A program made the position numbers and the translations under genes. This document shows, in pieces, positions 1-64,000 of a DNA stretch of 64,000 nucleotides; the first letter of the stretch is position 1; every line of letters begins with the position of its first letter. The stretch covers positions 12,001,390 through 12,065,389 of the forward strand of contig CM038911.1 of NCBI GenBank assembly GCA_021904315.1, written 5' to 3'. Source of the stretch: Sphagnum magellanicum. Lineage: Eukaryota; Streptophyta; Sphagnopsida; Sphagnales; Sphagnaceae. The notes under the pieces were generated by a model, which was not told where the DNA came from, ran no database searches, and saw only the letters and a program-made list of their open reading frames with translations.

Positions 1-94
1 AAAAGAGATGAAGGTTTTTGGTTTATCTGAACTAGCTAAACGGAACATTGAAAGTTAAAGAGTTTGGTTTTTGTTTTTGTTTTTGGGGTTGTAG

Positions 95-3000
95 TGTTTG
101 TAGCTGCAGGGGTGTTGCAATGGGTTGATAACAAAGCGACACCTGAAAGTGTGAAGGATTCAAAAGGGTGTGGTGATCAAGGCTGCCTTGCATTTTTTGA
201 TGCAGTTTACTTCATAGTTGTCACTGTAAGTGTTGTTGTTGACTAAATGTTTTCAAGTCCTAAACCCTAAACCCTTCATTCACGCACAAAGATTGAGATA
301 TGTGCTTGAAGCTTTTTGGTTGTTTACAATACCTTCTTGAGTGCCATAAAATTTGTAGCATTACATGTTTCAAGTGCACTTGGTTAATTGCATGACAGAT
401 TACCACCGTCGGCTATGGGGATATTACTCCAAATTCCAACTGGGGAAGGCTAATTATCATTTGTGTAATATTGGGAGCTGTGATCATTTTACCAGTTCAA
501 ATCAACCGCATTTTGCAGCTTGCTTCTCGCAGGTGTAGTAGCTTCCATTTGCACTCATTGACTCTCATTGGGTGCACTCCTTGACACTCATTTATACAGA
601 GATCCCACATAACATGTTTTTTTGTGCTACAAGAAAGACCTTTGGAAAGTAGTTTGCTAGTAGAGTGTTACATTGAAAGAATTTCTAGAGGTGAATCGGG
701 AGAATGAAGTTTGTTTTGTTTTTTTGTGCAGACCATTTGGTGGAAGGTTTACTGTGAGGAAGGTGGTGGGATCTCGGTTCATAATTATCAGTGGAAACTT
801 GACATATCGCACTGTTCAAGACTTTCTCTCAGAGTTTTATCACCCCATTCACAATCAAGGTTTTTTTTTGCCTTCTTTTTTTTTGGGGGTTCCACACACT
901 ATTGAGGAAATTGAGTGCAATATGGCAATAAATAGATGGACGCAAGAAAAAAGACTTGAGGCAAAAAAAGTTCACTCATTTGGGACAATGATGCATTGCA
1001 TTGCAGATATGGATGCATTTCCTCTGCGAATTGTACTTATGGCACCATACAAGCCCTCGTAAGAAGTCTAATCTCTCTTACTCTTGTTAGAGTTGTTTGT
1101 GAGAAAACTTTGGGTAGAAGAGGATTTATTCATGAAAGTTGATCATCTTTGCATGGAGTACCCAAAAGTTTGGAGTTGCCAAACTTGTTTTGGGGTAATT
1201 GATGTGTATCATCACATCTCTATGATTGAAAAATAGATTCAAATGAGTCTTGCTGCCAGATCTGAATGTGAATGAATGACGTTTTGGTTGTAGTTTGGGT
1301 TTTTCGAAGCCATTCTTTGTTTGGAGTTTTCTTCTTTGCCAAAAAAAAGATTTTCAGCAAATGATGGCAAAACGGTGTGTGTGGTCTATAACCTTTTTTT
1401 TGTTATTGAGAGTCAAAAATTGTAAGTGACAATTTCTGTGGAAGCTTTTTTTTTTTTTTTGGTTTTGTTTTGTAGGTTTGAATTGAAGACATTGATGACG
1501 TTTTACCGAGACCGAGTTGAGTTCATACAAGGAACACCTGTGAAGGACTCTGATTTGGACCGTGTTAGTGCAAAAGTTGCCACAGCTTTTTATTTGTTAG
1601 CAGATCAGCTAGCCAAGGTTAGCAAAGCCCAATCGCCAATCGCCTGGTCGGTAGCACAAGTGTCAAATTACACTCACTCACTCACTCACTTTGTTTGAAC
1701 TTTTTCATCAATTTCGGTGTTTGTTCATTGTCAATAGGCAGGTAGGTATGTAGGTAGGTAGGAAGGTAGGTAGGTACCCACCTTTGCTCGTAGGCAGAGG
1801 GGGTATTAGCCACAATCAAGTGGGGTATGTACCAATCCTAATAAGTTGGTTGATGCTCCAAACTTTGTTGATTCTCCGAGTGACACAGGATCCAGATGCA
1901 GAGGACGCTGCACAAATAGTGAGGACATTAGCAGTGCATCGCCATTGTGGCTCAAAGGTGCGTGTCATTGTGGAGCTCTTGAAGCCAGAGAAAGCTGCGA
2001 GTGCTATCTGGGATGATACCGATCAAGGAATTGAAATCATATGCCTGGAAGTCATCCGCTTCAAACTCCTTGCACGCAGGTAAAAAAAGGAAATTTTAAC
2101 TGGATGAAAAAAATTTGTTAACAACCCATTCCTTATTCAATTTTATTTTCTTTATGTCCCTCCTTGTTTGTTGTGATCTGCTCTAACTGGATGAAAAAAT
2201 GTTTATTGCAAACAAACAGCTGTCAGATCAAGGGTTTATCAACGTTTATTGTTAATTTATTTCGGACGGGACTCAGAGTTGTGACACCATTGAAAGGTCA
2301 TTGGATGTTCCAATACATGCATGGCCTGCGTCAAGAAGTGTTCCCCATCATCTTGCCAGCAACATTTCATGAAGAAGGTCTTACTTTTGAGCAGGTGAGT
2401 CATTTTTCAAAAAATTTCAATGCCCACCCAAAAAAAAATGCTAACCCAAAAAAAAAAATTGAACTTTCTATCAAAGTTTAGTGCCCTCAAATTAGTATGG
2501 GGGAAAGAAACCCTAGTACACACAATATGCTAGTTTTAGGGATGTTATGTATCGCTTCTTTGCATTCTCATTAAACCCTTTTATAAGCTCTTGGAAACCA
2601 TGGTTTTCTAGTCTGCTATTATATGTGTAAAATGGGCTTTTATACCCACCACCACCACAACAACAACAAAAACCTTAAGGCAGGTATTTTCTTTGAGTTA
2701 GAAATTCACATCTTAGGAAACCAACCAAGCCTTTTAAGGTGGGTGTATTTCTTTGTGTTAGAAATTCACATCTTGGGAAGCCAACACCAAAACTTTTCCA
2801 AACGTAATTAATACCCATTTTGAGTTTATTGTTGGAGTTGCAAAATTGGAACGGAGTTGGTTGATTTGTGCTTATTTTAGATACACATTGTGATATTTGC
2901 CATACAAAAGTGAAGACGCATAAATTGCTCCATGTAAATTAATTTGTTGTACATTTTTAAGTTGGCATTGAAGAGGGGACATAAATCCTTTGCACAGGCT

Positions 3001-6000
3001 TCTGAGTTGGTGTATAGGAGAAATCGGGTTATATTATTCGGTCTTGATATTGCACGTGAAGAGGATGGCGAAGTGGCTCGAGAAGTTTTTCTTTATCCAA
3101 AAGGCCACATCATCCAAGCCACAGATGTAGGTTTAGGGATTGCCAAGGATTTGGATACCGCAGAGGAGGTGTCAAATTTCCATTCAAGTAGTCATCGTCC
3201 ATGTCTTCATTGGCAAAAGTTGTATTGCGTTGATTGCCTTCACAAACGCCTCTTTCCCAACCATTTTCGAAAAACAAAGGACTCCCAGCTTTTGGAGATT
3301 GTACAAAGGGGTAATAAGGATTCGGATTTGGATTTTTTGGACTTGGAAATTAGCAATGGGGTGCCATTGGAAGCGGTGCCATCTTCAACAACTACACAAG
3401 ATCATCCTACAAGTTCGATGCTAATGGAAAAGCAAGAAAGGGTTAGAAATTGGGGTAAAGAACAACACCATGACCATAATAACCCTAGTGAGCACCAAAT
3501 CAGACATGGTAGGCGACTTGCTCATGCAGCTTCAACAGGTGACCTTGGAAAGTATTGCAGCAAGAACCAAATTGACAGTGAAATTCAACTTCGAGAAACA
3601 TCCATAAGCGAATGTCATCACGATGATGACGAACTTCACGAAATGCCTAAAATGGAAAAACTACTAGACCTTTGTCACTTGTCTTCTTTGCTACCCAATG
3701 GCCAAGACATCATCAATCAGCCGCATCATCCTCGTGGCGTCATCTCGCGTTCATTGATGACCCAAGGTGAAAACCATGACCAAAGCCATGTACATATGCG
3801 TGGATTGATCTCGTATGCATCAATGGGTGACATTCGAGCATATCTCAAGAAGGATGAAAGCGGTGATGAGCATGAATCATCCCCTCAAGGAGCTTCTTCT
3901 TCTTCAACAACAACAATTGGGGGGAAGAAGGGTATTGTTAAGAAGAAGCATCAAGATGATGCTGGGCCATCATCATCTTTGCACTCGTTATATAAAGGAG
4001 GAGAAGGAGGAGAAGGAGGAGAAGAAGAAGAAGAAGAAGAAGGCGACAAGAAGAAGGCATGGTGGAACAACAACAATCTAGACATACATACAAACGACAA
4101 CAATAACAACAACACAAAAAGATTTGTCATAACTCTTGAGGATGCAATCAACATGGCTATGAGTTGGCCACCGTTGCAAATCTTGGACAAACCTGATCCC
4201 TCGATTATTGAGCGGCGTAGGGCTGATGTTTACAAGCACTTGAAAACCTCGACTTTGAATGTGGTGAGACTTGGTCACCCGCATATCTTGGTTTGTATCC
4301 AAGGAAAGTGGCCAAGTAACCTCTTCTATTTTGTGTCACAATTGCGCACATCCGGGATGCCAAACCCACCGATCGTCATTTTGCACCCTAATGAGCCATC
4401 TATGGCCGATTGGGGTTGTGTTGGAGTTTTCCCACAGATTTATTTTGTGATCGGATCCCCTAGTTATGAGCTTGATTTGCTAAGAGCTGGTGTTCTCCAA
4501 GCAGGTACCCACCATTTTTTTAGCCCTTTTTTTTCGCAATTACATTTCAATTGGTGAACTTTGTGACACATAAAATGCAATGAAAATAAACCCTAACCCT
4601 AAAATATATTTTCATTGCGTTCGTGTATATCTTGGATTAATTAGGCACCTAATTAAGTGTATGAAGCCAATCGCCCAACCCAATAGGTCAAATCTTATGT
4701 CGTCGACTACCCCACTCTTTCAATTTGTGAATCAATTCCAATTATAGTCTATGGCTAAACCTTGGGTACACATGTATTGGAAAACAAGTGTGATTTAAAA
4801 AATCCTCACTAAATGTGAATGTCGAAAACATTGTTGCGATAATCTTTTGTTTTTTTTTTTTTTGGATTCACCTAGTCTTTTATGTTATAGTTCACTAATA
4901 AGGGAGTCAAGCTAGTGAATGCAATGTTGCAGAGAAGGTGGTGATATTAACACAAGGCAATTCAGAACAACCCATGCTCGAGATTGCCAATGACAAGGAC
5001 CATAACGCTTCATCCCTTGCGTTTAGTCTCGATGTCAACAATGTCTTCATTGCGGCCACGGTATGTTATACTCTCTACTTAACTTTCCCATCTTTTTTTC
5101 AAAACCCCAAACCCTAAATTAATTTTGGGAACCATTCTATTCTTTGTGTATGTATACTCTACTTAACTTTCCCATCTTTTTTTTAAAACCCCAAACCCTA
5201 AATTAATTTTGGGAACCATTCTATTCTTTGTGTATGTTTACTCTACTTAACGTTCCATCTTTTTTTAAAACCCCAAACCCTAAATTAATAATTTTGGGAA
5301 CCATTCTATTCTTTGTGTACTAAATGGAATTTTTTTTGGACACATTTTGTTGGATGAATGTAATCATAGTAGAGAAGAATTGAGAAATGGGGGATGGATG
5401 AATGTTGGGGACTACCCTTCATATTCTTTTACATTTTTTTTTCCTTTTTTTTTCTTTCCCCCCCCCCCCTCACCCCCTTTTTTTTCTAAGTGGAATGGAA
5501 CCAAACAAAACTCCCACCATTTTATAGAACATGAAGCTTTCATCCCACATAAAAATGATTTTATTTTTATTTTCTCTCAAAAGGAATTGATTATCATGGA
5601 GTAATTAATAGTAGTAACACCTTCTTCTTTTTTCAATTTTTTTTTTTTTTTTTTCTTTCTTTGTGGTGGTGGGTGTAGGAAGCTCAATTGGTTTTTTTGG
5701 GTGTTGTGTGAGGTTGCCAAAGGTGGAGAGACTACTTCGCCCCATAAAAGACCGAGTCATAGTGGAGCTTCAAGAAGAGACGGAAATCCAATACCTTCGA
5801 CCTCGGGTGACATTCGATCGTCGCATCTTTGACACCGAAATGTATCGTCGCAACCGTGTTGCTACTTTTCAATTTGCACCACCATACATGGACGGAAAAG
5901 CTTTTTGTCCATCCACTTTGAATTTCCTCATGTAAGTGGGATGAATTGGAACAATTTAGTCATTATTATTATTTTTTCTCCTTTCACATCCACTCACTTT

Positions 6001-6463
6001 CATCCTTTAGGTTACAAAATTTGTTATGTTATTAGTTGTTCGTTTTTTTTTCATCCATTGGGTTGGAATGTTGTGGGGGGGGGGGATTTCGGGACGATTT
6101 CATAACAAATTACATCTCCGAAACATAAATTGTAGGTTTGCAACTTTCTACAATCGGCAAGTAATGGCAATTGTGGATCAACTTGTTTCTGGAGGCCAAG
6201 TCTTGATGACGGACAATGAGTCGAACCGTGAATACGCATCCGAATCCACATTACGGCAGCTCGACCAAGTGCCCGTACCAAAAGCCTACGTAGGCCAAAC
6301 GTTCGAGCAGCTGTTCTTGGGGATGTTGCGGTATGAAGGTTGTTTGGCTTTAGGCTTGTATCGCGCAAGGGGCAATAAGGGATCCGTATCGGCATTCGTT
6401 TCCACAAACCCGCAACCAACAGAATTACTCGAATCTACGGATCTTGTTTATATATTGCACTAG
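95..6463 (+). CDS. BK/SLO-type potassium channel alpha subunit (5' part outside window)
   Basis: Eleven exons give one continuous frame of about 1040 residues: 95-225, 399-532, 732-859, 1007-1058, 1476-1617, 1889-2079, 2220-2394, 2998-4504, 4933-5060, 5723-5931, 6136-6463. They encode the end of S5, a pore with the filter TVGYGD, S6, then two RCK domains of a plasma- or endomembrane K+ channel. RCK1 shows QGTPVKDSDLDRV and DPDAEDAAQIVRTL, both close to animal BK (KCNMA1). RCK2 begins near 4255 (GHPHILVCIQGKW) and ends with a BK-like tail (STDLVYIL). A long hydrophilic linker with a Glu-rich run separates the RCKs within the large exon 8. The acidic calcium bowl of animal BK is not seen at the matching place (about 5760-5860). 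CASTOR/POLLUX channels are excluded by the filter. The start of exon 10 is the least certain join; 5723 is the choice that keeps frame. The first exon is cut by the window or starts at the acceptor ending at 94. Confidence 0.9.
1738..1778 (+). repeat. GGTA microsatellite in BK intron 5
   Basis: An irregular (GTAG)n tract of about ten units lies inside the intron between exons 5 and 6 of the channel gene, about 110 bases before the exon 6 acceptor. Confidence 0.8.
3997..4053 (+). repeat. GAG/GAA coding microsatellite in BK linker
   Basis: A purine-only GGA/GAG/GAA trinucleotide tract lies inside exon 8 and is read as alternating Gly-Glu and then a Glu run. It sits in the RCK1-RCK2 linker, where length variation should be tolerated. 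Confidence 0.85.
5061..5322 (+). repeat. Threefold ~85-bp tandem repeat in BK intron 9
   Basis: Three units of about 84-87 bases, each with the order ACTCTACTTAAC, TTCCCATC, a T-run, CCAAACCCTAAATTAA and TTTTGGGAACC. The first unit begins exactly at the splice donor GTATGT (5061-5066). The same hexamer recurs at 5148-5153 and 5232-5237, so the splice donor was copied with the repeat. Confidence 0.9.
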
Positions 6464-7421
6464 TATTTAGTGTTTTCCGCCAACATTGTAATTTTTTTAA
6501 AGTGTACATATCCGTCCGATCATCCATCCACATGGTGTCATTCTTTTTGTCCCTTGGGGGGGGGGGGGGGGTGTCATTTAGCCACTACAAGAATTAGGTT
6601 GCTCGGAGGAAAAAAAACACAAAAATCAAACCTCAAGTGATGAATTATTTTACGAATAATGGAAATTGAAAATAATTCCATGTTCTCACATGTATAATAA
6701 TTTAATTATATTCTGAAGGTTTTTTTTAAATTTTATTTTAATTTTATTTTGGGCCTCTTTTGGAGAAGGCCTCTTTTGCATAAATAATTTTTGGAATATT
6801 ATTAGGGTTTTCTTTTTTTTTTTTTTTTTTGGCACTTAGTAAAACTCCTTCCCTAAGTGGCGAATGAAGTGCCGCACATTAAGGGTTTATGTACTCTCTC
6901 TACTTGATTGAAATTGAATGAGCCTTTTTTAATAGGATTTAGTAATGGCTAAATCAAATTGTGCCATAATTCATCCTGAAATGTGTGAAAAAAATTTTAA
7001 TTTCTCATTTTGGTTATTCACCAGTAATAGGGTTTTTTTTCCAAAAATTAAAATGAGAAAAAAATTTGTATTAGTGTTCAAAAGACCGATAACCTACCTG
7101 GATGATAAACGGGTGCGGGTAGGTTATTAGATTTCGAAATCAATACGAGGCGGTCATCAATGGTAAGGCTATCAAAAAATCAAGCACCAGCTGGCAGCTT
7201 ATTAATAACCGGTTTTATAACCGGGACAGGACTAGATAACCGGCAGACGCCGGTACGAACAAAAGACAGAAAAAAATGAAAGAAAAAACCCAGTGGATGG
7301 ATTGACAGATGGCGAGGGACCACTGGATGATAATATCAGATCTGTTGGGTAATTTGATTGTCTAGCGATTCAAACATAAAACCTTTGTGTAGAAACAGAG
7401 ATCGCTGCACGGGGGATAGAG
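6464..7421. other. Intergenic spacer between the BK gene and AKR2
   Basis: This AT-rich spacer has a G homopolymer at about 6557-6571, a T-run near 6811-6832 and TTTAGGG-like motifs. No open frame resembles a gene. The last 250 bases become richer in GC and carry three AACCGG motifs at 7207, 7219 and 7238, which belong to the promoter side of the next gene. Confidence 0.6.
7205..7243 (+). promoter_or_regulatory. Cluster of three ATAACCGG motifs upstream of AKR2
   Basis: The octamer ATAACCGG occurs three times within 40 bases, about 400 bases before the AKR2 start codon. The first copy is the palindrome AACCGGTT, which matches the grainyhead/CP2 consensus. That link is inference from the motif alone. 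Confidence 0.3.
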
Positions 7422-7621
7422 GAACCGCCGGATAATGCGACGCAGGAACAAAGGGGAAGACGAAGTCGGCGGTGCATTGCAGAAGAGACTAGAGAGAGCA
7501 GCGAGCTCCTCCTCCTCTTCCATCGTCTGTTCTCCGCGTCTGTCTCGCTCGTCCGCTTGCCGACATTTTGCTACATCTTCTTCCCTATCTACTTCCATCT
7601 GTTTCTCAACAAATCGCTGCC

Positions 7622-10600
7622 ATGGCCGCTCCCGCCGGTAAGTTGAAGCCTCTTGTGTTTCCTTTTCTCTGTTGTTGTGTTTGAGGATTCTTGTGTAAAT
7701 CTGAATGAGAAAGGAACGATGTGGCGATGTGAAGGAAACGTGGTTGATGTCCTCTGTTCTTGTGATTGTACAGGGAAGCTGGATGACTCAAAGGTGGCAT
7801 CCTCCCAGCCAGCAGAGGAAGAGAAGACGACGGCGGCGGCAGCAGCAGCAGCAGCAACAGTAGCAACTGGTGGTGATGACTCTGAAGCTGGTGTCCCCCC
7901 CAACCCCTTTGACTTCTCTGCAATGACCGGGCTTTTGAATGTAATTCTGCTGCAATCCTTCTTGTTTCCCACTTGATTTTTTTTCCCCCATCATGGATTG
8001 CTGGAAACCCTAATAAGATGCACTGTGCTTAACAAATTTTCATCTCTTTGTTTCTTTAACATAACCCTAGGTGCCAAGCCAAGGCACTTGGTTTTTCCCC
8101 CCATCGTGTATTTGCTGGAAACCCTAATAATGTGTACAGTGCTTAAGAAAATTTCATCTCTTTGTTTCTTTAACATAAACCTAGGCTCCAAGGCAGCCGT
8201 TTTATTTTTCTTTCTTGCAACACTGAGCTTGAAGGTTCTTGAACCGATTCGTTTTCTATACGGACAATTCCAGTCATGAAGCTTGAATGATGCAATCAGG
8301 TCGAAGATATGAGCATGAAATTGAATTACATAATAGATGTGGATTCCAGGAAAGCTGGACTTCGTTCAGTGGTGCTTGGGATCCATTTTTCAACATAAGC
8401 TTGCTAGCAGATAAAAAGACAGCCAATGATAAGCCTCTAAGCTTTTGTCTCGAGTATTCCCAGAACTCTCTGTAACAAATTGAGAGGGTGAGAGACCTGT
8501 TTTCTTTAAGCATCAAATCAGACTTGCCTTTCTGTGCTTATTGTCTCTGGGGATTCTAAGTCACGGTTTTGGTTCCCTGACTCTGTTGTCCTTGATCTTT
8601 TGTGGCATGCATGAAAATTTCGTTTCTTTAGGACCCAAGTATAAAGGACATGGCAGAGCAGATTGCCAAAGACCCTGCCTTCAATCAGATGGCTCAACAG
8701 CTTCAAAGCAGTATCCATAGTGTTGGCAATGACAGTGTGCCTCAGTTGGACACCAACCAGTACATCAATGCAATGCAGCAAGTTATGCAGAACCCCCAAT
8801 TTATGACCATGGCTGAACGTTTAGGGAATGCCCTCATGCAGGCAGGCTCCCGTTATATCCTCCTCTTTCAATTGCACTGTTGACACAGTAGCTATGAATT
8901 TGTCTTGCATATTGAGCCCTGAGTTTTGACTAGTTTTTCTCACTCTGTCATGCAGTCCATATGCAGTAGCCCAGTTACCTGGGTATGTGAATTATAGAGT
9001 TTGGAAAGTGTTAGTAATCTGATGTTTGTGAGTCAACCTGAGCTAGAGAGAAAAAGGTCAACAACATGGATGACAGCAAGTACTTGTACCTTCATATCTT
9101 TTGGCCAGTTTGATGTATCTCCACCATAATTTTTTCACGAATATTCCTGTGTATGTTTTGCAGGATCCTGCTATGTCAGGCATGATCTCAAACTTGACCA
9201 ATCCTGCTCACAAGGAGCAACTTGAGCAGCGGATGGCCCAAGTTCGTGAGGACCCTGCTCTGAAGCCTGTTCTTGAGGAGATTGAGAGTGGAGGCCCTGC
9301 AGCCATGATGAAGTGAGTGACCTTACTCTTGAAATCCACAGACTTCTTGTCTCTCTGTTATTGTTGCATTCTGGAGATCTTTGTGGCCATTCATGCTCTC
9401 CCTGATTGCATCAAATCCCTCTTGCCAAAGGTATTGGGCTGCAAGCAGTGCTCAATATACAGTTTTCATTTCAAAACATATTGGTTTCCTTTCCTTCCCT
9501 TCCCTTTTGCTTTGTCTTTTTCTCTTTCATTTGTGTTCCTTTTCCTCCTTTACTTCTTTCTGGTGGAAAAGACAGCTATGTACAAGAGTGTGGTGCTTGA
9601 AATTTTCATCAGCTTTTAGCTTATTTCAGTGAGGTGTCTCCTCCTCTTTTAGGTTTTTTTTTGCACTAGCCAATGTTGTGTGTCAGCTTGTTGTTACTGA
9701 CAGTCTTAATACAGAAACTTATTACATTGGTTAATTTATCTGCACTCAAGGCTGTGACTGCACTCATTCTTGTTGTGTGAATTGTGGAACTGACCAAGTG
9801 GGTTGCCTTCAATATAGTATTGTGAAATTTTCTCTGCAATCTTGTAGATATGTTTGAGCTGCATCTGTTCATTTTTCACAATTGTCTGTGCAATGCACCT
9901 GCAGGTACTGGAATGATCCAGCAGTTCTAAGCAAACTAGGGCAAGCCATGGGGGTGGGTATCCCTGGAGAAGCAAGCCTTCCAGTAGGAGGGGATCTAGG
10001 TAATGAGGAGGGAGGTGAAGAAGATGCAGTCAAGGAAGAAGAAGAGCTGTCAGTTCATCATTTTGCCAGCATAGGGGATGTAGAGGTATGCCAGAGAGCT
10101 CAGTTCTGGAATCTGATCGCATTGTTCTCTTGCATGTTTCTGATGACATTTCTTTTCAGACTGCACTGTACTGGAACAAGCATCATATCTCATTGATTAG
10201 AATAGGTTTCTGACATGAGGGTTGGGAAGTGATGTGGCAGGGATTGAAGGGCCTTTTGCAAGAGGGTGCAGACAAGGATGAGAAGGATGAAGAGGGACGG
10301 ACAGGCTTACATTTTGCTTCTGGTTATGGAGAGGTAAGATTTTTGCCATAGTGCAAGACTGCTCAGTTTTATGTTGATATCTTTTATCATTGGTTAGTGT
10401 GGGTTGTGTTATGGGAGACTACATTCAAAACATTTCTGAAGAAATAATCTGTTTGCAGGTTAAATCTGCTGAGGTGTTACTGGAAGCTGGAGCAGCTGTG
10501 GATGCTCTTGACAAGAATAACAACACCCCCCTGCATTATGCTGCTGGCTATGGTCGCAAGGAATGTGTTGAGCTTCTCCTTAAGAATGGTGCTGCTGTGT

Positions 10601-10870
10601 AAGTTTCTTGTTATTTCTTGCTCCATTCTTTACTACCATCAATTGACTAATCTGCCACTAATCAGTGAGTTTGACATCAGTGCAGACTGATGAAACAGGT
10701 CAAGCATTTGTTTTCAAATTTTACAAGCTTTTTTTGTGCTGAGAGAGGGATGCATTTGTTGGGGTTCCAGAACTTTACAAAATTTGGATGGGAAGACTCC
10801 AGTTGATGTTGCCAAGCTCAATACCCAGAGTGAGGTGCTGAAGCTGTTGGAGAAGGACGTTTTCTTGTAA
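7622..10870 (+). CDS. AKR2: AKR2-type ankyrin-repeat chaperone for chloroplast outer-envelope proteins
   Basis: Eight exons join in frame to 351 residues: 7622-7637, 7774-7940, 8632-8841, 9164-9312, 9905-10085, 10241-10333, 10459-10598, 10771-10870. The order matches Arabidopsis AKR2A/B (about 342 residues): a low-complexity N-terminus with an Ala run, [12 protein letters not shown], the helical [19 protein letters not shown] region, the second helical repeat ending [13 protein letters not shown], an acidic linker, then ankyrin repeats with [11 protein letters not shown] and [19 protein letters not shown], ending KLLEKDVFL. In plants this cytosolic protein binds newly made signal- and tail-anchored outer-envelope proteins and ribosomes and delivers them to plastids. 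The ATG is the first one after a CT-rich leader and is followed at once by the intron 1 donor. Intron 3 uses a GC donor at 8842. Identification is very secure; the exact 5' UTR is not visible. Confidence 0.96.
7992..8187 (+). repeat. Two-copy ~100-bp tandem duplication in AKR2 intron 2
   Basis: Two near-identical stretches (about 7998-8075 and 8109-8187) share GCTGGAAACCCTAATAA, TTTCATCTCTTTGTTTC and TTTAACATAA. The duplication lies fully inside intron 2. Confidence 0.85.
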
Positions 10871-13800
10871 ACTGCTTCATGGAAGGCACATTACCATTTG
10901 ATGGCTGACTGAATGATCACAATTGACAAGTTTTGAGTTACCATGTTTGTGCTTTCAATTTTCATAATACATTATAATCTGTTTCTATCCTAACCTGGAG
11001 TAACTCCACAAATCTCTTATTGACAGCAAAAAGTTCCTCTTGTAATTGGCCTACTGCTGCACATATGTTTTTGATATAGTATTTCAAAACTTTGCAGATG
11101 TTCTAGCTTGTGGTCTTTTCTCCAAAGGAAAAATTTGGGCTAGTTTCCAGCAATGCTCTGGTAAGTTGGGAGAGTCAAATATGTTTCAACTGGCTTGTTG
11201 AAATTGAATGGTCTTGTCTTCTTGTCTTCCTAAATGACATCAACATATATTCGAATTCAATTGCTGAATCAAAAAAAGGTGAATCCTTTTTTAAATCTTC
11301 TCTTTGAGATTGATGTTGTTTTGTGGGTTTTCTTGGTATAATCAATACACAAATGTTTTTAATGCTTTCAATATGTGAAGATCGAATTTAATTTTATAGA
11401 ATTTATGGTTTTTGACATGTTTTCATGGAAAGCCTAGATGATGATTGTGGAATTTTGTTTTGATATTATTGTAAGATTCAAACACAAATACAAATGTGAA
11501 TTCAATTTAGTTCACATTGTCAGATCAGATTGAGACTAAAAAAATGATCTTTTTTATATTTTCTCTTTTGAGATTGATATGTAATCTATAGGGAAAAAAA
11601 TTCACAATTAGATGAAAATTGAATCCCCAATGCTGAGTAAAAAAAGGTCAAAACCATTTAAATGCAAGAAAGGGACATATTTCAAAACCATAGAAATGAC
11701 AATCATGCAAAAATCATTTGGATGTAGAACAATTTTCTTTTCAAGCAATAGGAAGCATCAAGAGGTTGAAGGTTCAAGTTGTTGTATATAATGCCATTGG
11801 ACACTAAGAAACACATAGGGGTTGAAAATATTTTATATTTTATATATTTTTCAAACCAAGGGTTGTTGGGAAGTGTGATAGGAAGGACATTGGGGGATAT
11901 TGGAAAGGCCCCCAAAAATTTACTTTTGAGGCAATACGGGTAGCCCAAAAGGACATAATGGGTTGTTAAAAATATTAATATTTTAGTAGGTGAAAATCAA
12001 ATCTCAAATTCTAGAATCAATGGAAGTGGACAATTTGTATGATCATGTATTACTAATGTTTGGTAACTAGTTGATTGTTAAATAAATTATTTAAATAAAA
12101 TTTAAATATACTATTATTTTGACCTCATGTCAAATTATCTTCATTGGTAGTGCAAAGCAACACGAAGCCCAAGTTGATATTTTTTTAAATTAGTACTTTT
12201 GAAAGTTTGAAAGGCCAAGAAAAAAAGTGCCCAAAATACTCTTTGATCATTCATAGTGTGATTTGGAAAGACAAATCATTTGTGATTTTTTTTTAAAACA
12301 TGACATATTGTGAATAGTTGTCAATCAAATTTACAAGGTTTTGGTGTCCTAAGTCAGAATCAAATATTTTTCTTAAAAATTATGAGGTCACAAAGCCATG
12401 AGACACCAAAGTAACCCAATTATAGGAAAGATTTTGATGGTTTTATGAATTTTTTATTTCATTGGAATTTCCATTAGAACATGCAAAGTATAATATGGGG
12501 AGAGAATGTGTCATGTAGGAGTTTGGCTAATGATTTAGTCTACCTGAAGCCATGATGATTTTTGGATGTAATTTTTTAAATAATTATTAGGAAAAATTGA
12601 TTGATAATTTTATTTTATTAAAAAAATTGAAGGTGCAAATTTAAACACCATGACAACAACATTGAAATCTATTGTTAGTTGCGAGATTTCGAGATTGAAG
12701 AAAAGTTTTCTAAAAACATATTTTGAACATGCATTTCTTAACTTTTGTCATATTAGATGAAATATTTATAACCACATGCATAATATTTTCATCAAATTAG
12801 TTGAAGATGATTTGTAAAAATGTGGAATTTGAATTTAAATGTTAAATAACCTAGTTATCAAATTCAAATTCAAAATCAATTTTGCAATAATTAAACACCT
12901 TGAAAATTCAGGGTAGGCTTTTTGTTTCCTATGTCCATCCAACTTCAACATTATTCCATAGATTTAGGATTTAAGTTGTGGTTCATTTTATGCAAGTTTG
13001 CAATTTGATTTATTCCTTTTCCATGAGGTTTTACAATTTTGAGATACCATTGTTTTATGTTGTATTGATAAATAGTGGCCAAAATTTTATTAAATGTGTT
13101 ATTTGACATGGCATGTATGTATTAATATAGGTGTAATTTTTTTATTTATATGTGACCATGTTGTAACCAATATCAAGCAATTCTTTGTTTTTTCTAAGAA
13201 ATGTTAGGTCTGAATTTTTGAAGACTTTATGAAACCTACCCCAATTTGTTTTTCAAAAACAATTATCTTCAATGGACCCAAGGAGGATTTCTAAAAATCA
13301 CAAAAGATAATTTCACCCAAGTTTCAAATTGACAAATTTTTTGATATTTCATATTAATCAGTTTTCAAAGGCAATTTTCACATAACGATTATTAAAAGGT
13401 TTGTTTCTTCAAACATTGAATTTTATAAAAACATTAAAACTAGTTAATGGTTTAAAATAATGAAGAGACTTTTTATTTCTAGCATTTTATATGTTCACAA
13501 GTTGATTTTGTTCAAAAGAACCTTCGAACTCCTCAAACTCCTCTTCAAAATTTAAATATTTTAAAAATCATCTCCACCAAATTGAAATATGGTTCATAAT
13601 CAATTCTAGGATCATTTGGCCAATTTGGTATAATGTAATGTGCAAGTGGGATTTTGGTCATGCACATTATATATATATATATTCAATAATTAACAATTAT
13701 ATAATTTAAAATGAAAATGAAAAAGAAAGAATCTAAAGAACATAAACCAAAAAAAAAAAAAAAAACTTGAAAATGGGTTGATAGTTGAAGAAGTTGCAAA

Positions 13801-16800
13801 AGATCTTCCACACCTACACAAAAAAAATGGGGGAGGAACACCAATCTAAAAAGGAACAAAAAGAAGCTCAAAAAAACAATAGGAATGCACAACAAGGAGG
13901 CAATGAAGAGCACTAAAAGAGAGTCAAAGAAGTACCTAAGAAAAAAAGACCAAAAAACTTCACAAGCACACAACAATGAAACAATACATAATAAGGAAGT
14001 GACAAAGCTCATACCAAGGAGGTGATGCATAGCAAGGAGGTGACAAAATTCACCAAGAACGCATAACAAGGAGGTGAGACAACTCACATGAAGGAAGTGA
14101 CGTGCAACAATGAGGCGATGAAACTCACAACAAGGAAGCAACACACAATAAAAAAACAACGGTCATCAATGAGGTAACGAAAGTGATTATGAGTGCATTA
14201 TAAGGAGTTGATAAGCAACAAAGCTAAACAAACTAAATCAAATAATTGATCAAACACTAATCCTCATTAACAAACAACAAAATAAACACAAAAGCTAAAC
14301 ATTAACCATCTTTTTTATTTTTGAAGAAAAAAAACATGAAAAAAAAGTTGTTGCAACACATCTATGACACCTCCTCCAAGAAACCTTTTTTTCCTTTTTA
14401 AACCATACTTTACACCTAAAACCTACTTCTCATTAGTAAAACCTTGACCATGCTATTCATTAATACCTTGATAGGGTATCAATAAATAAATAAATAAGGG
14501 TTTCAAATGAATAGTTCTCAACTCACTAAAAATTGCAAGCAAATTTCGAAAAGGGTAACCTTGATAATATCCCCAGGTATTCAAGGTGAAAGCTAATGTG
14601 ACCTAAAACAATGTCCAACATTTTCTGTGGATGAATGAAAACAAGAACCTTAATTCAGTTGTGTGGCAAATGATGTTGAAGTTGTTGTGCTTCAAGGACA
14701 CCGAAAGTCCAATTACTTGTTTTCTATTTTTGGCTTTGTTTGTTGTTTTGCAAGTTAGTGTGGAGTGGCTTTGGTGAGCTGGTTTCGATGATGGAGCGGA
14801 ATCCTTATTGCTCAATTAACAATCTTTATGGGGAATGTGAATCATGATTCTTGGAGACGATTGGTGTTCAGCTTTCAAAGGAACACAAGGGTGTAGACAA
14901 AGAAAAACTATATGAAAATGGTTAAGGAGGAGGAAGTAGGACAATTTTTCTTTTGGGAGTGTGAGAGAAGCTAAGTTCCAATTCTTCTAATTAGGAAGTG
15001 TGGAGTTTGTTTGGATTTGGATAGTAATCAATTGGGGACGAAAGTCCCTTTGGACTTTTTCTTCTCTTGAACTTAGTGCTTGATTTTTCGTTATGCCAAG
15101 AGTGTCAAGAAGGGAATAGGAGGTCTAGCTTCTTATTTGATGCTTGTCATAATCACATTTTTAGGGACTAGATCAAGGGAAATGATGAAATAGTCTAGCA
15201 ATTTTAGGAGTAGTTGTAGTGGTAGTCATCATTTTTGTTAAGTTTTTGGGGGGTTTCGATGTGAATGTGTAATGTGGTTTATTCTGAGAAGAGAGTACCC
15301 GTGATATAGTGAGAGCTCTGGGGATTTTGGAACAAGAGGATACTATGAGGTTTAAATAATCACAACTACCTGCTTTGTTCTTAGTTTTTGTCCAACTTCA
15401 GAATGAAACTACAAAATGATGTTGAGGTAACATTTGTGAGGTTTTTGTTGTTAAATGATGAGCCGCCACACTCATCAACAACCAGTTGGCTCCTAGAGAG
15501 GAAATTAAGAGAAATTTGATTCCTTGAGGTCCATAAAGCTAGAATTACAAAGTTTGTTTGGCTAAAAGGATGAAAGTTTAGAAATAATATTTGTTGTAAC
15601 CTTCTTTTTGCTCCTTGGAAATTTCTAGTAAATCTTGTTGAACTTGCATTCAAAATGTTAAAGATTTCCATCTCAAAATCACCTCCTCTTCTTTTTTGGT
15701 GACACTAGTTTGAAACATTGACTTATTTTCACTTTTTTTTTTTTTTTTGATACATGCCCAACATTAGTTGTAATTCCCCCAAACCATGGGGCCCACTAGA
15801 CTTTGGTACTATTGAAAGGCTCTTGACAAGGAGGTGTGTTGCTTTCAATTTTTTGAACCAATGAAGCAAAAGTTATGGAATTTATGCAACAATTTCTCCA
15901 AGCTTGAAATTTCATGAAGAATTTTGACAATTATTTCATAATTGATAATCCAATAAATGGTTCTTTGGGAGGATATGATTATGAATTGAAGGATTAAAAT
16001 GAAACAAAATGTTTTGTATTTGATCTTTTTTTTGTCATTTTGAAAAAAACATGATGTAGAAAGGATACATGATGTGTTATTAGAGATATTGATTCTTCTA
16101 TTACAAAAAATTAATTGATTGGCTTTTTTCATTCATTAATTGTAACATTGCGACCATGCTATTGGAATTATGGAAAACATTGATTATTATTTTTTAAAAA
16201 ATTAGGTTGCATATCCTCCTAAAGTGTCATGCACATTTGCACCTTTTGTGAAGTTAATTGGCAGATCATCTTAAAGAATGACTGATGAAAAATTTAGCTT
16301 GAATATTTTTGAAATGACACACAACACTAATGAACTTATGAAAAATATTGTCAACTTAGAATTGTGGATATTCCAAAGACTCAAAAAGGGGATATAAAAA
16401 ACAAATTGTGTTCATTCCATCCATGGAATAAGCATGAGATTATGTTTCCCAAAGTAAGTCATTAACTTAACAATTTTTTGGCATTTCATGATCATAGATT
16501 GAAACATAAAATATTTGCTCATGTTTTGGTAATTCTCATTAGTTTACGAAGATGTGAATGTTAAACTTTTTAAAGAAATTAAGTTAATTTGTCTAACAAG
16601 AATTGGCTTAAGGACCCTAGACGTGGTTCTAAAGCTACAATGAACTTCATTGGACCCATTGAAGTTGGAGTTTATTTTAAACCAAAGTTTCAAAGTTTTA
16701 AAAAATGAAATGAAACGATTTATGGATGTCAGCTATATACATTAGTGAAGGTGTGGAACATGTTTTTTTGGGTTAAAAACATTACTATATTTCTTTGAAA

Positions 16801-17480
16801 AATAAAATTGATTAATATTTGGAAATTTCTTAATTTCATGTATGCTATTTTTACGGTCCTTTCACCTTTGATTGACCATTATAAACATAGAGAAAATTGT
16901 ATTTGTGCGGAATTGATATATCAAATTTTGCTTAATAAAAACCATGAAAATTTTCAAATATAAATATAAATATATATATATATATACAATTTTGTTTGAG
17001 GATGGTTTCGAACGATTTTTTGAAAAACAATTAGATAACCATTTAATGCTAGAATATGTTTGAGGTTTACCTTTACTTAACTTAGGCATGGGATAATTGT
17101 TGTGTGGAGGGGAAAAAAATTAGATATGCAAAAGTTGTTATTTCTCAGTTGTTATTTAGTCGATTTTTGAATTTTTATTCATTTAAAAAAATACAAATAT
17201 CCCGTATTTCTATTTATTTCACAATTTAATTTCGATATTTGATTTTGATTTAACTAACGAGTATATTAAGTTTTGACATCGGAAATTATTTTACTAGTTT
17301 AAAGTTGAATTTTTTTTTGTGTGTTTTTTTTTGAAATTGTAAGAACAATTGTTTGTGTTCAAAATTCAAAATTCACTTAGCAAATGCCCCATCATTGAGA
17401 TGGGACATTTTTTTACTATTGGACTTTTTACAACTACCTACCCATTGGAGTTACTGCACCTAAAAATGGATTTGAACTCC
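10871..17480. other. Long AT-rich gene-poor region
   Basis: No open frame here resembles a known protein. The first 200 bases are the likely AKR2 3' UTR. The rest is AT-rich sequence with many short A/T runs and (AT)n at 13669-13682 and 16971-16986. Around 13830-14170 an irregular tandem repeat is built on a core near ACAAGGAGGTGA. The region looks like decayed repeats, but I could assign no family. Confidence 0.6.
13840..14170 (+). repeat. Degenerate AAGGAGGTGA minisatellite
   Basis: Variants of ACAAGGAGGTGAC or AAGGAAGTGAC followed by AACTCAC recur at roughly 30-35-base spacing, for example near 13990, 14010, 14035, 14070, 14095 and 14115. On the minus strand this makes a long open frame of biased composition, which is not a gene. 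Confidence 0.6.
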
Positions 17481-17494
17481 CAACCTCGTCACCA

Positions 17495-18040
17495 AGGCCT
17501 AAAGCTTCAAGTCACAGGTTCGGTAACAGGTTTGGATTCTAGGGTTCACAGTTTGGGGTCGATGAGCCCTGGAAAATGAAGTCACAGGTTCGGTAACAGG
17601 TTCAAATTCGAGGTTTCGGAGTTTGTTTGTGGTCGATGAGCCCTAAAACTTGAAGTCATAGGTTCAGTAACTGGCTCCAATTCTAGGGCTCAGAGTTTAC
17701 GGTCAGTAATGAGCCCTAAATCTCCAGGTCACAGGTTCGGTACTAGGTTCGAATTTTAAGGTTCAGAGTTTTTGGGTCGATAATGAGCCCGAAAATTCGA
17801 AGTCACGGGTTCGGTGGCAAGTTCGTACTTTAGGGCTCGAATTCGGGGGTCCGGAATGAGCCCTAAATTTCGAGGTCACAGGTTCGGATTTTAGGTTCGG
17901 AATTTGGGGGTCAGGAATGAGCCCTAAATCTCGAGGTCACAGGTTCGGATTTTCCGGTTCGGAATTTGGGGTCAGGAATGAGCCCTAAATCTCGAGATCA
18001 CAGGTTCGGGTTTTAGGGTTCGGAGATTCTAGGATTTGGG
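17495..18040 (+). repeat. Eight-unit 60-75-bp minisatellite just upstream of RPS2
   Basis: About eight diverged units follow one plan: A(A/G)GTCACAGGTTCGG, then a variable stretch with GGTTCGAA-like sequence, GGGGTC, then AATGAGCCCTAAAT. The array ends roughly 115 bases before the RPS2 start codon and must overlap its promoter or leader. The GGTTCGAA core resembles the B box of tRNA-type promoters, but no tRNA fold is present. Confidence 0.85.
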
Positions 18041-18156
18041 GTTTAGGGTTCCTCGAGGGAAAGACAAGGACAAAGCGCCGCAGTAGTGACACTGGGCGTT
18101 CTCCATTCTCGCCATCGCCCTCGGAAATTTTGGCGAGCTTGAAGGACTTTGGGGCC

Positions 18157-19167
18157 ATGGCGGAGCGTGGTGGAGGTGAAAGAGGAGGGGATAGAGGCGG
18201 ATTTGGCCGTGGCTTCGGCCGTGGGGACAGAGGGGGACGAGGAGATAGAGGGCGTGGTGACCGCAGAGGCGGGCGTCGAGGTCCGAAGCGTGAAGAGGAG
18301 GAGAAATGGGTGCCAGTGACGAAGCTCGGAAGACTGGTGAAGGATGGAAAGATCAAGTCCTTGGAACAGATATATCTGTTCTCTCTCCCTATCAAGGAAC
18401 ATCAGATCGTGGAGTTCTTCTTGGGTTCAGCTCTGAAGGATGAGGTCATGAAGATCATGCCTGTGCAAAAGCAGACTCGTGCGGGGCAGAGAACAAGGTT
18501 CAAAGCCTTCGTGGTGGTCGGGGACAGCAACGGCCATGTCGGTCTCGGAGTCAAGTGCAGCAAGGAAGTTGCGACTGCCATTCGAGGCGCCATAATAATG
18601 GCTAAGCTTTCCGTCATCCCTGTGCGACGAGGGTACTGGGGAAACAAAATCGGCAAGCCCCATACTGTGCCATGCAAGGTCACTGGGAAGTGCGGCTCCG
18701 TGACTGTGCGGCTTGTGCCTGCTCCAAGGGGTTCTGGTATTGTGGCTGCTCGTGTTCCAAAGAAGGTACTGCAGTTTGCTGGCATCGAGGACGTTTTTAC
18801 TTCCTCCCGTGGTTCCACTAAGACACTCGGCAACTTCGTGAAGGTTGGTTCTCTCTTTGGTTCTCTTTTTCCTCTTGCCTTTTTCCTTTTCTTTCTATCA
18901 GAAAACTCAATCTCAGGTTTTCTTGCAATTGAAGCGATGTAAGACGGGATTTTTGCTTGACTCTATTTGTGTGATAAAAAATTGTGTCCTTGTGATTTCG
19001 CACAGGCGACATTCGAATGTCTGTTGAAGACTTATGGATTCTTGACTCCCGATTTGTGGAGGGAGACACGCTTCACTCGTTCTCCATTCCAGGAATTCAC
19101 AGACTTCTTGGCGAAGCCCCATAAGATCAGTGTGTTGGAGGATGTGGAGAAAACTCCTGTCTATTAG
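18157..19167 (+). CDS. RPS2: 40S ribosomal protein S2 (uS5), cytosolic
   Basis: Two exons, 18157-18843 and 19006-19167, give 282 residues. The N-terminus is the Arg-Gly-rich tail typical of eukaryotic uS5 ([14 protein letters not shown]). The S5 RNA-binding domain follows with [40 protein letters not shown] and [19 protein letters not shown], then the S5 C-terminal domain with [18 protein letters not shown] and [14 protein letters not shown]. The protein is part of the small-subunit head/body junction near the mRNA entry site. The ATG at 18157 is chosen because it gives the family start MAERGG; the open frame upstream has no ATG. The single phase-0 intron precedes [15 protein letters not shown]. 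Conservation is near complete through the core, so this is a functional gene. Confidence 0.98.
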
Positions 19168-21277
19168 GGCAGCATCTTTCCACAGTGTTACTATTTTTTT
19201 GGAACCATTTTTTTGCTCCCAAAGACAGACACTGCCCCCCAGCAGCATCAGGATGTGGTGGCTGATTTGATCATAAAGTTGCTACTGCCAGCCCCCTTAT
19301 CATAGTTTTTTTTTTTTTTCTTGCAGTAATGTTGTAGGTTCTACAATGTATTGAGGTTTTTCCCATTTACCTGTACAACAGGGCTTTTGATCCTGAGTCT
19401 TTTCATGTCTTGTCACACTGCTTGTGTGAGTTAATTGTGCACAGGTATTGTTTGTTGGAACTCTTTACGACTGCATTGTGCTTGCATAAACAGGGTCAAT
19501 CAAGTAGAACTTCTTATGAATTTCCTTAGCTCTTGTGCATTGGTATTCGCAGAGTTATTTGTGATAGCATGCGCTTTCACAAAGAGGGTCAATCAAGTTG
19601 AATTTCTTTCTGCATTTCCTTACTCTGCAAGTAATGTGCGCTTCCTGTGATGGAGTTACAATATTGTATAGTGGTGTGCAATTTTGACTTGCAGCCAAGT
19701 ATGATGCAGAGCTCGTGAGAGACATTATGGGTGATGTTGAAGGAGACTGGCTCTGTATTTGACCGTGCTGCACAATGGTGTTACTGCTCACAACTTGTAG
19801 GCTGTGGGCTTGTGCACTTTTGTAATGTTAGTTTTTGTTGATTGGCAATGGGGGGTTGTGAAGAGAGTATAGTGAAGGTGGGAGAAAGGAAATGTGTGTA
19901 TTCCACTAAGCTGGGGTATACATTTCAGGATTCTCTCATACTGAAGCTATGATTTCACCAACTAGATTATAGTAGATGCAAGATTTAGGACCTATTAGTT
20001 GCCAAGGCCTGCACACTTTTTCAAGGTAATATGCTTGTGACTGAAATCTTCAGTTTATGATTAACAGACCCTTCACATTGAATTGAATGCCCTTCATAAA
20101 GTTATTAGCCACATTGTCATTTCAAACAGCTAACCATGGGACAAAACAGATTCTGTAGTTGGTGCATGTACATTATTATGTTTCAAATAGAGCTGGTACA
20201 TGACAACCTGCAGCTTGCATCATGCCTTAAACAAAATTTCGAAAGACAGTTCTGCCTGCATTCACAAGTGACTTTTACAGGCATGTTATGTTTTGAGTTG
20301 GTTTACAACAAAAGCATTTGTATTAAATTACGTGGTATTATATATCTCATTACAACTTACATATCTTCAGTTTGGTTGAATTCAGTTTACTTCATGCCGT
20401 GCAGCATTTTCCTTCTTCCTTTGGGTTCTCGCCAAATCTGGTGGGTGTATTGTTAGTAATTATTGCGACCGTTCATCCTATATTGCCTTCTGCATCCAGT
20501 TTCTTTCTTGGAATGTCAAATACCAAGTTGAATTACCTTCAAGCATGCAAGCTTGAAAAAGTCTGATACATTCACAAGCTTTCAATTCAGTGGGGAATAA
20601 CATCAATATTTGGCATATACTAGGATGCTGTTTTAGATCCACCAGTTGCATATACAACATTTGGCAGGAGGGCAATGGCATGTAACAGGTTTTGTAACAA
20701 TCTTATTTGCTTGTTACGTGGCCCAGGTATCTTTGGTACAGTGTGTGCTCATAAGTGATATTTACAGTTCGTGCTTCTGAGCTACAACCTTATTGCATCA
20801 CCCATGTTGGGACCAGCATGAATCATTATATTCACTTATATCAGTCACATGGAAACATTGAAATGCAAAAGAGCTATGCTATACAAAAGAAGTTCCTCCA
20901 GAAGAAGACAGTCCAGTTAATGGGTCTTGTCACCAAGCCCTAGCATTTTCAGTGTCTTTTGACTGCACAAATGACATAATTGCAGGTGTTGTGATTTCAC
21001 AGGTACATGCTCAAATGAATGTCATGACATGGAAACACCATGGCTTCTTCTTTGAAGGGTTGTTATCTCAATGGACCAGGCAAATACCATAAAATATAGG
21101 ATTAAAGTAAACAGAATATGCAAAATCTGGATGGCATGTCTAGACACCACACTTGCATTGCATACTATTGCTCCAAAATTGTCATTCTTTTGCAACAGAA
21201 AAGGTTCTAGTTTCCCTGCAAAATAAAACCATATGTTTGTCCTGCAAGAAGCATCAAAGGGACAAAAGCTCAATTCT
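19168..21277. other. Spacer between convergent RPS2 and KAB1
   Basis: It contains the 3' UTRs of the two convergent genes. A two-copy duplication of about 95 bases lies at 19430-19625 (shared AGGGTCAATCAAGT and TTTCCTTA). The remaining sequence shows no recognisable gene; short open frames here have no domain signature. Confidence 0.6.
19430..19625 (+). repeat. Two-copy ~95-bp tandem duplication downstream of RPS2
   Basis: The copies, about 19430-19525 and 19530-19625, share TTGTGCA(C/T)...GGTATT, GCTT(G/T)CA, AGGGTCAATCAAGT and TTTCCTTA(G/C)CTCTTG-like blocks in the same order, with moderate divergence. Confidence 0.7.
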
Positions 21278-23363
21278 TCACCTATATTGGTCAGGTTGCT
21301 TGGGCTTGTTGTGCACAACACTGTCAATCTGCTTCAATACATCAGGTGTAAGCTTTGGTAATATCTCAATTGCCTTCATATTCTCAACTACCTGCCATCC
21401 CCAACCAAAAACAAAACATTGCAACAAGATAGCTTTTAGCTTCAATATTTGTGTGAGACAAGCATAGAATAATTTGACCAAGTTTTGCGTGGACCATTGG
21501 ACAAAATCTGCATCCTAAGTTTCTGTCACACTTCTGGAAGCAACAGCAAGACTCACTCAAGAGACACAGCTTACTAAAGAACTTAATAGTATCCTCATTC
21601 ACACAACAAGCTTCTGAGATTGCAGAGCAATCTCCACAAAATGTTGAAGGTCACATGATAATGGAGGTGTCACTCACTCTAGTCTCCTGCAATCCTCAAT
21701 GTGGAGGCAGTGTTTTAACCCTAATTTGGAAGTAAGAGGGCAGAAAATGTGGCGATGGGCACATGAAGTCAAGGACTACGGTATAGGAGTTAGTGTTACC
21801 TGATATTCCTTGGTAGCCCCAGTAATGACAGAGCTCACATTTGGATTCTTAGCACACCAGGCAATAGCCAGCTGTGACATGGGCACATTGAGCTCCGCAG
21901 CAATTGGCCTTAGTTTCTCCACTTTGCTCAAAACATCATCCACAAGTGACCGGTTTGCAAGACTCTGTAAACAGAAAAATAGAACCTGTTTGATTAGCCC
22001 CAATGTAATAATATCATCTCATTTATGCAGGAGATTTCATCCCTGACTTCTTTGGTAATCACTGTCCAGAGCACCCTTCCCATCTCAATATCACATTCAG
22101 AAAACGGCCACCCAACAAAGAAGAAATCACAGTTTTTCACCACCCATGAAATCCTTCAATGATGCATGAAAACATACACCCACCCACCTACCTTGTAATT
22201 CTCAAGGGCAAAACGGCTGCCTTCAGGGATATTGCCTTTACTGTATTTTCCAGAGAGCACACCAGAGGCTAAAGGACTCCAAGTGGTCAGTCCCAGACCA
22301 TAATTCTTGTAAAGAGGTGCATATTCCACTTCCACCTTCCAAACAGTCACAAACAGAATCCAATTCTTTCAGTGACACTTCATCCAACCCACTGCTGTTT
22401 GTGTAAACCAATCCTGCATCTTGAGTTTCTGCCGTTGCAAAGGAAATCCAATGCACAATTGAAAAAAATTTGTTTTTTTCCCGAAATCAACAAGAAGACT
22501 TAGTCCTGATGATGATTTTGGTTTAGCACTCAAGAGACATGGTGTGTGAGTTTCGGATACATTTACAACAAATTCTTCATGGGAGGAGAGGCAAGTAGTA
22601 GAGAAGCTGGCTAGATAGCTAGCTTGCAGATGGCATTTACCTTATCACGAGCAAGAAGATTGTACTCTGGTTGTTCCATAGCTGGTCCTATGAGATCAAG
22701 GCGATTTGCAATTTCCCAAGCTTGTGTGATTTGTTGTGCACTCCATTCACTGGTTCCCCAATAGAAAGCACATCCTTGATCTATGACCCAGTTCATGGCT
22801 CGCACTGTTTCCTCAATCGGGGTTGACACATCCGGTCGATGGCAATACAGAAGGTCCACATACTCCATGTCAAGACGCTTGAGAGAAGCCTTTCACAGTA
22901 CAAAAGTCTGAATGAGTTATATTAGAGCATCACCACCAGCGCTCAGTATATCTCCCTGCACTGGAAATCCTGGATGAGGTACATCAGTCATATCCAGTGG
23001 ATCCACTGGAAGACTACTGCGACTGAGAGAAAGAGAGAGAGTGTGTACCTTGATCCCTTCGATGATGTGTTTGCGAGAAAGGCCCTTGTCATTAGGACCT
23101 TGACCGCCCCAGAAGAGTTTTGTGGAGATGACGATGTCGGAGCGCTTCCATCCGAGCTCCTTGATGGCTGCACCCATAATCTCCTCAGCCCGGCCGTTGG
23201 CGTACACCTCGGCATTGTCAAAAAAGTTGACACCAGCTTCTCGACATCTATGGAGGAGAAGCTTGGCGTCCTTGACATCCAGCTGGTTGCCGAAGCTCAC
23301 CCATGCGCCATAGCTCAAAGCACTCACCTTCAGTCCAGTTCGCCCCAAATGACGGTACTCCAT
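21278..23363 (-). CDS. KAB1: Potassium channel beta subunit, NADPH-dependent aldo-keto reductase fold
   Basis: Five minus-strand exons (23363-23049, 22889-22641, 22335-22192, 21964-21800, 21391-21278) give 328 residues, the same length as Arabidopsis KAB1, and align along the whole chain. The AKR tetrad is visible: Asp49 and Tyr54 in [18 protein letters not shown], Lys82 in STKLFWGG and His122 in YCHRPD. Cofactor-site motifs such as [26 protein letters not shown] and [12 protein letters not shown] are intact. Family members form cytosolic tetramers that bind the N-terminus of Shaker-type channels and can modulate them by redox state. All introns are phase 0 with GT-AG ends. Intron 1 holds a fragment of the MITE family found complete at 24731. 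The gene is convergent with RPS2, and its promoter has repeated ACGT-core sites. Confidence 0.97.
22925..22970 (+). mobile_element. End fragment of a Tourist-like MITE in KAB1 intron 1
   Basis: GAGCATCACCACCAGCGCTC and the following CAGTATATCTCC match, with a few differences, the end of the complete MITE at 24731-25097. The fragment is preceded by TTA, the 3-bp target typical of PIF/Harbinger elements. No matching second end was found in the intron. Confidence 0.55.
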
Positions 23364-23788
23364 TCCTGGCTGCTCCCCGATCCAAGAATCAAACAGCTCG
23401 CACCTTTATCTCCTCCCTAGCTACTCCCCAAATACAGTAAACCAAGATCTACAGACACACGGACATCAAACACACACTCGAACGAGACTCGAACAAGACT
23501 CTTCCTCACCTCTTTTCACTGCACAAAACCGCCGAAGAACAGCTCTCTCACTACCTCAATGCTGGTGGTATATTGGAGCAATCACTTCCCTGAGAAAAAA
23601 TTCCTGCAAACTGGACTCTTAAAACAAAATCGCGTCAAGAGATTTCGAGAATAAAAACTGTTTTCCGACTTCCAATGCGCACCCAAAATCGATTCTTTTC
23701 CCGCACTCCCTCGCGGCGTCGGCCTCTCACCAGCGCGCGTGGTCGTTCAGCTTCCTCCTCTTGAACGCTGCTGGCTGGGGCCGTCAAG

Positions 23789-23999
23789 GTCCCCATTCCA
23801 GATCCCTAAATGAGGTCTGCAAACACGACTTCCGAGCAAGCGTGCTTTGTCACGTCAGGTTAACTTGGGTCAGATTCAGGTCCCCATTCCAGATCCCTAA
23901 ATGAGGTCTGCAAAGACGGCTTCAGAGCAAGTGGGTTTTGTCACGTCAGTTCAGGTTACGCTAGGTCACATTCAGGTCCCCATTCCAGATCCTGAAAAC
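23789..23999 (+). promoter_or_regulatory. Repeated ~90-bp promoter module of KAB1 with ACGT-core sites
   Basis: Two full copies and one partial copy of a module begin with CAGGTCCCCATTCCAGATCC (about 23789, 23878 and 23976). Each full copy carries TGTCACGTCAG (23848-23858 and 23939-23949), an ACGT-core site of the kind bound by plant bZIP factors. The module lies about 430-640 bases upstream of the KAB1 start codon on the minus strand. A regulatory role is inference from motif and place. Confidence 0.5.
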
Positions 24000-24730
24000 G
24001 GGTTTAATGTTTAATCGCATTTTCCAAACTCCCACTTGCATCCCTCCCTCCCTCCCCCCTCCTTGGAAATTTCAGGTCCTGAAACATTCCCCCAAAATCC
24101 AGATGCCATGATGAAGCCTGGGGTTTCTCTAAATTTCAAAATCCATTAAAATTATTGACAAATTTAGAAAAAACCCCAGGTTTAAAAAATTATTATTAAA
24201 TTAAATAATTTAAAAATAATTAAGGTTAATTAATGACTTAAACCTCATTTGTCAATTGAGGTTTGGTAATTAATAATTCCCAAAGACATGGGTTGAATTT
24301 TTATTTGGAAAAATCAATATACCTAATACATGGACTATGTGTCTAAATTTTTTTTAAAAAAAATAGAATGGTGATTTTATTGGCTTCTCCAATCATTTAT
24401 TAGATAATCCCATACTTGATTGGTGAAGCCATTTTTGTTGGCTCTTGTGTTGATAGGGGTTGGTGAGTTGTGTGGTGCATTTTGGTTGCCCTTTTAGGGT
24501 ATTCACTTTTAGGGTTATTTATTTAGGGTACTTATTCAATGGCTAAAGTGATAGCTTTAAGTCTCACCCTCCAGATGGAGATTCAGAAGATCTAATCTTC
24601 CTTGGGAAAATGAGCACAGCCAATGAAGAAATTGAGTGGGCATTTTGGGCCAACAAAGTTTTCCACATTAAAAGTATGAGCACACTCAGTGTTTAGGGGT
24701 TGTAAATTGTACCTAATATCACCCTATTAA

Positions 24731-25097
24731 GAGCATCTCCACTGGTGCTCAGTATGTCACTCTGGATAAAAAAATTAAATGTCTAAGTTTAGCTTCTTCT
24801 TTTTTTTGGGCAACCCCACCAATAAAAATGTAACCGGAACTGCATGTACGTGGGAACAACTAAGAGCAAACAACCTGGACCAATCATTATGATCGACCAA
24901 TCAGAAATACTGAGCCGCATCCAAGTCCAATTTATTACACTCTTTTTTGGAGGTGCACAACTGTGTTGCGCCATTTACCAGCCACAGCAAGCTGCACGAA
25001 TTTGGTGGAGAAAAACCAATTTCCTGAGCACATTTTGACTTTTTTACAATACATTTTACTGTCTGGAGTCAGATACTGAGCACCAATGGAGATGCTC
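24731..25097. mobile_element. Tourist/Harbinger-like MITE, 367 bp, with TAA target duplication
   Basis: Terminal inverted repeats of about 35 bases start GAGCATCTCCACTGGTGCTC (left, 24731) and, read from the other strand, GAGCATCTCCATTGGTGCTC (right, 25097). TAA flanks both ends (24728-24730 and 25098-25100), the 3-bp duplication of PIF/Harbinger elements. There is no coding capacity. Ends of this GAGCATCTCC type are common in plant Tourist-like MITEs. Confidence 0.9.
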
Positions 25098-25100
25098 TAA

Positions 25101-26899
25101 CACCAACAAAGTGCCACTTCACAACAATTTTTAACGCTATAAATTACCATCAAATCTCTTTAGCATTATTTTAGCATGCATGTCCACACCAGTGTGGGGG
25201 AGCAGGTATTTAATTTTTGTAATACCCACCAGTTAAGGGTATTTTTTAAAATTCAGAAGGAATGAACTACCAGGTCCAGGTATTTGAAACAAAAAAGGGT
25301 TCAGGTTCAAAGAATTGTCAATTCCAGGTATTTCAAAAAGCTCAAAGAACCATCGAGTTTCATGAAAGAATTGACAAAGACCCAGCAATTTTTGATTTTT
25401 GATAATCAGTGTCATGCCCATATGCATGGCCTCATACATGATGGTCAATTACGGGCATGTCAATCGTGCCTTTTAGGGTTAATGTATGTTTTTAAATTAT
25501 TGTACGCTATTAGGTGTTTTAGGGTTATGGCTTGTTTGGGGTTTCAACTTGTTGACAATTCTATAAAAGGCCAAGCTCTTCCCTTCTCTCATTAGTTTTT
25601 CTAAAATTCCTTTGTCAGGGAGAGTTTCCTCCATAGTCAAACTGGATTTCTAGATGCTCACAACAGTTATTACACAGCCATCGTTTACATACATTACGTT
25701 TTCTTTCCTTCTTTGCAATTTAATTCTAAAAAACCTATTTTCTGTCACTTAATGTTGAAAGTGGCAAATTTTTCTTGGCTTTGAGTTCTTGGGTTTTTTT
25801 TGCTGCTAGTGTTATTGCTTTCAAGCTTTTAATTATTGTGTCTTAATGTATGAGGTTGCCATTTCTGAAAAGAAGATGGGACAAACTCTTGTTATTCAAT
25901 TACATGTTCCTTTGTTGCCTTCCTTTGAACCAGCTACCTATGATTTGGACTTTTTTAATTTTTCAACATCACCATCATCCTCCTCATCGTCATCCTTCTT
26001 TTGTTTATATACTACCAGGGTCTTCACATATCCGGACTTCTTCTATGTAGCCTTGTTAATGAGCTCCATTTTTGCCCTTTGTGTCCATCCTAACAAAACC
26101 TAAAGAACTACAAGTCGTAAAGTAATCAATTTGAGGAGAACAAAGGCCATGTACTGGGGTCGAAGCAACAGCAGGAACAAAACAACAACATAGTGAGCGA
26201 GGGTTTGCTAACACAAGCGCTCAAGTGTATGTGGGAGCTTGCATCCAGTGCCGTGGCTGTTGCATGGCCGTCCGCCATCACTACAGAGCTTATGTCCAGC
26301 ACTGTGGTCGTCACTGCAAAGCTTACGTCTAGCGATATGGCCGTCGCGTCATAATAGTCATTAGTTGCCATAGTCGTCGGCTATCACATTGTCGGTTGTT
26401 ACATTGCCGGTTATTACATTGTAAGGCATCATAGTCACTAGCCATTGCAGTTGACATCCGTTCGTCCGACGTCCGTCCAACCTTGGTCCAACGTCCATTC
26501 GACCTCCAACCGACATCCATCCGACCTCCAATCAACGTCCGTCCATAGATGTCCATCTACCAATGTTCGTCCATTGCCGTTCATCCCCGTTAACGCACCG
26601 TATTCTTCAAACCATACATTGTGTTAGAACTTTATAACTAATGCTTTGTATTGCTACAAAATTTTGGGGCATGGGACAACACCATGTCCTCAGATGATGA
26701 GAGCACTACCACTTAACCAAAGCCAAGATATTGGTTACAAAGTAACACATAATTATTTAAGCTAATTTCTTTGAGCTCATGATCTTCATGACGGTACCAT
26801 CAAACATCTACAATGCCACCGTCATCTAGTATAACTCCTACCAAGAATTCAGGTTTAAGTTACACTACATCAATGGTACATCAAAGTCCATTTGGAGGG
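25101..26899. other. Spacer with LTR-like promoter stretch and a CGTCC/GACATCC repeat
   Basis: There is a TATA-like TATAAAAGG at about 25562 in a context that resembles an LTR promoter, but no matching second copy is seen in the window. Around 26440-26580 a short irregular tandem repeat is built on CCGACATCCATCCGACCTCC-like units. No host gene is recognisable. Confidence 0.5.
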
Positions 26900-29859
26900 G
26901 TTAATCAGTGGGTTACGCTTGTTGTCGCATTAGCTTTCACACCATCACCGTATATTCTGCTGTAAACCATTACTTCTACACCCATATACACCATGGAGGT
27001 CAACAGTTCCTTTGGGAAAATTGAAAAGTTCAACAAAAGGCCAAATACCATTTCTTTGAAAGAATTCAAGGCAACTTTCTCAATTGTGGTTTGTGAATTC
27101 GAGCTCAAGTATGGCGTTTAGTACACTGAGGTGTTCGTATTCAAACAACTAGCCCGTTATGTGCACTATGAAACATTGGATGTCTACAAGCAACATTCTC
27201 CGAGAATTTTGAACGTCACCCAGATCCCCAATCTAGCTTATGCCACAGCCATCACCACCACCTTTCAAACTACACTACAAGTTGCCATTGCACATCATGG
27301 GACTGTGCGCAATAATCCAAATTTGGTACCTACTTTAATAAACCTTTTTCCTCAACAAATCATTGTTACTACTACAAACATTCTTCCCACCATTAATGCA
27401 CCAGCTTTTGTTAATCCAATGAGGGAATTCTTTCGAGATCTTGAACTGGAATTTTCGATTAAAAAGTTCTGAAAAAATTCTGTAGCTCACCACCTTCTTG
27501 GCAAAAGGATGAAACCTTCAAAATGTTCTATAGGAAGCTTCTCAAGTTTAAAGAGGATACTTGGAGCATCACAGACCTGGAAGCTGCCCATCGATATCTT
27601 CGTTCGTTGGAAGGTACTCCGACACTCCATGCACATGTTTTGGAATGGGTTTCTGCAAAATTTGGAAATTCGTACACTTTGCTAGGTGTGTGCAACATTT
27701 CTGAAAAGTTGGAGCTGGCTCATGCACACTATGAGGCCAGTACTATGAGGCTTCCATCACGTTCAAGGCCTCAACCTTCATTAGCTACACCAACCAGATC
27801 ATCACATTTTTCTTCAAAGGCTAAAGTGGTGCACTTAGTTGCACCCATCCTACCTTTTTACAACTACTATGGCAATCTTACCCATAAAGCTAGTGAGTGC
27901 AACATTCCTTCCGAGGATCTCTTTTGTGATTATTGTGGGAAAGAAAGACATCATGAAGTTGTCTGTTTTGCCAAGTTCCCGAAACAAAAACAACTCTGAT
28001 TACCATGGCAAAATCTGCTAACATCTTCCGTTGCCCCTCAACTAAAAGCTAAAGCACCTCAACCTTTCGCTCAAGCTTTCCCCACCAAGGGTAATTCTAG
28101 TAAGAATGCTAAAAAGAAGGAACACAATGTTGACAAGAAGGAGTTGTTTCAAGCCCATGCTACTCAAGTTCAAATTCTACAAAATGAACTCAAATCATCG
28201 AGGGCCCAACTTGTTAATCTAAAATGTAAGTCTTCCCAACCAACTAGTCATGCCCAACCTGTATAGGGTTCATGATCAAGGCAAGGACCTCCTAGGTTGT
28301 TCTATGGCCTCTCACACGATGGCATGGTTGGGGAATATGTTTTTTCTAATGCACACAATTATAGTCTCACACCACAATTTGCCACTTCTTTCTGCCCTTC
28401 CTACTTCGCGGCACAAGAGGTTAGTGTGGCACCTATAGTTTTTACCACTAGGCAGGTAATTCAAATTGATGGACTCGCATCTGGTTCAAGTCTTATTAAC
28501 AAGGCTAGAGGATCTCGAACAATCATGCCATAATCTTTTCATCTTCTCAACACGGAAAAAGAACGCACCTTGTTGGCGAGGGGGAGGAGACTACTACACC
28601 ACAAGCTGCTAGGGCATCAAATTCTTGTGTCCCAAGAGTACATGTACATTAGGAAAACACACGATTTTCCACTAATCAGTTTATGGAATGCTAACTTCAA
28701 ATGTGTGAAGTGGTGCAAAAGCTTGTGAATACATCGTTGTTTAGTTTTCAAGATTTGAAATTAAGCACTGGGGACATAATTGCAGTACTAAAAGATACCT
28801 TAAACACTACATCAAGTCCTTTACCAATCCTTAATCCACATGCTACATGGGTCCCCAATCCTTAATCCACATGCTACAGGGGTTCCATCCAACACCTTAG
28901 AGAAACACTCGATTAGTTCATGTGATGACATTCGTGATCTAGTCACTAGTTCTAACATGGCTAAACTAGTGGGCTTTCCTACCTCTAATTTTACATTCAC
29001 ATATCAAAAGGGAGTTAAGAACACCTCACTTGTGGATTTGTTACTCAGCACAGGCGTTATGGATAGCCATTCTCTTCACAAAGTCTCTCACTCATTTCCG
29101 AAGGTGGTGCCTAGTGAAAGAACTTCCATCGCCACTAGAGTTACCATTGTCGACAATATTGAGTCAACAATCCAGGTGAGAGGACATACACCCAAAGTGG
29201 TACTTCTTGATACAGGTGCCCAACCAATGATTCTTGGAGTTTAATTCGCTAAGAAGATGGGCATGTTCGACTCCAAACTACGGAAATCTATGTGGCAAAT
29301 TCACACCCTTAGTGGGAACGTAAAGGAGGTATTTGGGGAGAATTCGGATTTGATTGCATTTAACTTCAATGGAAGTACAAATCAAGAGTTTTGCTTACAT
29401 GTCAAATGTTTAGTCACTAATGCCACTGGTTATGATGTGCTCATTGGGCAAGATGCCCTATTTCCACCAGGTTTCACAATTGACAATTGGTTCGAGCATG
29501 TGTACTATTGAGTGGATTGGGAAACTAAAAGGCACCGCTTGGGATACATACCCCTTGATTTACATGGGAACCATAGTCCTATGGCTCACCATTGTATGCT
29601 CAAAGAAGCACACACCATTTCCTACATCCAACAAAATAGCCACGAATGGATAGAAGGAGATGAAAAGGAGACAACTTATGCCCAAGCTACTAAAAGCTTG
29701 AAGGTGGTTCCTACATACATTCAACATGGACTAGAGGTTTTATAGAGGTTCAAAGCAGCCCACGAGCCCTTGTCAAAGCTTTATCTAGTTTTGAAAACAT
29801 GGAGAGCCATGGCGAACCGATTAAACTAGTACTTCATCAGTTAATCACCTGGACACCGC

Positions 29860-30830
29860 CTAAAGAAATGATCACATTACTAGAGCTCTTTGGTGGTATT
29901 GGTACAGGTCTTGAAGCCCTACTACAATTAGGGATGGTGGTTCGAAGGTATTTTTACATAGACATTGATCCTATTATAAAGCAAATGGCAGCATCAAGAA
30001 TGATGGAGCTCATAGCCAGATTTCCACAATAGTTTGCAACCACCGCATGGAAGGCCAGTTTCACTTTCTTGCCCTCTGACATACAACTAATTTAGAAGAA
30101 GCATATGGAATTACTTAGCCCCATGGACCTCATCATTTCAGGTTGGGAGTGTCAAGGATTTTCAACAGCTAGATTTGGAGAAGGCTTGAATGACACAAAA
30201 TCTAGTCTCTTCACGGACATGGTATGATTAATCATCTAGGCTCAATCCATTTTTCCTACGTTTGGTTATGTAATTGAGAACACCCATTTTTAGCTTGACT
30301 AGAGAGAAAAAGTCTAGGAACATTACATGCGGGTCAAGCATTACCTTGGAAAGCTACTCCTATTCGATGTGGCATAATGCGGTTCCTATGCGCACCGACT
30401 ACGCAACTGGTGGACCAACCTTGCACCACTTTCAATTCTCCAATTGGCTTTGAGATACACCATCAAAGACCCCAACCTATAGGTTTCTCACATATTGGAT
30501 GATCAAAGCACCTGCCAACTAGTTACAAGGCAAGAAAAACCTCCTTGGTTTCTTGCGAACATAATAGGAAAACCAAAAGGTGTTTGGCCCACCTTTGTCT
30601 CCTTCTCAGGAGCACACACCTTTTAGGAAGATGGACCAAACATGGTGTACCATCATGCTTCAACCACTTGGGATGAACCAAGCCCAAAAGAAAGAGAAAG
30701 GGCTATGGGGTTCTAAACTAGCAAAACTAATCACACCGAGGTGACTAGATTGGAGCGTAACACTCTATGGGGGAGAGGCATGGACTTGAAATCCCTTACA
30801 TGGTTGTTAGTAACTTATGTATTTTTTCAA
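29860..30830 (+). mobile_element. C5 cytosine methyltransferase domain inside the retroelement (fossil)
   Basis: Traces of the C5-methyltransferase motifs come in canonical order: motif I LELFGGIGTGLEAL (about 29880), a motif IV-like CQGFSTARFGEGL (about 30157), a motif VI-like ENTHF, an LRNWWTNLAP block like motif VIII, a motif IX-like ERERAMGF (about 30690) and a motif X-like GRGMDLKSLTWLL (about 30770). The order is not the rearranged one of plant DRM enzymes, and the WTNL block resembles DNMT3-type enzymes. From memory, cytosine methyltransferases have been reported inside gypsy-type elements of charophyte algae and in dinoflagellate retroelements; this looks like that class. It is part of a dead copy. 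Confidence 0.8.
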
Positions 30831-33800
30831 ATGTACATAACACCAACACTAATTCAATTAACTTATAGTTCTAGCGATGTGACTACATGGCACCCCGACC
30901 AAGTACACTTGCCTATTTTCAACACTTTACGTTTCACTCTTAATGTTGGGGGGAGGAAGTACCATGTAATTTGACTCGAGTTGTTTCTGATACACTTGGA
31001 GGTACATCAACTTCTAGAACAACAATTACAACCTTCCACAAATCTACATAGTTGGATAGTGAAAAACCCAATACATTAAGTTCTTCAAATGCACTTTCCA
31101 ACTCCATTCCACGTGTTTCCAACTACCGTTTCGTTATGGGGAACCAACTCACCAAGAAGGTGAAAAACCGGGTCACAGACTTGTTAACTAAGTATGAGAA
31201 TGTGTTCGCATTCTCAATGAAAAACTTAGGTAGGTGTAAAACCATGTAGTTTTTTACAGACCTTAGATGAAACACCCATCTATCGGAAGAGGCATTGGTT
31301 GAGCAATCATGAGTGGGAACCAGTAGATGAAAGATGCAAAGAGCTCCATGAGGCTAGTCTCATTTAGCCATCAAATTCTAATTTCGAAATCGCTATAATA
31401 ATGCCAGCAAATAAGGATTCAGATGGATTATAAATTGACAAAAGGATGTACAGGGATTATAGGCCTTTGAACCTGCTTACACCTCAGGACAGGTACCCCA
31501 TGCCCATCCCTGAACAACTATTTGATAGCATTAAAGTTTCAAACATCTTCGCAATTATGGATCTGAGGCAAGTCTTCAACTAGATTCTGCTCGTTACGAA
31601 GGATCGCAAGAAAACAACATTCCATGGAAGCAACAAGTTGTGGGAATGGTTTGTGATGCCTTTTGGATTGAAAAATGTACATGTCTTCTTTCAATGAGTC
31701 ATGGACCAGGTTCTCGAAAGGGTAGATTTCTTGAAGTGCTATATAGATGACATTCTAGTGCATAGCAAGGGACTCCTGTAGCATTTGGCTCATCTTGAAG
31801 AGTTATTCAAGAGGTTCCACAAAGTTAATATGAAGATCCATCCTAAAAAGTGTGAATTTGTTGTCACCTCAATAGTTTACCTTGGACATAGAATTTTGCC
31901 AAATGGTATTATGGTTCATTGGGCCAAAGTAGTAACCATTTTGGAAATGCCTAACTGTACTGATGTTCACACATTGATGAACTTCATTGGACTATGTAAT
32001 TACTAAAGGATTTATGTCTAAGACTTTAGTACTATTGCTCGTCCTCTCTATGCATTGTTAAAGAAGGATGTTGTTTGGACATGTAGTGAAGAGGCTTAGG
32101 AAGCTTTCGACACATTCAAGGAAAAGCTTTCAGAGTTCCCCATTCTGAGAAAACTTGATTTCAACAAGGTCTTCGTTCTACACACTGACTAAAATGTTCT
32201 TGGTATTAGTGCTATTTGTGACCAACTTGATGAGAAAAGCAAGGAATATGTTATCGCCTATGCATCCCAAAAGCAACTATTCTTCATACGAAAGGGAGTG
32301 TTTTGTTGTTATATGGGTCGTCATACATTTCAGGCCTTATCTTTATGGCACCAAGTTCATTTTATATACTGACCACCACCTTATGAAGTGGTTGATGACC
32401 AACAACAAACTTACTAGTAAGTTAGTTCGTTGGGTGCTTATATTTCAGGAATATGAATTCAAGGTTATTCACCGACCTAATATTACACATCAGAACGCAG
32501 ATACCATGTTGCAGAGACCCCTCATTACCTCTGAAGATTTCTTAAAAACCAAACAAGATTTCGACCAAATTCTCATAGTATATGTATCTTATGCATTTAG
32601 TTACCTTGCACTACTGTAATGTAACCTGGTTGAGCATCCCATTGTGGATATATGGGAGGACTTGGACACTCTGAGGTTTCTTTAACATGGGGAATACCCT
32701 CCCCAAGTTACACCAAGTCATTGGGATCACATACAATAGTGGTCCAAACGCTATTCATGGGGGGATAATCACCTCGTCCGATGCTTACCACGAGGTGACA
32801 AAGTGGTTCCTCCACCACATGAATGGCCTAGTCTTATTTAGAAAGTACACTCGGAGCTTGGACATTTTGGAATTAAATGTACTTATAGCATTTTTGCTCC
32901 TTATTACCATTGGAGAGGTATGTATGCTCAAGTCTAAGACATCATTGCTAGGTGTGAATAATGTGATAGAGTGAGAACTTCCTTCTCCTCTCAGCAACTC
33001 ATGTTTTCTCCACTCCCTATTTAGGGCATGTTCTATCGCTGGTCATGTGATTTAGCTAGAAAGTTACCGCAAACCTCTAGGGGTAATGTCTACATCATGA
33101 TTATGATTGAGCATTTTTCAAAGTGGGTTGAGCTTATTACGTTGTCAGACAAGTCATCACACAGCACTAGCTAGGTTTTTTTATAACAGGTCCTAAATAG
33201 GTTTGGGGCTTGTGCTGAGTGCCTTACTGATCAAGGATCGTAATTCAGAGGAAAATTCCAAGACCTACTTGACCATGCTATCATTGACCATCGTCGAACT
33301 TCAAGGGATCATCCCCAAGCTGATGGCTTTACAGAGAGGATGGTTCAAACATGTAAAGCCATCAGAAGATTGGCTTCACTAGGAACAAAGAGGATTAAGA
33401 CATGACCCTACCTTACATTGCCATGGGTTACAAGATGTCCAAACACGCCTTTTTGTCTCATTTCTTTCCTTACTTTCTACTTTTTGGGAAACATCCCATT
33501 CCACTTATTACTCAAATGGACCAAGGTGTGGACTTGAACTCCCTAGCCATTTGGGCTAGGTTCATCGCAAAAAAGGATGCTCTATTTAGGAGAGTTATGC
33601 CCATGGCCATGGAGAATTTGTCCATTGCACAACATCGAGACACCTTACGGTATGCACACACATGAAGTGGTAGTTACAAACCTAAGATGAGACAATTTGA
33701 TGTTGGTGACTTTGTGTATTTCCAACGACAACTTAATGATACTTTAAACATTTCTTTCGGTTACATTATCTCGAGGATTAAGGCGATTAGGCTTTTAGGT

Positions 33801-33924
33801 GTGTTGGAGTTGCAAGGAACAAACGAACGCACAATTCAAGATCACTCCAAAAATTGTGCACCTTGCCACTTGCCAAACTTGGATCCTACCATCATCACAT
33901 CGACTTGGATTCCTCCACTTGACT

Positions 33925-34010
33925 ATCCATGTCAAGTATGTCAAAGGACAGACAATGTTGATTAGATGTTGCTTTGTAATAATTGTAATGGTGGATACCA
34001 TCTTTTCTAC
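33925..34010 (+). mobile_element. PHD-finger-like zinc cluster at the 3' end of the retroelement (fossil)
   Basis: Downstream of the integrase traces, Cys pairs CQVC and LLCNNC followed by NGGYHLF have the spacing of a PHD finger (paired Cys, then Cys pair and His). Gypsy elements of plants often end in a chromodomain instead. The assignment rests on spacing and residues only, in a decayed copy. Confidence 0.55.
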
Positions 34011-34060
34011 CTCAAATTGAAGCTCATTCAAATTCTCGTCAGCATTTGGTACTATTCATC

Positions 34061-36544
34061 ATGTTCTCCTACAACACCTTGATTTTTACTTAGACCATGC
34101 CATTTTTTCCTGGCTCATGTTTGGGGGCGATAAATGAAAATTTCATCTCAAACTCCTCTTGTGCATTGTATATATGTGTGCATGCATCTTTTTTTGGTTG
34201 ATTAGTTTCTACCTTTGACTGGTTTTAATCTTTTTGTTTAGTAGAGTTTACTATGGATTTACACCCTTATGACATCATATGTCACAACACTACACGTCAC
34301 AACACCAAGGTTATATATCAAAACTAGGTATTTGAATTTTTTTTGTTGGATAATCCCGATTTCCAAACTTGATACCTGGCTTAATATTCGGTGAGAGTTT
34401 GGCATCATTTCTAATACCCACCCCACTCTCATCCACATATGATGATGCTAAGTGATAACTAACATTGAACATTGATTTATATTCTTGAAGGTTGCAATCC
34501 CGTCCACACATACAAAGTAATGTTTTCTCCTTTGTACTCTTCCATGTGATTGTGATTACTTTTCCTCATTATTGCCTCTTTTCATAGGTTTTTTTTTTTG
34601 GTCTTTTTTTCTCTTATTGTTTGTGTTTTTTTCTTTTTTTCCCTCATTGTTAGGTCTTCTTCTCTCTCATTGTATTGCTTTTGAATTTTTTTTTGTCTTT
34701 TTTCAAAGACAATTTGTTTTTTTGTCAAATTTCAGTGTAATCTTTGTGTTTTCTCTTCACTATAAGTTTAGGTTTTGTGCTCTTTTGAGCATAGATATGT
34801 TAAAAAAATGTTCATTTTTTTTTCCTTTTTTCTTTTATCTTTTAAAAAAAAATTCAATGCAATCTTTGTGGAGAAAGGAGAGGCAAGAAGAGGAGTGGAT
34901 AAACCACAAGGATGAAAGAGAAAGAAAAGGTGAGAAAAGGGGGAGGGAAATACAAAGATTTTTTTAAAAAAAATGAAATGAGGATAAACACTTTTGAATG
35001 CATGTTAATATTAAATTATTTTGTCATTTTTTTAATACTTTAGTTAACATTGGTGTTTGATTCTAAAAATAATAATTTAAATTTTTTAAATATCAGTTAA
35101 CAATTGAAGTTAATATTTTTTTTAAATCAATGTCACATCATTTGTTGCCTTGGATTTAGTGTTAGTTAACATTGTAAATAAGGATTGGTGTTTAATTTTA
35201 AATTCCTTAACATTAAGCTTAACATTCAAATCAACACTAAATGTGGTCACTTCTTAACATTTTCATATTATACACAATAAAGTTATTTGTAAAGTGACCA
35301 TGGGTTTCACCCTCTTATTCATTCCTATTCATTTCTCATGCCTTGTTATTTGGTGTTTGGAAAGGTATTGGGAACTCAAGGGAAAAAGTGAAAAAATAGG
35401 GTAAAAAAAACCCGATTTTTGAAGTGAGAGAATTCATAGCCCATTTAGAGGATGCAAAACTATGCTTTGTAAGGCTACCTCTAAAAATACACTACAAATT
35501 TTCTCATAGATCTTTACAACCCAATGGATGGGTGGATGGATGGATGAAAGACCATGATCTTTCACCACCATCTCCTCGTGAAGATGAAGATGTGTACATG
35601 TGGGGGTGACTATTTGGAGTGTGGAAAATTGGGGTTTAGGGTTTAGGTTATTTTGGAGTGCAAAAAATGGGGTTTAGGGTTTAGGGGTTGCAGGCTCATT
35701 TGGGTAGAGCAGGAGATGATCAGAGTGATGGGCCCCCACATGGTCCAATTCTCAGTTACTGAGGTATGACCATTCAAAGGAGACCCATGTGAATATCCCA
35801 ACTACAAAGAAGTTGGTCCAGCCCCAAGAAATTGTTGGTCTTTTTCTGCAACATATAACTTGGGGCTCTGTGTTGCTTTGCATTACCACTGATGATGATC
35901 AAGTATGAGTAAGGTTGTTAGGTTTTTGTATGATCCTTGACATTCCAACTGGCTGGAATTGTCAATTCTTTAGAAGAAAGGGCAAAAAGACAATTATATT
36001 ACTATTGATTCAGTCCAGGAATAAAACATACTTGCAAATTGACATGACCAATCTTCTCACCTTCCCATGATCCATCCATTTATTGACTCTGCCTGTAAAG
36101 GGTGAGAGAATTGCATTTTGTGAGTACCCTGCATCATGCATCTCCAATATTACAGCTGCTATGAATGATGATGATGATGATGATCCTTGGGGTGATTCAG
36201 AGTCTCAAAAACACAACAGTGAGAAGCCCACTTTGTCCACAGAATGGTGGAACAAGAATATAAGCACCTAGATAAGTTCCCGTTCCAGGTCCAGTTCCAG
36301 TTTCTTCCACCTCAATTCATCATGTTCAACAAGACCATGTACAGATGCAAAGAGAGACCAAGCAAGATGAAAAGAGATAGAAAAATCTCAGTACCAGCAG
36401 CACTGCGCAAATGTGAATCCTGCTCAAAATTACCATCCTCCTGACCTCAGTATCTACATCCTCATAATTGTTGGAGAAAAAAGCCTGCTTGCAAGCCAAA
36501 GTTGCATGCACAGTGGGAGAAGATCAAAAGTTGTTCAAAATTTG
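34061..36544. other. Spacer and likely 3' UTR of the ABCC gene
   Basis: 34560-34860 is a T/C-rich low-complexity stretch. 34980-35280 is AT-rich with repeated TTAACATT motifs. Around 35630-35690 telomere-like GGGGTTTAGGGTTTAGG occurs twice. The part nearest 36544 is probably the 3' UTR of the minus-strand ABCC gene. No separate gene is supported. Confidence 0.55.
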
Positions 36545-43773
<7,229 letters not shown>

Positions 43774-45402
43774 GGTGGTGGTGGTGCTGCTGCTGCTCTT
43801 GTTGAATTTACCACAAAATGTCTGTCAAACTTGCAAACCCACATGAAAGAAAAAACACCAACACAACCTTCTCTCCTCTACTGACCCACTAAAACCTCTT
43901 TCCCTCCTTCATCAAACTCCTTTTGGATGCATGTTTCGTATCAGAAGCTGGATTCTATAGATATTGCTCTGAATGCCATCAATCTGATGAAGAACAAAAA
44001 GCCAACTCTTCTGTTGCATGGAAGCCCATCTGATTACATCACCATCCATCTGATCACATCAGCTTCCATGAAGCAGAGACTTACAGGAATGCTGGTATAT
44101 GCAAAGCATGGTTTGTTGCAACTGCTGCAACAATTGTTGTCGCCCCACCAGCACCACCAACAATGCCCCTCCCAGTCAGTCAATCATGGTTGCTTTGCTT
44201 GCGTCAAAACAATTACAGAAACCTGTGAACAAATCATCCCCAAAGAAGCAACAACTCTTTGTCGAATACCCAATCTTAAAAACTCTTTTGGGTGGTGCCT
44301 CCTCCATGAATCCCAAATCAAACAAAACTCTTGAACCGATGCCTTTGTCGATGATTGCTTTCAAAAACAATCCAGAATTTGCACCCAAAAAGAAAAAAGA
44401 AAAAAAACCCACCACTGATGAATTGACCAAACCTCTTGGTCTGGTGTCTTGTTGATTGCTTCAAAACAATCCAGAAATTCATGAAAAAAATAATTCTTGG
44501 TCTACACCTTGCCTGCTTGCTGAACAAAGCAATACAGGATTTGTGAAGTCCGAAACTGAAAACAGAATTGGTGGGTATGTCACGGATGAGCAACAGCAGC
44601 AGCAGCAGCACATATGGGTGGGTGTGGTGGGGCTTGAGGAGAAGGGTTTTCTTTTTCTCTGCTGCAGCAACTACTGGTGTTTTTGTTTGTTTACTGGAGG
44701 AGGATAGCAGGCAAAACTCTTGTTCTTCTTCCTCTGGTTTTGCTCAGCTGAGGAGGAGCATCCAAGACTTGTTCCCAGCAGCAGCAGCAGCCCACAAGCC
44801 ATTGCAAGGTAGGAAGGGAGAGAGTGTGAGCGAGTAGAGAAGCAGGAAGAAGAAGAAGACAAAAAAAAAGATGCTCATCTTATGCTTGCTGCTGTTGACA
44901 CCATTGCAAAAGGAATGCAGAAGAAAGCAAAGCAATAATAATGCAACCAAATTAGAACACAAACAGAAACAGCAAGACACCCAACTGCTCCAAACCATTA
45001 ATTCATGTCCCTTTTCTGTTGTTTCTGGCCCTCTTTTTGTATGTTGTTGCTGCTGTGTCCTCCTTCAAAAGTTTTCCAATAATTTACAGCTGAGAATCAT
45101 GAAACCAAAGGGAGGGGGGGGGAGTCCCACACTGTGTTGTATCATGCACGAAGCTTTTGGAGAGAGAGAGAAGAATGGGTGGGAGCATAGTGCCACCCAT
45201 CAATGTTTCTGACAATCCAGCATCTTTCGCTGAAATTCTTCTGGAGGAAAGGAAAAGAGAAAACCTTGCAACCCTAAAACCTTGCAACCCTAGAGAGAGA
45301 AATCAATCAATCCTTGGGTCCCAAGCCATCCATCATGTATGTAGCCACCAAATAATAATAATAATTTTTATTTTATTTTAATATTTTTTTATTAATTTAA
45401 TT
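43774..45402. other. Upstream region of the ABCC gene, rich in CAG/CTG tracts
   Basis: The first several hundred bases before the ABCC start should hold its promoter and 5' UTR on the minus strand. Short (CAG)n tracts lie near 44590-44610 and 44778-44792. Long open frames here are by-products of these triplet tracts on both strands. No other gene is supported. Confidence 0.5.
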
Positions 45403-45836
45403 TTGGCGAATTTTCTCTCACTATGACGACCAAACAAAATTGGGATAATTTTGGAAATTTTCTTTCTTAGTTTAAAATTCCCAAAAATTTGATACAAAAA
45501 TGAAAAAAAATAAAATCACACCAAACTCATAGTTTGTTTTTTTTTTTGGGGGGGGGGGCGAATTTTCTCACTATGACGACCACAAAAAATTGGGATAATT
45601 TTTTTTTGGAATTTTGGAATTTATTTTTTTTAGTAGTGAATATTCCCAAAAAATTTGCTACAGAAATGAAAAAAAAAATCACACCAAACTCATAGGTTTT
45701 TTTTTTATTAAAAAGTTGGTGAATCTTCTCACTATGACGACCAAAAACATTTAGGATAATTTTGGAAATTCTCTTTTTTAGTGTAAATTCCCAAAAAATT
45801 TGCTACAAAAATGAAAAAAAAAATCACCAAACTTTG
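45403..45836 (+). repeat. Three-copy ~155-bp tandem repeat
   Basis: Three units start near 45403, 45560 and 45719. They share (G)GCGAATTTTCTC or GTGAATCTTCTC, then CACTATGACGACCA, TTGGGATAATTT, ATTCCCAAAAAATTTG, TACAAAAATG, and then ATCACACCAAACTCATAG. Units differ mainly in A/T homopolymer length. No function is visible. Confidence 0.9.
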
Positions 45837-48800
45837 GCAACCACAAAATTGAAAAAAAGAAAAAGAAAAAAGAAGAAAACACCATAACTGTAATTGCACG
45901 AGAAAAAAAAGAAGACATGGAACAACCAATGCCCACAACCATGCATTATCCACCCATCCATCCATCCATCCATCACACAAGAGTCCACATTGAACCCTTG
46001 AGCAATTTGGAAGATCTACAACCTCCATTTGTTGTCAATGGTAGAGCTATTGATCCCCTTCACTAGTTTGTCACCTCCCCTTCTTGCAAAGACCTTGTGT
46101 TCCAAGTGCAATGACCAAGAGCTCTAAGTCATTACCAAAATGCAACCTTAAGAAAATCGATTGCCACTTCATTTAAAATGAGAAAAACCAAGTGGGAGTA
46201 AAGCTAGTAGGATGAATGTTGTGTTCTAAAGTTGTGTCATGAATGCCCACAATGGAGCAATAGGGGGAAGAGATTTGTTAGATTCACAATTGTTAAAGGA
46301 AGAGGACAAGCATCATATATTCAATCTTTGCATTTGATCCATTTGCAAGTTCGAGTTGGGTGGGACTCAAAAAGTGTTTTTGAAACTTTGAATTATTGTA
46401 TTTTATGCATTTGACAAATTTTTCCCTTGTGTTATTATTGAATCCAATCTACTATATTAATTCACTACGTCTGTCTATGACACGACAATTCTACTGCAAA
46501 AGCATTCTACGACAGAAGCGGCCTCTGCATTTTTTATGGCAAAACCGGCCTCTGTATAATTTTGGCGCTGCGGGTCATGGTGGCGGAGAGACACTCGTCA
46601 GCCATCGATCGCGTCGTCACCACTGTCTGTTAATTCCCTTAGAAATGTCTGTCAGTCAGTCTTTATCTTACTTTAACTTTAACTTAGTTTAAGTTACTCT
46701 GGGGGGGGGGGGGGGGGGGGGGGGGGGAGAGGAATAAAGATGTGATAAAGTGAGTTAGGAGCGTTGGATCGGGAATCGGACGGGTGGAATGATGTTTTTC
46801 AGGGGTAAGTATCGTGTTGGGGTAAAAGTGGTGAGCTAGGAAGTTACACATGGGGTGGGATGGACCATTTGGGGGGGGGGAACCGGTGGGTGAGGAGGTG
46901 AGAGACCATTGGACAGAGAATAAACAATACTGCCGTGTGCTCAGTGCCGAGCCTGTCCGACTCTAAAGGACATTGCTTTGGGGGGGGGCGAACGGGGAGG
47001 GGTCCGTTGGTGGAAACATATTTTTTCACACTGAGAAATGGGGCCCTCCGGCTGCTCTGAGCGCCTTTCTTTTTCTTTTGGGGGTTTTTTTTCTCCGATA
47101 AATATTTGTTTCAAGGAGTGATGAAAAAATTGGAGATAAGGCACACTAGCAAGGGAGGGTTTGGGTTTGTAAGGTCTCTTATGAGGTTTATAGGGTCCTT
47201 CAACCTTGGGATGAATGGATGAGTGAGTGGATGGATGGATGGATGCCTCCTTCCTCCATATTTTAGCCGGGCTTTTATTTTAGCTCCGACTTAGTGGGTG
47301 TTCCAAGTTTGAAGTAACCTTATGACCACTTGAAATGTGCCACACTTGAAAACCGTCTATGCCTTGCAGGCAAGGGTTACCACTAGTTATTTTTGATGCG
47401 ACAAGAAACAAGGAGAATAGATATGGGCAAAAGCAAATGGGTGCTTGCTAGACTCAAGCTTTCCACATACATGCACATTCCTTCAACTCATCCTCAATCC
47501 AATTCATGTGTGAAATATTTTTTTGTTGTAGCAAATTATTTGTGTTTACATCTTTGTCTAATATTCCTAAAGAGGGACTTTATTTGTGTTGTTAAATTTC
47601 TTGAAGTTAAAAAATCTCTAATCCTTTTCGTTTTCTACATTGATCCTTTTTTTTATCTTTCATTCTATTCTTTCTCTTGTTACACTTCCAGGATTGAAGG
47701 GGGTCAAAAGAAGACCACAGTTTTATTGCTTACTAACTTAATTTGATTAATTGTAAGAAAAATTCTTGAGTTGTGTTCTTTTGTTATTCTTCATTATGAC
47801 ACCCCTTCATCCTCCTCAAAACTTTAAGTTTTGACTTTTTTTTTCAAACTCAAGTTTTGTAGTTGTTGATCCAAGTGTAAAATGTGTCAATGTCAATGTT
47901 GTCCTTGGAAATTAGTCATTTTTTATCACAATTCTTCCCTTTGATGTTCATCTAATTTTATTTACAAACATTTTAGTGTTTGCTACCACATTCAAGGACG
48001 TTATCAAAGATGTTGTTGAACCTTCTTTTAGGAATCAGAAGAAGAAGCGTAAAAGGTCCAAATGGGACTTTAATGAAATGTATCACAAACATTGGGCTAG
48101 GTGGAATTCCTGGTTAAAACTAGTGTTGTGCATGTAAATGTCAATAGTTGTATATATGACGTGTAAATCCCGTGTGAATGTAAATCATTTACACTTATAA
48201 TTTACACTTACACATTTGAACATTTTACGCTTACACTGTTGGCATGTATTTATATTTTTCTACACTTACATAAAGCTAGTGTAAATATTTGTCAAATACA
48301 CTTACACAAACCCATGTAAATGCATATATTAAAAAAAATTGTACAATCACCATGTCTTTGGGCCTCCTTTCACCTCCAAACCCCTTTTTCAATGGTATTC
48401 GTATAATAATAAAATCTAGGTATGAAATGCTAAAACTCAACATTTAATGCATAAGGTTCAAAAATAATTATAATAATTGTATATGTAGGAATAATGAAAT
48501 TATATGTAGCAACTATGGTGAAGTTTTTTGTATGTAGTAATAATTATTTGTCAAGGTTTTATGTATGAAGGCAACATCTATGAAGTGCAGTGAAAATGCC
48601 GACAATAAAAAAAAATTGTTTGATTTCAATTTGGTTAATTGGGATGCCCAAGATCTATTTTGCCAATCTAGCAATTATTAGAAACTTGTGGTTTTCAATC
48701 CACTACCAAGTCAAGGCACATTTACAAGTGTTTGCATCAATTGGATATCAATGGTAGCCATACAACTTTCTTCCAATAATCTATGTCCATGTGTTTACAA

Positions 48801-48858
48801 TTGTGTTAATGGTGTGAAATAATTTTACAAGATTGCCACTACTTGGGGATTTAGATGT
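45837..48858. other. Repeat-rich spacer
   Basis: It contains a (CATC)n tract near 45950-45974, a poly-G run at 46700-46727, shorter G runs at 46870 and 46980, and a (GGAT)n tract near 47225-47245. 48140-48320 has many TTTACAC/GTGTAAAT words on both strands. A short open stretch at 47997-48118 is rich in Lys/Arg/Trp but matches nothing I know. The last bases border the hAT remnant. Confidence 0.5.
46700..46727 (+). repeat. Poly-G homopolymer of about 27 bases
   Basis: An uninterrupted run of G is followed by GAGAGG. Several shorter G runs follow within 300 bases. The length is likely unreliable in any assembly. Confidence 0.9.
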
Positions 48859-49480
48859 TTAAGGTTCTTCAACAAATGGCAATGATGACTTGTAGACCTC
48901 CATTAACAAAGGCAACAACACTAATTCATCATATGCAACAACTAGAATTGTTGCATTATCATGACCCATATAAATACTCACAAGACGCATGAACTTAAAT
49001 TTGGGTAACATTAATGCAAAAATATTGTGATCGTTCTTCTTTTCAACTTCACGTAAAAAAGAAAGGAAAAGGTACATTACATCTAACACATATTGTTTCA
49101 TGTGATGAAGAAACACTTCCAGTTTTTGATTAAAAAAAACAAAAGCTTCCAAGTTTGCCAAGCTATCAAGAACAATCACAAATGCAAAGTCTTGGTGAAA
49201 CTCACAATATGTAAAAATGATGTACTATAAGGGCATCTCGAAGAAGCCCATGTTGTTGACTTTAATTCAAAACAGGACTAGTCACCAATAGGACTCAAAA
49301 CCTTGACAATAGTTTCACAAATTGCCCAAGTCTTGGGAGAAGGTATACAACTTTGTAAAACCACTATTTGTCTACTATAACATAGGGCAATAGCACCCTG
49401 AAAGGTTAATGCATCTTGGAAGAGCAAAACTTGGCCTGCAAATTTGTAAGCAACTAAAAAAAGACACAAAAGCCCTTGCT
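48859..49480 (-). pseudogene. hAT transposase remnant, C-terminal half
   Basis: Two minus-strand open pieces match the latter half of a hAT-type transposase. One, read from 49469, contains FQDALTFQGAIALCYSRQ and PSPKTWAICETIV. The other, read from 49179, contains FALMLPKFKFMRLVS and AYDELVLLPLLMEVYKS, like the LALMLDPRFK...LVS block of this family. Frame is lost between them, and the dimerisation end is not visible. It continues the remnant at 52173-53421, from which it is split by a 2.49-kb insertion. Confidence 0.65.
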
Positions 49481-50945
49481 ACGAATTCAATGTAAAATAG
49501 CACGAAGGCATATTCACAATTAGGGTACCAAAAAAGAATGTCTAACAAAAAAAAGATTTCAAAGGATTATTTTAGATTTTTATAACATTTAATGTCTTAT
49601 AACTATAGGGTACAAATGAAATAAAATGAATCAACAATGTTATTTTAGAAAAAAATTACATGTCCTTTTGCCCTAAAATAATTTTTTCATACCATTGAAT
49701 TTTTGAACAATTTTTTTTGAAAATTGTTATAATAAATGCTTATAATTGTTCAAATACATGACATGTTTTAAAAAATAATTTTTGAATAAATATGAATTTT
49801 TGAAAGTGTGCTTATTCTATGTAAATTCAATGTTTCATTTTTAAAAATGATAACAATTTCAAATCATAACCAAAAAATGATTTAAAAACTTTTTTACATT
49901 TTTTTGTATAATAAATTACAAATTTTCTTAACACATCATGCACATTATACCTCATTTATATGTGGTAAAATATTTTTGAAGTTTTAATAAATTTGGATAC
50001 ATTTTGGAAAGTTCTTTGAATTTTCAAAGTTTTAGATTTCCACATATTTTAAAGTATGAGTGTTTTTTGAATGTGGTTAATAGGTCTTCATCTTCTTAAT
50101 TTTTTTCCCATCAATTTTTTTATATTATATGAAACCTTTTTATAGTCCTTTGCAAAATTGATTTCTTCTAATGCAATTGGTGTTCATTTTCAAAGGTCCT
50201 AAATCAAAACTTAAACTTAAAATTTTATTAAATGAATTTTTGGTTTCAATTCCTTGACCTTCGTATGAATGAAAAAGGAACAACTTGCCATGATTGCCAT
50301 GGTTTTAAATGGTAAAACATAAATATTTTTCCAATCTTGACTATTTTTTTCATCATTCGACAATCTTTTTGGCTTGTTTTATTGTGACTACACCCTATAA
50401 TGGATTATTGTATGTCTATAGTTAAAATGATGTCATGTTAAACTAATAAAAAAATCAAATACTAAATTGAATACAAAATAAATGTCCTTTTGAATCCTTT
50501 TAGATAATTTGAATCCTTATCTTAATTGCAATTTTCTTCTTAAATCAAAAGGAATGCATTAAGTAATGCAATTGACTTCAAATTTATTTCATGGATATAA
50601 AATGTCTAAATCTATGATTAGTAATGTCCATTAATTTCATTTGATTGTATTATATTCAATATGAAAACTTTAAAGGTTATGAAATTAATCCTGAAAAGGT
50701 TTTATGAAAAAGGATTTTTTTAATACCATTTGGTTGATTTTTTATATTCACTAGGTTTAGAATTTATGGCCTTTAAACATTGGAAAAATGAATAAGAAAT
50801 ATCATGCAAGAAAACATGTCAAATTGTTTATAAATCTTATGTATTCATTTTTTACATTTTTAGTTTTTTATAAAAATATTAATGCATAATTATATACACA
50901 TGTGAAAAATTACCAACACCATAGAAATTATCATAATTTGAATTA

Positions 50946-51885
50946 GGGTTTGGCTAACGCAACACACCTTGATGATAGAAAAACACCTTCTAGCATTTCC
51001 CATGCACTTCCCATGCAACAGTAATGGAGATGCCGCAGCAAAAATATGACGGCTAATAAAGCAAACTTAAATATCAACAACAAGTAGTGTTCACACTGGT
51101 ATGGCGACCTGTTTTTTACAGCACTTCTACAGCTTCGCATGCCGGGCTTTCTTTCTCTCCAATTACACCTTTAGCATCGCCCCAAATGTCATCACATACA
51201 CAGTAGGCATAGGCGCAACAGGCACAGGCACAGGCAAAGCTGATACAATAGCAACAACAGGATGATGACTTGTTTGTTCTCGGTATAGGCGAGCCTGACG
51301 ACCTGCTTGAGCGGATTGAACCCCCTTCAGAGGCTCCAATATGGCCTTCTCTTGCAGCAGCTATGGCAGATCTGAACACTTTCACAGGTCCTAATGGATG
51401 GGCACTTACTTCATTTCGCACAAAGAAGAAGAAAGATGAGGTTGTCAGGGTGTTTCTGCACTGTGACCGAGGTGGTACATACAGATCTCGTGTCAATGAC
51501 GATTTCCGCCGCTGTGGGACCGCCAGTCGCCAAGTTGGATGCCCATTTGATGCAGTCCTTCGCCACTTCGTTGCTTTTGGTGGTTGGAAACTGCGTATTT
51601 GCAACGCTGATCATAATCATGGTCCAGCACCCCCGATCACGCATCCTTCGCTGCGGAGAGCAGCTATGAAGGAGCACAATGACGAGATCAGAGTAGAGGC
51701 TCGTACGGGGTTGCAGAGTACGAAGATCATGAAGAGGCTAAGGGAATAGGACCCAGACATACCCATCCTTACCCGTGATATCCTCAACGATCGCCAACAT
51801 CAATGGATCAAGTTTCTAGTAGGTCGTACGCCGATCTAAGAAGGTGTGTTTTCTATCATCGAGGTGTGTTGCGTTAGCCAGACCC
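50946..51885 (+). mobile_element. 940-bp Mutator-like element with FAR1-type domain, 8-bp target duplication
   Basis: Inverted repeats of about 45 bases begin GGGTTTGGCTAACGCAACAC (left) and GGGTCTGGCTAACGCAACAC (right, other strand). Both continue ACC(T)(T/C)GATGATAGAAAA. The direct duplication TTGAATTA lies at 50938-50945 and 51886-51893. Inside is a plus-strand FAR1/MULE-like zinc-binding domain without a catalytic part. The element is inserted in the 2.49-kb TIR element. Confidence 0.92.
51252..51839 (+). pseudogene. FAR1/MULE-type DNA-binding domain, truncated transposase
   Basis: The frame opens at 51252 after an acceptor-like AACAACAG and reads through LLERIEPPSEAPIWPSL, GWALTSFRTKKKK, FLHCDRGGTYRSR, a Cys pair (RRCGTASRQVGCPF), WKLRICNADHNH and MKRLRE. 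This is the N-terminal zinc-binding (FAR1, WRKY-GCM1-like) domain of Mutator-type transposases. A TAG stop follows at 51747-51749. In the same frame DPDIPILTRDILNDRQ and FLVGRTPI continue the family pattern to a second stop near the right repeat. The catalytic DDE domain is missing, so the copy is non-autonomous. The first exon or start codon is not clear. Confidence 0.75.
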
Positions 51886-52172
51886 TTGAATTATCCAATA
51901 TTTGGCACTTAGTTATTTTTTTGTAAATTTTGTATGTAATAAATAGCTTAAAAAAAATCATGTGTCTGAAAAGTGGTACCCTAATTGTGAATGTGCCCAC
52001 GAAAACACAAAAACAAAAATAGGAAAAAATAAATAAAAATTAGAAATATTTTTTAAAAAAATGGGCAAGAAACACACTTGGTCTTCACATGCATATTTAA
52101 TTTTCTAGGTTTTAATCTAAAATCTATGCATGTTTATTCTTAAATTTTCCTTCCTTTTTTGGATTTTTTCGG

Positions 52173-53421
52173 TCAAGTAATACACTTTTGGATATCAATT
52201 TTTGCATTCTTTATAAATGCAATGGCTAGTCCTTGAACCACTTTTTCATCTTTTGTCACATATTGGTAGACCTTGAATAAGGCATGTCCAGAGTAAAAGC
52301 CGTGAAATGGTTCTAACATGTTCAAAGTTTTACACGACAACACAAAAGTAAAAGTTGTCACACAAGATTGCAAATTAACCCCCTTGTCCTTCACATATGC
52401 AAGAATATTATCAATGCAAGAAAACCTATCAAGAAGTTCCCATAGTTTGGGAACCATGGTTGCACTACTGGTGGCAATGGCTTCAAATAAGCCAATTGTC
52501 ACATGTTTAGGCTCCTAGTTGTTAAACAAAAAGTTGACAACCATAGCAAACACATCATGTGTTCTTGTAGACATTCACAAGTCAAAAGTGCATGTGGACA
52601 ACAAGCAATTAGCCAATGCAAGTTGCACAAATGTGACCAAAGTTTTTTCCACCAAGTTGGCAAAACTTCTTTCACAAAAGCCTTTTTTGATGGACCACCA
52701 TTGGGCATAACTTGTAAGCCATACAATCCAACTAAAAAAAATCAATTACCTTCATGGGCGAAAAACCTTTGATGACATCATATAACATTACATCTTTCGA
52801 AACTTCAACCTATGTATCATTATCTTTTCTAAACTAGTTTGTAGATGAAAAGAATTTAGAGATTACACTCAATGTAATACATGGGTGCTTAGTGGCTAGT
52901 TGAAGTTCAAATGCAAGTGTGGGTTGTTTATTAATTTTATCCACCTACCCCTTTAAAAAGTTGTTATGTTCCACCTCAATGTGTTTCTTCATGATAGTTA
53001 TGCCATTGGATTTATGGTAAGCTATGAGCACTTTTTGAGTTCTAATGTGGAGGGCTAAGATTTTAGGACCAACAATTTGGTGGTGATAAACAATAAAACA
53101 CATGGTTTGGTTTTGGGTAAGATCAATAGGTTGATTGTTGTTTACTTGATAAGAAGTCCAAGTGATTGAGTTGCAACTGTGTGGCTTCCATACCACACAT
53201 TGTCTCTTCAAATCCTTCAATTGCTTCTTTAGAGCAAAATGCTCCTCAATTGCATGCTTTGCAACCTCTACAACTTCAACATCCTCGCCTTCCATGTTGT
53301 TGCTAACAAAACCTACTAATACAATGTGTAAAGTATTGAAAACAAGATTTGCAATCAAATCATTTGGAGACTCCATGGTGCAAGCAAAGAAGCTAAGAAG
53401 ATAATTAGAAGCACAAAACAA
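52173..53421 (-). pseudogene. hAT transposase remnant, N-terminal half
   Basis: Minus-strand pieces run from about 53421 to 52173. They hold a BED-finger tail (GITIMKKHIEVEHNNFLKG), then VMPNGGPSKKAFVKEVLP, TIGLFEAIATSSATMVPKLW, LAYVKDKGVNLQSC and YSGHALFKVYQYVT, which follow one known hAT-type transposase layout. Frame shifts and stops interrupt it. The text stops at KIDIQKCIT, and its expected continuation appears at 49469 beyond the 2.49-kb insertion. Confidence 0.7.
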
Positions 53422-53736
53422 GGTAATTTGAATGTTTGGAAGGTGGAAGGTTTAGGGAAACAAAGGAAAAGACATGCCAATGAATGTGCTACAACATACA
53501 ACCCAATGATTAGCTTGCTTGAGAATTGAGGTCAAGAAAAGGTGAAATCAAAAATCAAGCTTCAAAAAGAAAACCCAACATTAGAAGTCAAAACTTAAAA
53601 CACAAGGTTTAGGGTTTAGGGGCAAGCAAGAAAGCTTCAAAAAAGTTTGAAGACCTAATGAACTTGCTGTAGCTTGCAGCTTCTGCCTAATTCACTTGAT
53701 GTACCTTTCACTTGATGAGTTTGTTGCAACTTCTGC

Positions 53737-53960
53737 AACAATTGACAAAGCAACGAACACACAACACACAAACAATGTTGAACTTGAAAGTTCACTCAAG
53801 AATCAAGCTGCAACTTAGAATCCACAACAATTGATGAAGTAGACGAACACACAACACACAAACAATGTTGAACTTGAAGCTCACTTGAGAATCAAGCACT
53901 ACAACACACAAGTACGTAACATATAAACTGAGAATCAAGCTTTGTAATAGATGAGCAACA
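53737..53960 (+). repeat. Two-and-a-half-copy ~85-bp tandem repeat near the hAT remnant
   Basis: Units share CGAACACACAACACACAAAC, AATGTTGAACTTGAA, CTCA(C)TTGAGAATCAAGC and start near 53755, 53843 and, more degenerate, 53900. They lie upstream of the hAT coding remnant on its strand and may be part of that element. Confidence 0.75.
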
Positions 53961-54064
53961 CAACACACAAACTCAAAATCAAGATCCAAACTTAATTGAG
54001 GCATTTGATGAAGAATGTTCGAGAATGAACAACTAACTTGCAAAAGACTCGAGAAGGCCAACAC

Positions 54065-56978
54065 AAAACAACTAAACTACTCTTTCAACAACTTTAAAAG
54101 AAAAAGACTTTAGAATAAGTTTGAACTTAAAAAAGCATCTCAACCTCAGACCTCAAAATAGAAGCTTGGAATCTATGTTTTATGTTTACTCACACTCATT
54201 TTCTTGAATGTCACTTGCAACTTGTAACAAAATGGACTTTGACATTGATCTTTTGTCACCAATCGAGAACAACACCGTTGAGCACCATCACTTGTGCTCA
54301 TTGATGTGACGATCACCAACAGTGCACTAAACACTCGATAACATAATCACCTAATCAAAAAGAGGGGCTACCTCTTGAGTACCAATGTTGTCAAGTGTTT
54401 CTCATTTCTCATCCTCAAACCCTAAACATAAAAACAAAACCCTAAACTCATACCCTGCTCTGGTATTAACCAGGTTTAAGCCGATTGCTGCACAGAAAAC
54501 CGACCCTATACTTTATCAAGTGTGGAGTATGGTTATGAAGGTGACCTAGTTATTACACAAATACCTGACCATGAATTTCTTCAAGGGTTGGTTTTAGTTA
54601 TCATTATGAGAAATTTGTATCTGCTGGATGTGAGGGTGAGGTGGGTCTATGAATTTTATAATAACCAGGTATGATCTAGGTCCTGGGTTTTTTCCAAGTT
54701 CACCTCCACCTAATATATATATATATATCCCTTCAAAGAACCAGCAGGTTTTTCTGTCCAGACCTCATACCCGCCCCACACTGGTAAGAAACCCAAAATT
54801 CATCGAAATTATTTCTAAATATTATAAATATCCCATGCTCAAACAAAGTCAGGGTCCAAATCTAACATTTTTTGGGTTTAATTTGGGTAGATTACTGATC
54901 ACAAGTAATCAGACTAGCAGAGAATACCCCGACTTCACACTAGGGCCCCAGATGAAGAAATCTCTGGCCCAATTTGAACTCTCTAGTCTGATTACTTGTG
55001 ATCAGTACAAAAATTTAGAGTTAGTGAGATTTCTGTCTCGAAGATGTTCCTTCTATTTTAAAACCGGGGAGAAATTTGCGCACCTGTTTTAAGATTCTCC
55101 CCAGAAATTAGTCAGGTAAGTTAGCTACCAAGGAAGGCACCAAACTGATTTCCCGAAGCCTGTCTTCCTGGAGAACATTCAACAAGAACACAAAAAACAA
55201 ATAACTTCACAATAACTTCAATAGTAACAATGATACAATATCACACAAGATCACAAGAAGATACACAAAGATTCCAAGAAACTTGGTCAGTAGAAAATCC
55301 ATTTCAGTACTGCACACAAGACAAGAAGATATCTGGTTTTTCAGATGGCAAAAATTCATCCAGAAAGAGAAGGTGACAGAGTAGAAAGGAGGGAAAGTTG
55401 CTGCAACAATTGTGTCCGCCCAACACGGAATTTGGGGTCGTGTGCAAAATCTTGATATGCAGACAAGTGCAAAACAACATGCATAGATTTGCACAGAAAA
55501 CAACAACAACAGATCATCCAAAATCATTGAAGGTTTTGGCACTTTGTGAAGATGGGTTTCCAGAGCAGCCCATTGGGATCTGCAATGGTCACTCATCATC
55601 TGCCATGGCTCTTTTCTTCATGCCCTTCAAAAAACAGCAAAGTCAGCTGGCAGCAACTCCCAGTCACTTTCTTGAACAAAGCAGAACAATTTGCAGCTTG
55701 ATGAAACACTCAGATCCACATGTTACATGTTTGTGAAAACCAGATCTCCTGTGCACATCCATCCACAGTGGGAAAAGTAACCCCTTGGAATAGCCCAATT
55801 CGTTTGCTTGTTCAGACAAAATTGAAGGAGACAGAATAGGCAAGCTCCTGACCTTAAACTCCAAAAGATCTGCAGTTATTCACAGATCTGCAGTCAAAGA
55901 TCTTCCAGTTTCTTTGCAGCTACGAACTGGTGCTCCAACAGAACTTCTTCATACACCACAATCTCAGTCCCCTGCACCCACCACACTTGTCAAGACTGTT
56001 TCTCAGTATACAAGACATCTCAAGTCACACCTATCAACAGAAAGTCGAAAACCTCTTCACATTTTCACACACACACAAACACATGCATCACACATGCAAA
56101 AGAGCACATTCTATCCAAGAATTTACAACATGAGAAGATGTGATCATCAAACCTCTGGTGGCAATTTCAAGTGTGATCTTTACTTTCCAGGACTCTGGCA
56201 CCTTCAATCATCAAAACAAAAAATAGTAGACCACTTTTATCAATATCCATGGAAAAGCAGCAACAGGTTATCAGTTGTCACTTCTCCAAGCTGGTATCTT
56301 TGACAGAAATTCAAAAGCTAGAAACTGAGGTGCATCTGAGATTGCAGGAGAGAACTTTCAAACCCAATGTGGAAGCTGTCGCAGAGCTGGTTCATAAGCT
56401 TGAGATTAGTATTATACAAACCAATAACAAACTGTCAGTTGCATATCCTTCTTGTTCAAGTAAAGCAACTTCCAGAATAGAAATTTCCAAAGCACGGTGA
56501 GAAATGTTTTGTGCATGACAATAATGTGCATTGGAACTTGAAAACCCATAGAAAGAAAGTGCTACAAATTCACCCTAAAAGGACCGAATTTCAGAGCATG
56601 CTTTGCACACTGCATTAACTCACTTGGCCAAATGCAGCCAACAATCAACAAAAGCATAAGCTTCAGCTCTCTCTCTTATTAGAAAGAAGAAACAAAGAGC
56701 TGCCACAGCTGTTTGCTTGGCAAATAAAAGTACAAAAAACTACAACACTTCCCTACACCAGTAATTGAATTTACTTCTTGCAGAAAGGAGAGAGAAAGGC
56801 TTCACACAAAAACTATCTGTAATGTTATTTGCAAAAAATCTACAACAGGTTGTATACACACATATATGCAAACAAACCATGTCAACAATCATATGCACAC
56901 ATGAGCTTGAAACATCGTTGCCACAATGCGTGGCAGCAGACTTGGAGCAATGGGTGGGGGATGATGGGATTGGATGCA
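54065..56978. other. Spacer with foldback; likely includes the 3' UTR of the plastid-protein gene
   Basis: No gene-like frame is supported. 54690-54730 has an (AT)n tract. A perfect 25-base inverted repeat lies at 54893-55007. The segment nearest 56978 should be the 3' UTR of the minus-strand gene above. Open frames between 55200 and 56500 on both strands have no domain signature. Confidence 0.5.
54893..55007. repeat. Perfect 25-base inverted repeat with 65-base loop
   Basis: The left arm (54893-54917) starts TACTGATCACAAGTAATCAG and the right arm (54983-55007) is its exact reverse complement. It could be a small foldback element or a hairpin RNA source. No target duplication is evident. Confidence 0.85.
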
Positions 56979-58797
56979 TCACAGAAACTCCCAACACCTG
57001 TATGTTCTCTCTACAATTCCACCACCAGATCTAATGGCGTAATGAAGTGTATCCACTGCTGGTGGTACTCCCCACAGAAGAGGCATCGCCACTGTCATGC
57101 TTAATTTCTCCTGTAGACCTCCAGTACTTCCTTTTTCTGCAACTACCACCTGGTGGTATAACCCATCCACCAACACATCCATGCTCTTTGCTTTCAAAGA
57201 AAAACCACACAAAGGTGCAAGGCAAAATGCTGCAACTCAAGCAGCAGCAGAATGGAAACCTCCTAACCCTGCTCTTGCTTCATATATGAAGTGAAATGTG
57301 GCAAACAAAGAAAAATGGAAGAGAGGAAAATTTACCTTTCCACCTTGCTCGAGCACTGTGTCCTGGACAACATCATTGAGCATTTCAATGGAACGACAGA
57401 AGCCACAAACACAAAATCTTCGCCCCATGTCCAAGCCCTGAGCCACCATCACCAATGCATAAAAGCATTATATCCATACAAAAATGCAATTGTTGATTGA
57501 TTAAAAGGCAAACTGTTAGGAGGAAGGGAAAGCAGCAGCAGTGGAAAACCAAAAAAAGAAAAAGCTTTTCGACATATAGCACACCAGTGCTCACAAATTG
57601 ATCAGAACAAAAGGGTAAGTGTACTGACATTGGTGGCTGCAATGTCAAAGATTGCACCCAAGCACAGACCCTGTTGCGGATCCATATAATCCTCTTCTCG
57701 GTAGCGCCGTTGTCTGCTCAGAGCTCTGAGTCTCGCTTGCTTACTCTGCCAGCACCCACCAAAAGCCCCTGCTTCTGCTTACCTCTGCCATTACTTGAAG
57801 AACAAAAACCCAAAACCCAAGAAAACACTTTTGTATTTGTCTGTGGTCATAGATACAACAAATCAACAACAAATTGCACAAATTCCTGTGCAACCCCTTG
57901 CAATGCAAATTGCTGCTGCTATGGAGGAATGAAATGAAAGATGCAAAGAGAACACAATCATCAAAGCCTCAGGGGGGCAGATGCAAATGGCACACATGCC
58001 AACCACTGTTCCTGCAAACCCCTATGGCATGCAGATTGCTGCTGCTGCTGCTATGGAGGAATGGAAAAAAAGATGACAAAGAATCAAACCTCAGGAGAGA
58101 TGCGGCGTAGAGAACCACCAATCTGTACTAAGCCATCTGTGGTGAAGAGTGTGATGGTATCTTCTTGGTACCAGTAGGAGGAGTCTGTGAAAGAAAAACC
58201 CCAAAAAACCCACCCTGTTCCTCATCAGCACCTTCCAGTTTTTTTTCCCCCACATCCCTCTTCATCATCTTCCATTGCTGATTGCTGGAAAATAAACAAT
58301 AAACAAACAAATAAACTAGAAAGGATTTGCAACACATTCCTGAGCTTTCTGTTCCTGGCTTGCTTACCCATGCTTTCTAGGTCTCCCCATAATGGATCCC
58401 ATGGATACAGCCCGAATTCATCTCGTGAGCTCCATGGCAATCTGCCTTCTTCTCCTCCTCCTGCATCATTAGGGTTTGAAGAAGAAGAGGAAGAAGAATC
58501 CCGACCAGCTTGAGCATACACTCTCATCTTCCTGGATTTGCCTTCTCTCCTTGCTCCTCCTCCTGCTATTGCTCCATGCTTGTGGTGCTGTTGTTGCCGC
58601 TGGCCACAGCTTGAGCTTCTTCCAACCCTAATTCTTGGGCTGCAGATCCCAGCTTTTCCGATCAAAGAATGGATGCTTCTTGAAGTAGAGAAAGAAGATG
58701 ATGATGAATTCCAAGAAGCAGAAACTCTGGTTCGCGATTGTGATTGAGTTTCATATGGGTAGCAGATCAAGAGCTGCAAACAACAGCCCGCTGCCAT
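56979..58797 (-). CDS. Conserved plastid-targeted protein of unknown function
   Basis: Five minus-strand exons (58797-58368, 58184-58090, 57745-57629, 57437-57336, 57149-56979) keep frame and give 304 residues. The first 100 or so are Ser/Arg/Gln-rich with almost no acids, as in a chloroplast transit peptide. The mature part has GLYPWDPLWGDLESM, SSYWYQEDTITLFTTDGLVQ, RRYREEDYMDPQQGLCLGAI, FDIAATNGLDMGRRF, CVCGFCRSIEMLNDVVQDTV, LQEKLSMTVAMPLLWGVPPA and IRSGGGIVE, ending WEFL. I recognise the layout as a conserved plant protein of unknown role (from memory close to Arabidopsis At1g63610, not checked). No catalytic motif or membrane span is seen; three close Cys (RFCVCGFCRS) stand out. The ATG chosen (MAAGCC) is the one that starts the transit-like region; an in-frame ATG lies 33 codons upstream. 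Confidence 0.8.
57880..58098 (-). repeat. ~125-bp tandem duplication copying the end of exon 2 of the plastid-protein gene
   Basis: The segment with CTGCTATGGAGGAATG, AAAGATG, CAAAGA and CAAACCTCAGG occurs twice (about 57885-57975 and 58010-58098). The second copy covers the exon 2 donor edge (CCTGAG|GTTTGA on the minus strand). The first copy puts a look-alike CCTGAG|GCTTTG in the intron. Confidence 0.75.
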
Positions 58798-59179
58798 TCT
58801 CTGTCTGTCTCTGTCTCTCTTCTGTGAATTTGGTTGTGGGTGTCTCTTGTCTTCTTGGGTTACTACTAAAGTTTGCTTGTTCCCAAGAATTCTCACAAAT
58901 CCAGATTTCCCCTACTCCCCAACCCCACAAAACCTTCTGTAAACGAAGAAGAAGAAGTTAAGGGAAAAGCCCCCTTCGGGTGTGCTTCTTTTACCCTAAT
59001 CTTCATCTGCTTGAATGCTGCAGAAAGTCCTCCGCCTCTAGACACAGAGGAGAGAGCAAGCCAGCCACATTTGGGATTACAGGCAGTGGGTGGGTCCCAT
59101 CTGCATCTTCTTCAGAGAGCTTGCTGGCTTGTTTAAACGGCAACACATGTCAGATGCTTCTGCAAATCTTTTGCAGAAT

Positions 59180-59180
59180 T

Positions 59181-59234
<54 letters not shown>
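59180..59234 (+). repeat. GA microsatellite in divergent promoter
   Basis: A (GA)n tract, with one GGA break, ends directly before the ATG at 59236 and lies about 400 bases from the opposite start at 58797. GA tracts near plant starts are known binding places for BBR/BPC proteins; a role here is inference. Confidence 0.85.
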
Positions 59235-59235
<1 letters not shown>

Positions 59236-60859
59236 ATGGGGAGGATGGCTTCAATGTGTCACCAGATCACAAGAGATGATCAACAAGATGATGATGCTGA
59301 TGCTGATGCAGATGCTGATGATGTTGTTTTGGTGGATTTGCTGAAAATTTTGAGGAGTGAAACTGGGGCATTGAATGATCAATCTGTTTTTTATAGTCTT
59401 CTTGTAGGAGAAATGATTTTTATTTTTTATTTTTTTGTGTTGGCTTCTTCTGTTTTTGTTCTGCGGTTTTCTCTGTTTTTGATGAATCTGGGTGTGGGGG
59501 TTTTGCAGCAGAGAGCTGAGTGCAGCAGCAGCAGCAGCCATGCATGGGTGAAGTGCTGGCAACTGTTGCAGCAATTATAATTCACAGTTCTTCTGGTATG
59601 AGTAGTAAATCGGGTATTGCAGATCTGATGCTTGGTCTGTACAAGCTCTCAGATTGACATGCTCCCAAGGGTGCAGCTGATACCTACCATTCCCAGTTTT
59701 CCTGTCATGTACAGGCAAATATCCAAAACCCCAAATTCCAAGACCCTCTTCAAGGATTTTTCATGTTCCATGGTTTTTGCTTGATTGCTATCGAGAGGAT
59801 TCTAAAACCCTCCTTGAATTGCTTTCGATAAGAAACACAACAAATCTCTGTACTTGAATTGCATTCAATCTCGATGCAAGTAATCATGCATCCCTCTCTC
59901 ATTCTGCAACCATTAGGTAGTACAATAACCCCACTGCATGTAGGGAGCTCAGCATAGAGCTGATGTGGGCTCCTTGAGGAGCACACTGTTCCCAAGATCA
60001 CACATTTTCCCTCAGGTCCTGAATTGTCAAAACCTGTGGTCAATGACCATGATGATGGATCTTACAAGTGAGTAAAGGTGGCAATTTTGCAGGCATGAAT
60101 TGGACAGCATGTTGCAGTGGTTACAGTGGCCTGAGGCTGCTTACGAAAGAGATAAGTTGTCGCCTGCATTGTTCAGGTACTGTATGAAACATTAGTCCTT
60201 TTTTTATTCTAGCTGATAGTATCAGATGCTCAGCTGATTTGAGTTAATTGTGTTCAGTTGGATTCTTGGGTGTGATGAGAGGGGGGAGGGTGGGGGGGGA
60301 ATGGGTGGGAGTTTTGACAAATCTTAAAGAAAGAAGCGAAAAAATGGGTGATTGAGAAACTAAGTGTAATTATTTTGGCAATGGGAGGGAAAAGTTTTGG
60401 GTGGGATTGGGTTATTACATTCTGGAAACCAATGTGGTCAAGGTGGTGACATGATCAGCAGTTTTGAAACCAGTGTTTTTCATAGCAGTCCATTGTAGGC
60501 GCAAGTGTGTTGTATTAGGCATACATGGAACTTATGTCAGAAATGACTTTTTTATCGATCTGAATCCTCACAGTGAGTCCTTTCAAGGCAGGTATGTTGA
60601 TGTTTGGCTTATTACATTTTGCCTGTGCTGAATTACAGCCAAAATTAATTGCAGCTCTCAAATTGAGGTTCTGGATTGTTTTACTTAGAAATATAATCTG
60701 GAAAAAGTCTCCATATATACATGTCTAACATTATGTAAAATCTACTTGTTCATCAGGAGGGTGCATTCGGGAATAGCCCAAAGACATACTGATGGATTTT
60801 GTTGTTATCTTTGCATCTCAGGACAATGTAGTGTCATGGGTCAGCCCAGCTGCTCTTGA
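59236..60859 (+). CDS. Tentative short gene, function unknown
   Basis: A chain of open pieces with fitting splice sites and phases can be read on the plus strand: 59236-59403, 59509-59547, 59997-60067, 60093-60176, 60499-60591, 60757-60859, giving 185 residues. It starts MGRMASMCHQITRDD, has an Asp-Ala run from GATGCT repeats, then ELSKPVVNDHDDGSYK, LDSMLQWLQWPEAAYERDKL and VLGIHGTYVRNDFFIDLNP. The third to fifth exons look most gene-like; the first two and the last are weak. I recognise no family. It faces the plastid-protein gene across about 440 bases. It may equally be a non-coding transcript or include wrong exons. Confidence 0.35.
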
Positions 60860-61139
60860 GAATTTGTGCCTGGAGATCATACAGACAGAATGGTAGGATC
60901 CTTTATGATCAGTTCATGATCTGAGCCACTGCATCACTCTTTGACCAAAAACATTTGGTACAAATGTAAATGCATCAAGATGGACTTTGACCTTGATTCC
61001 AAAAACCTTGAAACCTAAACTAGTATGCTTGTTTGAAAAACAAGCATTTAAGGATGGGGCAATGCAAGCATGAGTAGTGGCAGTAGCAAAAGCCACATCC
61101 CGTCAGCTCCATCAAATTGAGTTGCTAATGTTGGCTGAA

Positions 61140-61323
61140 ACATATTGCTCCAACTTATGATGTTATTACCCACCAATGACTCATGCCTATCATGGATCTC
61201 CTCTTGTCCAAATCATGCTCCCGATCTGCATTTACAAAACCCACTAGTTGCATACCATTACAGCTTGGTGTAAATGTAAAATTCATTGGTGGGTAATAAC
61301 ATCATCAAGTTGGAGCAATATGT
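61140..61323. repeat. 40-base near-perfect inverted repeat with ~103-base loop
   Basis: The left arm 61140-61179 (starting ACATATTGCTCCAACTT) and right arm 61283-61323 (ending AAGTTGGAGCAATATGT) pair along their whole length, with a single extra C in the right arm. This would form one long hairpin if transcribed. It may be a foldback element or a small-RNA precursor. Confidence 0.85.
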
Positions 61324-62396
61324 GGAGGCAAGAGACACAAAAGTTCAATACATTCCAACATAGAAACAAGTGTATATTTTGATAATGCCCCTTGGTTAAA
61401 CTCAGTTCGAAGCTACATTATGAAGAATAGTGAATGTAAATGCCCATGAAGGAACTAGTTGTGAGCATGATGGGGTAACAATGCAATGATTCAATTTTCT
61501 AAAACAACATGAACATAAAAAAATCATTTGTTTGAAGTAGAAAAGCAGCTTCTCTTGAATTTAGGCTTGAGAGGGAGTTCCCATTGAATGTCAACAAGTA
61601 TCAACACAAATTTTACAAAAGAAATTGAAAATAATGCTCACAAACATAGACAAAATGTTTATAAAGATTTTTTTCAGTTATAAGTTATAACTCTCATGGT
61701 GATGAGAAATGTCATGAAAGCAAGTTGTACAACATTAGTGATTTTGTAGAGGTGTTGAACATATTTTTAAAAGGATTAAGGTGCCAAAGGGTGTTGATTG
61801 AAGTGAGTCACCCTTGACCTACTATAATTGCTTGTATGCAAGTTGGGTTTGGCTCACATGGCTCTTGGAAGTCACTAACTAGTTGCTTGCTCCCCAAGTT
61901 GTAATAGAAGGTCATTATGGTTACCTGAAAAATCAAATTTTGATGTTGTGTATTGGTTTAATTCAATGGTTTTTTTCCAACAATGAAATTTCAACCATAG
62001 ATGCAAGTGCATGTAAATGATAGTCAAAATTCATATATAAAGCCGTTTCATTGGCATTACACTCACACTAACATTGTAGTAGTTGATTAAAAAAGGGCTT
62101 GTTCGTGTTTTCAATAGCTTATATCATTGGCCTTTCAAATCCTACCACATGATTATTCGAATAAGACATTTTAATATGTTGGTGAAGGGAAATAACGGTG
62201 TTGGGAGAGCTTTAAAAGTTGATGTTTAGTATAAGAACAATGTTCCCCTTGAATTGATTCCAAATGTTGACATTCATGCATGGGTGATCATGCATAGTAA
62301 GTTGGTGGATAGTTGATGGTTATTACTACTCACAATACCATTCCCTTGTAATTTTTTTTATCTTTTTTAATTTGTGAAATTTATAATAAAAGAAAT

Positions 62397-62423
62397 GTGT
62401 GTGTGTGTGTGTGTGTGTGTGTG
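62397..62423 (+). repeat. GT dinucleotide microsatellite
   Basis: A (GT)n tract of about 13 units in AT-rich spacer. Confidence 0.9.
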
Positions 62424-64000
62424 GATTTACATCTACCTACAAAGTCATTATATCATTTAAAGCATTTTCATTCTAATATTAAGTATCCTTTTAAACATCA
62501 ACATGATGTTACCAAAATGAAAATGCCAATTTTGTAGTCCATTGCAAACTTACATTTGAGGAAAAAATTGGCCCCACTTATTGGACCTGTTCAAGCCAAC
62601 AATGATGTGCAAAATAACATTGTTGCCAAAAGCTCCAAACCTTAAACCTTAAAGTGTATGGCTTGCATTTACTTGTCATGTCCATGTGTTCATCATGTTG
62701 TTTTCATGTCTGTTTGTGTGTGCTTGTTGTGTCTTTGCATTTTCTTGTTTTTTGGTTTTTTGTTATGTTTGATTATTGTTTGTTGTTCATCATTGTAACT
62801 CATTCTAAAGCACATGAAATGTAAATAAAGGCAAAAGTAGAGAAAAGAAAGAAAAACATACGATATGTTTATTTCTTTCTTTGTGTTTTTTTGTGTATTG
62901 GAAGAAAAAAAATGTTGGTTGGTTCCTTATTCCCTAAAATTTTCTTTAAATCCATCCATCATTCCATTGCTCAAAACATTGTCCTTACAACATTCGTGAA
63001 GTCCCATTGCCAAATAGATCCCACTTGCCCATGTGCTTTTTGGTCCCGTCTTTAGAGCTCCAAATCTTAACATCCAGACATGCTAAAATATGTGCATCAA
63101 GAGTTGTGTGAAAAAGAATTGATTTTTTAATGTTCCATCAAACTATTTGTATTTGTTTTTCATTTTGTTGGACTCAATCCAAAATTAGTGAAGGCATGTG
63201 AAAATAATTTACTATTCAACATTGCTTTTGTGATTTTTTTGGTTTTTATTTTGCTTAAGTTGATGTGAGCTTGATGAAGATCATTTGTTAGTTTTCTTAT
63301 GTTCATCTTTTCTTTGTCTATGGTGATTTTTAAAAGTTTATGTATAAAGGGGAGGCATCACGAGGAGGTTGGTCTTTAAGGGATCACAACAAGCAATTTT
63401 GTCTTTTTTAACTATCAAAATCTAGTAAGATAATATTGAGAACATACATTTTTCATTATTTTTGGACATGGCTAGTTTTAATGCAAAAGGATTAGTTGAT
63501 TAGGACATTTTTAGTGTAACCATGGTCATTTCAAACAACTACATATTTCAATGTGTAATTTTGCTGTTATTTTAATTTTAAAATTTGAAGTCCCCAAATA
63601 GATGATGTGAATTAGTGGAAAATGTCATAAAAAATGTTAGTGTGGTTTCCAATTAAAACTAATGAAGCTTTTCGCTAACACTTTGCTTAAATAGGAAATT
63701 TCCATGTGAGAACCGAGGCCAATTTTTTTAAATTATTGCCCACTTATGAATTGCCACAGAACTAAAAAATGAAAATTTTTTGGTTCAATTTTCTAATGTC
63801 ACATGGTAGTCAAAGTCTAGTCAAGTAAAGCTAGGTGACTTTGCCTAGGTGGCATAATCTAGGAGGTTTAACCTAAGAAACCGAACCTAGGTGGGCTAAG
63901 CTAAAAAAAATCCTAATGAGCCTACCTTAGCAAGGAACTTAGGTAACCTAAACCATTTGCATAGGTTGCAAGTGTGAAGATGAAAACCTTTCACCACCAT

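Follow-up and report, generated by a model that had tools for sequence, protein, structure and literature searches.

We found that positions 25410-34304 (+) of the window, the 64,000-nucleotide stretch of the Sphagnum magellanicum genome analyzed here, are a single full-length, decayed Ty3/gypsy-type element. Within it, a protease is followed on the same strand by a DNMT3-type C5-methyltransferase (MT), a reverse transcriptase (RT), RNase H, a DDE integrase and a PHD finger. Judging from its sequence, it is likely to be an old Ty3/gypsy-type insertion that carried DNMT3 between protease and RT and PHD at the integrase C-terminus, as putative writer and reader of chromatin marks.

Domain order and decay of the window copy

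An earlier note on this DNA had described these six domains in this order on one strand. To confirm this order, the frames of the window were scanned with Pfam, reading stop codons as X, and the window was scanned a second time with HMMs built from relatives of the element (protease, MT, RT, RNase H, integrase and PHD). Both scans recovered the order, including the C5-methylase that the note had expected within 29860-30830 (Table 1). Pfam matches to DNA_methylase (frame 29601-30950), RVT_1, RT_RNaseH, Integrase_H2C2, rve and PHD (33870-34100) were each above their cut-offs, whereas the gag-asp protease match at 28804-29600 reached 25 bits against a curated cut-off of 28.2, and the gag-like region matched zf-CCHC_5 at E 0.19 only. 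Across the 64-kb window, the relatives' HMMs gave no further matches outside the six domains of the element. Furthermore, the element extends beyond 26900-34060, and both ends were defined from sibling copies.

Table 1. Features of the Ty3/gypsy-type element, in positions of the window.
Feature	Position	Strand	Evidence
Left flank TCAG, perhaps a decayed target duplication	25406..25409	no strand	weak; right flank CCAA at 34305-34308
A repeat, left end, starts TGTC	25410..25726	+	73% identity to A repeat of sibling L014
Leader, A repeat to gag start	25727..26992	+	between A and ATG at 26993; siblings with leader after A
Gag-like region, CCHC-like Cys/His cluster at ~27925-27988	26993..28800	+	N-terminus resembles protein P0003 by eye
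Aspartic protease	29122..29523	+	family HMM 179 bits; Pfam gag-asp_proteas 2.7e-5, below cut-off
DNMT3-type C5-cytosine methyltransferase	29865..30812	+	Pfam PF00145 1.1e-6; HMM 378 bits; best solved match DNMT3A
Reverse transcriptase, frame shared with methyltransferase	31326..31889	+	RVT_1 2.7e-23; HMM 224 bits
RNase H, divided between two frames	32172..32490	+	RT_RNaseH 8.7e-18; family HMM
Integrase, H2C2 zinc finger and DDE core, frame change near end	32800..33473	+	Integrase_H2C2 4.2e-13, rve 3.4e-10; HMM 265 bits (32800-33438)
PHD finger, after integrase C-terminal region	33924..34067	+	PF00628 1.7e-6; HMM 42 bits
B repeat, right end, terminates GTCACAACA	34130..34304	+	83-86% to B of five siblings

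As the note had also recognized, the window copy is a fossil, an old insertion that has decayed since. The MT frame (29601-30950) contains 14 in-frame stops, HMM coordinates place frame changes between protease and MT, within RNase H and within integrase, and the PHD finger keeps 6 of 8 zinc ligands, two ligand Cys being gone. When the stop-free pieces of the window were searched alone, without the X reading, Pfam returned no DNA_methylase or PHD match. The B repeat terminates with GTCACAACA in the window copy and with GTCACGACA in the majority of siblings, and the flanks TCAG and CCAA agree at 2 of 4 bases, both mismatches being transitions.

The observed/expected ratio of CpG is 0.38 in the element and 0.21-0.56 in tiles of the window; that of CAG/CTG is 0.53, compared with 0.46-0.51 in tiles away from the element. 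Depletion of either as a mark of the element was rejected, as other tiles have like values.

Sibling copies and split direct repeats

Twenty sibling copies, chosen for long open MT frames, were fetched whole from the genome at 10 kb each. All of them have the domain order of the window copy and, like it, the protease, RT, RNase H, integrase order of Ty3/gypsy elements (Metaviridae); three contain no stop and run in a single frame through all six domains. Genome-wide, 124 MT matches were counted, and 51 of them are followed on their own strand by a PHD match at a downstream distance of 3.0-6.5 kb, versus 0/124 at the mirrored upstream distance and a random mean of 0.085. This count scored 150 of 875 PHD candidates, and the 124 MT matches include at least four to host genes. 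These results bear out the proposal of a lineage, present at other loci in the same order, in which gypsy parts were combined with a DNA methyltransferase and a PHD.

Median Ka/Ks among copies was 0.24 for MT, 0.34 for RT, 0.23 for integrase and 0.10 for PHD, the last being rough because it comes from only 46 codons with an odd median Ks (0.36 vs ~0.1 elsewhere). Both MT and PHD are under purifying selection in element copies.

The siblings end in TGTC..GACA, which conforms to the 5'-TG..CA-3' termini of Ty3/gypsy elements, and 7 of the 8 siblings with both edges read are flanked by exact 4-bp target duplications, within the 4-6 bp of that group; the eighth agrees at 3 of 4 bases. Two full terminal LTRs, as in Ty3/gypsy elements, were not found, and the repeats are split and direct. 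At the 3' end, main-subfamily copies carry B-A-B in 9/18 cases and a single B in the other 9/18, and a distant copy (L024) also carries B-A-B. A left A repeat, whole or cut, was seen in 10/18 main-subfamily copies, and the left end of most others lies outside the fetched sequence. The siblings thus explain why direct comparison detected no LTRs around the window copy, since its form is A-coding-B without a terminal repeat. DIRS-type elements (see de Mendoza et al., PMC5890265) share the split arrangement A-coding-B-A-B but use a tyrosine recombinase and lack target duplications, whereas the Sphagnum family has an rve/H2C2 DDE integrase and 4-bp duplications. The element demonstrates that a DDE integrase can be combined with split direct repeats.

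Methyltransferase, PHD finger and relatives

The MT motifs occur in canonical, non-rearranged order and are nearest to DNMT3. Against solved structures, the MT profile scored 85 bits with DNMT3A, 47 with DRM, 38 with HhaI and 26 with DNMT2, and neither DNMT1 nor CMT was among the 58 matches. Likewise, DNMT3 entries made up all of the 50 top-ranked structural matches listed for a predicted model of P0001. The motif IV Cys is kept in 56/61 MT rows and the motif VI Glu in 58/61; the residue preceding the catalytic Cys is Glu in 32/61 and Pro in 23/61, the window copy having ECQ. Three MTs (P0078, P0115 and P0121, of which two are from volvocine algae) keep the rest of the domain although their catalytic residues fail to align, and for 7 of the 31 RT rows in one clade of relatives (type B, see below) no MT was detected in the source protein; catalysis is therefore not always needed.

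C4HC3 zinc ligands are present in 116/120 PHD rows of relatives. All 120 rows have Gly or Ala at the alignment position that we take to be that of the H3K4me3-cage Trp. The nearest solved PHDs are those of CHD4, WSTF, KDM5, KMT2, ATXR5 and BAZ2, several of which are presumably readers of unmodified H3K4 and not of the H3K4me3 class; the ligand predicted from this resemblance is that of a sequence class only. A scan of 5 long relatives at E 0.01 found no chromodomain at the integrase C-terminus, where the PHD takes its place. Fourteen proteins found with an MT-only query combine MT with a full integrase; in 4 of them, including P0185 of Closterium, no PHD was recognized.

Besides peat moss, relatives were found in liverworts, Closterium and chlorophytes. 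Their MT lies either before RT (type A, PR-MT-RT) or between RNase H and integrase (type B, RH-MT-IN), and PHD occurs in both types. In the MT tree, for which DNMT3A was the sole outside row, type B forms one clade (SH-aLRT 98) and the root given by the single long DNMT3A branch falls inside type A. The midpoint-rooted RT tree has a similar split (96/95 and 100/95). Placement of the Sphagnum type varies: it falls beside type B in this DNMT3A-rooted MT tree (81) and inside type A in a separate tree (97). The trees fit a single relocation of MT within pol. No Klebsormidium protein is among the named relatives listed, and none of 33 pattern matches in viral contigs was confirmed.

Possible roles, rival explanations and known systems

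We propose that the integrase PHD would bind histone H3 at its N-terminal tail, probably when H3K4 is unmethylated, and would by analogy tether the integration complex to such chromatin from the place that the chromodomain holds in chromoviruses. The DNMT3 domain would methylate the element's own cDNA or new insertion de novo, and a new copy would thereby bear a mark of silent or self DNA from the moment it enters. The combination suggests that such elements come equipped to mark chromatin themselves.

The methylase piece could also be imagined as a host pseudogene neighbored by a retroelement, and the decay of the single window copy is the sole point in favor of this. We reject this reading, to which we assign a vanishing probability, because the order is common to other loci: MT sits at the identical pol position in 20/20 siblings, MT and RT lie within one protein in several cases (P0002, P0055, P0164, P0165), and host DRM-like genes sit at other loci and differ in appearance from the element MT. 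It is also unlikely that MT and PHD were kept for structural or nucleic-acid-binding roles, such as Gag-Pol assembly or RT template binding, and not for marks. The three MTs without catalytic residues, and Glu before the catalytic Cys in about half of the rows, agree with such roles, but the catalytic Cys and Glu persist in nearly all rows, the zinc ligands in nearly all PHDs, and both domains are under purifying selection.

Since PHD fingers are diverse, this one might direct integration to active chromatin (H3K4me3) or bind no histone; we regard this as improbable given that none of the 120 rows has Trp at the presumed cage position and that the nearest solved relatives presumably fall outside the H3K4me3 class. 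Two distinct insertion points in pol could reflect two separate DNMT3 captures, before RT in the elements of streptophytes and between RNase H and integrase in those of chlorophytes. The single RH-MT-IN clade, the DNMT3A root within the other type (on one long outgroup branch), the similar split of the midpoint-rooted RT tree and the PHD in both types make two captures quite unlikely.

Volvocine algae have little cytosine methylation. A broader account, possible though tentative, is that a clade of gypsy-type elements with split repeats, spread across the green lineage, brought DNMT3 and PHD together a single time, before the split of streptophytes and chlorophytes, that PHD steers integration to H3K4-unmethylated chromatin while DNMT3 methylates the newcomer, and that the enzyme decays first in hosts with little cytosine methylation. 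If true, this would be a retroelement with a self-contained read-and-write silencing kit. A methyl-CpG-binding domain is reportedly carried by an arthropod retrotransposon (work of De Mendoza, 2019).

The earlier note had pointed to methyltransferases captured by gypsy-type elements in charophytes, correctly so: KnitGypsy-Dnmt3 of Klebsormidium nitens, which de Mendoza et al. described in 2018 (PMC5890265), is the closest published relative of the Sphagnum element when compared by description, not by sequence. Like it, KnitGypsy-Dnmt3 has a non-rearranged DNMT3 inside gypsy Pol, DIRS-like repeats and purifying selection on the DNMT; a yeast test was inconclusive. In contrast, PHD has 0 occurrences in the main text of that paper, which presents the gene as acquired independently by the K. 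nitens lineage, whereas our relatives span bryophytes, Closterium and chlorophytes and have a PHD. SymbioDIRS-Dnmt3 and SymbioLINE-Dnmt, described in the same text (PMC5890265), are also retroelements with a DNMT, but rely on tyrosine-recombinase or LINE machinery in place of a DDE integrase with 4-bp target duplications. Chromoviruses, Ty3/gypsy elements whose integrase bears a chromodomain (Neumann 2019, PMC6317226), likewise place a chromatin reader at the integrase C-terminus, where the Sphagnum element has PHD instead; the words PHD and methyltransferase are absent from the main text of that survey.

DNMT3 in gypsy Pol is thus known, while its pairing with PHD and the breadth of its distribution may be new. 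Neither the pairing nor the taxonomic range was found in the open-access literature searched, consistent with the note's impression that the pairing may be undescribed. Where a single alga had been reported to have captured a de novo DNA methyltransferase, there is now a widespread, probably old element lineage of green algae, liverworts and peat moss, whose integrase adds a likely reader of chromatin to this writer. It thereby becomes testable why a transposon carries an enzyme of the type by which transposons are silenced. A caution for annotation is that some plant gene models with DNMT3 or PHD, ones from Sphagnum and Marchantia among them, are fragments of such elements.

Decayed and open copies in the Sphagnum magellanicum genome

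The element copy in the window (C5:12001390-12065389 of the 439-Mb genome) was searched with Pfam as single-frame pieces, with stops read as X, and all domains were found on the + strand. HMMs built from relatives located protease (PR), C5-methyltransferase (MT), reverse transcriptase (RT), RNase H (RH), integrase (IN) and PHD finger, and gave no further matches outside this copy when the whole 64 kb was scanned. MT and RT share the same reading frame. The copy is dead, because the frame 29601-30950 contains 14 stops and the PHD has lost two of its zinc-ligand Cys. Eleven of the 14 stops could be aligned to the related protein P0002, and all 11 lie opposite Gln or Trp, the pattern expected under C-to-T decay. 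A 31-nt tandem duplication lies inside the element at 28824-28885.

Coordinates of features in the window
Feature	Position	Strand	Basis
A repeat of window copy	25410-25726	+	
gag-asp protease	28804-29600	+	Pfam E 2.7e-5, below curated cut-off
C5 DNA_methylase	29601-30950	+	Pfam E 1.1e-6
RVT_1	next after DNA_methylase	+	Pfam E 2.7e-23
RNase H	next after RVT_1	+	Pfam E 8.7e-18
Integrase H2C2, then integrase core	after RNase H	+	Pfam E 4.2e-13; 3.4e-10
PHD finger	33870-34100	+	Pfam E 1.7e-6
PR	29122-29523	+	HMM from relatives
MT	29865-30812	+	HMM from relatives
RT	31326-31889	+	HMM from relatives
RH	32172-32490	+	HMM from relatives
IN	32800-33473	+	HMM from relatives
PHD	33924-34067	+	HMM from relatives
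Host-like, presumably ribosomal protein S2	17989-18942	+	reading frame
Host-like, presumably aldo-keto reductase	22917-23405	-	reading frame
Host-like, presumably ABC transporter	38470-43824	-	reading frame
Host-like, presumably FAR1-type protein	51252-51749	+	reading frame

Scanning the genome with PF00145 gave at least 124 matches (387 candidates, 123 scored). Among them, named by eye, are three DRM-like host genes (C17:13029985, C15:12757090 and C6:13160109) and one DNMT1-like gene (C3:13555280). PF00628 returned at least 150 matches (150 of 875 candidates scored). At least 51 of the 124 MT matches were followed on their own strand, at a distance of 3.0-6.5 kb, by a PHD match, and none of the 124 had one at the mirrored upstream distance, with a mean of 0.085 pairings expected under random placement. 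All 20 sibling copies fetched, which were picked for long open frames, showed the order PR-MT-RT-RH-IN-PHD. Three of them ran through the six domains without stop or frame change; open copies therefore exist. Median Ka/Ks among copies was 0.24 for MT, 0.34 for RT, 0.23 for IN, 0.33 for RH and 0.40 for PR (137-154 non-independent pairs per domain, including, except for RH, one pair within the second subfamily), and 0.10 for the 46 codons of the PHD, whose median Ks (0.36) departs from the ~0.1 of other domains. The second subfamily comprises L023 and L024, whose MT Ks against the first subfamily is saturated.

Element ends, repeats and surroundings

Sibling copies start with TGTC and end with GACA. 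Exact 4-bp target duplications were found in seven of the eight siblings with both edges read (L009, L010, L013, L014, L015, L018 and L024), and three of four bases were equal in L017; a shuffled control for the first seven siblings gave a mean of 0.13 exact matches. Among 18 main-subfamily copies, the right end is B-A-B in nine and a single B in nine (A and B being the split direct repeats), and a whole or partial left A occurs in at least 10, the left ends of most others lying outside the fetched sequence. The B-A junction is the palindrome GACAGCTGTC in six of eight printed copies, has one base altered in the other two, and recurs in the distant copy L024. Some insertions look young, given the identity of A1 to A2 (99% in L009 and L014, 98.6% in L024, 96.7% in the partial L025) and of B1 to B2 (95-100% in eight copies, 90% in L028). 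The short, single-B form probably arose by recombination between both B repeats. The window copy has one B only, ending at 34304, and its flanks, TCAG and CCAA, agree at two of four bases.

Directly left of the element, an inverted repeat at 24730-25098 (53-nt arms, 79% complementary, 263 nt apart) is perhaps a MITE, and short direct repeats of 53-72-nt families lie at 23758-23997. As in the element, CAG/CTG is depleted in tiles starting at 1, 10726 and 46476 (o/e 0.46-0.51 in these tiles), which may be other decayed transposons.

Relatives and history of the methyltransferase

Three protein searches yielded at least 194 related proteins from bryophytes (S. magellanicum, S. fallax, Calypogeia fissa, Marchantia polymorpha) and algae (Closterium, Cymbomonas, Haematococcus, Pleodorina, Volvox), most others being metagenome proteins. 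The search with a PHD-spanning query contributed the best 120 of 148 matches, and the MT query gave 58 matches among the 7995 best candidates scored. Among the matches listed, a PHD was recognised in 63 of 67 proteins with MT and full integrase. Of the other four, P0169 and P0193 show by eye a divergent cluster of Cys residues, P0177 stops too soon to judge, and no PHD or Cys cluster was seen in Closterium P0185. Of the 58 MT-query matches alone, 14 combine MT with a full integrase, and a PHD was recognised in 10 of the 14, a fairer count because one search behind the 63 of 67 used the PHD-spanning query. Public gene models from Sphagnum, Calypogeia, Marchantia and Cymbomonas (P0011, P0042, P0160-P0162, P0183) resemble pieces of MT-PHD elements; one is annotated as a methyl-CpG-binding protein and another apparently as a DNA methyltransferase. 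Equal-sized source contigs (8955 for P0144/P0030, 6232 for P0006/P0039) suggest that some elements encode gag-PR-MT and RT-RH-IN-PHD as two adjoining open frames.

MT precedes RT in the window copy, bryophytes and Closterium (type A) and lies between RNase H and integrase in chlorophytes and metagenomes (type B), the call resting for many proteins on a single neighbouring domain. In an MT tree of 98 rows including the window copy (31 rows with short MT left out), type B forms one clade (51 rows, one of undetermined type; SH-aLRT 98), and the root set by the sole, long-branched outgroup DNMT3A falls inside type A. The placement of the Sphagnum type differs between trees: it lies within type A in a smaller MT tree (97) and next to type B in the 98-row tree (81). 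A midpoint-rooted RT tree (56 rows) groups type A with RT-first proteins (96/95) and type B with seven MT-less rows (100/95), while P0181 and P0193, both of type A, and P0038, which lacks an MT, fall in neither group; the seven MT-less rows, seven of 31 type B RT rows, from proteins without detected MT, include P0064, P0067 and P0089. The simplest reading of this distribution is a single MT capture followed by one relocation, and that each architecture captured its MT separately seems unlikely to us.

The element resembles a Klebsormidium gypsy element with DNMT3 in Pol and repeats arranged as in DIRS (De Mendoza 2018, PMC5890265), the same combination as here; however, the term PHD is absent from the main text of that paper. 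A 2025 DNMT survey citing it speaks of DNMT3s carried by Copia and DIRS elements (PMC12344493), and the main text of a plant LTR survey mentions neither PHD nor methyltransferase (PMC6317226). Within titles, abstracts and main-text passages of the openly accessible literature, we found no report of DNMT and PHD paired in a retroelement.

Predicted roles of the PHD finger and methyltransferase

By sequence and predicted structure, the MT (METHYLTRANSFERASE) is classed as DNMT3-type. A profile of eight relatives scored highest against DNMT3A (85 bits), then DNMT3C/3B, DRM (47), HhaI (38) and DNMT2 (26), and DNMT1 and CMT were absent from its 58 solved-structure matches. The best 50 structural matches listed for an AlphaFold model of the relative P0001 (mean pLDDT 66, ~90 across the N-terminal half of the catalytic domain) were all DNMT3 entries.

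Of 120 PHDs from relatives, 116 have the full C4HC3 pattern; P0053, P0055 and the shortened sequences P0011 and P0117 do not. Gly (113) or Ala (seven) occupies what we take to be the aromatic-cage Trp site of H3K4me3 readers. The nearest solved structures by sequence are the PHDs of CHD4, WSTF, KDM5, KMT2, ATXR5 and BAZ2, several of which bind unmodified H3K4. From its sequence class, the predicted ligand of the element PHD is unmodified H3K4.

Architecture, copy number, selection and ends make up the established part of our account. Chromodomains are thought to tether chromovirus integration, and by analogy the integrase PHD would tether integration to H3K4me0 chromatin, while the MT may methylate element cDNA or the new insertion. 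The catalytic Cys is retained in 56 of 61 MT rows (three of the remaining five being gaps) and the catalytic Glu in 58. The residue preceding the Cys, usually Pro, is Glu in 32 rows and Pro in 23, and this Glu occurs in both types. P0078 (Pleodorina), P0115 and P0121 (Volvox) retain the MT domain, yet neither catalytic residue aligns; volvocine algae are the source of two of these three. The MT-less and catalytically dead lineages indicate that MT catalysis is dispensable in some hosts.
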